From Liolophura sinensis (Eukaryota; Mollusca; Polyplacophora; Chitonida; Chitonidae), in assembly GCF_032854445.1 (NCBI RefSeq), contig NC_088300.1:8620001-8684000 (forward strand): DNA of 64,000 nucleotides, read 5' to 3'. Shown one piece after another: positions 1 to 64,000 of this stretch; position 1 is the first letter of the stretch; each line of letters starts with the position of its first letter. The notes under the pieces were generated by a model. The model saw only the letters and a program-made list of their open reading frames with translations. It had not been told where the DNA came from and did not search any database. The position numbers and the translations under genes were made by a program.

Positions 1-570
1 AGAACCGAGAAAGAACATAGAACTGGTCCTGAGATCTTAACAGCGGTGGCCTATGTGCATGACTGACTTGGTTGTCATAGATCTTTCAAGCAGTAGTCAT
101 TGTGGTTGACTTGATTGTCGTGAATCTTACAGGCTCTAGTTCCAGTCGACATGGATCTAATTTTACACTTTACTCCTCATCCTTTCTGGCCCGAACGTGA
201 TTCTGCAAGACAGAAGTCATGGATATTGTAACGTAATTAAAATGAAAGCTAATAGTGACATTTTAAGCGCGAAGAACATTAAATGAAGTGCTAGACAAAG
301 TTTATTTTAGGAATTGTTAATAGTGAGCTGAAGTATTAAATAGCAACTCACGAACTTGACAAACTATCGCGTTGAGGAACAAAGTGTGTCTCGATGTCCA
401 TGCATGTTGTGAGAATTCGTCAGCAGTAGGGTAACCTATATTCCTACCCAAAGTAGCAAGTTTTCTAGGTCAGAGCAGCCACCTTATCAGGGATGGCATA
501 CTAACGTATTTAAAGTCTGAAACGCGCTTGTCAAGATCACAAGCCTACACAAACACGGATCACGGGCGTC
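1..570. other. 5' flank of GH10-A
   Basis: No gene is seen here. A TATA-like TATTTAAAG lies at 507-515, about 60 bases before the GH10-A start codon, which would allow a short 5' UTR. The core promoter call is weak because nothing else (initiator, conserved block shared with GH10-B) supports it. The first 150 bases contain degenerate repeated phrases such as TTGGTTGTC and TTGATTGTC that faintly recall the tandem repeat at the far end of the window. Confidence 0.3.
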
Positions 571-3500
571 ATGTTTTGGTTTGCCACTGTAGTTGTTTGC
601 TTCATGCTGGCCGTTGTAGATGGCCAGGAAATACTTCAAAACCCCGACTTTGAATCCTTGGATAACTGGGCGTGTTATCACATAAAATGTACCTTATCAA
701 CTGACAAGCACTCCGGCAAACATGCAATGAAAGCTGCAGAAAGGTGAGACGTTAACGTGATGTTTTATGTGTCAAATATGTTATTCATCTCCGAAGTTTT
801 TGCGACATAATTATTACAAAATTAAGACTGGTACAAAACCACTGCACTGTTTTCTAATTGCCTTCAAACGACTTTTATTTGATTGTCTCTCCTTACGATT
901 TGTGGTAAATAAATACCACTAAAACCCAGCATCTTCCCGTAGATCGACGGTTGTAACGCTGTTAGCAAAATTCGTTGATGAAGATCGTACACATTTTCAT
1001 AATTTTCTAAAATTTACATTTTAATCGGTTTCGTCATGTGAATTATCAGTAGGGCCTACTGTGAAGGTGGTCAGGTGAGTGAGAGGACGTCATGCCGATG
1101 GTGAACCTGCGAGAGCTGGGTTTGAGCTCGTGACATGGGCAAGAGCTGTTTAATCATTTCATACCAATATGAGTGCATGTAACATGAGACTTCCTTGTTA
1201 TAAACAGTTAAAAGTATCAAGGAATATACATTCACTGACATGGAGCAGTTCTGGCTACAGAAGTTATCTGTGTCCTCCTATGTTCCACCAGGCCAAAATT
1301 ATTATTATTACGTACCTATATATTATAAGAAGTGTTAATCTGAATGTATTTCTCTGTCGACAAATTATGTTCAAGGTCAATTTACACGGCCCATGCTCGT
1401 TCACCAGGCACTACAATGGCCCCTTACAGACAGACCGTGTTCCAGCAGACAGAATTATTACCGAAGTTCCTTACGGATAGGCCGCGCGTGTTCCACCAGA
1501 TATAACTACTAGTATCATGGACGTCCCTTGCGGACAGGTCGTGTTCCACCAGACACAACTGCTACCAAAGCCCCTTACAGACAAGTCATGTTTCATCAGA
1601 CACATCTATTATTAAAATTCCTGACATAAAACCTGTGTCCTACCAGACACATCTATTACCCTCACAGACTGGCCGTGTTCCACCACACACTACTATTATC
1701 AATATGAGCTACGGACAACATGCGTTCCCCCAGACACAACTATTGCCTAGGTCCGTTACGGACAACATACGTTCCCCCAGACACAACTATTGCCTAGGTC
1801 CGTTACGGACAACATGCGTTCCACCAGACACAACTATTGCCTAGGTCCGTTACGGACAACCTCTATTTCTCCAGGCACAACTGTTACTAAGGTCTGTTAC
1901 GGACAACATGCGTTCCACCAGACACAATCATTACCAATGTCCGTTACGGACAACCTCTATTCCTCCAGACACAACTGTTACTAAGGTCTGTTACGGACAA
2001 CATGCGTTCCACCATACACAACCATTACCAATGTCCGTTACGGACAACCTCTATTCCTCCAGACACAACTGTTACTAAGGTCTGTTACGGACAACATGCG
2101 TTCCACCAGACACAACCATTACCAATGTCCGTTACGGACAACCTGTGTCCCAACAGCCGCAACTATTACAGAGTTCCCTTAAGTCCGTGTTCCACCAGGC
2201 ACCACTATTACCAAGGTCCGTTAAGGACAGCCTGAGTTCCACCAGACACATCCACACAACTACTGCCAATATTTCTTTCACACAGCCTATTCTCTTTCCG
2301 ACTAGACACAACTATTACCAAGGACCCTTGCAAATTGTCAATGTGAAAGAAGGTCACGTGTACAACATGGAGGCCTGGATAAAACTCCTGAACGACAACG
2401 GAAAGTCTCAACATGTCCAGATTGAGATGGCTTATATCCTTAACAACGGTACGAGCTACGATTACAAACACAAATTGCGATAGTTGTTTTTACACATATG
2501 TGATTCATATTAAGCATAACGTCAAAGCATTCTAGGTGAAGTTACAGACCTCAGGATGAAAATGTCAGTGGTATTCTACACGGAATTGAAATAAACCCTA
2601 TCAACACTTGACTGTTGTTCTATAAGCTGCTAGTGAATAGACTTTAGCACGTGGTTAATCCACTGAATAGATCACTTCAGCACGTGGTTAATCTATTGAA
2701 TAGATCACTTTAGCACGTGGTTAATCTACTGAATAGATCACTTCAGCACGTGGTTAATCTATTGAATAGATCACTTTAGCACGTGGTTAATCTATTGAAT
2801 AGATCACTTTAGCACGTGGTTAATCTACTGAATAAATCACTTTAGCACGTGGTTAATCTACTAGATAGATCTCTTTAGCACGTGGTTAATCTACTGAATA
2901 GATCACTTTAGCACGTGGTTAATCTACTGAATAGATCACTTTAGCACGTGGTTAATCTACTGAATAGATCCCTTTAGCACGTGGTAAATCTACTGAATAG
3001 ATCACTGGTTAATCTATTTGCGATAAATCCATTACGATTATGTATATTAATTTTACTTGATATTCAATATAATATTCATTGTAATAAATTTAGGTATCAT
3101 CAGGTGTACCTAATGCATAAAAATTTACAGTAAAGTATATAAGACAAGTAGTCAACTTAAGGTAATTAAAACGGTTTAATATACTTGATAGTAATACCCA
3201 TAATACAGTCGAATTAATCACTATTACAGGCATGAAAAGGTATTCGATTATTTCATTTTTTCTTTAAGGTCACATTAATTACGTGGCAGTGGCTTATCGT
3301 AACCCGGTCACTTCTCATTCCGGATGGATTCATCTGAAAGGCCAACTGGTCGTACCCAAAGGTCAGACTGTATTCATGTTGTCATAGAAACGATGTGCGT
3401 TTATTACAAATCACTGCGCAGGGGCTCACTTTACAAAAACTCTAAAGGTAACCGTTTCACAAGGAAAATATCTGGCTATCGGCTAAAGATTTTTGTCTTA

Positions 3501-6500
3501 GATTTTGAAAGTTAGACCAAAATCCCTAGCCAGCCCTGGAGAAGTCTAGGAGACAGCAAAGTTCACTTCAAAAGCGTTGCGTGTCTCATTTTTATAGTTT
3601 ATATATATTGAATCTAAGAAAAGAGGAATAAATCACTTTCTTACAGCACATGAAAGTCTTTTTATGCTCACAAGCCACCCAAACACCTGTGTTGTTGTTG
3701 TTTCGTTGTTCATGTTGTGAGAATTATTGCCCTGTGTTAACAATCTGTGCCAAAAAGGAACTGAAGGAGAAATTATTACATTTTTTCTGGTGTTTATACA
3801 TAGTAATTTAAGATATATATATTTTGGATATAATTTACCAATTAGCAGCATTGATTCAACCAATCAGACTGATGCAGAGCGGCCACATAGCCGGCTAGGC
3901 TAAGTATGGTGAGCTTTAGAGAGTTTTACTTTTGTGAAATGGCCTAGTCAGTATTTTTCGTAGCCTACTTACGGTGGTCGCCTAAATGATACTTGGACCT
4001 TAGACGACTTTTTGTGAAAGGGACCCAAGCGTCGGTAAGTTATCGTCATCAACTGCCTTGTAAATTTTGTATTTTTCTCTAGTGTAACATAGGTGAGGGG
4101 AAGTTACAAATGAGTCATCAATTTAGGCCTAGCTGTATGCCTATATATACCCATTTCTATCCCAACCAAAACCATTGAATTTATACAGAAACGCAAACGC
4201 TGTCTGAAACAGGTAAAAAATTGTGGGGCCCCACTGGCATATCTAAGGCGTAATTATATGAGAAAAAATAGGTATAAGTGTACTTTATCTATTGGTATCC
4301 ATATGTGTGTCAGGTCTGAAGGAGAGCCGAGTGTACTTCCAAGGTCCTGACCCGGGCATAGACTTCCTGGTGGACGCCGCTTCCATGACGGAACTACACT
4401 TAAACTCTGACAACTGGAAACCTGAGGCTAACGCACGTATAGACCAATACAGAAAGAGCAACATTCATATCAAGTGAGTCAAAATATAACATCCATATCA
4501 AGTGAGTCAAAATACAACATCCATATCAAGTGAGTCAAAATACAACATCCCATATCGACTGAGTCAAAATACAACATTCCATATAGACTGAGTCAAAAGT
4601 AACACTCGCGTATCGGGCTAGTCAGTTATATAATTCCTGTGAACCGATTCATGATAATACCTTAGTTTAATGCATGGGTCGAAGTCGGGAGACCAGGGAT
4701 CAAACCCGGGTCGGGCCATACCAAAGCCTTAAGAAATGGTACTTGTTGCGACCTTGCTTGGCCCTCAGCACTGAGAAGTTATAGCAACGAAACATGACTG
4801 GTTGGCCTGGTGTCCGTATATCGCGACTGGTTACGACAGCACTTTGGCACAAGAAGACATAGCATATGTACACGCACGTAAGAACTCTTCATCGCCATAG
4901 GACGTTAAGTTGGACGTAAAACTCCAAGCATATACGTATATAAATACATACATAACTTCGGGGATAATATTGTTAATCAATATCAGTGATGAGGATGGAC
5001 TACATGTATATTGTCTTGGTCCAGTGCAGTATCACCTGGCACTTCATTTATCTGATAAAAGTTATTGCTTACGCCGTTCTGAGAGGGAAGTCGTATTAGG
5101 TCGTCAGATATCTAACAAACCGTCTTATGTCAGCCAGGAGCTGAATGTTGGGCCTTTTGGACAATGTTAACAGTGCGTAGCCCTGATTGTGGACGTGGAA
5201 GCTGATTTTATGCTTTGATTTGAGTATCTTTATTTTCTTTCTAAGAGTGACAACAGATGCTGGAGTCAACAAAAACTCGGTTTCTATTGATGTGAGTAGT
5301 CTTACAACTTGCTAGTTCCTATGATAGATCCTCTTTGAGCTTGTGTTAATTCTTTTACATTGTCAGTAGCCTAGTTTCTTATAACCCTATATTGGTGCTG
5401 CAGATTGCATGGTTAAACATATGAATTATCAGATAAAGTTCGAATAAAACTGTGTAAAAAAAGAAGAAAAGAATATGTTCCTTGGGTGGCTTTCTATCAA
5501 GCGTGTTTGTTCGCCATCTTTGCTTTAGCTATAGGATCTCTGCACCATGCACAGTTTTCACCAACAGCTAGCTTGTTTTGGTTGTCCCAACTCCCGCTGT
5601 CTTGTCAGCCATTAAATGGAACAATTATATGGTTAGATATTTAATTGGCATGCCGCAAATGTGTCAATCCATTAACTGCCTGGTTTCTTATCTCCCCGAA
5701 TCTCTACAAAGTGTATCTTCAAAGTGATGCGTCAGGCCATTAATGGGCACCATGCATTATAAGCCAAAAAAGTGACCCTTCATTCTATTTCTTTTATTTC
5801 TTGAGATCTCCAGTGACCCTGTAAACCCGTTTGGCTTCTGTCACAGGTTTCTCAGAAGACTCATGCGTTTGCTTTCGGAACCGCTGTGGTTGCCAAAGTC
5901 ATCAACAACAACAATGGCGGCTCAGACCATAAATATCGTCAGTTTATCTACGACAACTTCAACTGGGCAGTGGCGGAAAATGCTCTGAAATGGCATCAGT
6001 TGGAACCAAACCGTGTATGTTCCCAGTTTCAACCAGCTATCCGCATGCCTAGCACTGACTGATACTTACTATTCACATGCCTTGCACAACTTGTACTAAC
6101 TATTCAAATGTCTAGCGCCAATTTGTGCAAACTATTTATATTGCCTAGCACCAACGTATACTAACCATTCATATGCCCAGCGCCAACATATGTTAACCAT
6201 TCATATACCTGTATACGCCAACAATATAATTAAGACGTACATCATGGAGAGAAAACTCAGAGCAGCGACAGCAGCGTGATAGCTGACCAATGGTCACACG
6301 TAACCGGTGAAATGCGGCCTTTCTTCAATTTACCTCAGTTAGGGTTTTATTCTAATTGTTCATGTAAATACATAAATAGTAACAAATAACACGTCCCTAG
6401 CATCATGGCTTAAGCAGAATTAGGTAAAAAATGCAGTCATGTTAATTGCTATTTATTAGACGTCACTGGTCTAGAATTACTCAGATGCTGTGCGGTCATC

Positions 6501-9500
6501 ACATTTAATATATGTAATAGTATTAAAACAATGTAGCATAAATGTAGCGATATAAGCTACAATAAATATAACAAAGTATAAAACAATATGTCTAGCACCA
6601 ACTTATACTAACTATTAAAATGCCTAGCACCAAGTTATACTTACTATTCATATTCCTAAGCTGCTACATGTACATGGTACATGTATGAGGACAACAGCTT
6701 AGGATCGTATGCGCTTGTCAGGCAAAATCACGCATTGATTATACTTTTATGCAATTATCTCTAATCTATATGGTTCAACGATTGGGTTTGGCAATATGTG
6801 ATAATATATCAAGTTTTCGTAAAAGGTTATATTGTAAAAATTCAATCAACAATTTGATTTTCTTTTTCCAAATAGGGACATATAGATTACGCAACAGGGG
6901 AAAAGGCAATCAAAATACTGAGGAGTCATGGGTATGTTATTTGTTATTGTGCATGTGGGTCAAGGTCAATGGTTTTATCCAAGGCCTGAGCGGCAAGTGT
7001 AACTGGGCACGGCTTGGAGCCGCCCTTTGGATTGTATGGTTTAGTGGAGCACTGTTCAGTACACAGCTTAAAACCATTTTCAATGGAGTAATATAGATAG
7101 TAAACAGCCTGGAACCGAGTTTTGGTGGAGGAATTCAATATACAAAGCTTGGGGCTGGGTTTTAGTGGAGGGATTCAATGTACACAACTTGGGACAAGGT
7201 TTCAGTGGAGGGATTCAATGTACACAGTTTGGGACCGAGTTTTAGTGGAGGAATTCAATGTACACAACTTGGGACAGGGTTTTAGTGGAGGAGTTCAATG
7301 TACACAGTTTGGGACCGAGTTTTAGTGGAGGAATTCAATGTACACAACTTGGGACAAGGTTTTAGTGAAGGAATTCAATGTACACAGCTTGGAGCTGGGT
7401 TTTAGTGAAGGAAGTCAATGTACTTAGCTTGAGACCAGGTTTTAGTGGAGGAATTCAATGCACACAGCTTGGGACTGGCTTTTGGAGGAGGACTACAATA
7501 TACACAGGTGGGGACAAAGGTTTAGGGAAGGAGTTCAATGTACACAGCTTGTGGCTGGGTTTTATTGGAGGAATTCAATGTACACAACTTGGGTCAAGGG
7601 TTTAATGGAGGAATTCAATGTACACAGCTTGTGGATGGGTTTTAGTGATCTTAATAAAGTGTAGACAGGCTGGAACCATGGTTTTATTTGGCTGAATATA
7701 GTGCTCACAGCTTGGGAACGAGATGTTAGGGAGTTGGATAGAGTGTACAAAACTTGGGACTGGGGTTGTAGTGGTCTGAATGGATATTTACATAACTTGA
7801 GGCTCGAGTTTAATAGAATGTATACAGCCTAGTACCAGGGTTTTAGGGGGTGGAATAGTTACACAACTTGGTAGCGGGTTGTTAGAGTGGTGAATGGAGT
7901 GTACAGAGCTGGGAGCCGGGGATTAGTGCTGATGAAGGTAAAAATATTGAGCTGCCACCCTTGGTTACTTGTAAGATAATGTTATGTTAGAGCTGTTGTT
8001 TTGATTAACAGGTACAAATATCTACCTATGGCTTTGTCATGTGACGTCCACATAAACAAATTACACGCACATATAGGCTACTCACTAGATTGGTGGTCGC
8101 AATGATTGCAATGCAACCGTGGAACACAGGCCAAATATTCTAGGCTGTCTCAGTGCAGACAACTGGCCAGGTTGTGGGTTCGAGTCCAGTCCGGGCACTT
8201 CACACCACGTAGGTTTGTCAGGTAACTTACTTGGTGTGGTGGGTTTCCATCGATCTCCAGTTTCTAAAACTTGACCACAGTCCTGTAAGTGCCATGTTCA
8301 TGACCTCGTGACTGAAATCAAATCAAAGGAGGTTAAACAACAGTCAGTCATTACCTCTATAGGGTTCTAAACAACAACTATTACCTCTATAGGGCGTCAA
8401 ACAACAATCATGTCATTACCTCCTTCGGGCGCTAAATAACAGCCAATGATTACCTCTAAAGGGCGTTAAACAACAGTCATGTCATTACCTCTATAGGGCG
8501 TCAAACAACAGTCATGTCATTACCTCTACAGGGCGTTAAACAACAGTCAGTGATTACCTCTATAGGGTTTTAACCAACAGTCAGTGATTACCTCTAAAGA
8601 GCGTTAAACAAGTCATGTCATTACCTCTATAGGGCGTTAAACAACAGTCAGGCATTATCTCTATAGAGCGTTAAACACGGTCAGCCATTACCTTTATAGG
8701 GCGCTAAACAGCAAGCAATCATTACCCATGTTTTTGTCCCAGTGTAGTTCACCCAAGCACACGCAGCGCTATCGGTCACATCACTGATCATCTTGGTCTG
8801 TCTATCTTGTTTGTAGACTAAAGGTTCGTGGTCACAATCTCATATGGAATGGTGCTCATCATCTTCCCTCCTGGGTCACCAAACTACCACATGATGAACA
8901 AAACAGCGTCGTGCAGAAGCACATACACGACACAGTTCTACGATACAAAGGCCTGTAGGTGACTAATTTCTACTCTTTACTTTTGTGATCTGGCATAAAC
9001 ATTGCTCGATTTATTTTCACTGTGGCCATGTTAATTTCATGTATCAAGAATAAAATGATATGATAACTGAATTCAAGACGGATGAAACCAGCTCATCGGC
9101 AGTGATAATTCAAAGTGAGTATACATAAACAATTCATGAGAAGGTCTTTCGGTAACCTGCGAATGGTCGTGGGATACTGGCGATGTGGTACACGTTAAAT
9201 CCCAGTCTAACATATTTTCTGAAATGTGCTTGAAAAGTATCTAATAAATAAAGTAAAGTTATATAAAATAAACGAAATACGGTGTCTTCAGAGTCAGTAT
9301 ATAGGGATACGTCTGTAGATTAGCATTTCCTTGCGCATACCTTCACCGCATCCTTCCTCCTATAATCACTCTCCGTATAGCTGCATCTCAGGTCAAGGTC
9401 AACAATTACAGCTTTGTGCCAGTGCTTAATGGTTTATAAGCCATTTCACAAATACATGTAAAACTTTTCCGGCACTTGTATAATACTTCTCCCGCACTTA

Positions 9501-12500
9501 GTACAATACGTCTCCGGCAATTGCATAATACTTTTCCGGCACTTGAATAATACTTCAACGGCGCTTGATTATTACTTCTATGGTACTTGTATCATACTTC
9601 TCTGGGACTTCTATAATACTTATCTGGCACTTAGTACAATACTTCTCCGGCACTTGCATAATACTTCTCCGGCACTGGTATAATACTTTTTGGGCGCTTG
9701 TATCATGCTTCTCCGGCACTTGTGAATTACTTCTCTGGCACTTGTATCATACTTCTCTGGGACTTGTATAACACTTCTCTGGTACTTAGTACAATACTTC
9801 TCCGGTACTTGTATAGTACTTCTCTGGCACCTGTATGATACTTCTCCGGTACTTAGTGCAACACCTCTCAAGTACTTAGTACAATACTTCTTAGGCACTT
9901 GTATAGCACTTCTCTGGCACCTGTATAATACTTCTCCGGTACTTAGTGCAATACCTCTCAAGTACTTAGTACAATACTTCTTAGGCACTTGTATAATACT
10001 TCTCCGGCGTTTAGTACAATATCTCTCAGGCACTTGTATAATACTTCTTCGGTACTTAGTACAATGCTTCTCAGGCACTTGTACAATATTTCTCCGGCGC
10101 TTAGTACAATACCTCTCCGGCACTTGCATAATACTTTTCCCGCACTTGAATAATACTTCTACGGCGATTGTATATTACTTCTCTGGCATTTGTACCATAC
10201 TTCTCTGGCAATTGTTTAATACTTCTTCGGCACTTATTTCACTTGTATAATACATCTACGGCACATATATAATACTGTACCGGCACATGTATAATACTTC
10301 TCCGGCATTTGTATCATTTGTATTTGCATAATACTTCTCTGGCACTTATATAATACTTTATCGGCACTTGTGTAATATTTCTCCGGTACATGAATTTTTT
10401 CTCCGGCAGAGTGGAGCATTGGGACGTTAACAATGAGATGCTTCACGGGGACTATTTTGAGAACACGTTTCACGACCCGGATTACACCAAGAAAGTTTTT
10501 AAAACAGTCCATCAGCTTGACCCCAGTGTAACCTTATTCCTAAACGACTACAACGTAGTGGCATCCGGTGGAAGTACCAACGTATGCACACGTTTTTATG
10601 TGATGTTTATATTTTCTTCTTTATTTTTTCTTTAAGAGGTGGCAGCGGGGAGAAAAGGATTTAAATGTTTGGATTCTAACATGGTCGTTTAGAGACCATA
10701 TTCTTTATGATGATTTTTTCTGGCTATTTTATCATTAATTTCATTGAAAGTAATCTGTATACTGAATAAATAATAAGTATAATAATAAATTGGCAGTCTT
10801 CTGCGTTAGGCTACATGTAATAATACATGAATAGACACAATATCCAGTTTTGAGATACACATGCCTTAACATCATCACTCCAAAATATGGCCGATAAAGC
10901 CTACCTTGCATTCTGAACATGTATTTAACCGAGCTTTTCTCAGTGGTTTTTCCATGCACCGTCTGGTGACCTTTACTTCATATTTGCTTTTCTCCTCCTT
11001 TAAAGCATATAACTTATTTCTACTTCCTCGCACTGTTTCTTTTTGTATCCCCTCATAAGCATCGAGATTGATCTCTCTTTTGTGTTAATTAGTATTACTC
11101 TGTGAATAACTCTTTGTTTGTTATAATTTATATGGAATGTTCAACCATCACTACTGAATCCTTCCCCCCATGCGAGCTGTATATAGGATGTCCAGCCATC
11201 ACTACTGAATCCTTCCCCCCATGTCAGCTGTATACAGGATGTTCAACCATCACTACTGAATCCTTCCCCTCATGCGAGCTGTATACAGGATGTCCAACCA
11301 TCACAGCTGAATCCTTCCCTCACGTCAGCTGTATATAGGATGTTCAACCATATCGGCTGAATCCTTCCCTTATGTGAGCTGTATACAGGATGTTCAACCA
11401 TCACTACTGAATGCTTCCCTCATGTCAGCTGTATACAGGATGTTCAACCATCACTAGTGAATCCTTCCCCTCATGCGAGCTGTATACAGGATGTCCAACC
11501 ATCACAGCTGAATCCTTCCCTCACGTCAGCTGTATATAGGATGTTCAACCATATCGGCTGAATCCTTCCCTTATGTGAGCTGTATACAGGATGTTCAACC
11601 ATCACTACTGAATGCTTCCCTCATGTCAGCTGTATACAGGATGTTCAACCATCACTAGTGAATCCTTCCCCTCATGTGAGCTGTATACAGGATGTTCAAC
11701 CATCACTACTGAATGCTTCCCTCATGTCAGCTGTATACAGGATGTTCAACCATCACTAGTGAATCCTTCCCCTCATGCGAGCTGTATACAGGATGTCCAA
11801 CCATCACAGCTGAATCCTTCCCTCACGTCAGCTGTATATAGGATGTTCAACCATTACTACTGAATCCTTCCCCAAGTCAGCTGTATACAGGATGTTCAAC
11901 CATCACTACTGAATCCTTCCCTCCCCTATGTCAGATGTATTTAGGATGTTCAACCATCACTACTGAATCCTTCCCTCATGTGAGCTGTATACAGGATGTT
12001 CAACCATCACTACTGAATCCTTCCCCATGTCAGCTGTATACAGGATGTTCAACCATCACTACTGAATCCTTCCCTATGTCAGCTGTATATAGGATGTTCA
12101 AGCATAACTTCTGAATCCTTCCCCCCATGTGAGCTGTATACAGGATGTTCAACCATCACTACTGAATCCTTCCCTCATGTCAGCTGTATATAAGATGTTC
12201 AAGCATCACTTCTGAATCTCTCCCCCCCATTACACATGTGAGCTGTATATAGGATGACTAAGTATCACTATGCTATATCTTTTCTCTAAATGTGATTGTT
12301 AATAATGAGACTGATCGGACTGGTGGTCTTTGGTAGGATTACCTGGCTCAGGCTAAAGATTACAAGGCGTCACACACCCACGTCGGGGGGCTTGGAGTTC
12401 AGTGTCATTTCAATAATCAACCGGTGCCAGCTCTGATCAAGGTGAAAAACATGGCATAAATTGTATTCGAACTTCGAATTTAAACATCTTTTAATTTCAG

Positions 12501-13912
12501 CTTAGGAGAAAATATAGCAGAGTTACACTTGTCAGAAACTCGCACAAATGAAATACACCGTAAGGGCAGCACACTGGAAAACCCATGTGTCAGTCGTTTT
12601 CTACATTCACGTCTTTCGGTGGTGTCCGAAGCCGACGCCTGTCAGCAGTTTCCTCCAAGAAGTTCTGGCGGCGGTTTCCTCCACGCACATCTGTCAGTAG
12701 TTTTTTCCACGAGCGTCTGTCAGCGATTTCCAATACCAATGTCTGTCAGCGGTTTCCTACACCGTCTGTCAGCGATTTCCTATACCAACGTCTGTCAGCG
12801 GTTTCCTACATCCACGTCTGTCAGTGGTTTCTTACACCAATGTCTGTCAGTGGTTTCCTACACCCGCGTCTATTCGCAGTCTTTTTTTCCAGCCATTTCT
12901 GAGCGTGGCTAAATGTAAAATAAATAGAAAAGACCAAACAAACAAACAGTAAACATCCCAACAGTCAGCACCAAAAGTACAACAGGGCCTATTTGATGAA
13001 AAGTGAATATATCTTCTTATGTGTGGACAGTAAAGTGACCAGAAAACGAACACACAAACCTGCATATCTGTCTAACATTTCCTCTCGCAGATAAAACACA
13101 GGTAACATGTAATTGACCGCCAACAAGATCGATGAAGGCAGGGTTTATTTATATATTTATATTACAATATGTTTGCTGCACCAGGAAAGACTGGATACTC
13201 TCTCGCAGGCGGGATTGCCCATCTGGGCGACCGAGCTGGACGTGAAGACGGACAATGAGCACGAGCGGGCGGATTGGTACGACATCGCTTATCGGATGTT
13301 GTTCTCGCATCCGTCGGTTGAGGGCATCCTGGTTTGGGGATTCTGGAGTCAACATCATTGGCGCGGAGAGGCTGCAGCTTTTGTCTCGGGGCCAGAATTT
13401 AAGGTTTAGTACATACAAGCAATTAAAACAAAAAGGGTACGTTGAATGTCAGATGAATGCTAGAAGCGTAAGAGGTGCTCTAATGTCCAGCTTGCGTCGA
13501 GCCCATATGATGTGCTTTAGGAAATTTGCCCTCGAAGTGACATATATTTCTCAGAGCATTCTCCTACATCCGGGATCCCAGCACAATGTTATATTATAAC
13601 AGTTTTCCATAAATGTTAATGTTTCAAAGCAATTATAAACAGGAAATTCCCGTATAGCATTGTTTAGGACAGACCATTTTATCTTCTGTTATCAAGGTTA
13701 ACGCAGCTGGCCAACACTACCTGAACCTGGTGAACAAAGAGTGGAGAACTGAAAACTCTCATCCCCTTTCCAAGGGCACTGATTTCACGTTCAGAGGTTT
13801 CCGAGGTCATTACGAGGTGAAGGTGAAGGTCAACGGGAAGACAGTGCGGACGACTTCTTTTGACCTCGGCAAGAATGACCATAGTTTGAGCTTGCATGTC
13901 AGCCACGATTAA
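571..13912 (+). CDS. GH10-A: secreted GH10 endo-beta-1,4-xylanase-like protein with CBM4/9 module, intact
   Basis: Twelve coding exons: 571-743, 2306-2448, 3269-3361, 4314-4473, 5246-5291, 5847-6014, 6876-6931, 8817-8954, 10410-10581, 12337-12441, 13185-13403, 13697-13912. All junctions are GT-AG and the sum is 1689 nt, 562 aa. Residues 1-18 (MFWFATVVVCFMLAVVDG) are a signal peptide. Exons 1-4 (to about residue 190) form a CBM4/9-like beta-sandwich starting QEILQNPDFE. The GH10 barrel runs from about residue 206 to 491, with ENALKW (substrate-site N and K), RGHNLIW, the acid/base Glu335 in VEHWDVNNE and the nucleophile Glu435 in IWATELD. A C-terminal extension follows. The family cleaves internal beta-1,4-xylose bonds; secretion as a digestive enzyme is inferred. 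Start choice: the only ATG that opens a signal peptide. Donors of exon 3 (GTCAGA) and exon 11 (GTTTAG) are weak but fixed by comparison with GH10-B. The family call is firm; exact substrate is not shown. Confidence 0.93.
1385..2305. repeat. 46-47 bp minisatellite derived from the exon 2 acceptor
   Basis: About 20 degenerate units in GH10-A intron 1. A typical unit reads TTCCACCAGACACAACTATT followed by an ACCAAGGTCCGTTACGGAC-like half. The block CAG|ACACAACTATTACCAAG is the splice acceptor and first coding bases of exon 2 at 2306 (HNYYQGP), so the array looks like tandem copies of the intron/exon boundary. Each unit carries an acceptor-like pyrimidine-AG. GH10-B has no such array before its exon 2. 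Confidence 0.85.
2630..3018. repeat. 33-bp minisatellite, 11 units, each with a CACGTG E-box
   Basis: Near-perfect units in GH10-A intron 2 of the form ACTGAATAGATCACTTTAGC followed by ACGTGGTTAATCT. Every unit contains the palindrome CACGTG, giving 11 evenly spaced sites, 33 bp apart. Any regulatory role is inference; the array itself is plain in the sequence. Confidence 0.92.
4460..4623. repeat. 28-bp tandem repeat copying the exon 4 end and its splice donor
   Basis: The first unit is the last 14 coding bases of exon 4 (from 4460) plus the donor GTGAGT at 4474 and a short piece of intron. Units two and three repeat CATATCAAGTGAGTCAAAAT almost exactly, placing identical donors at 4474, 4502 and 4530. 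Two or three more diverged units follow. Reading past the first donor gives an immediate in-frame TGA. Confidence 0.88.
4690..4965. mobile_element. Dispersed SINE/MITE-like element, family B, in GH10-A intron 4
   Basis: This stretch matches 26990-27215 in the same orientation. Shared blocks include ACATGACTGG-like, GGTGTCCG-like, CACAAGA, a CTCTTCATCGCCATA-like block and a tail of TAAATACATACAT. The reverse strand around 4700-4722 holds a GGTTTGATCCC-like pol III B box, suggesting a tRNA-related origin. Two clear copies plus one fragment (25490) show it is dispersed. Confidence 0.6.
6040..6660. repeat. About 33-bp minisatellite split by an inserted element
   Basis: Units of the form ATGCCTAGCACCAACTTATA plus CTAACTATTCAT run from 6040 to about 6205 and resume at about 6590-6660 in GH10-A intron 6. 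The gap between the two blocks is occupied by a dispersed repeat that also occurs at 34120 and 34425, so the array was probably continuous before the insertion. Confidence 0.75.
6215..6588 (+). mobile_element. Dispersed repeat C copy 1, inserted in a minisatellite
   Basis: Shares AGAGCAG..., GTGATAG, then AATGGTCACACGTAA, a CCGGTGAAAT-like block and CAGTTAGGGTTTTA with copies at 34120-34290 and 34425-34615. Full ends and class are not determined; no open reading frame is present, so it is non-autonomous. Confidence 0.55.
7085..7960. repeat. 40-bp minisatellite, about 20 units
   Basis: Units such as AGGAATTCAATGTACACAAC followed by TTGGGACAGGGTTTTAGTGG in GH10-A intron 7. The core 7130-7660 is regular and the rest degenerate. 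The short open frames here read through repeat units and are not genes. Confidence 0.9.
8085..8345 (+). mobile_element. tRNA-derived SINE in GH10-A intron 7
   Basis: A canonical pol III B box, GGTTCGAGTCC, sits at 8177-8187 behind a tRNA-like head (GGCTGTCTCAGTGCAGACAA). The body continues to a tail of GGAGGTTAAACAACAGTCA. There is no complete cloverleaf, so this is a SINE head and not a tRNA gene. Confidence 0.7.
8330..8725. repeat. About 35-bp minisatellite grown from the SINE tail
   Basis: About 11 units of ATTACCTCTATAGGGCGTTA followed by AACAACAGTCATGTC. The GTTAAACAACAGTCA core is the 3' end of the SINE immediately upstream, so the array apparently expanded from the tail of that element. 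Confidence 0.82.
9470..10409. repeat. 22/23-bp minisatellite, about 40 units, running into the exon 9 acceptor
   Basis: Units CTTGTATAATACTTCTCCGG plus CA, alternating with CTTAGTACAATACTTCTCCG forms. The last unit blends into TTTTTTCTCCGGCAG, the acceptor of GH10-A exon 9 (10410). The pyrimidine tract and most of the splice acceptor therefore consist of repeat sequence. A 169-codon minus-strand open frame (9620-10129) is produced by the repeat. Confidence 0.9.
10582..11130. other. Unique part of GH10-A intron 9
   Basis: AT-rich intron sequence after exon 9. No gene, RNA or repeat is recognised before the 50-bp array starts. Confidence 0.4.
11135..12260. repeat. 50-bp minisatellite, about 22 units, with higher-order structure
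   Basis: Units of ATGTTCAACCATCACTACTG followed by AATCCTTCCCTCATGTCAGC and TGTATACAGG in GH10-A intron 9. A block of four distinguishable monomers (around 200 bp) recurs at about 11296 and 11496, and part of it again near 11800, which shows amplification by multi-unit steps. CAGCTG occurs in many units. Confidence 0.92.
12590..12890. repeat. 26-27 bp minisatellite, about 11 units
   Basis: Units of CGTCTGTCAGCGGTTTCCTA plus CACCAA in GH10-A intron 10. Overlapping open frames of 105-127 codons here are repeat-encoded and have no recognisable domain. Confidence 0.85.
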
Positions 13913-13920
13913 CATCAGAT

Positions 13921-13926
13921 AATAAA
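13921..13926 (+). terminator. Polyadenylation signal of GH10-A
   Basis: AATAAA begins 9 bases after the stop codon. If used, the 3' UTR would be only a few tens of bases. GH10-B has lost this motif at the matching place. Confidence 0.6.
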
Positions 13927-14109
13927 CCTGTCACAATTTGAAACGGCGCATTTTTCTTAATATAAGACTAGGTTGTCAACATAAAAGTGGAAATATGAAA
14001 GTATAAATGAAAATCAATAGAGGACGCATGTGTAGACGGTTTTGAAAACAGTGCTTCAACACTGTAATTAGAATCCTCAATGAACATCGTACAGCCATTG
14101 ATATTTCAT

Positions 14110-14340
14110 AGTAGCCTCAAATGGCTTGTCACTGGACGTCAAATGTCTTGTCGGTGGACATTAAATGTCGAATATATGGACATCAAATGTCTTTTGTGAA
14201 CATCAAATGTCGTGTATGTATTTGGGCATCAAATGTCGTACGTGGATATCAAATGTCTTGTTGGTGGACATGAAATGTCGTGTATGAACATCTAAGGTCG
14301 TAAATGAACATCAAATATCGTATATGGATATTATTTTTTC
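14110..14340. repeat. 22-23 bp minisatellite downstream of GH10-A
   Basis: About ten units of the form GGACATCAAATGTCGTGTAT with length variation. No relation to the neighbouring exons is seen. Confidence 0.8.
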
Positions 14341-14885
14341 CTTCCTTAGTTTGTGTTGAGTGTCGTGTTTAACAGTTGCGTGCATGCATTACCCAACAAC
14401 ATGCGGACGACACCATTCTTTCTTAAACGGTTGGGTTTTCCCAGACACCCTGTGTGTATATCTGATTTCTTCACCAACATATCAAAGCAATCACATTTTA
14501 TTATTTATATAAAGGTGAAATGTCAGAATTTACTAAAGGGGATAGCTCACCGGCTAGAGTTAGATATCATTTTTGTCATACACACCCCGACGCTATGATG
14601 TCACAAAGAAACATTTTGTTTTGTGACCTTCCAATCCAAGCTTAGCAGAATGACGTCATAACGGTCAGCTTTAACATATCTTACATCACGCAACAAGACA
14701 TGTTATAAACACAAGCCTGTGAAGGCATACATATGAAAACATTGCTTAAACTTGTTCAAATACACAAAGTCACAATAAAGTCAAAATTTAAATAATGAAT
14801 AGAATGTTGCATAGTGAAGATTGAGTATCATAAACATATTTCTTGTGAGAGGTGAAAATGGTAACCCATGAGACTCCTCTCACCA

Positions 14886-14960
14886 AAATGCACCAAAACA
14901 TCCTTGAGCACGGCGTAAAACACTAATCAAATAAATAAATAAACGAATAAATAAATAACC
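14886..14960 (+). mobile_element. SINE family A, 3' tail fragment
   Basis: CTTGAGCACGGCGTAAAACA followed by a CTAATCAAATAAATAAATAA tail, the conserved 3' end of the family A SINE seen in fuller form at 21700. Confidence 0.7.
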
Positions 14961-15536
14961 CATGAGACGATTTCTTTACTGAGCAATATCCTCTATCTTT
15001 TGAACTGGACGTGTAAAGAAAATAAATAATAACAGTAAATTGGCAGAAATAATTGCTAGGCTTACTATACGTACATGTAACCAAAAAGACACGAGCCGGG
15101 CTAGACAAAGGATAAAAACCGCATCGAATAAGCTGTCACTGTTTTCCATGGTTATGGGCAAAAATACAAAGCGATTTAGAGGCTTTAATGGGAGAACATC
15201 AGTTTCCTTCAAATTTTCATGCTGTCAACTTTTTTTTGAGATCATATTTCATTACATTTATTTTTAATCCCTTGTATTCTCGGTGCATGTTAATTATCCC
15301 TCTGTGTTGTGAACAGTTCAAAGTTACCTTTATGTAACTTAGTGTGTTCCGCAAACAAGCCGATGTGAAATTAACACCTGCAAGGTGGCGAGATTTGTAA
15401 GACGTGCGCAAAAAGATAATAAAAATAATAAAAAAAAAACAAGAAAAGACACACTAGCGATAAGGATTTCATAACGAAACCTACTTTGCATTCTGCATGA
15501 GATCTGAGGACTCCGTCTACACACGAAACAGTGGCA

Positions 15537-18500
15537 ATGGACATCGTCGTGCTTTTCTTGATCACAGCGGTGGCAATAGCCAACCTAGTGTCAGTTACAG
15601 ACAGCCAGGAAATACTCCAAAACCCAGACTTTGAGACCATGGATCATTGGTCGTGCCCTCACGTGACGTGTACGTTATCGAGTGACAAACACTCGGGCAA
15701 TCATGCCATCAAAACCCAGGACAGGTAAGTGACGTGTATATAAGTATATAAGAATGATTCAAAACCTTAAGGATCAAAATCTAGTATCGGATCACCACCA
15801 AAGTGTAAAATTAAGCCCGTTGCAAATGAGAGCCAAATGCTCAGCTATAGACCACGAGTAACTAAAACCTCATTGTGCGCGCGCAGTTTTTGGTGAGGAT
15901 TTTTCTACTCGCAAGACCGTGAGTCAAGTATCTAGTTTGTTTGATATTGTCGTAAGTCACCAGCTCAGCCAGATTCATAAACAGACCAAAAGAAATCATA
16001 TGACTTTTACCCGCTGTTCGCTTGAAAATATGGCGTCCGAAATGATGACTGATCTATTGGTGGATTCACCCATTTTCGTCGATAAGAAACTCGTAAACAT
16101 CGCTTATTTAAGTTAAGAGTACACTCCGCTCTACCGCGTTATTCGAGTTCGTTATTTGTCCTCTGATAAGTCATGTGAGGGGTCATATGACTGGTCACAT
16201 AACCTGCTTGACGGCAATCTGTAACCCAAATGTCATCTAATTTCTGAGGCAACGACCTCGCCTGGTCAATAGCTGAGCATTTGACTCTCATCTGTGGCGG
16301 ATTTAACAGATTGGTCCTTACCCTAAAGTCAATCTGTGCACAAAATTTCATCTAAATGAATGCATAACCTTTTCCCTTAAGTTGCTGACATCCAGAGATT
16401 CAGACAAAAAAAAAGACAGATTTCACTGTGTTCTCTCTAACTGCTCTGTGTTTAAGTAAACGTGGTAAAGCCCTCCTTTATTTAGCTAGGCATAACTACT
16501 ACCAAGGTCCCTCGCAGACAGTACATCTCAAAGAAGGTCACGTGTACAACATGGAAACCTGGATTAAACTCCTGAACGACAACGGGAAGTCTCAACACGT
16601 CCAGATTGAGGTGGCCTATATGCTGAATAACGGTACTTTCATGAAATATCCCAATATTTCATTATAGATGATATAACTTGTGCAGTGAAACAGTCTTTCA
16701 TATACAGGGATAGAGCGGCCTTCGCAGCCTCTGTGGTTAGCACACCAGGGCAGCGCAATGACCCATTAGCCTTTCACCAAAGCGTTTGCTGCGAATTCAA
16801 GTCCATCTCATGCTGGCTTCCTCTCCGACCATATGTATCAAGCAAAGCCAGCGAATGGTCGGGAATTTCTCCCGGGCTCTGCCTCCAACCATAATGCTGG
16901 CCGCCGACGTATAAGTGAAATATTCTTAAGTACGTCGTAAAACTCCATTCAAATAAATCAATAACTATATATGGATGAGTTTTGTGTCAACAGTGCCAGC
17001 ATACATCAAAAGTAAACCTGCGGATGGCCGTGGTTTTCTGCTGGTCTCTGCCATGTTTCCTCCCTCCTCCTTCTAATGTAAGTACTCAAATAAATAAGTA
17101 AATCAAATCATAGCCAATGTGAAATGCGCATTTATGATGTCATTTAGACGTTCAGAGCGTGCGACAAAGATTTGAAAGAAAGGCGTAAGATACTACTTCG
17201 GCAAACATCTGTCTTCATTTTCTCTAGATGACACACATGTCAAACAAAACTTTGCAATCTAGCCCTGGGTGACTACGCCACGCTCTTTTATATTTGTTCT
17301 CACGCTCGCGTAGTCATGGCTGGGTTCCCTTCGCCCCTGTGGGAAGAATTGTAAAATTTCGGAAAGCAGTCGATTACTAACCCACAACGCCCGCTAGTCA
17401 CTGCGGTACATTGCTTAGGTTTCTAGGGCACCTGACTGTTAAAATCCCGAGATGTCGATCATCCCATAAGGTAAATATCCATCCATATTTATTTAAGATC
17501 AGCATTTCCGTTCACTTGTCGTTTACTAAATGATCGCAATCTACACGGCGCGCATGCGCGGACAAAATGCTGGATACGAAATAGACCCAGGTGGCTACTT
17601 CTACCCCTCTCTTTATATTGGGCTGGCAGAGTGTCGCAGCCACAGGGTGAACCAGTGGTAAACCATACACCGATTCCCGCCATGTCCGATAAGTCCTTTC
17701 CAAACACTGGCTGCAGTCCAAAGCTGGTGTCAACTTTGACCCTTACCTCTCAGCTCGCCTGCACACACAACATCCCAGGTATATTCCATTTGGCAATGGC
17801 ACATCAGCCCCGTATTCACGGCAAGGTAGACCATTTCTGTACAATGCGGCCAGTAGGCTCGTCTTTTCAGGGTTAACACGCATGCGCCATCAAGGAACGA
17901 TAACTTTTTCAAGACCCATTACTGCGGCGAAGGCAAAATGGCTGCTACTTTAACTATGACTGTGAGGTGAATTTGGGTCTCGTATGTCCTTACCAAGTGG
18001 AATATACGTGAGATGTTCCACGTGGTAAGAGCCAAAGTTGACGCAAGTTTTGGATCGCAGTTGCTGTTTGGAAAGGACTTATAGGGCATGGCGTAAATCG
18101 GAGTATGGTTTGCCATTGGTTCCCCCTGTGGCTACGATACTCTGCAGCCCAATATAAGGACAGTAGTTGAAGTAGTCACCTGGGGATAAATACGAAACTA
18201 TCCCTCCCTTCTAATGTTAGTTATATTGTTGTAATACGATCGTGCGATGGCTGGTTTTAGACCCTTGACATTAAATGTGCAAATCGCGCGCCAGGGAACC
18301 AAACTAGAGCATGTGCTGTTGTTTCGACATGCGTGACCTCCACAAATGAAGCCAGTATAGGTCAGCCGTTTCGTATCCGGTTGACTGTCATTTCGTAAAT
18401 GACATGTGAACGGAGATGCTGACCTTCAATAAATATGAGCCCAGAGCTAGTTTTAATCGAACAAACGGAAGTTGGATTCCAACGAGCGAAATCATTGGTA

Positions 18501-21500
18501 TTCTGGTACAATGTATATAAGTGTGTAAAGACAATATTACATTCTCTTTGAGAAAAATACACTGTTATGAGTTTTAAGACCAGCATTGATATATTATTAT
18601 TTCAGGCCACACTAATTACGTAACGGTGGCAAACCGGAACCCCGTCAACTCTCACTCCGGCTGGGTTCACCTGAAAGGTCAGCTGGTCGTGCCTACAGGT
18701 AAGTCAGTATAAATTGTTACCGTAACTTGTAAATTATATTTACGTTGCAGGATGGTTAAATGGTATCTGGTCTTGTGAAAACTACTGCACGTTAATTGTC
18801 AGGAAACGTTTTTGTCTAGCGGATTGTTCTTGGTCATTGCCTTACGCTTATTTCTTCCAGGTGTCAAGCAGAGCCGAGTGTACTTCCAAGGGCCTGACCC
18901 GGGCATAGACTTCCTGGTGGACGCCGCTTCCTTGACGGAACTACACATACATTCCAACAGCTGGAAACCTGAGGCTGACGCCCGAATTGACCATTACAGG
19001 AAGAGCAACATCCATATAAAGTGAGCCAGGTGTTACACCAATATCAAGTAAGGTCAAACAGAAAATCCATGTCAAGTGAGACAAACGGAAATTTCATGTC
19101 AAGTGAGTCAAACGGAAAATTCATACCCAGTGAGTCAAAAGCAAAATCCACGTCTGGTGAATCATGAGAAAAATCCATGTCAAGTGAGTCTAAAAGAAAA
19201 TTCATGTCCAGAGTGCCAGAAGGCAAATCAGTTTTCAGTGAATCGAATCATGAATCCATCCTGACTTACTTTATATACCTCTTTTTCTTGCTTCTTTTTT
19301 GGTTTGTGGTAAACGTTCAGTATACGTATGCATACATATGCACCAATTACCTAGTTTCAATTTGCTTCACTCTTCAGAGTGGCGACTGACACCGGCGTCA
19401 ACAAAGACTTGATTTCTATTGACGTAAGTATAAAAATTTTTCAATTGTGAGACTTACCTCAAAGGTTAGTCGAATATCTCTCCTGTTTTACACATTTGTT
19501 CAAACGTTTTCAACATGATTCCGTTATGTTAACTTTTTCGGTGTTCTCTATAGTTGATTCCCTTTAAGAGGTTCGTACAACAAACTTTCCCTGTATGAGT
19601 GGTTGCAGCATTTTACAAACTCTGTTTTAAACTTGTATACCATTGTCATTAAGGTTTTAGCCCAGATTATGAAAACGTTACGATTTTAATGAACTTCGAA
19701 TTAAGATTCTCGAACATCTACACGATCTGACCGACATCATGGTACATGCATGTACAAAGGACAATTTCGCTATTAATGTATATAACACACCACTTTTTCT
19801 TCTGAGTAATGACCCTGTCCCTCTCTCTGGCTGGCTGTTCCCATCTTAATACACCGCTTTATTCTGTGACCTTATTTACACGAGATTCATCCTGTATAGT
19901 CTATACTTGTATTGATCTGCACTTAAATAGCCTACATTGGCGCAATTTCATGAGGTTTTACAGAGGTTATATTTCTAACCTTATTCATGTGCCTTTTGAC
20001 CTTATATATACTAACATTCATTTGAATATGAATCAGTAACGCCATTTGTGGACCTATTGAAAGGAAATTCATGAACTTTTGCTGAGATGGTCAACTAAAG
20101 CCGCATGGAACACGCAGAGGAGTGCTACAGTTCTGTTTTTAAAAGTGTTGCTCTGCGGACCGTGGTCTAGTACTTGGAGGTGCTTACCTTCAATCGCTAT
20201 AGAATACACGAAGTGCCGGTTCAAATCCAACCTTGGACGGATTATTTGTAGATTTTCCCGCTGTCACTGCTTGTGGACCTTTGGTGATAACAATTAAGCC
20301 GTCGATGACGCTCGTGTGTGAAGGTTGCAAATCCTTACTTTCGTTGAAGACCACTTGTTTTCCACCAGTAGGGTGTGAGTATGAGACCCCGGGATCACTA
20401 AACTGTCATAAGTCAGACTTAGAAACTTCAAAACCGCTTACTGCTCTGAATTTGTTGCTTACCTTAGATATTTTTATTTTAATACCTAGAGTTGTCCTAG
20501 ACTTATATGACAAGATTGAAAACTGTCGCGTAAAAAATCAGCTCAGGGATTATACCACAAGTTGAGACTAAATCTGACTTTAGTCTAAGGCTGCTTTGTG
20601 GTCCTGGGGCCTGTATATCATATGCGAGAAATTTCGTCATTATACATTGCCAAAGGTTGGTGGTTTACCTCGGGCTCTCAGGTTTTCTCCACCCACGAAG
20701 ACTGCCATCGTATGACCTTAGGCAATAGTGAAATAAATAGTTAATTAACTAGGTAAATAAATAAATATATCGCAGTTATACCAAAAGCTCTTACGGCCGT
20801 GCGTGATTGTGTGACGTTTTTACCGGAACATACATGTACGATGGTGGTTATTTCCGCTTAGACTGAAATAATAACTGCAGATGGTTATTTTTACTTATTA
20901 TGCCTGAAATTAAGACACTGATGGTTACTTTTTACTTACTGAAGATAAAATGGTGGGTTAATTCTTTTAGGTATCCCAGAAAACTCACGCTTTCCCTTTC
21001 GGAACCGCTGTCGTTGCCAGCATAATAAACAACAACAACGGTGGTTCGGACCAGAAGTATCGCCAGTTTGTCTTTGACAATTACAACTGGGCAGTTACCG
21101 CGAACGCTATGAAATGGCACAGTATCGAACGCGTCAAGGTGAGCTGTTTTCTTCATAGCGCGTAAGGTGCTGGTCAAATTTTCTGTAGCTCACGGTATGT
21201 GAAATGGTACGGAAGAGAACTGCAATACAACTGCTAAAAGCAGTCTGCATGCAGAGTTAGTAAACATTTTCTAGAATTACATGTTTTTAATCCTTTGCGG
21301 TCTCTTAAAGTCGTGTATGTATTCAAATTTACCGACCGATTTGCACTACTCGGTTAAATGACCATTTACACGGCCTTTAGAACACCAACGCATATTACTC
21401 GTGTTGATTACACATATTGTTGATTATTATTTTTTTTATTTATTTCATAAATATCATATATGAAGGGGGGGGCAGTTAAATGGAATGCTTGTTATGGGTT

Positions 21501-24500
21501 TATTTCGGTCAAGGATTCCGATTTCCACCACTTCCTGTTGAGCGAACGAGTGTCACAGTGATAGGCCTAGGCCTACAGGCCCTTCCATGTGACGTCACGA
21601 GTTGTATTTTCAATTGAAAATAACGAAATAACTTAGGTTAGTGGACTAAGACATGCACATAAACCAAAAGCACAAACGCAACCTGCGGGTCTTTGACTAC
21701 CCCTGTGGTTACACGTTTTACAATGGTGTTGTGGGCGGCTAGCATGTCAGCACGGCGCAATGACCCAGCAGCCTCCTACCAATGCGGTCGCTCTGTTTCC
21801 AAGTCCAGCTCATACTGGCTTCCTCTCCGGCCGCACGTGGATAGGCGCGCCATCAACCTGCGGATGGTCGTGGGTTTCCCCTGAGTTCTGTCCGGTTTCC
21901 TCCCACCATAATGCTGGCCGCCGTCGTATAACTGAAATATTCTTGAGGACGGCGTAAAACACCAATTAAATAAATCAGTAGTTATAAAGCAACAATTGTG
22001 TCAGATCGACAGCTTGTTAAAAGCAGAACTGTATGATAAGGATAGCCTGAGTTACTTTCTCATAAATTGGTGTCAGGTGATCTTAGGGAGGCAAAAGTTT
22101 TCTGTCCTTTCTACTTCTGGCAAGCGTTAGGTTAAGTAACACATGACGTCACTATTGCTTTCAGAGGTGATTTACGTCATTCCAACCTAATGTCTTAAAC
22201 GGCCGGCAAGAACTACAACCGCAATTACAACTGCAACTGCATGACGTCGTGCAGTGTCCATTTTTGCCAGCGACACGTCGCGCGCTTCACACCGACCAAC
22301 CATTACGTGACATCCATTTGCTCCATATCGCAGGCATTTTACACACAAAAATACAACATTCGAGTGTTCAACGCGCATAAATGGCGTCAGTAAGTGGTCT
22401 AGATGATGTTATTTTGCCATTAATGTTACTAAACATGCGGCCAAAACGGAGATAACGGCGGCGCTTTTGGATGCATGATACCTTAAAGCAGAGAAAACAG
22501 GCAGGTGAGTATGATGGCTTGATTCAAAAGCTGAAATTAGACGGCGAAAGGTTTTTCACCTATTTCAGAATGTCCAGGGAACTGTTTTGCGAAGTACTGG
22601 AAGTGGTGGGGCTGAGACTTTATAAAAAGACCACCATTTTTACGGAACCACTATGTAGTCCTATGTTCTCTCTTTCATTATATACTTCAGTAAATCTGTT
22701 CGGTGTTTGAAGTATGAAGTACTTATAGACCCCCGGATACTTTATGCTTAATTGTTAATAAAAAACTAATACTATATAACTAATCATGTGAGACAAATAC
22801 GCAATATAAACAACCGATAACATTGATTTGATATTTAGGTATTTCACTTCAGATTTCTGGCAACGAGAGTCGGAGATTCATACCACTCGATAGCTTCCAG
22901 CTACAGAGTTGGTCAGAAAACCGTGGCCAACGTGGTACAGGGAACGTGTATCTGGGATGTCTTACAACAACAACCTCTTGTGTGGCCTGTTCTTGACAAA
23001 GGCCATTGACAACCATCGCTCCGAGATATAAAAAAGCAAGTTCATTTGGAGAAAGATAACTATAATTAACCAGACAGTTTAAGATTCATTTTCGCTACAA
23101 GCTATTTTAATGTTTAATTTAAAAAATGTACCTGTAATTTGTTCAAGGCAGTGTTGAACGACAGGGACATTTCAAAATCCAACATTCTAAGATTTCCCCC
23201 GTGTTCTGCCCGCTCCCCCCCCCACAATAATGCTGGCCTCTGACGTGCAAGTGACATATTCTTAATACATCAAAACTAGATAACTAAATAAATAAATAAA
23301 TCAGTTCAACAATCGACACAAACAACGAGAAATAAAGTAATTGCTTGAATTAAGATGACCAATTTATTTTGTGAATGTCAAACCTTACGAGTCCTTTAAA
23401 TATTCATTTAAAACATTTTTCATGTATTTATCCATTCGGAACTCTCATTTCGATCGTTTTCGTCTAATACCAAATTTATGATTAATCATGAATGTGCTAT
23501 TTCAGACTGAAAATGTCGTAAAGACAACAAGAATTCTCCTCAGCTTCTTGAGAGATAGGGCTGGTTGAAATGTATCAACAGAAATCATTGTAACAGAGAG
23601 GCATCTGCCAGTGTTACGGACATGCCACGTGTGGCGGGAAACAGGCCGTGCGACGGAGCGATCAGAATCCGAGACACTTACTGCAGTTTCTATAACTCAA
23701 CAGACGGAGAGGCATTTGCCAGTGTTATGACATGCAACGTTTGGCGGGAAACAGGTCGTGCGACCGAGTGATCAGAATCCGAGACACCTACTGCAGTTTC
23801 TATAACCCAGGAGAGGGACCGGTTTCCTGGCAAACTGCCACAGTGCGTAGGGCTTTGAAGTTCAGCGTGTAAGGAAATTCCATAGCTACAGTTATATATT
23901 GCAGCACATCAAAGATATGAGCTGCGTAAATAATAAATCACGGTCACCCATTTCTTTGTTAGAAAATTTAATTTCATACTTTCTTCTAGAGTATTCAGAT
24001 TTAACCAAATTACGTGTAAATACGAAGGCATTCAGAGAATACCGGGTGCACGCCTGATTGAGAAGTTGGTAAAACTGCATAATGTTCTTAGTCACGCGAT
24101 ACATTCAAATATCGACCTATGAACCAAACTTAAGTAGAATGATGGACACTGTCACGCACAGATACTATTCTCTAATTGGATAGTTTTAAGATCTTGCCAT
24201 TAAATCAACAAGAAAGGTCAAAATTATTATACTCTCACAACTATGATTCTTTATCGTGTGTGTAAGGATTGCAGTGCAGACTTTGTATGTTAATGGGATT
24301 GCACATCATTGCGATGGTAAAAGACACTGTGGGGAGTTCGTGCCTAAATTTACCGCAGCGATCTTTGATATGTAATCTCTGCCGTTGTTGTCTATTCGAG
24401 GTCGGTCTGCTTGTTGTACATACACAGTTTTGACAGTTAATTTGAATGTTACATGTGGGCCTAAGTCTATAAGACTATTTTAATTTACGTGTATATGTCA

Positions 24501-27500
24501 TGTATGTAAGACCAGATGTGGTATTGGTCGGTCCACGATTTAAAACGGCACATTGAGGTAATTTGTGAACTCAAGGCCGTAACGTCGATACAAGTTAAAA
24601 TAACAATTTTTTTGACATGGCCTAGGAATATCTAAATTTAAGTTGAAATGATTTTTAACACAGGGGTTGCGTTCATTAATTCAAAAGCTGATTTCAGATA
24701 TTTTATTACATATTTTAAACTAGGCCTACATCCCTTAATTACATACGTTATGGAGGGAACAACTTTATTTATTGACTTTTTATGACATGTCGTGCTATGA
24801 ACACGCCAGTTTACGTGGCTATACAACGAAAGTCAGTTGTGCTGATAGTAAAGCAAGTTAGATTACCTTTTGTGGAATCAACCTCCGTGCAGTTCCTTCC
24901 CAACTGCAATTAGTTTTTCCGAAAAGTCGTCTTCAGGCTCCGCCATTGTTAAGTTTTCTATGGCGGCAGATACGATTTGAAGAACTTTGATTGGATAAAA
25001 ACACGACGACAAGAAAAGAACCAGTTCTATTTTCGCCCGGCGACACGACGCGGTCCTCGTATCGTCGCGACATGACGTCGGCAGTGAGCAACTCAATATG
25101 GTATAGAGAACGTTCTATGTTTTTGGCGTTGCGGTTGTAGTTGTTGCCCGCAGTGGGGACGGGCCTTTACTCTATGTCATGTCTGCCTCATTGAACGTCA
25201 CATTCAAACTGCCGAATTTGTTACATAGAGCTATTTACATTTTGAGCCACGTTTCCACCTAATAGTTTCTCCTGGAACTGGAGTAGCATTTAATGAGACA
25301 GAGGTCGTTGTCATTCTGTAGGGACAGCCAGACTACGAGACAGGAGAGACAGCGATCAAGATCCTCCGCAGTCATGGGTAGGTTGTCTACACAATAAGTG
25401 ATAGAGTTATTTGTCAAATCCTCTGGCTGACTGGCTCACCTTGCAAAGGATTTTCATGTTTGTTACTTTACAATACCACTTGACTATTACCTCTGTTGGC
25501 GCCCAGCAGTAACTAGTTGTGCCGGAGTCGCTGTGACTGGATGCTGGGCGTCACGTCCGGTGTCTTCAGGACTGTAAATATATGGAAGTTACCTGATAAA
25601 AGGAGGCAGCGTTAAGAAATACTTTGCAATCCCCTGTTAAATCAAATTAGAAACAAAGAAGCAAACGGCTGCTGGGTATACACATGTAGTGCCCAATACG
25701 ACAATGAACAAGTTCGAAGACAACAGAAATGGAAGCACTCGTTCTTTTACTCCTGCCTACAATCTTTACACGTGCACACACGTCTATAAGTGAAAATATT
25801 GCTTGAATAGTTTAATAGTTAGTACAAAACTCCGCTTCAGGTCGTTCTGACGTTTACATTCAAAGTAAGCCGTGTAGACATACATGTTCTAACATACAGG
25901 TATTAATAATTATTGTTATCAAGCATAGTTCCGCTTGTGTTCACTTCCCAATACCTTCCCATTTTATCTTTCACTTCTTGTAAAAGTGCTCGCACTTGCC
26001 CAGATATCCAGCATGCCACTGGTTTTTGATTAATTATGACGTCACTCGAGGCAATGGTTTCTTGCCGTCGAATCCGAGCCGATGGACATTAACTTTGTGA
26101 ATTGGAAAAAGTGTTCTAACTTCATTTTCCTTGCAATAATATGAACTTTAAACATATCAATGTGTAAAGCTTATGTTGTTACATGTCACTGACTAAAGGC
26201 AATGTTTGTAGCGAGTGCAGACAGCTGAAAATAGGCGACTTTCTGAAAGAAATAGACTCTAATTCGTCTTAGAACAGGGCTAGGGGCAGTATATTCATCA
26301 TGTTGAATTAGATCGCCAAGTTGTATATACATGTACGTGTACGAACATTTGCAATCAAAACGCAATCCCGTACGTGGAAAGGTCTGTCAGCAACCTGCGG
26401 ATGGTTGTGGGTTTCCCCCGGGCTCTGCCCGGTTTCCTCCCACCATAATGCTGGCCGGCGTCGCAGTTCTTGCAGTAATTAATAAACATATTGGGTCTGA
26501 AAAGCGGACCAGTTATCATTTCTACTGTAACATGTGGGATAGTTGAATGCTAATGGAAATTGCATGGAACGTTGTTTGGATATATATGTACCACCGCTTT
26601 AAATTTTGTTTTGTTTTTTTCTGTCGAAAGGCTTAAAGTTCGTGCCCACAATCTGTTGTGGAATTTTGCACGTCACCTACCTCACTGGGTAACGGCGTTG
26701 AAAGGCGACGAACTGAACTCGGTTGTTCAGAAGCACATCCATGACACAGTCCTTCGATATAAAGGCCTGTGAGTGTAAGACACTTATCCCATATATTACA
26801 TCTGTACTAAAGCCTCGGCTAATTCCCCTTTTCCGAGGAATTGGGTAAATCTTATCAGCATTACACAGTTGGTTGTGCAGTAACGTAGGTTAAAGGAAAA
26901 GGTTGCGTTTGCTATTATGCACAATTATCACAAAGGTTGGGTTTTAGACTGGCTCTTGTTATCAATCTGTCTATTAGTGTTTGTTGAAAAGGTTAGGGGT
27001 TAGAGCAAGGAGACATGACCGGCTGGCCAGGTGTTATTATAATGTGACTGGGTGGGGTGTCACGTCCGGTATGATACTTCAGTGGTGTCAGCATTTTGGC
27101 GGAATGGACTCTGCCTGCCACAAGACGACACACACTTAATGACTCCTCGTCGTCATATGAATCAAAAATTATTAATTACGCCGTTACACGCCAAGCATAC
27201 ATAAATACATACATTTAGTAGTGTTTGTAGGTTTAAAATGTAAAATAAACGGGTTGAGTTATTTGTAATGTTTGTTTGTTGACAAAATATCAACGGTTTT
27301 TCATAGACATTAAAGAGAAAATTACAGCAGTTCTAGGTCATTTGTAAAACATCTATTATTATGTAAATATTTTGTATGTCTTGTGTAGTTTATCTTTCAG
27401 AGCACGTCAGTGTATCGCTTTTGTTTCTTCTTCAGCACTGAGTCTGTTACTTGGCTTTGACCCGAAATGTTTTACTTTGTTTACTTTCTGGGTTGGTTGA

Positions 27501-30500
27501 GGAAATGCTCTGACAGTCTGTTGGGAATCGGTGGAGGGATTGTTGAGTTTTGTACAATATGTGGACAGGAATTCGTGTGAGAAGGCTCGCTAAGACGCCT
27601 GTATTGATTAATACTCCAAAAAGTCTCCTGACACTTATCATTTATTTAGTATAGAGATAATGAAAATCCCAGAAAATTCAGACTTAAAGACATACTGTTC
27701 TTCAGAGTGGAGCATTGGGATGTGAACAATGAGATGCTTCACGGAAACTATTTTGAAGACACGTTTCACGACCCGGATTACTCCAAGAAAGTTTTCAGAA
27801 CTGTTCATCAACTTGACCCCAACGTCACCTTGTTCCTCAACGACTTCAGCGTAGTGTCGTCCGGTGGAAGCACAAATGTGAGTTAATGAGCCAACGGGAT
27901 ATTTTTCGCTGAGAAACAAGAGCCATTTCCGGTGATAAAGCTTGATACCTTGACCAGATCAGTAGTTGCACAAATTCTGTGAATTGTTTCCATCTTCTCG
28001 AAGGGTATATTTATTTATTTTACTAATGCAATGGCGGCCAGCATTATGGTGGCAGGAAACCGGGCAGAAAACCCTTGACCATCCGTAGGTTGCAGCATGA
28101 CCTTCCCACGTACGGCCGGAGAGGAAGCCAGCATGAGTTGGACTCACAGCGACCGCATTGGTGAGAAGCTTCTAGGTAATTGCGTCGGCAACGAAAGCGT
28201 ATATATATACTAAATATGTATATATACGTATATACAGGTATAAAGGTAAGATTTTTCTGAGGTGGGGAAAAGATTAAAAAAAACAAGCAAATGCGCCCTC
28301 TCAACTTTCTCCATCTTTGTACTCCAACTGCAGTTTCAAACGTCTTGTTCTTATAAAGATATGGTACGTATGCTATAACCTTTGTACCTTAATTAATTCC
28401 TGAAGGTTTGTATACGAGTTGTGTGGTATGCAGGCCATTACTGACATGCATGAAATGACGTTGTACACGAGTTGTGTAGTATGCTGGTCATTACTGACAT
28501 GTATGAAATGACATCGTATACGAGTTGTGTAGCATGTTGGGCATTACTGACATGTATGAAATGACATCGCATAGGAGTTGTGTAGTATGCTGGTCATTAC
28601 TGACATGTATGAAATGACATCGTACACGAGTTGTGTAGCATGTTGGGCATTACTGACATGTATGAAATGACATCGTATACGAGTTGTGTAGTATGCTGGT
28701 CATTACTGACATGTATGAAATGACATCGCATAGGAGTTGTGTAGTACGCTGGTCATTACTGACATGTATGAAATGACATCGTACACGAGTTGTGTAGTAC
28801 GCTGGTCATTACTGACATGTATGAAATGACATCGTATACGAGTTGTGTAGTACGCTGGTCATTACTGACATGTATGAAATGACATCGTATACGAATTACT
28901 TGACAGGATTACCTGGCTCAGGCTAAGGATTACAAGGCGTCAGACACATACGTTGGTGGCCTGGGGGTACAGTGTCACTTCAAAAACAAACCAGTGCCGG
29001 CTCTTATCAAGGTGGGAGACATACAGAATGGGTAAAAGAATAACTATATACACGTATAAAGATTTATTTATTTATTTGATCAGGTGTTTTACACCGTATG
29101 GAAAAATATTTCACTTATACGACAACGGTCAGCATCATGGTGGGTATGTGAGTTTTGGAGGGTGTGTGTGTTGTGAACTGGGCAGAGCCCGGAGGAAACC
29201 GATGACCATTCACAGGTTGCTGACAACGTATTACGTGTATAGACAATTTAAAAAAACACGAAAATCCCAACGGCTGTTTTGTTCTTTAACTAATAGTGTC
29301 AATAAAGTTAGATGGATAATAAATAAAGTGTGCTCAGAGTAGCATCTTACCCGGCAGAAATTCCAGTTGTTGCCTATCTGATTTCATCTTAAACCTTTAA
29401 ATTCTGAAGAAATTTAAAACCATGTACTTTAAAAATGTCATGTATGGTGTCGTTTCCAGTAAATTCTGATTCTAATTTCAATGCAGCTACGCTTCATAAA
29501 CATGTTCTGGACACTAAAATCCCACATTCTTGTTCAAATAGGTCAGTTGTGTTAAATATTCCTCTCCTTTGCGTGGCAGAGTGCATGGGGCCAAAATACT
29601 GTGAATAGCATGATATTCATCTCTGTCGTTGACATTAATTCTTACACTCATTATATTTATTTATTTACTTATTTATTTATTTATTTATTTATTTATTTGA
29701 TTGGTGTTTTACTCAAGAATATTTCACTTATACGACGGCAGCCAGCATTATGGTGAAAGGAAACCCGGCATAGTCCGGGGGAAACCCACGACTATGCGCA
29801 GGCTGCTGCAGACCTTCCCACGTACGGCCAGAGAGGAAACCAGCATGAGCTGCACTCATTCGAAGTAGAAATGACGTACTGGATCTTCACGCTGTAGTCA
29901 CACTGTAGTTCACACTGATCGTTTCAATTTGAGCAGGAAAGACTGGACACTCTCTCACAGGCGGGATTGCCTATATGGGCGACCGAGCTGGATATCATGG
30001 CGGATGATGAGGACGTGAGGGCTGACTGGTACGACATCGCTTACCGGATGCTGTTTTCACATCCTTCGGTGGAAGGCATCCTAATTTGGGGGTTTTGGAG
30101 TGAGCATCAGTGGCGTGGAGAAAAAGCTGCCTTGGTCTCAGGACCAGAATTTAGGGTACGAAATGTTGTGCCAAATATTTCCCGCTAGTGGTGTTTAAAT
30201 GTACAGCACGGCAAAGAGCTGACTATATAAAACGTGCGTGTCACTGAATGAGGTATAGAGGGAGCCAGTCTTCGCGTAGGCCCATACTTGGCACTGAATG
30301 GGGCAGTGGGAAAGCCAATCTTCGCGTAGGCCTATACGTGGCACCGAATGGGGTGGTGGGAGAGTCAGTCTTCGCGTAGGCATATGGGTGGCACTGAATG
30401 GGGGTAGTGCGGGAGTCAGTCTTTGCGTAGGCGTATAGGTGGTACTGAATGAGGTGTGCAGGAGTCAGTCTTCGCGTAGGTGTATAGGTGATACTGAATG

Positions 30501-31676
30501 AGGTAGTGATGGAAACAGTCTTCGCGTAGGCCTACACGTAGCACCGAATTGGGTAGTGGAAGAGCCACTCTTCGCGTAAGATTATACTTGACACTGAATC
30601 GGGTATTGGGAGAGTCGGTCTGCGCGTATGCGCATAGGTGGCACCGAATGAGATAGTACAGGAGTTAGTCTTCGCGTAAGCTTGTACGTGGCGCCGAATG
30701 GGGTAGTGGGAGAGTCAGTCTTCGCGTAAGCTTATACGTGGCGCCGAATGGGGGTAGTGGGAGAGTCAGTCTGCGCGTAAGTTTATACGTAGCACCGAAT
30801 TGGGTAGTGGAAGAGCCACTCTTCGCGTAAGATTATACTTGACACTGAATGGGGTAGTAGGAGAGTGGGTCTGCGCGTATGTGCGTAGGTGGCACCGAAT
30901 AAGGGTAGTGGGAGAGTCAGTTTGCGCGTATGCGCATAGGTGGCATCGAATGGGATAGTGCAGGAGTCAGTCCTCGCGTAAGCTTATACGTGGCGCCGAA
31001 TGGGGTAGTGGGAGAGTCAGTCTTCGTGTAAGCTTATACGAGGCGCCGAATGGGATAGTGAGAGAGTCAGTCTTCGCGTAGGTCTATATGTGGCACTGAA
31101 TGGTGTAGAGAGTAAATGGTCAACCCTCCTGAACAACAGACATAACATATCACAATATTACATTGCCATCGCAATATTCAATCAATATTTGCAGAGAATA
31201 AAAAACGAATTGAGTTACCAGCAGTAGGTATGAGCCTACATGTGGTGACAGTTACTTTCTATCCTATATATGAGGACAGTATATCTGTACAAAGTGCGAC
31301 TTTCACACAAACCGCAATAAATGAAATATGTTTAAAAATCGTATTTCCGTGTGAATCTCGTGTGATTTTATGCACAGCACAACGTACATATATACATGTA
31401 TATAGAGTTGCTCTTAACTGAAACAATTTGGAGAGTATAGATTAGGTTCTCTTTTTTCAGGTCAACGCCGCTGGCCAGCGCTACCTGAACCTCGTGAACA
31501 AAGAGTGGCGAACTGAGAGCTCTCACCCCCTTTCCAAGGGCACTGATTTCACCGTCAGAGGTTTCCGAGGTCATTAAGAGGTGAAGGTCAAAGTCAACGG
31601 GAAGACAGTGCAGACGACTGCTTTTGACCTCGACAAGAATGACCATACTCTGACCCTTCACGTTAACAACCATTAA
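15537..31676 (+). CDS. GH10-B: tandem paralogue of GH10-A, C-terminally truncated by an in-frame stop
   Basis: Exons 15537-15724, 16490-16632, 18606-18698, 18861-19020, 19378-19423, 20971-21138, 25322-25377, 26631-26768, 27706-27877, 28907-29011, 29937-30155 and 31461-31676. Exons 2-12 have exactly the lengths and phases of GH10-A. Signal peptide: residues 1-23. The CBM4/9-like module, acid/base Glu340 (HWDVNNE) and nucleophile Glu440 (IWATELD) are intact, so the catalytic barrel is complete. In exon 12 the codon that is TAC in GH10-A is TAA (31575-31577), ending the protein at 534 aa. The old frame continues open and well conserved for 33 codons to 31674-31676. The start is the ATG at 15537, not the in-frame GTG before it. 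The stop may be a real truncation, a polymorphism or a sequencing error. The lost segment is outside the barrel, so activity could persist. Confidence 0.9.
15805..16312. repeat. Inverted repeat in GH10-B intron 1, possible MITE
   Basis: 15812-15855 (GAGAGCCAAATGCTCAGCTA) is matched in reverse complement around 16262-16300 (TAGCTGAGCATTTGACTCTC). The pair is separated by about 400 bases with no coding potential. Element ends and target duplication are not clear. Confidence 0.5.
16712..16965 (+). mobile_element. SINE family A, nearly full copy
   Basis: Head with CTGTGGTTAGCACACC, B-box-like GAATTCAAGTCC near 16793, body CATGCTGGCTTCCTCTCCG, then GGCTCTGCCTCC, ATAATGCTGGCCGCC, GTATAAGTGAAATATTCTTA and an AAATAAATCAATAA tail. 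The order matches the copy at 21700. Confidence 0.8.
17013..17110 (+). mobile_element. SINE family A, 3' fragment
   Basis: Begins with AACCTGCGGATGGCCGTGG, passes through a degenerate TTTCCTCC block and ends in CAAATAAATAAGTAAATC. Only the 3' half is present. Confidence 0.6.
17573..18198. mobile_element. Large imperfect foldback (inverted repeat), arms about 230-250 bp
   Basis: Arm 1 is about 17573-17820 and arm 2, reverse complement, about 17966-18198, with a loop near 146 bp, in GH10-B intron 2. Paired landmarks are CTTTATATTGGGCTG, GTAGCCACAGGG-like, AAACCATAC, AAGTCCTTTCCAAACA and GTATATTCCA-TTGG. Both arms give related short open frames (NHTPI..KSFPN), which reflects the duplication and is not evidence of a protein. 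Consistent with a foldback transposon or a palindromic duplication. Confidence 0.7.
19008..19235. repeat. About 27-bp tandem repeat copying the GH10-B exon 4 end and donor
   Basis: Starts within the last 13 coding bases of exon 4 (AACATCCATATAAA|GTGAGC). About seven further units such as AATCCATGTCAAGTGAGT follow, several retaining AAGTGAG. The same boundary is amplified in GH10-A with a 28-bp period and a different unit sequence. Confidence 0.8.
20145..20260 (+). mobile_element. tRNA-like SINE head
   Basis: A-box-like TGGTCTAGTACTTGG and B box GGTTCAAATCC (near 20218-20228) are spaced as in tRNA genes, but no acceptor stem pairs, so it is a fossil head and not a tRNA gene. Confidence 0.45.
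20640..20770 (+). mobile_element. SINE-like fragment with AAAT tail
   Basis: Contains GGTGGTTTACCTCGGGCTCT, CAGGTTTTCTCCACCC and a tail AGGTAAATAAATAAATAT. A weaker relative occurs near 57675-57770. Confidence 0.5.
21700..21985 (+). mobile_element. SINE family A, fullest copy
   Basis: tRNA-related head with GCTAGCATGTCAGCACGGCG, B-box-like TTTCCAAGTCC, core CTTCCTCTCCGGCCGCACGT and ACCTGCGGATGGTCGTGGGT, then TTTCCTCCCACCATAATGCT, GTATAACTGAAATATTCTTG and an ATTAAATAAATC tail. This copy defines the family for the others listed here. Confidence 0.82.
22381..22644 (+). pseudogene. Harbinger transposase, N-terminal fragment with in-frame stop
   Basis: From ATG 22381 the frame reads MASVSGLDD... 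to a TAA at 22453-22455 and continues open as RRRFWMHDTLKQ...GEYDGLIQKLKLDGERFFTYFRMS...KKTT. The pattern of aromatic W, GEY, L.LD..RF..YFRMS and a terminal KKT is typical of HARBI1-like transposase N-termini. Homology ends at about 22635, before the catalytic DDE part, which is absent. An inactive relic. Confidence 0.72.
23193..23305 (+). mobile_element. SINE family A, 3' fragment inside the Harbinger remnant
   Basis: Contains CCCGTGTTCTGCCCG, a C run, ATAATGCTGGCC, GACATATTCTTAATACATC and an AAATAAATAAATAAATC tail. Lies inside the Harbinger element and therefore inserted after it. Confidence 0.68.
23585..23812. repeat. 111-bp tandem duplication
   Basis: Two copies starting at the GAGAGGCAT blocks at 23596 and 23707, sharing TGGCGGGAAACAGG and GATCAGAATCCGAGACAC, about 90 percent alike by eye. 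Located inside the Harbinger remnant. Confidence 0.85.
24878..24948 (-). pseudogene. Possible second Harbinger ORF (MADF/Myb-like) start, remnant
   Basis: On the minus strand the frame reads MAEPEDDFSEKLIAVGKELH and then stops. F.EKLI..V is the usual opening of MADF-type DNA-binding domains carried by the second protein of Harbinger elements. The position near the right end and the opposite strand to the transposase fit that role. The match is short, so this is tentative. Confidence 0.4.
25490..25600 (+). mobile_element. Family B element fragment
   Basis: GCTGTGACTGGATGCTGGGC and GTCACGTCCGGTGTCTTCAG match the core of the family B copy at 26990-27215. Ends are eroded. Confidence 0.4.
26369..26466 (+). 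mobile_element. SINE family A, middle fragment
   Basis: Starts CGTACGTGGAAAGGTCTGTC, then ACCTGCGGATGGTTGTGGGT, CCCGGTTTCCTCCCACCATA and ATGCTGGCCGGCG. It stops without the tail. Confidence 0.75.
26990..27215 (+). mobile_element. Family B dispersed element in GH10-B intron 8
   Basis: AGGAGACATGACCGGCTGGC, GGGTGTCACGTCCGGTATGA, a CACAAGACGACACACACTTA block and a TACATAAATACATACATTT tail. Parallel to 4690-4965. Confidence 0.6.
28008..28200 (-). mobile_element. SINE family A, reverse orientation
   Basis: Reverse-strand copy: a TATTTATTTATTTTAC tail, then GGCGGCCAGCATTATGGTGG, CAGGAAACCGGGCAG, CGTACGGCCGGAGAGGAAGC and GCGACCGCATTGGTGAGAAG. About 190 bp, well preserved. Confidence 0.8.
28385..28906. 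repeat. 53-bp minisatellite abutting the GH10-B exon 10 acceptor
   Basis: Nine to ten units of CGAGTTGTGTAGTATGCTGG, then TCATTACTGACATGTATGAA and ATGACATCGTATA. The last partial unit, GTATACGAATTACTTGACAG, is itself the acceptor of exon 10 (28907). Units are very alike, suggesting recent expansion. Confidence 0.9.
29056..29235 (-). mobile_element. SINE family A, reverse, degraded
   Basis: TTTATTTATTTATTTGATCA tail, CACTTATACGACAACGG, CAGCATCATGGTGGG and GGCAGAGCCCGGAGGAAACC. Interrupted by a short GT-rich insertion near 29160. Confidence 0.65.
29650..29868 (-). mobile_element. SINE family A, reverse, with long (TTTA)n run
   Basis: Begins with about 13 TATT units (29650-29700), then GATTGGTGTTTTACTCAAGA, ACGACGGCAGCCAGCATTAT and CGTACGGCCAGAGAGGAAAC. 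It ends about 70 bases before GH10-B exon 11. Confidence 0.8.
30230..31110. repeat. 50-bp minisatellite, about 17 units, GH10-B intron 11
   Basis: Units of GTCAGTCTTCGCGTAAGCTT, then ATACGTGGCGCCGAATGGGG and TAGTGGGAGA. Several adjacent units recur as pairs, so multi-unit copying is likely. CpG is unusually frequent in the unit. Confidence 0.9.
31575..31577 (+). other. In-frame TAA in the last exon of GH10-B
   Basis: GGTCATTAAGAGGTG here versus GGTCATTACGAGGTG in GH10-A: one base changes Tyr to stop. The following 33 codons remain open and similar to GH10-A, so the change is recent, a polymorphism or an error. Confidence 0.88.
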
Positions 31677-31771
31677 TTTGCGCGTGAAATACACAGGAGT
31701 TAAATTCCGAAACATATTTCTGTAATGTCCGTCTGTGATTGACTGAAAACAACGATGACACCATAGTCATT

Positions 31772-31970
31772 CAAAACAGTGCGGTCGCTGTGAATTCAAG
31801 TTCAGCTCATGCTGGCTCCTCTCCGGTCGTACGTGAAAAGGTCTGACAGCAAACTGGGGATGGTCGTTGGTTGCCCGGTTTGCCCCTATTCTTTAATGCT
31901 GGCCGCCTTCGTATAAGTGGAATATTCTTGAATATGGCGTGAGACACCGATCAAACAGATACATAAAATA
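31772..31970 (+). mobile_element. SINE family A copy just downstream of GH10-B
   Basis: GTGCGGTCGCTGTGAATTCA (B-box region), ATGCTGGCTCCTCTCCGGTC, AATGCTGGCCGCCTTCGTAT and GAATATTCTTGAATATGGCG. Full length but without a long tail. Confidence 0.72.
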
Positions 31971-32379
31971 ATCATTCAGTGATTCGATGAAACATTCATA
32001 CAGCAATTAACGTCAGCGTACGTACCGATTGCTGGCTGCCAGATATCTCTCAGCCCATCATATTGCTAGCTTATACCTATATATCCCATCGTAAGTCCGT
32101 TCTAAAGCTTGGTGTGCACTGGATCTGGAAGTCATCGAGCTTGTAGAATGCCAAAATCTACATCGGTGAAATCACTTTTAACAGTTAATCCCACTGTTGA
32201 AACTTTCGAAGTGAAATGTCAAACCGACGGTGGCCAAATTTTAAATTTCGACTCCCGGCGGCAGTAAGCAATCGATACTGCATTTAGTCCGGCTTTATAA
32301 TACGCTTGTGTTCTTACATGAAGTTGTTAGGGATCACTGGTCTTCTACCAGCGCGGCGTACACATTGATCACGCTCTTG
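31971..32379. other. Spacer, nothing recognised
   Basis: No gene, RNA or clear repeat is seen in this stretch after GH10-B. Confidence 0.4.
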
Positions 32380-32552
32380 GGGTTAAAATCGGTTCGCCGG
32401 TTTTCTCCAGTTTTTGTCGGGCACTCTGGTGTCCTCCGGGCACTCCGGTTTACTCCAGGCACTCCGGTTTACTCCGGGCACTTCGGTTTACTCCAACCCT
32501 AAAACTGCCAGCGTATAAGTCAAATATTATCGAATATACGGCGTTATCTAGA
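32380..32552 (+). mobile_element. SINE family A fragment with an internal 18-bp expansion
   Basis: CACTCCGGTTTACTCC units repeat about four times (32435-32490) where the family normally has a single GCCCGGTTTCCTCC-like block. The element then continues with GTATAAGTCAAATATTATCG and ends ACGGCGTTATC. Confidence 0.55.
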
Positions 32553-32604
32553 ATAATGAATCTATTATCGTGCTTGCATTGCATAAGAGACAGTCTACCA
32601 TACT

Positions 32605-32850
32605 TATAGTGCCGATGGATGGTTTCTCCAATGAGGACAATACGCGTGAACAGCGAGGTCGCAAATTCGAATCTTGCTTCCGCTGGTTCAGCTTTGCGGG
32701 TTTTCGTGCATGTACGTGGTGAGGCGCGCTCAGTGTCTTCCTCTGCACGGGTTCTACCCGATTTCCTCCATCTAGGCCTATGTATCTGTCCTCCGCCATA
32801 TTTGAGCGAAATAGTGTTTAGCGCTCCTTAATAATCTGATAACAAATACA
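32605..32850 (+). mobile_element. Another tRNA-related SINE
   Basis: GAGGTCGCAAATTCGAATC is B-box-like. The body runs through CTACCCGATTTCCTCCATCT and GAGCGAAATAGTGTTTAGCG to a TATA-rich tail. Only one clear copy is in this window, so the call is moderate. Confidence 0.45.
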
Positions 32851-33034
32851 CAAATATATATACCGGTACTGATGATTTAGCAACACAGATAGGTCTCTAC
32901 CTTAGAAAAGTGTAGGCCCTTCTCGCCTCTAAGTTCAACCCCCCTTTGAAGAAATTGGTTGACTGATTGTTAGAACATTTTCAACGTACCCATTGCTGTC
33001 TTCAGATGTATTAGAGCTATCAGTTAATGCCCCA

Positions 33035-33365
33035 GTTAAACGTAAACTTGGTCACGTCTGACGTGCAGACTTGGCTTCGTATGACGTGCAGTATTGACCA
33101 CGTGTGGCGTACAGACTTGACCACGTGTGACGCACAAGCTTGACCACTTATGACTTACAGACTTGACTACTTGTGACGCACAGATATGACCATGTGTGAC
33201 GTACACGTGTAACGCACAGACTTGATCACGTGTGACGCACGGGCTTGACCCCTTGTCACCCACAGACTTGACCACTTGTGACGTGCAGACCGGATCACGT
33301 GTGACGTACAGACTTGATCACATGTGACCTACAGACTTGACCACGAGTGACGTGCAAACCTGACT
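33035..33365. repeat. 23-bp minisatellite with CRE half-sites and E-boxes
   Basis: About 14 units of the form ACTTGACCACGTGTGACGCA plus CAG. About nine units contain TGACG and at least four contain CACGTG. Lies 1.4 kb downstream of GH10-B and 2.2 kb upstream of AFTPH. Confidence 0.85.
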
Positions 33366-33446
33366 CCACAACCCGCAACGTCCACATCCCGCCTCCACCA
33401 CTCCGCGTCCACAGCCCGCGACCACAACCCGCTCCCCTTCCCTTTT

Positions 33447-33893
33447 AATTTAATTATTTATTTGGTTGGTGTTTAATACTGTTGGGCGTGACACCGGTGC
33501 CAATAATTCAACAATAGTAAACATATACGACATCGTAGCGGTCGGGAGTGGCCAAAATTGCAAGGTACACAGAGATCACAGGATCATGCGGCTCAGGGTT
33601 AAAATTTCACTCATGGCATGCAGGGTTTAAATCACAATACCCTTCTCAACAGGCGAATAAGTTGTATATAGACAGGCTAATTACCTGCCCATTTAGTCGG
33701 CTTTCAAAATGATTCAAAATTGAATGTTTGTGTTCAAGAATATTTTACTTATACGACGGCGGCCAGCATTATGGTGGGAGGAAACCGAGCACAGCCCGGC
33801 GAAAACCCAAAACAATCCGCAGGTTGCTGCCAGACCTTCCCACGTACGGCCAGAGAGGAAACCAGCATGAGCTGGACTTGAAGTCACAGCGAC
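33447..33893 (-). mobile_element. SINE family A, reverse, split by about 255 bp
   Basis: The tail and start (TATTTATTTGGTTGGTGTTT) lie at 33447-33476. The rest resumes at 33735 with TTCAAGAATATTTTACTTAT and ends GTCACAGCGACG at 33893. The intervening bases match no other part of the window, so they are probably an insertion. Confidence 0.65.
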
Positions 33894-34119
33894 GATTCTT
33901 ATGTATAAGTTAAATATAGGTAATATATCTGTAATATTAATGAAAATATAGGTAATAATTAATGATGATCATAAAAATGTACTCAGAATGGTATGCCAGG
34001 ATTGTGCATACAGTTGGGTTAAGGCTTGCGTGTCTCAGCTCCGGCTTAGCAGAGCATAGGCCTATCTGTTGCCATAAAACTGGGCAAAAAACTGCTATTT
34101 TTTTTTAATAGTTTAATAG

Positions 34120-34290
34120 AATACAGCAAAGATAGTCCGTCTATTCAGTTACAATGTACAAGATATTAAGAATAAAATCAGAGCAGAGGTGTGATAGTCG
34201 GCAAATGGTCACACGTAAAATACGGTCTGTTATAGGTATAGTACATGTCATAGAATAACAGACTGTGTGTTGTACCTGCAATCACTGGTC
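34120..34290 (+). mobile_element. Dispersed repeat C copy 2
   Basis: Contains AGAGCAGAGGTGTGATAG and AATGGTCACACGTAA, matching 6215-6588 and 34425-34615. Confidence 0.55.
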
Positions 34291-34424
34291 TACATTTGCT
34301 CAAAATGTTGTATTCTTACCACATTTCATAAACAATAACAAGATAACAATAGCCTACAAATAGGGACCAGGCCTTGATCGGGAGGCCTGATTATCCACCT
34401 GCAGAATGCTGGTTTGTGCAGGAG

Positions 34425-34615
34425 TACAATATAAAAGATTTATGGCATAGATAGTAAAATCAGGACAACAGTAACAGTGTGATAGCAGGAAAAATGGTCA
34501 CACGTAAGCCTATCCCGTGAAATCCGACTTATTGTCAGTTAAGGTTTTAACTCCAATATAATAGGGCCCTAAACAATAACATGAAAACATGCCACACGAA
34601 TGCTTAGCCACAGTT
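34425..34615 (+). mobile_element. Dispersed repeat C copy 3
   Basis: Contains CAGTGTGATAGCAGG, AATGGTCACACGTAAGCC, GTGAAATCCGACTT and CAGTTAAGGTTTTA. It lies less than 150 bp from copy 2, in the same orientation. Confidence 0.55.
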
Positions 34616-34845
34616 TATGAAGACGATGAGTAAGAGTGAAATGATGCTGAGGTCCTGATGCCTGCACACAAGTGGCAAAAAACACTGCATCACTCGACAA
34701 CTTCTAATTCCTTTCTAATACTTGATCGCCTTATTCACAACACTTTGTTTCATAACGAACTACGCATAATACATGGGACGTAACTACAAATTTCGCCACA
34801 CAAATTAAGTACAGTAGCAGTTATCTTCCCTTTGTAACTCCATAG

Positions 34846-34853
34846 CCGGAAGT
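34846..34853 (+). promoter_or_regulatory. AFTPH: ETS-like motif, candidate AFTPH promoter
   Basis: CCGGAAGT, the core bound by ETS/GABP factors at many TATA-less housekeeping promoters, about 840 bases before the AFTPH start codon. The coding exon has an acceptor (CACTTTTTCAG) at 35568-35578, so an upstream untranslated exon near here is likely. I cannot place its donor. Confidence 0.3.
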
Positions 34854-35583
34854 CATCTATTGGATTCTGGGTACACATATGATTGACAGCACACGATTGT
34901 TGATATCTCTCAAAAAATGTAAGTGTCATTATCTAACAATTTTAATTGTGTTCATTCTAACAGCTAGTCCGTGGCTTCTTCGTCAGTGCTTGGGAAAACG
35001 AAACATCGTGTAGCTAAGACAAATTTGTCCGTTTTGCGTGGTTTTAGCAGGTGTCCAATCTGGGTACGATTTGATTATATAGTACAATATATAGCTGTTA
35101 ATGTACGGTCAATATGGGTGTGACGGCTGGAAAGCTGACAACGGATTACCCATCATTTATTCGCTTATAGGTTAAATTTGATGATATGCAACGTAAAATA
35201 ATGTTACTAGGAAATGAACTCACTGATATGCATGCTCAGTGATATTTTACAACTATTGTAGGCCTACTGGTACACCTAATTTTGATTATGAGTGGAAAAC
35301 AGTGATGGAAAATAGTTAAATCTACCTTAATGTATTTAAATTCTGAGTTATAATTTTTTAAAGTGTATAAATGTACCTTTTTCAATCCTGGTGATTAAAG
35401 TGCTTTGAGGAAAATAGTATAGTTAGTGAATTATCAATGTACACATTGATGTAAGTACAATCTGCGTAGGCCTACAGAATAATCTGGACTTCGTATTCTA
35501 TAAAGGATTTCCTTTCAAATACTATTTAAACCAATCATCAGCCAGTTTTATTCCATTTTATGCATTTCACTTTTTCAGTTAAG

Positions 35584-35613
35584 ATGCAGAGAATGAGAGT
35601 AAGACGTTGGTGA
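35584..35613 (+). promoter_or_regulatory. AFTPH: Upstream ORF of 9 codons in the AFTPH leader
   Basis: ATG CAG AGA ATG ... TGG TGA lies between the acceptor at 35578 and the main ATG at 35691. If the leader exon starts at 35579 this uORF is in the mRNA and could lower translation. Its use is not shown. Confidence 0.35.
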
Positions 35614-35690
35614 TCACAGTCTTCAGACTTTTAAGACATCACATCACACAGTGGCAAGAGATCCTGGTGGGTTATAGTTTGGCAGTCGAT

Positions 35691-38600
35691 ATGTCCAATA
35701 TCATTCCTATGGTGTCTGCCTCCCCTCCGCCACTGGACGAGGCACCATCATTCTCTGATGGCTGGGGTGATGACGATGATGATGATGACTTTGGCAACTT
35801 CACGGGGGCAGATGTAACGACAAACGAAACGCTGGATTACGGCACCTGTGCTTTACCGTCCCCTGAAAATCAATCAATGTTCTCAAAAAATGACTCAGAA
35901 ACAAACTTGGCATGCCATAGTTCTTCAGTGGAGGAGTCTCCAAGAAAAAATCCCATTGATTCCTTACAATTCTCAGGTTCCGTTTCTGATTGTCAAAGAA
36001 AACCGTCTTCGTTAGATTTACCTAAAAGCAATAGCCAGACAAATGGTACTGTGGACAGAGAGCCTGGTGAAATGACTTTAGATGTGAACAGCACTAATGA
36101 TTCAAGCTGTGAAAACCAAGAAGTAAATGAAACACCGTCTGGTCAACCCAACACAACGGCTAGAAAAAGAGAGTCAACTACAGACTCTGGCATGTGCAGC
36201 ACAGATATTTCCCCCATTCCAATATCAGATAATTCTGCCGATTTCTGTGATGCCAAAAGTTCAGCATCAGATGCAGATGAAATGTTCACAGAGGTCAATT
36301 CAGACTTTTCCTCAGAAAACCCCAGCGTTGTTCTTGAAGAGAGTTTGCCAGCCAGCTCATCTCACAAACATTCCAGTCACACCAGTGAATCCTCCAGCAA
36401 TGAAATTGTTCCAGATTGTTCGTCTCAAAGTGAAACATCACATTCACATGAAGGTGAAAGGACTGTTGACAACCAGGGGCAGTCAAAGCAGCTGTCTTGT
36501 GAATCAGTGGTGTCACATGAGGCATTAGACCAATTGTCATCATGTCAGGACAAGTCCACAAAACTGTCATCTGATGATATGAATGCAGATGATAACAATG
36601 ATGAATGGTCAGGGTTTGTGGACATTTCCTCAGCTACTCAGTCTGATAGGAATTCAAACTGTAATGAAGATGTTGAATGCAGTGAGGGCAAAAACAACAA
36701 CGTCCACCAAAGTCAGGTGTTGGAACAAACAGAAAGGCGGCTCTCAGGGAATGAAACTGTGACTGCTGTGGCAGACTCAGAACAGGTGGATAATAGTGAG
36801 ACAGTTATGTGTCGTGACAGTGATATCAATGACAATACAGACTCAGACAGTGGAGAACATTTAAGTAAACACATTAAGAATGAAGAAGTGGAAGATTTAC
36901 AACTTCCCGATATAAATAATATTGAAGATGAAGAAACGTCATCTGAAGTCAAATCTGAAAGTGAAAGTGACCAGCTACAATCAGAACAGTCGAGTGATGC
37001 TCAGATTGAGTCTAGTGATGACTGTGGAAAGTTTCAAACAGCTGATCTGGAGGAGGAAGCTGTTGTGCGGTCTAGGACAGAAAACGCATTTGCTGCATTT
37101 CCAACAGATGATAGTGCACATGATGACAACTGGGCAGACTTCAGCAGTGCAGCTGGTCCAGTAATCGTGACTGATGATGTTGATGATTTTGGAGATTTTA
37201 GTCTACCTGCGGAATCTCAGGAAAAGTTGCCGTCTGAATCACAGAAGGTTGAGAAGTCATTTTCAGATAACAATGTGGCTGAGTGTCATGATGAGGTAGA
37301 TGATGAGGATGATGATTTTGGAGATTTTAGTCAACCTGCAGAAACTGGGGAAAAGTTACCATCAGAATCACAGAAGGCTGAGGAGTCATTTTCAGATAAC
37401 AATGTGGCTGAGTGTCATGATGAGGTTGATGATGATGAGTTTGGTGATTTTAGCACTGGTGGCTTTCAAGAAACCCCGACAGTTTCAGCATCTTTCTCAG
37501 AGGGGTGGGCAGATAGCCAAGGTTTTGTGTCAGCTACTCATTCTGCAGGTATCAAAGAGACATCACAGCTTCAGGTAAGTTGACAATTATCACACCTGAG
37601 TAACAGTTAGTAGCAATGTTTTTTTATAACTACAGTTGGCTTTTCAGCCTGTACCAGAACTGTTTGATGTATACTACTATTCAGTCTTTGCATGCCATTA
37701 AGTTCCTCTGACTTGTTCCACAGGCTGACAAACAAGAGAAGGTGGGTCGGGTATTGTCCACCTGTTTTCCCCACCCCTCAGGAGGTTGGGGTGAGCTTGG
37801 TAGCTTTGTGGACCTCCTGGATAACATGGTAGAGAAAGCTCCGCCCAAAGCTAGACTGCCCAAAACACTACCAGTACCAGAACATCAGAAAACCTTGAAT
37901 GAGTAAGTGAATAGTGAATTTACTGTTGTGTAACCTTCAGAGTTTTTAGTTGTTTTTTTTTTTTTTTTTTTTTTTTCAGTTCTTAAAATGTGATATAACT
38001 ACAGTGTGCTGATATTTGTACCTGTGTGCAGTGTGCTAATACATTTGTCCAGTGTGCTTACATTTGTGCAGTGTGCTAATACATTTATGCAGTGTGCTTA
38101 TGTATGTGCAGTGTGCTTCCATGTGTGCAGTGTCCTTACAAGTGTTCAGTGCTCTGACCTGTGTAGTGTGCTTACATGCTTACAGTGTTTTTTTTTGTGT
38201 GCAGTGTGCTTACGTGTGTGTTGTTTGTGTGTTCTTTGTGTGTTTTTAATTGCATGCAAAATCAGAGATTTCATTCAGTTGAATGCAGTACTTGTGGTAC
38301 AGAGTGTAAGATGTTGGATACATGATATATTTTGGGGTTAAAAAGACTTATTTTGTGATGCCTTAAACATTTGGGTGGAAGTAATTTTTTTTTTTTTTAA
38401 TATTCAGCATAATGCATTTGTACTGTCTAAATTGTACCTGTTCATCTTTGTCAATTGACATGACCTACATTAAACAACTTTCCATATAATGAGTATAGCT
38501 ACAACTAAAAGAAAGTTCAGCAAAAAATTCTTAAGCAACAATCAAATAAACAAATAAATAAAAACAAGTTATGACAGTTTCAAACAATGCTATCAGAAAA

Positions 38601-41600
38601 CATTGAAACACGAAACAAGTGTTACTTGCATTTTGCTGCTGATACCAGTAAAGAACCTAAATGTTGATACATTTATATTCACAGTTCTTCCAAAGAGTTG
38701 GAGAATGTGTGGCTGTTTCTGCGAGACATGGAGAAGTCGTTAGCAGGCAGATATGAATGGGCGGAGTCTTCAGGCAACAAGAAACTGTTCAAAACTCTCA
38801 GGATTGATGCTCGCAATGTGGTACGCGCTTGATACTAACATCTCCAGCCTAAACTCAGGAATCTTATTAAACTGTACCCGGGATCCAAAGTGTTAAAAGT
38901 GGTATGGTTTGTGTCACTGTGTGTCAGGTGTGTCCTCTGACTCACAGACTTCACCAAACATGGCAGTGACTGTCAGGGTTTGCTCTGGGTCTGTCAGTGC
39001 ATATTTCATATGAATGAATATACATAACATACTAAATTCAGACCCCAGTGGAAATATGAAATAAAGTTAAACTATATTACTTGTGAATATATCTGTCTTT
39101 AAACACATGGCATATATCCTTTTTATGTAGTGAAAAGGAGTTTTAAATTCTAATTTATTTTGAAATATTGGCTTTTGAAACAATGGAGTACAATTTCTGT
39201 GAAGTTAAGGTAAATAAGCATTTTTAATGATTCTATAACTGTTGAGTTTGTGCAGGTTTTTAAAATGGATGACATGGTTGAAGGTGTGTGATCTGGACTC
39301 GCTCTGCTGCATGTGGTCAAACATTAATGTCCAATAAATTATGCGGTGTGCCCGGGTTCATAGGAGAATTTCTGTCTGTTTTTAAATGATGTTTTGTTCT
39401 TATGTTAAGAAATCAATACATCCTGGGGTTGCATCTTGTACATTTCAGTTGATGTGGGGATCAAAGAAACCTGGTCTCCCAATTTATGCAGCTAGCTTGG
39501 GTCTTCTGGAGCCAATGAGAGATGACCAGAGAGGCCCTGGACAGGATGTGAAAAAAGTGGACACTCTGGTGGACACCTCCAAAACTGATACCAGTATCAC
39601 AGCTGTCAACCAGGTAGGCAGCAGCGCAAATTGGGCACCTTTTGTTCTAAATTTCTCTCTAATAGTAATAAAATATTACCTGTTTGTTGGTAACAGCTTT
39701 TTTGCAAACTGAATAGTCATTTGTTCACATTTGGTTTGTGGAACATTTCTTCCTATGCATGTAAATTAGCTGTAGTTAGTAAACTCACAGGTATTGCTGA
39801 ATATTAAAAAGAGGTGAAAACTTTGTAACATTACTTGTTATTACATGTAGGTACATGAACATGTCAGAAGCGAAACAGTGCTAACATATCTTGTGTCAGT
39901 CATGGGGCTGGTTTCATGGAGCATACTTGGTGTTAAGTAGCCCTTAGATAAGTGTACTTTGTATCTCTACAACATTTGTTGTCATGGTAGTTAAGGGTTT
40001 ACTTAACTAAGTGTGCATGAAACCGGCCCCAGTTTAAACATGAAGGCTATGTTAATGTTTTGTGGAACTAACAGGTAGTGACAGCATGATTAAGATGTTT
40101 GTCTTGTAGTGATCAGGACACATGAGGTGGTTACCATTATGCGGAAACAGTGGTGCTGCCAGCCTAGCCAAGGCAATCATGTGACGGTATTTGCCGTTAT
40201 TGTTACATGATTGGTCCTCATAAGCTGGCAACCGGTGTTTCCCACATAATCGTATTAAAACGCCCGTGGTGTGTTGATTCAATACTGGCTTCTCCCTTTG
40301 AAAATCCCTCTCGCCAAGTTTCTGCGGGCCTTCGTGGCAGTAAGCAGTCAACAGTGCTTGTATGGCTTTTTAGGTGGTTTTACATGAAGGTTGTTGGACA
40401 TCTGAACTGTATGTTACATTTGAGGACAGTTTTCTAGTTTCTTGCAGGAGGCTATTTGGTGTAAACATGAGGCGCTGGTTTCCTCTATGCATTAAATTGA
40501 TGATCTTCACATAAGTGAAATATTATTTCAAAGAAAGAAATCAGTAAATTTTAATTTTTGTTTTTAAAGAAATTTTGAAAAGAAAGTATTTATTCCTTAT
40601 TTAGTACTTTTTCCTGAATACTTCCTGTATAAATTATGTGACAAACTATTTACATTTAATGACTGTTTACCTGCGTTGATACCTGGATATTGTAGTCTGT
40701 CCTGTTATGTGTCTCAACCACTGCTTTCTTTGTAACACATGTATAACTACTAAATATGTATAATCACATAACCTTACTTATCCACATACCCATGTATTAA
40801 CCCATGTTGGAGGAGGCAGAGCTTTTATAACCATGGTTCATACTGTGCAAGAAAGTCTGACATTCTGGAATTTGTCTTACAACATCTACAAAGTTAATGA
40901 AAGTGATGCCTTTGTACTCAGAAATGAAATGTACAAATATGTTTGGCGACAGCTGGATATAGAACATGCATGAATGCATGAAATACATTGGCCCTTGGTA
41001 TACACAGACTTCAAAGTACAGCAGATACATGTAGTGTTTTTGTCAGAGCCATGATGAATCAGTGGTAAGTTTTCAATATGGCATTCTGCCGTGTGGTTTG
41101 GCTAAACTATGCTAATCAGATTTTAAATTATATTCATGCTTGAAATAACAGAAACGAGGCGGTAATGTTTTATTCCATATTTTAGGGAAGACTTTTGCCT
41201 CTGCTAAGTGCAAGATAAAGCTACTTAGGATGAGAATAAAGCTGTCAGCTAGTCCTGGAAAGTTGAATTAATTACCATGAGTATAAAGCTGTGAACTAAT
41301 TAAATTAGCTGTCAACTTATAAAATTGAATTATTCTCCTGAATGTGTTTTAAATACTTTGACATCTCCATCATGTGAAACCTGATAATTAACACACACTG
41401 ATGTATGATATGTAATTATCACATATTTGAGGATTATCATCTTGCTTTAATCTTGGAGCAAAATACACAATATCTCGGTAATTAAAAAGAACACCTATGT
41501 CTAGCTGGTTGCCCTCATTTTAAAAATTTTTTGGGGTGTCAGAATACCAGTTAAGATTAAGAGACTGAGCTTTATTTTACTGCTATTAATTTTCACGTAA

Positions 41601-44600
41601 AATATGATGAAAATGTGTTGCAAGAAAGTTTAATGCGAGATTACGTTTACGTATAACAAGGTGAAGGAACTCCTCCAATGTAGATGTTAGATTATCTCCC
41701 TTAGCACAGTCTCCCAAAGCAGGGTGTTTCAAGCCCACTGTCGGATATAACGTCTGCTTTCATTGTGTATGGAATTGTGGTGCACATTTCTGTGAATGAA
41801 CCATGCAGTATAGCGTGTTCATAATCAGTTATAGGTTCTGAAGTTTCCCAGGGAGGCTGTACTTAACCAAAGGTCTGACTGGCTGACAAAGATAATATTG
41901 CGTTACTGTGATGTGCATAATAAGATATACTGCTGTTAAGTGAAGGAATTTTTACTAATCACCTTCTGACCAAAGTCAAGTACATTTTGGGATGTCAGAT
42001 GGCTGTGACTTGCTATAAAGTTCCCATTTTATAATTATACAGTACATATTGGTGCTCTCCTGGCAGTCTGTATCTTTTAACATCTACCTCTTGCCAATTT
42101 TTCTAGTGTTAAGCACACTGTTATTTCTTACCCTTTCTGTCAGGACATCCCACCTGCCCAATTTGACTGGAATGGCAGTGGCCTTACAAATCCTTTAGAT
42201 GGTAAGTTCTACATATTACAGTACACATGTGACTTGCCTCTTTTTAATACTGGATCTCTTTGGTTCTAAAGGCTTGTATTCTGTCCCTAGTGAAAATTCT
42301 GAATGTCTAACAAAACCATGTTATAGCTATTCTCTACCATGTATTAACTCTGGAGTAATCTTACATTATTACAAACGTGTAGTTTATTATCCCACACCTG
42401 ATGTCCTTATAATATATTGGTTGATAATTAAACAGTTTCGTTTTGGGTGTATAGAGCTCTGCTTTATCTTTCTGCCGATTCTTTAGTACATTGCAGTGAT
42501 TGTTACATTCATGTAGAGGTTGGAAGCATCTCTTGTGGCGTACTTGGATTGAAAGCTTGCAAGAGACAGTGAAAACATTTTGCAGTATACAAATATGTTA
42601 TTCTGTTTGCTTGCTGTGATATCTAGGCTTGCTTATAAATGCTTCTAGCTTGGCCTAGACTATAGGATGGCAGAACGGTTTCTATCGGTGTTCTGGAGTT
42701 TTGTTTTGCATGGTTTTCTATTACACCTAAATTCAAGACAGGTTTGAGGTTTGTGGCATTTCTTGTTGATCTTTGAGTACATCCTTCAGAAGTGACTGTG
42801 GACAAGGAACACAGTAGTGCATGTATGTGGCCTTCTATTCCTGCATTTTAATATTGTCCAAATTTCCCTCTAATTTACATACATGTACATGTTGGGCTAT
42901 AGCTCTTATAGAGTTAGATATATGGAAGCTTTATCAAATTGATTTTCAGTGAAGTAGCTTATGACCAGTGTGGTCAAGATGATTTCTAGGAAAAAGCCTA
43001 GGCGGACAAATTGAACATCTGTGTCTGTGAGTGTCGCCTTCAGGGGGATGATTATGTAGATTATGTGGACAGCTTGTGATAGCACTGCCAGATCGTGTCA
43101 GAGTGATTCCAGATTCACTTATGCTTAATGCACCATTTAATGTATTTTTTTTAACATGGTAAAAAATTTTTATCATTTTAAAACAGTATGTTGAATGACA
43201 CTACAAAACTCACTAACTCGTGAACATACATAAACTTCTCTTTTTCATTAATATGTAACCTGTTAATCTTATCCTTACAGAAACTCATTAACTTTTAATT
43301 TACACATACCTTTAAACCAGATTCCTTTTTTTCAACATCATATTCTTTCATTTTTTGTGATGTTTTCTTTTGACTGCTTGATGGCCAAGATAAAGGATTG
43401 ACTAACAAGTCTTCAAATGCCACTGAACATTTTCACAGACATTTCTTACAAACCTCATGTTGTTTACTCCTATTTGTGGTATTTCTTTAGTTTTCCCTAC
43501 TCCTTATAAAGGTTTAATATTGTTGGCAGTGAAATATCTATGATTCCCCATCATGTCTACATGTACCTTGGAAACGCTATGGGGAGAATTATTGCTCTGT
43601 GGTGTAAGTGGCTTGGTGTTGGGCTATTGCTTGAGTGTGTTCTCACATCTTTCTGTTACTTGTCATTTTCTGGTATTTTGGCAGTTGCACTTCTACTTCT
43701 TGATTGGGCACTTCATTGTTTTAGATCCATTACGAGGCCCTGATTAATTTGTATTTGCACTACTTTCTACATTTTGTGTATTTTGTCCAAATTCATTTCC
43801 TTACAGCAAAGAGCTCGCTTCTCGACCTTGACCTCTTGGCTGTGAATGATGGGAAGTCTGGTGGTGAAAGTAAACCAAAAGGTACATGTAAATCTATTAA
43901 GAACTGGAAATTCATTTCATTTTCAGGGATTATTTGATGTCTTTTGTTGCAGTTATTTAACCTTTTACTTGGCACATCTACAAGTATTTAACCTAAATTC
44001 AAACCCATCCAGGTTAAGGCAGAAAATGTGGAAGTAAAATAATTGAACTGAAAGTGAATAGATTGGTAGACCTTGAATAACACAGCACAGTTCATCTATT
44101 GTATGTGTATGTTTATATGAAACTGCACAGGAAAAACAAAAATCTGGGAAGTATAAAATGGAATTTTCAGCCCTGTTTGTACTGCCTAAACTTTTCACAT
44201 ATTCATCATGGCATTTAACTTCACTGTAGGAAGGCAACTTTCTAACGTCTTTCACATACATATAAATACAGTGTATTAAAACACAGAAAGTGTTTGAAGC
44301 AATAGGATCGTAAGAATTTTGTCATTTCACTGTTACTGTTCTGTAATTTATGCTTGTAACATCTTAGCTGTTTTATTAACAACAAATGTTCTTGTCTAAC
44401 ATCATTTACCAGATGAATGGGACTGGGGTAAGAGACTCATCCCTCTTTGTCAAACTGTTGTGTTGTAATATGGGAGTTTCAAATTTGAACTCTTTTTATT
44501 GATAAAGGTAGAAAAAGTCCAACTGTATCATGTGAACTGTCAAAAATGTTAGGCAACTATATTTGACACATTTACTATAACATGGGTGTCTGAAAAAAGT

Positions 44601-46145
44601 GTCATAAAAAGTAATTTGAGAAGTTCCTGCAGGAAAGAGGTGTCATTTGTGCATCTGCAACAGGGTCAGACAGATTTTTAGTAAATTAATGTCAACAAGG
44701 GTTGCCTAACACTTTGCACAAGTCATATGACACAGTAGGACTGTTTTTACCTTTGATGGCAAAAGAGTTCCAACTGAAAACTCCCCTATTCTTTTTGTAG
44801 GGTCAGTCTGTCGTCCGTTCTTTGTTGTATATGTATGCACAGGCCTGTTGTAACATCACTGGTCACAGCAGAAGGCGGTGGCACATGTACCGTCCCTGTC
44901 TGCAGTATTACATAAATTTATTCCTGGTGGCATCATCAAAATAACTATGCCGAGATATTCTAAACTGAACTGCATTTTGAGAAGTGGAAAAAAAAAACAA
45001 GAATACATGTGTGTACATAAATATATGTTCTTGCTTTTGGTGAATGTCGTGGTGAAGAACTCATACTGCAGATACGCATATTTGTTGATCGCGTGTGAGC
45101 ATGCCATAAATTGGAACTGTGTTTACAGTGAGCAGTGGCGGAAAGCCTGCATGTACAAATGAGTTAATGGTAAAAATCTTTTGTTCATCATAAAAAGTTC
45201 ATGTTTTCTCTGATGTGACAGGACCAGACCCATGAAGTCAGTAATGGTTCCGAATCTCACACCTGATGTTTTATTTATGGTTTATTGTCTTTATGTACTA
45301 TTTTGGTCACTTCTCATCTCATTTTCTGCTAGTCATTAAACAGTGTATTGTCATAAATTTGGAATGTTTCCTTCATTTTCTGCTTTCTGCACTTATCCTG
45401 TGATTAATCAACATTTGTATGTCATGCCAGGTGAAGTTGACTTTTCATGTTATAAGTGTTTTTATGGAAAGAAAAAAAAAGATATTGTAATAGACATGTT
45501 TATATTGTAAGCTTGATGTGAATATGGAGGATTAGTATAAATTATGTTGTTCTAGTAGTCACTTACAAGGTCGATTAGGACATTGTTTCATGAGAACTTA
45601 TTCAGTATAAATGTAGTTGTAAAATGAATTATCGTGTGTTGTCCATTTTGGGCTCATGGGTTTCATACTTGGTCATGGACAGCTGGGAAATATTACCGAT
45701 GAAAGAAACAATTGCCCAAGTGACACAAATAATACTATTTCAAAGAAATAAAATAAAACAAAAAATATTGGCAAGTAGAAAAAATGAATTATAGAATGAG
45801 TTGTATGGCTAATGTTTTAGCAAGGTGACAGTCCACAAGGCAAACAATGTATTTTGTCATCAGGCCTTATGAGTTTTGTGATTTATGATTTCAGTTTTTG
45901 AATCTGACCTGCTAGGGCGGCCAGAATGTAGCAAGGCTCCACCTAAAACGCTACAACCTCTGGAGACCATTCTAGCCACAATGAAGTTCAACCCCACGAT
46001 AAAGCAGGTGAAAGCAGACGAAAACCTTAGCACAGAAGCCGCCCGGGTTATCAACACTTTGCCGGACTTGTCCTTTATGCAAGCAAAGGTCCTTATGTTT
46101 CCCCTGAGGACAGTGAGTGAGGGAAGTGTGGGTGGTGGAACTTGA
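35691..46145 (+). CDS. AFTPH: Aftiphilin, clathrin/AP-1 accessory protein
   Basis: Coding exons 35691-37574, 37724-37902, 38685-38820, 39449-39613, 42144-42201, 43807-43881, 44413-44427, 45895-46145; 2763 nt, 920 aa, close to the vertebrate protein. Aftiphilin acts at the trans-Golgi and endosomes, binding clathrin and the AP-1 gamma ear. The N-terminus SASPPPLDEAP followed by DDDDDDDFGNF is the family signature. The long first exon is acidic, Ser-rich and disordered, with DDFGDF/DEFGDF gamma-ear motifs at about residues 497, 540 and 582 and WxxF motifs at W306 and W481 (alpha-ear type). The C-terminal clathrin-binding domain includes FDWNGSGLTNPLD and ends LPDLSFMQAKVLMFP. The ATG at 35691 starts the conserved part; the in-frame TTG codon upstream is not a start. 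Odd points: a 15-nt microexon, a 43-codon internal duplication and a 75-bp duplication at the end of the last exon. Confidence 0.93.
37185..37442 (+). repeat. AFTPH: In-frame 129-bp coding duplication in AFTPH
   Basis: GATTTTGGAGATTTTAGTC starts copies at 37185 and 37314. Each codes 43 residues, DFGDFS..P...EKLPSESQ, then SFSDNNVAECHDEVDD. A third DEFGDFS lies at 37437. The copies differ at few bases, so the duplication is recent and adds one gamma-ear motif. Confidence 0.9.
38005..38235. repeat. About 19-bp minisatellite in AFTPH intron 2
   Basis: Roughly twelve degenerate units of GTGCAGTGTGCTTACATGT. The two overlapping open frames with Cys-Val-Leu repeats come from it. A poly-T run of about 29 lies at 37948-37977. 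Confidence 0.8.
39904..40030. mobile_element. 127-bp MITE/foldback in AFTPH intron 4
   Basis: Ends are GGGGCTGGTTTCATG and CATGAAACCGGCCCC, 15-bp inverted repeats with one mismatch. Pairing extends inwards: ACTTGGTGTTAAGTAGCCCT matches the complement of AGGGTTTACTTAACTAAGT with small gaps. No coding capacity. Confidence 0.75.
40031..42143. other. Rest of AFTPH intron 4
   Basis: AT-rich intron of 2.1 kb. No exon, gene or array is recognised; 40440-40530 faintly resembles a decayed SINE (ACATAAGTGAAATATTATTT). Confidence 0.4.
44413..44427 (+). CDS. AFTPH: AFTPH 15-nt microexon
   Basis: CATTTACCAG|ATGAATGGGACTGGG|GTAAGA adds residues EWDW within D-EWDW-(G/V) while keeping phase. Exons 6 and 8 also join in frame without it, so it is a potential cassette. 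Good acceptor and donor on both sides support it, but no transcript is available. Confidence 0.6.
44430..45894. other. AFTPH last intron
   Basis: About 1.5 kb. A 94-codon open frame at 44878 has no recognisable domain. No repeat array is seen. Confidence 0.4.
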
Positions 46146-46235
46146 CAGCCATACATGGCCAAGGTCCTTAGGTTTCCCCTGAGGACAGTGGGTGAGTGAA
46201 GTGTGGGTGGTGGAACTTGACAGCCATACATGATG
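46086..46235. repeat. AFTPH: 75-bp tandem duplication across the AFTPH stop codon
   Basis: Copies start at AAGGTCCTTA in 46086 and 46161, sharing GTTTCCCCTGAGGACAGTG and GTGGGTGGTGGAACTTGACA. Copy 1 holds the last 19 codons and the TGA; copy 2 falls in the 3' UTR. Confidence 0.9.
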
Positions 46236-46439
46236 CCAACCAGATGCCAAACTGGGATTTGGGTGGTGAGAAACTGGAACTTTGGGGAGGGACAGACAAA
46301 ACATGAGAACTTTGGCACATCAGAATGATGTCCTACCCCCTGAGCTACATGTTTGAGACTAGGGACTGGACATTTAACCATAGAACTACATGAAGAGGGT
46401 CTTTTACTGTAAAAGTGTCCATGGGAAGCATACAACAGA

Positions 46440-46600
46440 GGAAGACTTGTTAGAGTTACAGGAGGAAGACAGCCTTACAGAAGGAAGACTTAGTCTAATA
46501 CAGAAAACAGTTTCAGCATTACAGAAGGCTGTCTTAGCTTTACAGACGGCAGACTTGGCCTTACAGAAGGCAGTCTTAGTCTAATACAAAAACAGTTTTA
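46440..46600. repeat. About 30-bp degenerate tandem repeat in the AFTPH 3' region
   Basis: Five or so units with TTACAGAAGGCAGTCTTAG and variants. The 64-codon frame (LQKAVLALQTADLALQKA) reads the repeat and is not a gene. Confidence 0.7.
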
Positions 46601-49600
46601 GCCAGAAATTGTCTCAGCTTTCATGGATGCAAACATATTGGATTTATTCAGAGCTCTGTAGATATTAAATGTGAAGGCTAAAATTGCCTTTTGAAGGTGA
46701 AGTATAAAGAAAATTTCAGAAAACTCTACTTGAGAAGTGCCAATGTTTGGACTCCTGCTGTAGTATGTTTTGTCTGCAGTGCTGGAATCTTTATCTCATT
46801 CTAACAGATTTACCATTGCACCTTTGTCTGGCCACAATATCACCAGGTTTTTCTGTTAAATTTAATCCCAAAACACAAGATCATTTATTTTCCAATTTGG
46901 ACTCAGGTCTTCAAGATTGAATATACATAATTTGTCCACAACAATTGTGCATGTGAAATCAAATTGTGATGATTATTGCAACATCAGAGATATAGCATAA
47001 ATTTCTCAGGGTCACAAATTTAACGTAATTATTGCCACAAAAGCTATATATAAAATCTATAATATAAAATGTCATTTTGGAAAAAAAATTTAAAAACTAA
47101 CAAACTCACATTTAAGATAAACCATTGTTAACAAAAGTTACTCTTGATTATTCAATCTGCAGTGGGGTCAGTTTCTTGTCTGTATATTGAAATTTGGATG
47201 TTAGAGATGTGGTTCTGTGTTGAGTCATTTAAGAAGCCTGAACATGTAAGCTGTTTCCCCCTGTCTTAGGCTTTGTCTAATTCACATGAGTATTGATATT
47301 TATACATAAATCCATCTTCACATTTGCATGAACAGTTTTAATATGTATATTTCAGATTTTGCTCTACTTTTCTATGTATGCATACTATCTTCTATAAATT
47401 TCACTTCTGTAGTTAATTCTAGTCAATTGATTTACATCAGCACACCAGGGAGAAATGAGCCTTGTGGGGTACTGGTTATTCTCTGTGTCAGTCAGTTATC
47501 AGTCAGATTATCAACCCCTGATCTGTGTGACTATCTGCTAATATTAAGTCTGTTTTCATGATTGTTTCTCTGAGGCTTTTTCCAGGAGTAATTATTTCAG
47601 GCTTTGTGGTTTAAGTGCCTGCTTTATTGTCTTGTTCACTTCAGTACTCTGCACTTGTACGTGTAACATTCAGTGAAAATTAACCAAAATAGTAAAAATG
47701 TTATCATAAACTCATGTAGTAAACGTTATATTAATATAAAACTGGTAAGAATGTTGATATTATGAACCTATGTACCAATGTGTATATACACGTATGCTCT
47801 AGAAATTCCATAAAACCATATTTTATTTAGATGATCGAATACGGACAATTATATAACTTGCACTTCTTACAGACCCTGCTAGGGAATTGAAACTAATCTC
47901 AAAAATTTACTTCATACACATATAGATGGCTTCAAGGTGGTGGCCTTACTTATTTAAAGGATTGTTTTTTTGTTTTTTTTTTTCGTTTTTTTCCTCATTA
48001 AATTTGTCAGATTTGAGATGCAGTTTTTAATCTGAAACAGGATAACATCATATGACACATTTACTGTGCTTGAGCCTGGAATCATTCACGTGGAGGCTGA
48101 CTGGAGTATGTAAAGTTGCAGATGGACCAGATCACATGTATCACGTGTATATGATACTTGTAGATCTAACAGATCACTTTTCACGATGTGTGCCAGCCAA
48201 ACTCCTTAACCCCATTGTGTAATAGAATTATTAAAGCAGAACTCAATTTCTTCACCCAGTTAATAGTGTTTCGGGTATCAAAATGTCATACCTGCAGTGG
48301 TTCATATCAAAAAATTGATAGAAATGTAATCTGATCAGCTCACTTTATCACCTCATGCTTTTGTTAAATGTGAAAAAAGTGAGCAGTTACATTATTACAC
48401 TTTGCCAGGGATGGAATTGGCCAGAAGATGGAGAGCTCACCTATTAGTGTTAAGTATGGCAGTTAATGTAGTCCGAGATTGTGTTCCCGTATACTTGTAT
48501 ACTTGACAAAAAAACCTCTGCTGAATTTTTGTGTTGTATAAAATACATGAATCATCAGGGAAATCCTTGGCATCAGATGTAAATGAACTAAGAGATATGA
48601 TATTACCAATCCAAATGTATATAGTTTTTCTTAAGGTTCAAAACTATTTAGCTATATAAACTATTTTTGAAGCAACCAGAATTTCAGAATTATAACTGGA
48701 TATGTGTGTGTGTCCGTCTGTAAATTAAGGAGAAGATTGGTAGAGATGATGTCATTGTATTATGTGGCAAGGCCTGTATTGTAAGAAAGATGTATAAATA
48801 TGTATAAACTCCTGATGTGTATATACATGTGTAGTACAGTCTGCTGATGTACCCATTGCTGTTAGACGAGCATACATGTACACTATATTTGTGTCATTTT
48901 ATGATTTTGCTGCTAGGGTGTAGGAAACCATCATGCTAATATAATTACGTTATATCTTTATTTAAAACAAATTATAGAACAGTCCAGTTTCTATTTACTG
49001 AAATTTTAATTTCCTTCCCACATTCCGTAATGTCAGAATTGCTTCAGATCTAGAAAATAATTTCAAAATGGTCTTTATATGTGTAGTGTGAAATTAAATG
49101 GAAAATTATTGCTAAATCTCTTATTTTAATGCTACTTTGGATTTTTTACAGTGTGAAGTCACTGTGACATTTTAAATGATTTGGAATGGAATATTTTAAT
49201 CTCGTATAATTATGAATACCATTCAGTTTATAACATCATACTTTTTGACCTGCTGATGGCAAGATTTCTTTTTGGCTTGCTTTATCTATTTTCTTTTCAT
49301 CCTCTATTTAAGTTATTACTCTGCCTCTTAGAATTCATGATATGCACTAAGTGCTATGTGGGTTGTTTTAAACTGTCAATTAGTTCTCCTTTTGTGTACT
49401 TCCTCATGTTAAATCATCAGAATTTTGCCATCTACTTTTTAATGTTCGATAACTTATAGGTTATATTTTCCTGAGTTCTGTTTCTTTCATGTGTGGTTTT
49501 TTGCTTAAGTGACATTTAGCTGCCAGGCCTATTGCCTGTTCCTATGACAATAATCCAGTTGATGTCAGAGGGGACGGCTGAGGGCCAAATGATGGCCTGT

Positions 49601-50090
49601 CAATTTGAGATACAAGGACGCTTATACCCCGTGTCGTCCCATGTCAGAGGTGCATCCATCAAGTGGGTGTTTTGAGCTCTCTCCATTCTTTTACTCTTTT
49701 GTTTCGGGTGTTGTGTAACACATTATTAGCTGATAAGCTGATAATCAGACAGTTGGCATAGAAGTGGATTGTTGTGTCCCATGCAATAGATATGTACTTG
49801 TGTGACATCACAAGCTTGAAGCAAGATGTACATGTATTTACTCAAATGAAACTAAATAAAAGTTATTCAAAGGTACTGTAGTTTGTTTCTTGACATTTAT
49901 CATTTTTAAAAAAACGTTGGATTCTAAAACTTTCATTATTTTGTATGACCAGTATTTTGAGGTAGTAAAGACAAGGAAAACACTGACTTCGTGTAGATGT
50001 TTTAAAACAGGGCTATTTAAAGTGTGTATGATATTGCCATGTCAGAACGGACACCTGGTTTGTGGATACCTGGTTGCGTTTGTCCCATCA
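46601..50090. other. AT-rich 3' flank of AFTPH
   Basis: No gene is recognised. The first canonical AATAAA I see downstream of AFTPH is at 49855-49860 (ATTAAA occurs earlier near 47997 and 48228). The true 3' end is therefore uncertain. Confidence 0.45.
49855..49860 (+). terminator. AFTPH: Candidate AFTPH polyadenylation signal
   Basis: AATAAA, 3.7 kb after the stop codon. Long 3' UTRs are usual for trafficking genes, but an earlier variant signal could be used instead. Confidence 0.3.
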
Positions 50091-50099
50091 CACAATAAT

Positions 50100-50760
50100 G
50101 GAATACAATGTGCTGTTCCTCGTATGATGTTCCAGCGATCTGGTGTCCTCCGTATGATATCCCTGTATTCTGGTGCCCCCCCCGCCCAGCCTCTTTTGAT
50201 ATCCCTGCGGTCTTGTGTCCTCAGTATAATATCAATATAGTCTGTCGTCCTCCGCAAGATATCGGTACAGTCTGATGTCCTCGGTATGGGTTGCTTGCAA
50301 TCTGGCGTCCTCCGCATGGTATCCCTCTGGCTTGGTGTCCTCCACATGATGCCACTGCAATTGATATAATTGCAGTCTGGTGTCTACCGTATGATACCCT
50401 ACAGTCTAGTGTCTTCCGCATGACACCCCATGCAGTCTGGTGTCCTCCACATATCTCCCTGTAGTGTGGTGTCCTTCCTATGATGCCCCTGCAGCCAGGT
50501 GTTTTCCTAATGATATTCCTGTAGTCTGGTGTCATCTGTATGACACCCCATGCAATCTGGTGTCCTCTGCATAATATCCTTGTAGTCTGGCGTCCTCCGC
50601 CAGATATCACTGCAATCTGATGCCTTTCGCATGACATACCAGTAGTCTGATGTTCTCCGCAAAGATATCACTGTTGCCTGGTGCCTTCCGCATGATATGC
50701 CTGTAGTCTGGTGTCCTCTGCAAAGATATATCACTGCAGTCTAGTTTCTTCCTTCGTTAG
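50100..50760. repeat. About 30-bp minisatellite, about 21 units
   Basis: Units such as GTCTGGTGTCCTCCGCATGA followed by TATCCCTGTA. Minus-strand open frames of 75-138 codons (RRTPD/GHQT repeats) are repeat-encoded. Confidence 0.88.
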
Positions 50761-50959
50761 GTGTTCATGCAGTCATGCACCATTGTAAATACGTCGACAT
50801 TGCTTACGACTTTATGAAAGGTGAATCGTAGAGACATGACTTTGATATATGACACTGAGATACGACCTTGAGATTTTACCTTGAGATATTGATGAAAAGC
50901 GACATTAAGTAGAAGGACACTAAACTAGAATTTTTTCCTAAGTATGTGTTCTTATCGTT

Positions 50960-51270
50960 TGCTTTCAGAAGTATTTAGTGCTATTTGTTTTCTGAAGTAT
51001 TTCTTAGTTGCTTCCCGAGGTCAATTTCATTGCGTTTATCCAAAGTAATTGTTGCTTTCAGTTGTTTTTCAAATTATTTATTGTCATTGATTATTTTACG
51101 AATTACTAGTTTTTATCACTTTCTTTTGGAAGTATTTGATGTCGTCATTTTCTTTTTAAAGTATTTTAAATTCATCAGCAGCTTTCCGAAGCATTCGAAT
51201 GTCACCATTTTTTTTCTCCGCAGTATTTTTTGTCATCATTTGTTTTTCAAAGTATTTTCTGTGGCATGTT
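50960..51270. repeat. About 35-bp degenerate T-rich repeat
   Basis: GAAGTATTT/AAAGTATTT and TCATCATTTGTTTTTC phrases recur about eight times. Strongly pyrimidine-biased on the plus strand. Confidence 0.65.
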
Positions 51271-51279
51271 ACTGAAAAA

Positions 51280-52200
51280 ACAAGTTCCTAGATCACGTTA
51301 CATAAAAAGTTGATGTTGATTGTAAGTTTTTGGGTTTATGTACAGAAGTCGCTACAGAATTTATGGCATATTATTGTGTAACATGTTACGTACGGCGACA
51401 ATACTCCATGTACACCGCTTTAACGACCATTATTATTAACAAACTATTCTTTTAAGTACGATTTCAATGATACTATAACGATGGCCTAGCTGTGAAATGA
51501 TATTAACATAGCTCGGTGGGTGAGTGATGAAAGTGACAAAGCCTTACCGCACGGGGTGTGAGTGGGGGGAAATAAAATTGCTTAATTAATCTACTCGTAA
51601 GTCTTATATCTAATGCACGTGCCTCCATTTCACCAAGGCATGCCAAAAGTATTGGTGCGTCGAATTTGGATTGCCATGGTAACGTGAAAACAGCGACCGG
51701 TTGAACCCGGCTTGTTTACCTTCGGGGTCTTATTCCAAAGCTAAGCCATATAACACAAAGCTAAGCATGGCCGTGTAGAATTGGCATACATTAACTAGGA
51801 AAAAGTATAAAAGTCCAATCGATAACAATATCAATGTTATCATCATTAAAGCTAATGGCTGCCCCTGTCTCCAGTTTCTCATCTCTGCTCGTCCAGGCAT
51901 GCTGTACAAAAGACTAATTACGATACGGCATTCTCTCGATGGCATTTCATCTGGACAGAAGCACGGCGACATCACACACCTGCTGTAGCCACCACTGCAT
52001 GAAGGCCGTCCCAACATCTGGTGTCCGCTCTGCGGCCAGTCAACACCCACTCTTGTCATATTACGCCGGTGTTTGTTTTCAGTGGAAGTTCATTATTCTG
52101 ACAACGAGAGTGAGAATCTGGTCAGTCGAGACCACACAACGCGCCCAGGCGTAAAGCTCCATGTTTACCCAACCTCAGTCAGCCACCGGGAAGCCTGCTG
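51280..52200. other. 5' flank of the single-exon gene
   Basis: No gene is recognised. The 110-codon minus-strand frame at 51730-52059 has no domain signature. Confidence 0.4.
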
Positions 52201-52208
52201 TATATAAG
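52201..52208 (+). promoter_or_regulatory. TATA box of the single-exon gene
   Basis: TATATAAG, 166 bases before the ATG at 52367. A start of transcription about 30 bases downstream would give a leader of roughly 135 bases. There is no intron between box and ORF. Confidence 0.6.
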
Positions 52209-52366
52209 CTTCAGAACACTTTGTCGTGTGATCAGATGTATCAGACACTACCCAATGGTCGCAGTCAGGTAGTCAATAGACAGTAGACAACGTAGAAAAT
52301 TGTATCATAGAAACGTAGACCTTGAATAATCTTGACGGTTTTGACTATCAGTGCTGCCCCTTTCAC

Positions 52367-53974
52367 ATGAATCGGAAATTCAAGACCAGTTTGTCGGAAG
52401 AAAGACTGTTGGTGCCTGACTCCTCTTCGGCACTGTTTACGAACAAGGGTTTGTCGCAGTCGTTCACCACCGACACCGACATGTCCCAGTTAATGAGAAT
52501 GCGAAAAAAACGGCGACTCCCGCCAATTTTGTTTCGTCGTCGACAAAACCGACAGCGAAACTTTTGGCCCACTTATCGCGGTGCCATAGAGTGGCTAAGG
52601 AAGAGAGAGGCAGATCTGAACACTGCCATTGGACTTTTAGAGCTGTACCCAAATCTCATCCAAGAGTCACCGCTAGATGGTCTTTGGGAGTTTTTGCGCC
52701 CTCTGCTTTCACAGTTAACGTTTCATCAAACCGTGATGAAAAAAGACGCCTTTCATCCAGCCAGCTCTGGAACCAGCGCGGACAACAAACCGGTGCCGGG
52801 CAGCCACAACGTGCCTTCTATTTCGGTGACCACTCCGGCAGGCCATCCGACCAGCAGCCCTCAGGAAGCAGATGGTCAGTTAGCGTACATATGCGGCAAA
52901 AATAGGCTATTGATGGACACGCTTTCTCAAAATATTACACCCTTTCTTTTCACGAAGACGGATTTGGGAACAGTTCCTTCAAAAGGCTGGTTACCTCTCG
53001 ACACAACAGCAGACATCTTACGGAGTAAACTTTTTATTTTCGCGTTTTCAGAGAACTCCATCAATGATCTGGATACGGTGAAGAAACTTCGTCTGGCACA
53101 CACACATGCTGTTCCTGTGCTGTATGTCCGAGAAGAGAATTTCACCCTGCCCAAACCTCTCCCAGATTTCCTCTTTAATAAAAACATTAATGACGATATG
53201 ATCTTATCACGCGAAAACTCTGGCATGTCCTCCAGGGCACGCTCTGTGTCGCCTTTTGTTTCTGAAGGGAAAATGAAAAGTCACGGCGATAGACGACATC
53301 TTCTCCGGACACCTTTATCCAAATCCAGTCCCCGAGCACAGAGCAGCAGGTTTCGCAAGAAGTCCACGGAAGAGAAAGCTTCGAATATTGGGATGCAAAT
53401 CATGGAAGGTTTCCGACAGGCTCTTGTTTACGATGGGAACAATTCTGATGCCTTCAACAAAACGTTGCTCGAAAATCTGTCGCGCTTGCTCGGACAATCA
53501 TTTGAAATGTGTCGTGAAGTGCCAAAGACGAGTTCCAAATCGGACAGTTTGTCGGTGAACCATGTCCCAGGAGACATAACCCCAGGGATATCTCACCACC
53601 TGAAGGTGCCCAGTTCCAGGGGAAGTTTGTCAGGGGACGATGAAAGCTATACCATGTCAGAGTACGGCAGTTATGACGAGGGACTGGATCAGGTATTTGA
53701 CGACGATTTGGACAACGTTAGTGATTGGGGTATCCCCGAGATAGACAGTGGATTGTCTAGCCCCCTGGAGAAGGAAACAACGTACGTCGTATATCCTGCA
53801 GCAGAGACTCGTACATCCGATGATGGACCCCGGATGGTTCGCTGGCCTCCAAAGTCCACGGACACCCCACGTGCTTACGGTGATGTCGATAGCTTCAACC
53901 CTTTCTTCGACTCGCCAATTGGATTCGAAGATGTGAACTTTGACATTGTTTTGGATTCCGACTCTCCAATCTGA
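52367..53974 (+). CDS. Uncharacterised single-exon protein, 535 aa, TIR-like segment and acidic tail
   Basis: I do not recognise this gene. The ATG at 52367 (MNRKFKTSLSEERLL) is the first ATG; an in-frame TTG 15 codons earlier is not a start. Residues 44-64 are strongly basic (RMRKKRR, FRRRQNRQR), bipartite-NLS-like. Residues 72-120 look helical (GAIEWLRKREADLN, LWEFLRPLLSQL). Residues 220-260, SKLFIFAFSENSI, then LRLAHTHAVPVLYVRE, have the alternating strand/helix pattern of TIR or other Rossmann-like folds, but no catalytic Glu can be assigned. Residues 300-350 are Ser/Arg-rich; a short helical part (IGMQIMEGFRQAL) follows; 430-475 are acidic (DDESYTMSEYGSYDEG) and the end is SFNPFFDSPIGFEDV. 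No signal peptide or membrane segment. Length, coding bias and the TATA box argue it is real. An immune or stress adaptor is possible but speculative. Confidence 0.78.
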   Translation: MNRKFKTSLSEERLLVPDSSSALFTNKGLSQSFTTDTDMSQLMRMRKKRRLPPILFRRRQNRQRNFWPTYRGAIEWLRKREADLNTAIGLLELYPNLIQESPLDGLWEFLRPLLSQLTFHQTVMKKDAFHPASSGTSADNKPVPGSHNVPSISVTTPAGHPTSSPQEADGQLAYICGKNRLLMDTLSQNITPFLFTKTDLGTVPSKGWLPLDTTADILRSKLFIFAFSENSINDLDTVKKLRLAHTHAVPVLYVREENFTLPKPLPDFLFNKNINDDMILSRENSGMSSRARSVSPFVSEGKMKSHGDRRHLLRTPLSKSSPRAQSSRFRKKSTEEKASNIGMQIMEGFRQALVYDGNNSDAFNKTLLENLSRLLGQSFEMCREVPKTSSKSDSLSVNHVPGDITPGISHHLKVPSSRGSLSGDDESYTMSEYGSYDEGLDQVFDDDLDNVSDWGIPEIDSGLSSPLEKETTYVVYPAAETRTSDDGPRMVRWPPKSTDTPRAYGDVDSFNPFFDSPIGFEDVNFDIVLDSDSPI

Positions 53975-54059
53975 CTTGAACTCCTTTGATAGGGCTTTGC
54001 TATGGACAGAAGTAAGCGTAAATACACTGACAGAAAGATGTCTGTCCATCGTCAATGAC

Positions 54060-54450
54060 CTTCATACAAAATATATAACTTCTGTCATTCATGCGATGAG
54101 GCTTTGAGCCTTTGGGTGTGATATGCGGTTGTAGATCATATTTAGTTTTGTTTGTGTGATATCTGTTCGTGATGGGATACCAAAAGTATGTACCTTCTGG
54201 CATGCATAACATTAAGTTCCAAGCCTTTGGCTGTGATTTGTATCTGTAGATATTTTCTTTATAGTTTACATAATGTCTGTTAGTCGCGGGACATCAATAA
54301 TATATATTTTCTGTCATTCATAAAATAAGGCTTCATTCATAAAATAAGGCTTTAAGGATGTCACTGTGATTTGGAGTTACATATTATTTTCTATATTGCA
54401 TGTAAGATGGCGGGGCACCAAGTATACTGTCATATGTTTGCTGTGCCATC
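54060..54450. repeat. About 120-bp degenerate repeat in the 3' UTR region
   Basis: Three to four loose copies with TTCTGTCATTCAT or GGCATGCAT, AAGGCTTTRAG/CCTTTGG, CTGTGATTTG and GTAGAT-TTT landmarks. Likely transcribed as part of the single-exon gene's 3' UTR. Confidence 0.55.
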
Positions 54451-54978
54451 CTATATAAACCTTGTTAAGACCGGATGTGGCACCTCAAGCTTGACCTGTC
54501 CAGTTCTGGCCCCATAGATATGTTACTCCATATTAAGATAAGGACACTCTACCTGCAAAATAGCTTAGTCTTACACATTCGGAATATACATAAAATGTGA
54601 ACTGTATGTCAAACTGTAAGTAAATATGGATACAATATTGAAGAAGTGGTGTTAATCCACAAGTATTCATTCTACGCCTTGCAGGTATAGAATAATTTAG
54701 TCGTAATTAATTGTACACGTAATTACACGTAAATACAGTATTTGTATCTAGATGTTTGTAGGTAACAATTTCTTAACTATACATTCCACCAGGTACAGCT
54801 GTACACCTTGTCTACTTTTATATTTTAAGCGTTTCAATGTATACCATCTTAAAAAATCAAAAGTGAGTGCTTTCAGTTTTTTTTTTGTACACGTATAACT
54901 TTGAAATCACTTTATTTTTTCAAATACGTTTCTTCAGATTATTGCAAGAAAAGTTGACTTTATGTATGTAGCTAGTAG

Positions 54979-54984
54979 AATAAA
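54979..54984 (+). terminator. Candidate polyadenylation signal of the single-exon gene
   Basis: AATAAA about 1.0 kb after the stop codon at 53972-53974. Confidence 0.4.
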
Positions 54985-55282
54985 ATTCTCATCTTTCCAC
55001 GTGCTCACTTCAGAACCAGGAATTCATCTACCCTGTTGTATTTTGGGGTGGTTACTCAGCATCAGCAGGAACTGCTACTGGGGCTATATATGGTAAACAT
55101 GGTAATTCCGGGTAAGTGGACAAAAGATTTCATTGCATCAGTTAATGCATGACCCATATCGCGTATATACCAAGATTCTCCAAGGCCTACACTAAAAGAA
55201 ATTGAGTGATACGTTTTTATCTCTGTATGTAACTACTTCACATCTTGATTTGAAATTTGCTGAATTATTGTTACATGTTTGC

Positions 55283-55400
55283 AAACTTCATATTTATTTC
55301 TTTATTTGATTATTGTTTATCGCCACCCTCGACAGTTTTTCACTTATACAATGGCGGTCAGTTTTATGGGTAGAGGTGCCTGGCGTAAACGACCGATATA
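55283..55400 (-). mobile_element. SINE family A, reverse, decayed
   Basis: TTTATTTCTTTATTTGATTA, then CACTTATACAATGGCGGTCA and TTTATGGGTAGAGG. Only the 3' half remains. Confidence 0.6.
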
Positions 55401-55924
55401 TAGCATGTTACTAACGAACATCTCCACATGTGACGCACAAATATATGCACACACCATACTGGTAGAAGACCCGTGATCATGTCTAATGTTAACGAACATT
55501 AGACAGCCCAAACGACCATTAGAGCATCGTACATTGCTTATCGTTTGACTGGGGTTGTTGGGGAGTTATAAATATTGCTACAGTGCAGGGCTATAGTCGT
55601 ATTCTGAGTCAGTCTCCCTTTAAATCAATTCATACTGGTTGTCTTTTTCGCTCTCAAATTCAAATAAGACTCTGGAATTTTCTTTTTCTCGTCAAAAGTC
55701 AAAGTTGAAATTAGATCACGGAGCACGTTAAAGTAGCCTCTGTTCCTGGATATGATACAAACAGCAGTAAGCTAACCCGGAGTAAACAAGTCATCAAAGG
55801 GAATAGTTGTGCAGGCCTATGTTATATAGAATTGTTGATCATGTACGTGGTCAACATCAACACAGGATTCATGTGGGCGATTCATCCAGACAGACATTTT
55901 AATGAACCTAAGTACAGCATCATG

Positions 55925-56150
55925 AGATCAGGATCTACCTCGGTGAGTGAGGCGCGGGACTCCTACTGGCGAGGCAAACGAGTAGCGGGATCTAGTACAG
56001 TGAGTGAGTTGCGGGGCTCCCAATGCCGAGGCAAACGAGTAGCGGGATCTAGTACAGTGAGTGAGGTGCGGGGCTCCCAATGCCGAGGCAAACGAGTAGC
56101 GGGATCTAGCACAGTGAGTGAGGTGCGGGGCTCTTAACAGCGAGGCGTAT
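55925..56150. repeat. 57-bp tandem repeat, 3-4 units
   Basis: GTGAGTGAGGTGCGGGGCTC, then CCAATGCCGAGGCAAACGAG and TAGCGGGATCTAGTACA. The period is 19 codons and stop-free, so an open frame of 101 codons (55832-56137) passes through it, with a VSEVRGSQCRGKRVAGSST peptide repeat. No start context or domain supports a gene. Confidence 0.85.
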
Positions 56151-56900
56151 GAGGTGCGGGGTGTGACTCACCGAGCGAGGTGTACTCCTAGGCTAACCAC
56201 ATGTGTTGCAATTCATATTGAAATAATTTACCCCTACTGATATAAATGTTTCAATAAGCGTTACAATTGTAACTCCTGATGAAGTAATTATTTAAAAATG
56301 CCTTGCAATGGCAACCCTTATTTGAAATATTACGGATTTTATCTCACGAATACAGATTTATAGGCCATGTTAACCATTATTACTTGCTTCCAATTTGGAC
56401 AGGATAATGGTCATTTTGTGCAAGCAGTTTTCCGGATTTCTTTCAAACGGTCTTACACATTGGAATAGAACTTGTTATAGGCTTTACCACAACACCTTAC
56501 ACATCAAGTTCTAGTTTCCTACCCTTACGTTCAGTTTGGACGAGGGTATAATTGTTCTTGAAAAAGGTTCATCGCAATGAATTCAAACATTCAAAACTTC
56601 AAAATTTCTATTTACCAGTCATTTTGGAGTACCGGACCCCTGCGTCCAATTAAAACACAATTATGGCCGTTTTTGTCCGAACCCTGTTTTCCGGCATTTT
56701 TGCCAAAACGGTCCATCGTGTTTCTCTTTTTGTTCGTGCAAGCTCTTATTGATTTGCGGTTGGGCAGGTTTTGTGTGACAGGGAGAATTCAATATTATAT
56801 CAAACTTCAGTGAAAAAAAATTAAGCAGCAGCAAAAAGTTGGTACAAACTCCATAGTCATAAAGATGTACAACTGGGTTACCACCTCCGTCCCTTCTCTA
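56151..56900. other. AT-rich spacer
   Basis: No gene seen. TCAATAAGCGTTACAATTGT at about 56251 recurs as TCAATAAGCGTTACAAGTGT near 57264 and in weaker form at 57176, so a short dispersed or flanking repeat is present. Confidence 0.4.
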
Positions 56901-56924
56901 ATCCCTCCAAAACTAAACACTCAA

Positions 56925-57015
56925 CCACCCGAACAACCACCCACCCAACCAAAAAACCCACCCACCAACATTAACACCCGACCAAAAAACCCACCCACTA
57001 ACATTAACACCAAAT
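56925..57015. repeat. C/A-skewed 34-bp duplication
   Basis: ACCAAAAAACCCACCCAC is present twice, each followed by AACATTAACACC. The minus strand is G-rich with GGTGGGTTTTTTGGT. Confidence 0.75.
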
Positions 57016-57304
57016 CCACCTCTCCCTGGTCCATGTTAATTAAAATAGAAAAGTTGCGAAGATTCGAAATTAACTGCACAAAAAAATGTCCTGAATTTAT
57101 CATGATTATTTCAGTAAGACACTTTATGTGCCATGCCAGAATTTGTGGATTGGTCTCAGTGAAATACACGTTTTAGTAAGCGTTGCACACGTAACCCTTA
57201 TCGAAATATTATGAAAAAATTTTCATTAAGGGTTATAATATTGAGCTTGATTCAATGACTGTTTCAATAAGCGTTACAAGTGTACCGCTTAGTGAAACAG
57301 CTTC

Positions 57305-57450
57305 ATCATTACTTTCTGTTGTCAGTTTAACCATTAACTTTTGTTGTCAGCATACGCATTAACTTGTGTTGTCAGTTTAACCATTGACTTCTGTTGACAG
57401 CTTAATCACTACTTTCTGTTGTCAGAATAACCATTATCTTTTGTTGTTAA
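57305..57450. repeat. About 28-bp tandem repeat
   Basis: About five units around TTCTGTTGTCAGTTTAACCA. Units are degenerate. Confidence 0.7.
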
Positions 57451-58284
57451 CGATGAATTTCGCTTTACTAACCAACCATTGTCACCAAGTACCGGTAAAT
57501 ATTGTCAGCATTGGAGCTGCAAATGTCCGAGTGTTTAATGTGCTTGTATGCCAGTTGATGGGGCACACGAGGTGCGGTTTCAAACTCGAAAAATAACAAG
57601 CGAAACGCTTGTGTGACCGTTTGTTAACATTCGTTGAAAGACACCGGATGAGACGTCCATGTGCATTAGTAACTTCCCAGAGGTCGGTGGTTTACGCAGG
57701 GTATTCCAGCTGCGTCCCCCAATAAGTGAAAAATTTTCAGTATTTCGATAATCAACAATCGAATAAAAAAAATGTTGTCAGCGTAGCCAACAATTTGCAT
57801 TAGTGTAAACTACAGTGTATAATAGCAGAATAGCAAGGCGCACCTCTTAGCTGTATTGACTGTTACATGCGTTTGTAATTCAGTGATGATAATTTATTCA
57901 TAATAGCGTGAGCAATATAAAAGATAGTAGATCGACTGAGTTAAGAGTAGTCGTGTGTTGTTGTCACCCAAGCATCCCCAGCTCCGTTATGTATGAGTTT
58001 GAACCTGTACTCAGAATGTACCCCGAAGCCCAATGAAAACCCATGGGAAACATCAATACCACATGTCTCTGGCCAGGTGATAATAATCCATATTTTCTCT
58101 TTGAGTGTCTCCTCGACTTGCACGTCCGTCGGTGAGTTAATTGCTGGGGAAAATAGACATTGTTAGCCTGCAAATTTGCAACCTTAATAAGCGAACATTC
58201 CGTTGGCCGCAATCACCATGGTGACGGGCTTAGGATATCTAACATATGCAGGTCTACGATGGCGTTAAATCTAAGCGTAAACTA

Positions 58285-60125
58285 CGCGATCAGATACAAG
58301 CAAACCACACATGCATCGGCACAGAACCAACGACACCCTCAGAACAAACTACAGATACATCCTCACAGAACTAACTACGCCACTGGAACAAACCACAGAT
58401 ACATCCTCACTGAACTAACTACGCCATTGGAACCAACTACAGATACACCCTCACAGAAGTAACTACGCCATTGGAACAAACTACAGATACATCCTCACAC
58501 GACCAGCAACACCATCAGAATAAACTACAGATACATCCTCACAGAACTAACTAAGCCATTGGAACCAACTACAGATACACCCTCACAGAACTAACTACGC
58601 CATTGGAACAAACTACAGATACATCCTCACAGAACTAACTACGCCATTGGAACAAACTACAGATACATCCTCACAGAACTAACTACGCCATTGGAACAAC
58701 CTACAGATACATCCTCACAGAACTAACTACGCCATTGGAACCAACTACAGATACATCCTTACAGAACTAACTACGCCATTAGAACAAACTACAGATACAT
58801 CCTCACAGAACTAACTACGCCATTGGAACAAACCACAGATACATCCTCACACGACCAGCAACACCATCAGAATAAACTACAGATACATCCTCACAGAACT
58901 AACTACGCCATTAGAACAAACTACAGATACACTTCCACAGAACTAACTACACCATCAGAACAAACTACAGATACATCCTCACAGAACTAACTACGCCATT
59001 GGAACAACCTACAGATACATCCTCACAGAACTAACTACGCCATTGGAACAAACTACAGATACATCCTCACAGAACTCACTACGCCATTGGAACAAACTAC
59101 AGATACATCCTCACATAACCAACAGGACCATCAGAATAAACTACAGATACATCCTTACAGAACTAACTATGTCATTAGAACAAACTACAGATACATCCTC
59201 ACAGAACTAACTACGCCATTAGAACAAACTACAGATACACTTCCACAGAACTAACTACACCATCAGAACAAACTACAGATACATCCTCACAGAACTAACT
59301 ACGCCATTGGAACAAACTACAGATACATCCTCACAGAACTCACTACGCCATTGGAACAAACTACAGATACATCCTCACATAACCAACAGGACCATCAGAA
59401 TAAACTACAGATACATCCTTACAGAACTAACTATGTCATTAGAACAAACTACAGATACATCCTCACAGCACTAACTACGCCATTAGAACAAACTACAGAT
59501 ACACTTCCACAGAACTAACTACACCATCAGAACAAACTACAGATACATCCTCACAGAACTAATTACACCATCAGAAAAAACTACAGATACATCCTCACAG
59601 AACTAACTACACCAATGGAACAAACTACAGATACATCCTCACAGCACTAACTACGCCATCAAAACAAAGTACAGATACATCCTTACAGAACTAACTACGC
59701 CATTGGAATAAACTACAGATACATCCTCACAGAACTAACTACGCCATTAGAACAAACTACAGATACCTCCTCACATAACTAGCAACACCATCAGAACAAA
59801 TTACAGAGACATCCTCACAGAACTAACTAGGCCATTAGAACAAACAACAGATACATCCTCACAGAACTAACTACGCCATTGGAACACACTACAGATACAT
59901 CCTCACAGAACTAACTACGTCATTATAACAAACTACAAATACCTCCTCACATAACTAGCAACACCATCAGAACAAATTACAGAGACATCCTCACAGAACT
60001 AACTAGGCCATTAGAACAAACTACAGAGACATCCTCACAGAACTAACTACGCCATTAGAACAAACAACAGATACATCCTCGCAGAACTAACTACGGCATT
60101 AGAACAAACTTGATATACATCAGCC
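58285..60125. repeat. 44-bp satellite array, about 41 units, with higher-order repeats
   Basis: Units CTACAGATACATCCTCACAG, then AACTAACTACGCCATTGGAA and CAAA. A variant monomer with ACTTCCACAG recurs near 58930, 59237 and 59500, that is about 7 and 6 monomers apart, showing higher-order copying. The longest array in the window. Confidence 0.95.
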
Positions 60126-60292
60126 CATTGGAATCATCTATGATGTGGACAGATAATCAAGCGGGTTTAAAGTGCCTTTGTAAGTGATATAATACGGCTG
60201 AATTTTTAAGGGTGATGTAGGAGATTAACCCCAATCCAGTCCAATGTCGTGTAGGAGAAATACTTTTGAGAGCTAGTTAATGTACATCCTAA

Positions 60293-60413
60293 GATTTATT
60301 TATTTATTTAATGGGTGTTTTACGCCGTACTCAAGAATACTTCACTTTTACGATGGGAGCCAGCATTATGATGGAAGGAATCTTGGCAGAGTCCACGACC
60401 ATCCACAGGTACA
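60293..60413 (-). mobile_element. SINE family A, reverse, 3' half
   Basis: TTTATTTATTTATTTAATGG, GTTTTACGCCGTACTCAAGA, GAGCCAGCATTATGATGGAA and CCACGACCATCCACAGGTA. Confidence 0.72.
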
Positions 60414-61104
60414 CACTAAGACATCAGTGTAATAAAATAATAAATACATATGAACAAGTTGCAGTTATTATCTGTACTTAAATTTCCTATCAATTAGAAT
60501 AGTGGTTTGGTAGAAATTTCGAACATAAGATCTCAGGGAATGGGTCGAATCCAGGAGATGTGAACACAAGCTATATCACATCTTTAATACGTTTGGGCCA
60601 CCGTATAAGTGATAATTTTTTTCAGTAAGCAACAATGATCAAATCTTTATTGTGATAAGAGATTTCCAGGACCAACTTTTTTTCATCGTAATGTCCCTTA
60701 CCAATTAGCAGGCCAATAAAGCCGAAAGCGCATCGACTCACATCGATCTTAGCTAGTCCATAAACTGAACTGCAATTCCTTTTCATCTCATTCAGAACTA
60801 CATTTCTTTCAATGTTCCTGAAGTAACATATTGATTTTCTCTTCTGTGCGACAACAGCCGGAAATGGAATCGACATCAGAATATTTTACTGGATGTACAA
60901 CGACTCGGTGAAGACATATACAGGGTGACATAAAACTCTGGATGTCAAGTGAAGTACAATTTATTAATCACACTTCAGCATTAAGAATCCAATTACCCAG
61001 TGTGTATATTGCTAGTAAATCATTTACAGTAAAACTGACTAAAACCGTAATTATTCCGAGCAGCTGGCAAACGATGCATGCAACACTAAAAACGGATACA
61101 GAGG

Positions 61105-62860
61105 AATGTGCGGCGTGTGTCGAGGCCAGTCCTGTTACTTTCCCATGCTTACGTGTGTCGAGGCCAGTCCTGTTACTTTCCCATGTTTACGTGTGTCGAG
61201 GCCAGTCCTGTTACTTTCCCATGCTTACGTGTGTCGAGGCCACCCCTGTTGCTTTCCCTTGCATACGTGTTTAGGCCAGTCTTTTTACTTTCCCATGCCT
61301 ACTTGTTTCGAGGCCAGTCCTGTTACTTTCCCATACCTACGTTTTCGAGGCCAGTCCTGTTACTTTCTCATGCATACGTGTTTAGGTCAGTCTTTTTACT
61401 TTCCCATGCCTACGTGTTTCGAGGCTAGTCCTGTTACTTTCCCAGGTTTAAGTGTGTCGAGGCCAGTCCTGTTACTTTCCCATGCTTACGTGTGTCGAGG
61501 CCACCCCTGTTGCTTTCCCTTGCATACGTGTTTAGGCCAGTCTTTTTACTTTCCCATGCCTACTTGTTTCGAGGCCAGTCCTGTTACTTTCCCATACCTA
61601 CGTTTTCGAGGCCAGTCCTGTTACTTTCTCATGCATACGTGTTTAGGTCAGTCTTTTTACTTTCCCATGCCTACGTGTTTCGAGGCTACTCCTGTTACTT
61701 TCCCAGGTTTAAGTGTGTCGAGGCCAGTCCTGTTACTTTCTCATGTTTAAATGCGTCGAGGTTACTGTCCCATGCTTACGTGTGTGGAGGCCAGTCATGT
61801 TATGTGTCGAAGTTAGTTCTATTATGTGTCTTGAAGCTACTTCTGTTAGTATCCCGTAGTTATGTGTCTTGAAGCTAATTCTATTAATAACCTGTAGTTA
61901 TGTATATCGAAGCTATTTCTGTTAATATCCCGTAGATATGTGTCTCGAAGCTAGTTCTGTTACTTTCCCTGGTTATGTGTCTCGAAGATAGTTCTGTTTA
62001 TGACTTGTAGTGATGTATCTCGAAGCTATTTCTGTTAATATATCCTAGTTATGCGTCTCAAAGTTAGCTCTATTAATATCCCGTAATTGTCTGTCTCGAA
62101 ACTATTTCTAATAATATCCCGTAGTTATGTGTCTTGAAGCTAGTTCTGTTAATATCTCGTAGTTATGTATCTCAAAGCTATTTCTGTTAATATCCCGTAG
62201 ATATGTATCTCGAAACTAGTTCTGGTAATATCCTGAAGTTATGTGCCTGAAAGCTTGTTATGTTAATATTCCAAGGTTGTGTGTGTCGGAGTTAGTTCTG
62301 CTAATATCCCGTAGTTATGTGTTTTGAAGCTAGTTCTGTTAATGTCCCGTAAGTATGTGTCTCAAAGTTAGTTCTGTTCTGCTAGTTCTGTTAATATCCC
62401 TTCGTTATGTGTCCCGAAGCTATTTCTGATAAAATCCCGCAGATATGTTAATATCCCGTAGTTATGTGCCTCCAAAAAAGTTCTGCTAATATCCCGTAGT
62501 TATGTGCCTCCAAAATAGTTCTGCTAATATCCCATGGTTATGTGCCTCCAAAATAGTTCTGCTAATATCCCGTAGTTATGTATCTCGAAGCTAGTTCTGT
62601 TAATATCCCGTAGTTATGTGTCTCGAAGCCAGTTGCGCTAGTTCTATAAATTCCCAAGTAGTTATGTGTCTCGAAACTATTTCTGACAATACCTCGTTTT
62701 GTATTTTGAAGCTAGTTCTGTTGATATCCTGTAATTATGTGTCTTGAAGCTATTTCTGATATTATCCCGTAGTTATGCATCTCGAAGCTAATCTTGACAA
62801 TATCTTGTAGGTATGTGTCTCGTAGCTGCATGTAGTTTTGTTAATATCACAAATTTTCTC
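61105..62860. repeat. 38-bp satellite array, two diverged subfamilies, about 45 units
   Basis: Subfamily 1 (61105-61780): GTGTGTCGAGGCCAGTCCTG, then TTACTTTCCCATGCTTAC. Subfamily 2 (61800-62860): TGTGTCTCGAAGCTAGTTCT, then GTTAATATCCCGTAGTTA. Both have the same period and line up unit for unit. In subfamily 1, blocks of about six monomers recur near 61246 and 61500. The 214-codon open frame at 61106-61750 is repeat-encoded. Confidence 0.93.
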
Positions 62861-63289
62861 GCATCAAATTGGCTTGACCATGATATAGGAGCAGCCATCG
62901 TGTGTGTGGGTTTTCGCTAATCGACCGGTGGTCTCTGAAGTATGTAACAAGTAAATCAAATGGACTGAGTAGACAAAATCAAAACAGGAAGTCACCGACA
63001 GTCCGGGACATTGAAACTGGGACAATGCCATTTGCCAAACATGAGAAGCCAACATGATCATCTACATGTAGCTCTCTTATGTACAAATTGTGAAAGGCTT
63101 TATTACTCGACAATGCGGATATATAGTGTTATTCTTTAATACTGCTGTTTTTATTGTCTTTCTTGTAATAAAAGAAAACGATTGCTCTCATAAAACCGCA
63201 TTATGGCTGCTCTGAGTATTTAGCTGAGAGCTGAATTAATTCCCACTATTGCACTGCGCATGTAACCATTACTGACGAAAATAGCCCGA

Positions 63290-63420
63290 AGTGCAAACTG
63301 CTTATTTATTAGAGACCAAAATAGTCTGAGTTTTGTCCTTGCTTATTAAAAACGTAACAAGAGACCAAAATAGTCTGTGTTTTTTCTTGCTTATTAAGAA
63401 TGTAACAAGAGACCAGTGTG
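63290..63420. repeat. 49-bp tandem repeat, 2-3 units
   Basis: AGAGACCAAAATAGTCTG starts copies at 63311 and 63360, each followed by a TTTGCTTATTAA-like block; a third partial copy begins near 63409. Confidence 0.8.
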
Positions 63421-63839
63421 ATCCCATGCAGTGCTGTGTGATACCTGACACGCCCCAAGGCCAAGGGACAAACTGCAGTGCAAATACATTAGGCCTATGT
63501 TTTCAACACGGCCATCTGATCAAATATTTCCTTTCCCTTTTTTCTTAGAATTTCTTTCAGGATAAAATATTTTATTTGAATCTTGGATTATAGTCTTCCA
63601 GACCACTTAACTCGAGAGACGGCTTCACATCTCATGATTACGTAGATAACTACTTCTAATTCTTTACTTGCTTGGGGTTTGAAAATCTTCTTGGTTAACA
63701 AGCTGAACATAGAGGTAGAAACACAGCCTGGTACCACAGCGCATGGTCATGTATCCCTATAACATCTACTCGTACCTTAGTTGACACTATTTCCATGTAA
63801 CATGACTGGTATATTGGTGGATGGCAGATGAACTGGCAG

Positions 63840-64000
63840 ATGTATCTTGGTTGTCACGGTATCTCTATAAAGTCTAGTACCTTGGTTGTCAAGGTATCTC
63901 CTTAACTTCTAGTCGCACCTTGGTTGTCACCGTGTACCTATAACATCTAGTCGTATCTTGATTGTCACGGTGTCCCTATAACATCTAGTCGTATCTTGAT
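63840..64000. repeat. 38-bp tandem repeat cut by the window end
   Basis: Units CTTGATTGTCACGGTGTCCC, then TATAACATCTAGTCGTAT. About four units are visible and the array runs off the right edge. Confidence 0.85.

What the first reader, a model, noticed from the sequence alone, without database searches (positions are those of the whole stretch)
1385..2320. Minisatellite made from the exon 2 splice acceptor of GH10-A
The units repeat CAG|ACACAACTATTACCAAG, which is exactly the acceptor and first codons (HNYYQGP) of exon 2 at 2306. About 20 acceptor-like sites therefore precede the real one. The paralogue GH10-B lacks the array. This is amplification of an intron/exon boundary rather than random intron DNA, and could create cryptic splicing or repeat-encoded protein inserts.
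Basis: seen in the sequence. Interest (0 to 1): 0.75.

Follow-up and report, generated by a model that had tools for sequence, protein, structure and literature searches.

The report
Splice-site minisatellite in a mollusc gene
A short stretch at the start of an exon of a mollusc carbohydrate-digesting enzyme gene has been copied about twenty times inside the neighbouring intron, a kind of repeat known from amphioxus as a "mirage", and the same thing is seen at a few other splice sites of this genome, about as often as chance would give.

Summary
Intron 1 of GH10-A carries about 20 units (mostly 47 bp) whose first ~31 nt resemble the start of exon 2; 17 of 19 listed units keep an AG just before it. 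The match beats all 2,000 shuffles; a whole-genome DNA search found the array only here. The match lies on the exon side; the units' intron side is not recognisably the present intron end. GH10-B and seven other paralogues keep the exon but show no array at that acceptor, so the array was copied from the exon. This is a tandem duplication at a splice junction, the structure called a "mirage" in amphioxus (PMC3087553). It recurs: donor 4 of GH10-A and -B, donor 3 of GH10-D, donor 6 of a GH9 gene. Of 28 arrays in 156 intron stretches, 5 involve a junction against 3.8 expected from random seeding, so targeting is not shown. Four of 17 unit acceptors outscore the real one, but only the weakest gives an open in-frame insert: repeat-encoded protein is unlikely. 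No RNA was available. New member of a known kind; my searches listed no case outside cephalochordates.

The parts
571..743 (+). GH10-A exon 1
   Evidence: intact 12-exon frame
1403..2288 (+). Array of about 20 degenerate units, mostly 47 bp; each about 12 nt ending in CCACCAG plus about 35 nt like the start of exon 2; part 1710-2144 is homogenised with a 94-bp two-unit higher order
2289..2305 (+). Pyrimidine-rich tract and AG of the real exon 2 acceptor, not recognisably shared with the units
2306..2448 (+). GH10-A exon 2; its first ~31-35 nt are the source of the units
4459..4598 (+). 28-bp array made of the end of exon 4 and its donor (ATATCAA|GTGAGTCAAAATA); exon 4 ends at 4473; two copies keep an identical 9-nt donor at 4502 and 4530
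19007..19229 (+). 27-bp array at the exon 4 donor of GH10-B (exon ends 19020; Tandem Repeats Finder span 19044-19229); two copies have CAAGTGAGT while the real donor is AAAGTGAGC
9459..10409 (+). 22-bp array in intron 8 of GH10-A that runs to the exon 9 acceptor (TTCTCCGGCAG); units have TTCTCCGGCAC, so the acceptor looks like a last unit with C to G
   Evidence: moderate similarity, score 21, 0 of 60 shuffles as good

Best explanation
It is a mirage-type minisatellite. On the GH10-A lineage a short segment at the intron 1 / exon 2 junction (an AG and about 35 nt of exon 2) was tandemly duplicated and then expanded and partly homogenised by slippage or unequal exchange inside the intron (inferred from the two-unit higher order, the homogenised core and the degenerate edges). 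The outermost copy stayed as the real exon because the conserved reading frame pins it. The units are not translated. Splicing is expected to use the last acceptor (inferred), with any use of unit acceptors giving mostly stop-containing transcripts. Nothing shows that splice sites are targeted; random seeding in an array-rich gene is enough.
For: Exon-side match of units and exon 2 beyond all shuffles. Exon 2 with its acceptor is homologous in nine GH10 genes, while Tandem Repeats Finder shows no array at acceptor 2 in the other eight and the junction-against-intron score is 34 in A and 12-16 in the six others whose intron 1 is bounded (B, C, E, F, H, I), so the direction is exon to array. Intron 1 is 1,562 nt in A and 765 in B; about 890 nt of A's is array. 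Nine core units are 84.5% alike pairwise, four 5' edge units 65.6%. The same structure at other sites: donor 4 of A and B, donor 3 of D, donor 6 of a GH9 gene with about 62-bp copies that take in 37 nt of exon. Per-array null: 5 seen, 3.8 expected, P(5 or more) 0.33. Regular splicing in amphioxus mirages according to PMC3087553 section 16.
Against: The intron side of the units does not match the present intron end, so the first duplication is seen only through its exon half. Units are no closer to the A exon than to the B exon over 31 nt (0.69 and 0.70 for the core), so a birth on the A lineage rests on absence in B. The real acceptor scores above only 35 of 163 acceptors and four units outscore it, so use of the last site is assumed from homology and reading frame, not shown.
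Confidence: 0.85

Rival explanations
1. The array is a cryptic-acceptor decoy: unit acceptors compete with the real one and lower or tune GH10-A expression by producing stop-containing transcripts.
For: 17 unit AGs, 4 of them outscoring the real acceptor (1875 at 8.79, 1969 and 2063 at 7.18, 2199 at 6.93, real 5.49); 4 of the 5 in-frame ones meet a stop. In the donor 4 array of A, reading past the real donor gives AAG TGA at once.
Against: No sign of selection to keep it: only A has it, edges are degenerate, two of 19 units lost the AG. Amphioxus mirages are reported not to disturb regular splicing.
Confidence: 0.12
2. Splice junctions are preferred birthplaces of minisatellites in this genome, through a mechanism tied to transcription or splicing.
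For: Four apparently independent junction arrays in two gene families, and two more arrays that run up to an acceptor (GH10-A acceptor 9; GH9 g4 acceptor 5).
Against: 28 arrays give 3.8 expected against 5 seen, P 0.33; with the two abutting cases counted, 7, P 0.06. Junction windows hold a repeat copy in 5 of 312 comparisons, interior intron windows in 920 of 5,823.
Confidence: 0.1
3. Chance resemblance between an ordinary intronic array and exon 2.
For: The intron side does not match.
Against: None of 2,000 shuffles reaches the score; outside the array the best match of the junction probe in the window is the homologous exon of GH10-B; the last degenerate copy leads up to the exon.
Confidence: 0.02

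Closest known systems
[quoted passage not shown]
   Same: Tandem units at a splice junction, acceptor or donor side; 3' end of the intron plus 5' part of exon 2 in BflGb6; unit length 10-72 bp in Adh3; cluster edges left out of homogenisation; AG/GT in many but not all units (PMC3087553 section 16; PMC3902484 one passage)
   Different: A mollusc, not a cephalochordate; about 20 diverged units here against 3 and 6 in the two BflGb6 haplotypes; length instability and normal splicing are not shown here
Intronic minisatellites / VNTRs in general (TERT intron 6, ABCA7)
   Same: Tandem repeats in introns (PMC3948165 and PMC5954066 seen only in search listings)
   Different: [quoted passage not shown] here the units copy the junction
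Intron gain by tandem duplication of segments bearing splice signals
   Same: Tandem duplication that copies splice signals (discussed in PMC3087553 section 16; PMC2891723 and PMC4974935 seen only in a search listing)
   Different: No new intron here; an existing intron is lengthened and the exon 2 acceptor is at the homologous place in the paralogues

Membership tests
Mirage minisatellite | Tandem repeat units copy sequence that spans an exon-intron boundary | tested here: met
   Exon side clearly (31 against a best shuffle of 26), AG kept in 17 of 19 units; intron side beyond the AG not recognisable. For donor 4 of A and donor 6 of GH9 g10 both sides match.
Mirage minisatellite | The authentic boundary is at the edge of the array | tested here: met
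   The last degenerate copy begins at 2254, exon 2 at 2306; in intron 4 of A the first unit is the exon end
Mirage minisatellite | Homogenised inside, degenerate at the edges | tested here: met
   84.5% pairwise in nine core units, 65.6% in four 5' edge units
Mirage minisatellite | Length polymorphism, somatic instability | not testable with these tools
   one assembly only
Mirage minisatellite | Normal mRNA splicing in spite of repeated splice signals | not testable with these tools
   no RNA; the 562-aa frame is intact when the last acceptor is used
Intron gain by tandem duplication | A new intron position | tested here: not met
   Exon 2 starts at the homologous AG in the nine GH10 genes compared

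The most novel reading that the evidence does not exclude
Mirages are an ordinary, recurrent product of minisatellite turnover in molluscs too, and arrays can take over the splice site itself: acceptor 9 of GH10-A and acceptor 5 of a GH9 gene look like the last array unit turned into a working acceptor. Such genes would be natural multi-copy splice-site substrates in which the spliceosome picks the outermost of several equal or stronger sites, and a source of new splice sites.
Probability: 0.25. Interest if true: 0.6.

Novelty: new member of a known kind. Interest (0 to 1): 0.42.

Why it matters
It extends a repeat type described in amphioxus to a mollusc (as far as my searches go) and gives a first rough rate, four apparently independent cases in 156 intron stretches of two gene families, with a null that explains it. 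Intron 4 of GH10-A is a clean natural test of splice-site choice: identical donors 28 nt apart, only the first of which gives protein.

Tried and rejected
Tested and rejected: (1) that the sequence just upstream of the array (1331-1400) is the original intron end: 786 of 2,000 shuffles as good. (2) That splice junctions are enriched as array seeds: 5 of 28 against 3.8 expected. (3) That the units encode an in-frame insert. (4) That the units are a fossil of the older exon: at the 10 sites where A and B differ in the first 35 nt, most units follow A at 4 (1, 4, 10, 24), B at 4 (19, 28, 30, 31), are split at 34 and follow neither at 35 (14 of 19 units, those without gaps); overall identity to A and B is equal, so only suggestive. 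(5) A duplicated donor in a gene that resembles aftiphilin (46086-46232): the frame also reads on to a stop, so it may be a last exon; left open. (6) Lesser scores: in GH9 the sites g7 donor 6 (23), g9 donor 6 (22), g12 donor 6 (24), g6 acceptor 2 (23) and g2 acceptor 7 (22) are single matches of 11-14 nt, although 0 of 40 shuffles did as well for four of the five; g10 donor 2 (25) is one 20-nt exon-side match, 17 of 20, with 1 of 40 shuffles as good. In GH10, E acceptor 5 (23, 1 of 60 shuffles) was not looked at further. None of these is counted as a case.

Limits of the counts. Exon ends come from paralogue comparison, GT/AG and phase, not from RNA. GH10: 81 introns with both ends placed; exons not placed were left out (D exons 1, 5, 7; E exon 8; G exons 1, 5 and 7-12; the last exon of C and D). 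GH9: five sites undetermined and dropped; of the 75 stretches eight run over an exon that I did not place (six over exon 4, g12 over exon 3, g4 over exon 7), and two sites are compared twice, so 150 comparisons are 148 sites. Of the five junction cases, only A donor 4 and g10 donor 6 overlap the junction by the Tandem Repeats Finder span; A acceptor 2, B donor 4 and D donor 3 are counted because the junction itself matches the neighbouring repeats. Arrays counted have period 15 or more and score 80 or more; two in A intron 6 have the same kind of unit and may be one. Interior windows of one array are not independent.

Full report
Setting. The window lies in a 609-Mb genome at C6:8620001-8684000. 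Eight molluscan haemocyanin beta-sandwich matches stand in a row on C8, so the organism is a mollusc, probably a gastropod (that the family is molluscan, and the last step, are recalled). The gene is GH10-A, 12 exons, 562 aa, intact, with CBM4_9 and GH10 domains. GH10-B follows in the window. A protein search with exon 2 gave nine places, A and B among them; I fetched the other seven (C to I) and built partial exon models.

Observation. Units are mostly 47 bp; Tandem Repeats Finder reports 1677-2250 with period 47 and 1710-2144 with period 94. Written out from the AG, 19 units can be listed before exon 2, 17 of them with AG directly before the exon-like part, plus one degenerate copy at 2254. 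Consensus of the 14 units without gaps: gtgttccaccag|ACACAACTATTACCAAGGTCCGTTACGGACAACCT; exon 2: ACACAACTATTACCAAGGACCCTTGCAAATTGTCA. The score of array against junction is 36; the best of 2,000 shuffles is 28. The match is on the exon side (31, best of 1,000 shuffles 26); the intron side fails (815 of 1,000 shuffles as good).

Direction. Exon 2 and its acceptor are homologous in nine GH10 genes. Tandem Repeats Finder finds no array at acceptor 2 in the other eight (intron 1 of E and F has other repeats away from the acceptor), and the junction-against-intron score is 34 in A and 12-16 in B, C, E, F, H and I; intron 1 of D and G is not bounded because exon 1 was not found. So the exon was the source. 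Intron 1 is 1,562 nt in A and 765 nt in B. Core units are 84.5% alike, the 5' edge units 65.6%.

Not alone. I compared the 40 nt around each splice site with the adjoining intron. In GH10, 162 sites of 81 introns: A donor 4 scored 60, A acceptor 2 34, D donor 3 31, B donor 4 26; the next is 23. In 12 GH9 genes, 150 comparisons over 75 intron stretches: donor 6 of g10 scored 51, the next 25. The g10 array has about 62-bp copies of the end of exon 6 (37 nt) with its donor. The donor 4 regions of A and B align as one 292-nt match at 80% that runs into both arrays, and two B copies have CAAGTGAGT where B's own donor is AAAGTGAGC, so these two arrays may share one origin. That leaves four apparently independent cases in two gene families, plus two arrays that run up to an acceptor and may supply it (A acceptor 9; GH9 g4 acceptor 5).

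Are junctions special? If each array is collapsed to one unit and placed at random over its intron, 28 arrays should overlap a junction 3.8 times; 5 do (P of 5 or more 0.33; with B intron 4 left out, 4 against 3.6, P 0.50; with both abutting cases counted, 7, P 0.06). Interior windows hold a repeat copy in 920 of 5,823 cases, junction windows in 5 of 312 comparisons. So random seeding is enough on this sample, which is small.

Splicing. With a weight matrix from the modelled acceptors, the real acceptor 2 scores 5.49, above 35 of 163. Of 17 unit acceptors 4 score higher (1875, 1969, 2063, 2199); of all 75 AGs tested in the intron 8 score as high or higher. Five of 17 are in frame with exon 2 and four of those meet a stop; the one left open (2246) scores 2.04, above 1 of 163. 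In intron 4 of A, the real donor and two copies are identical over the 9-nt donor (8.48 each), and use of either copy gives AAG TGA at once. In GH10-B, eight GT sites past the real donor score above the 5th percentile of modelled donors, and six of them score above the real one (7.11, 7.14, 8.48, 7.27, 6.64, 8.48 against 6.28). Whether such sites are ever used cannot be told without RNA.

Known kind. [quoted passage not shown] PMC3902484 (one passage read) adds PGBD5 and TnC. The structure here meets the anatomical features. My eight paper searches listed no mollusc case; the lists are capped (one search showed 15 of 83), the library lacks most subscription journals, and I opened only three papers in part. 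The third, on cone snail gene introns (PMC3862624, passages), speaks of dinucleotide to tetranucleotide repeats, not of junction copies.

Verdict. Real, a member of a known kind in a new phylum as far as my searches go, most likely neutral, with a testable splicing question attached.

Noticed in passing
window 4459-4598 and 19007-19229: Both GH10-A and GH10-B have an array made of the exon 4 donor; six of B's copies and sites past the real donor score above it.
   Followed up: yes
L003 (GH10-D), intron 3 just after exon 3; gene strand is minus: Degenerate repeats of about 45 bp around the exon 3 donor (ACAACCG|GTAAATCAAA).
   Followed up: partly
L020 (GH9 gene g10), 3375-3589: About 62-bp repeats of the end of exon 6 with its donor, in an unrelated enzyme gene.
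   Followed up: yes
window 9459-10409; L013 2915-3124: Arrays that run right up to an acceptor, whose AG and upstream tract look like the last array unit.
   Followed up: partly
window 1734-2150: Six of nine core units of the intron 1 array fold into a perfect 5-6 bp hairpin (GTCCG TTA CGGAC) that none of the four 5' edge units tested has; may bear on why this unit form was amplified.
   Followed up: partly
window 6045-6210: Array 30 bp after the exon 6 donor whose units contain TACTAAC, the yeast branch-point motif (recalled).
   Followed up: no
window 46086-46232: 75-bp duplication over the end of a coding stretch that resembles aftiphilin (name recalled; no Pfam match), with a possible donor ACA|GTGAGTGAGG or a C-terminal end.
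   Followed up: partly
window 571-13912 (GH10-A) against GH10 C to I: GH10-A has arrays in 8 of 11 introns, more than any of the paralogues examined on the same chromosome.
   Followed up: no
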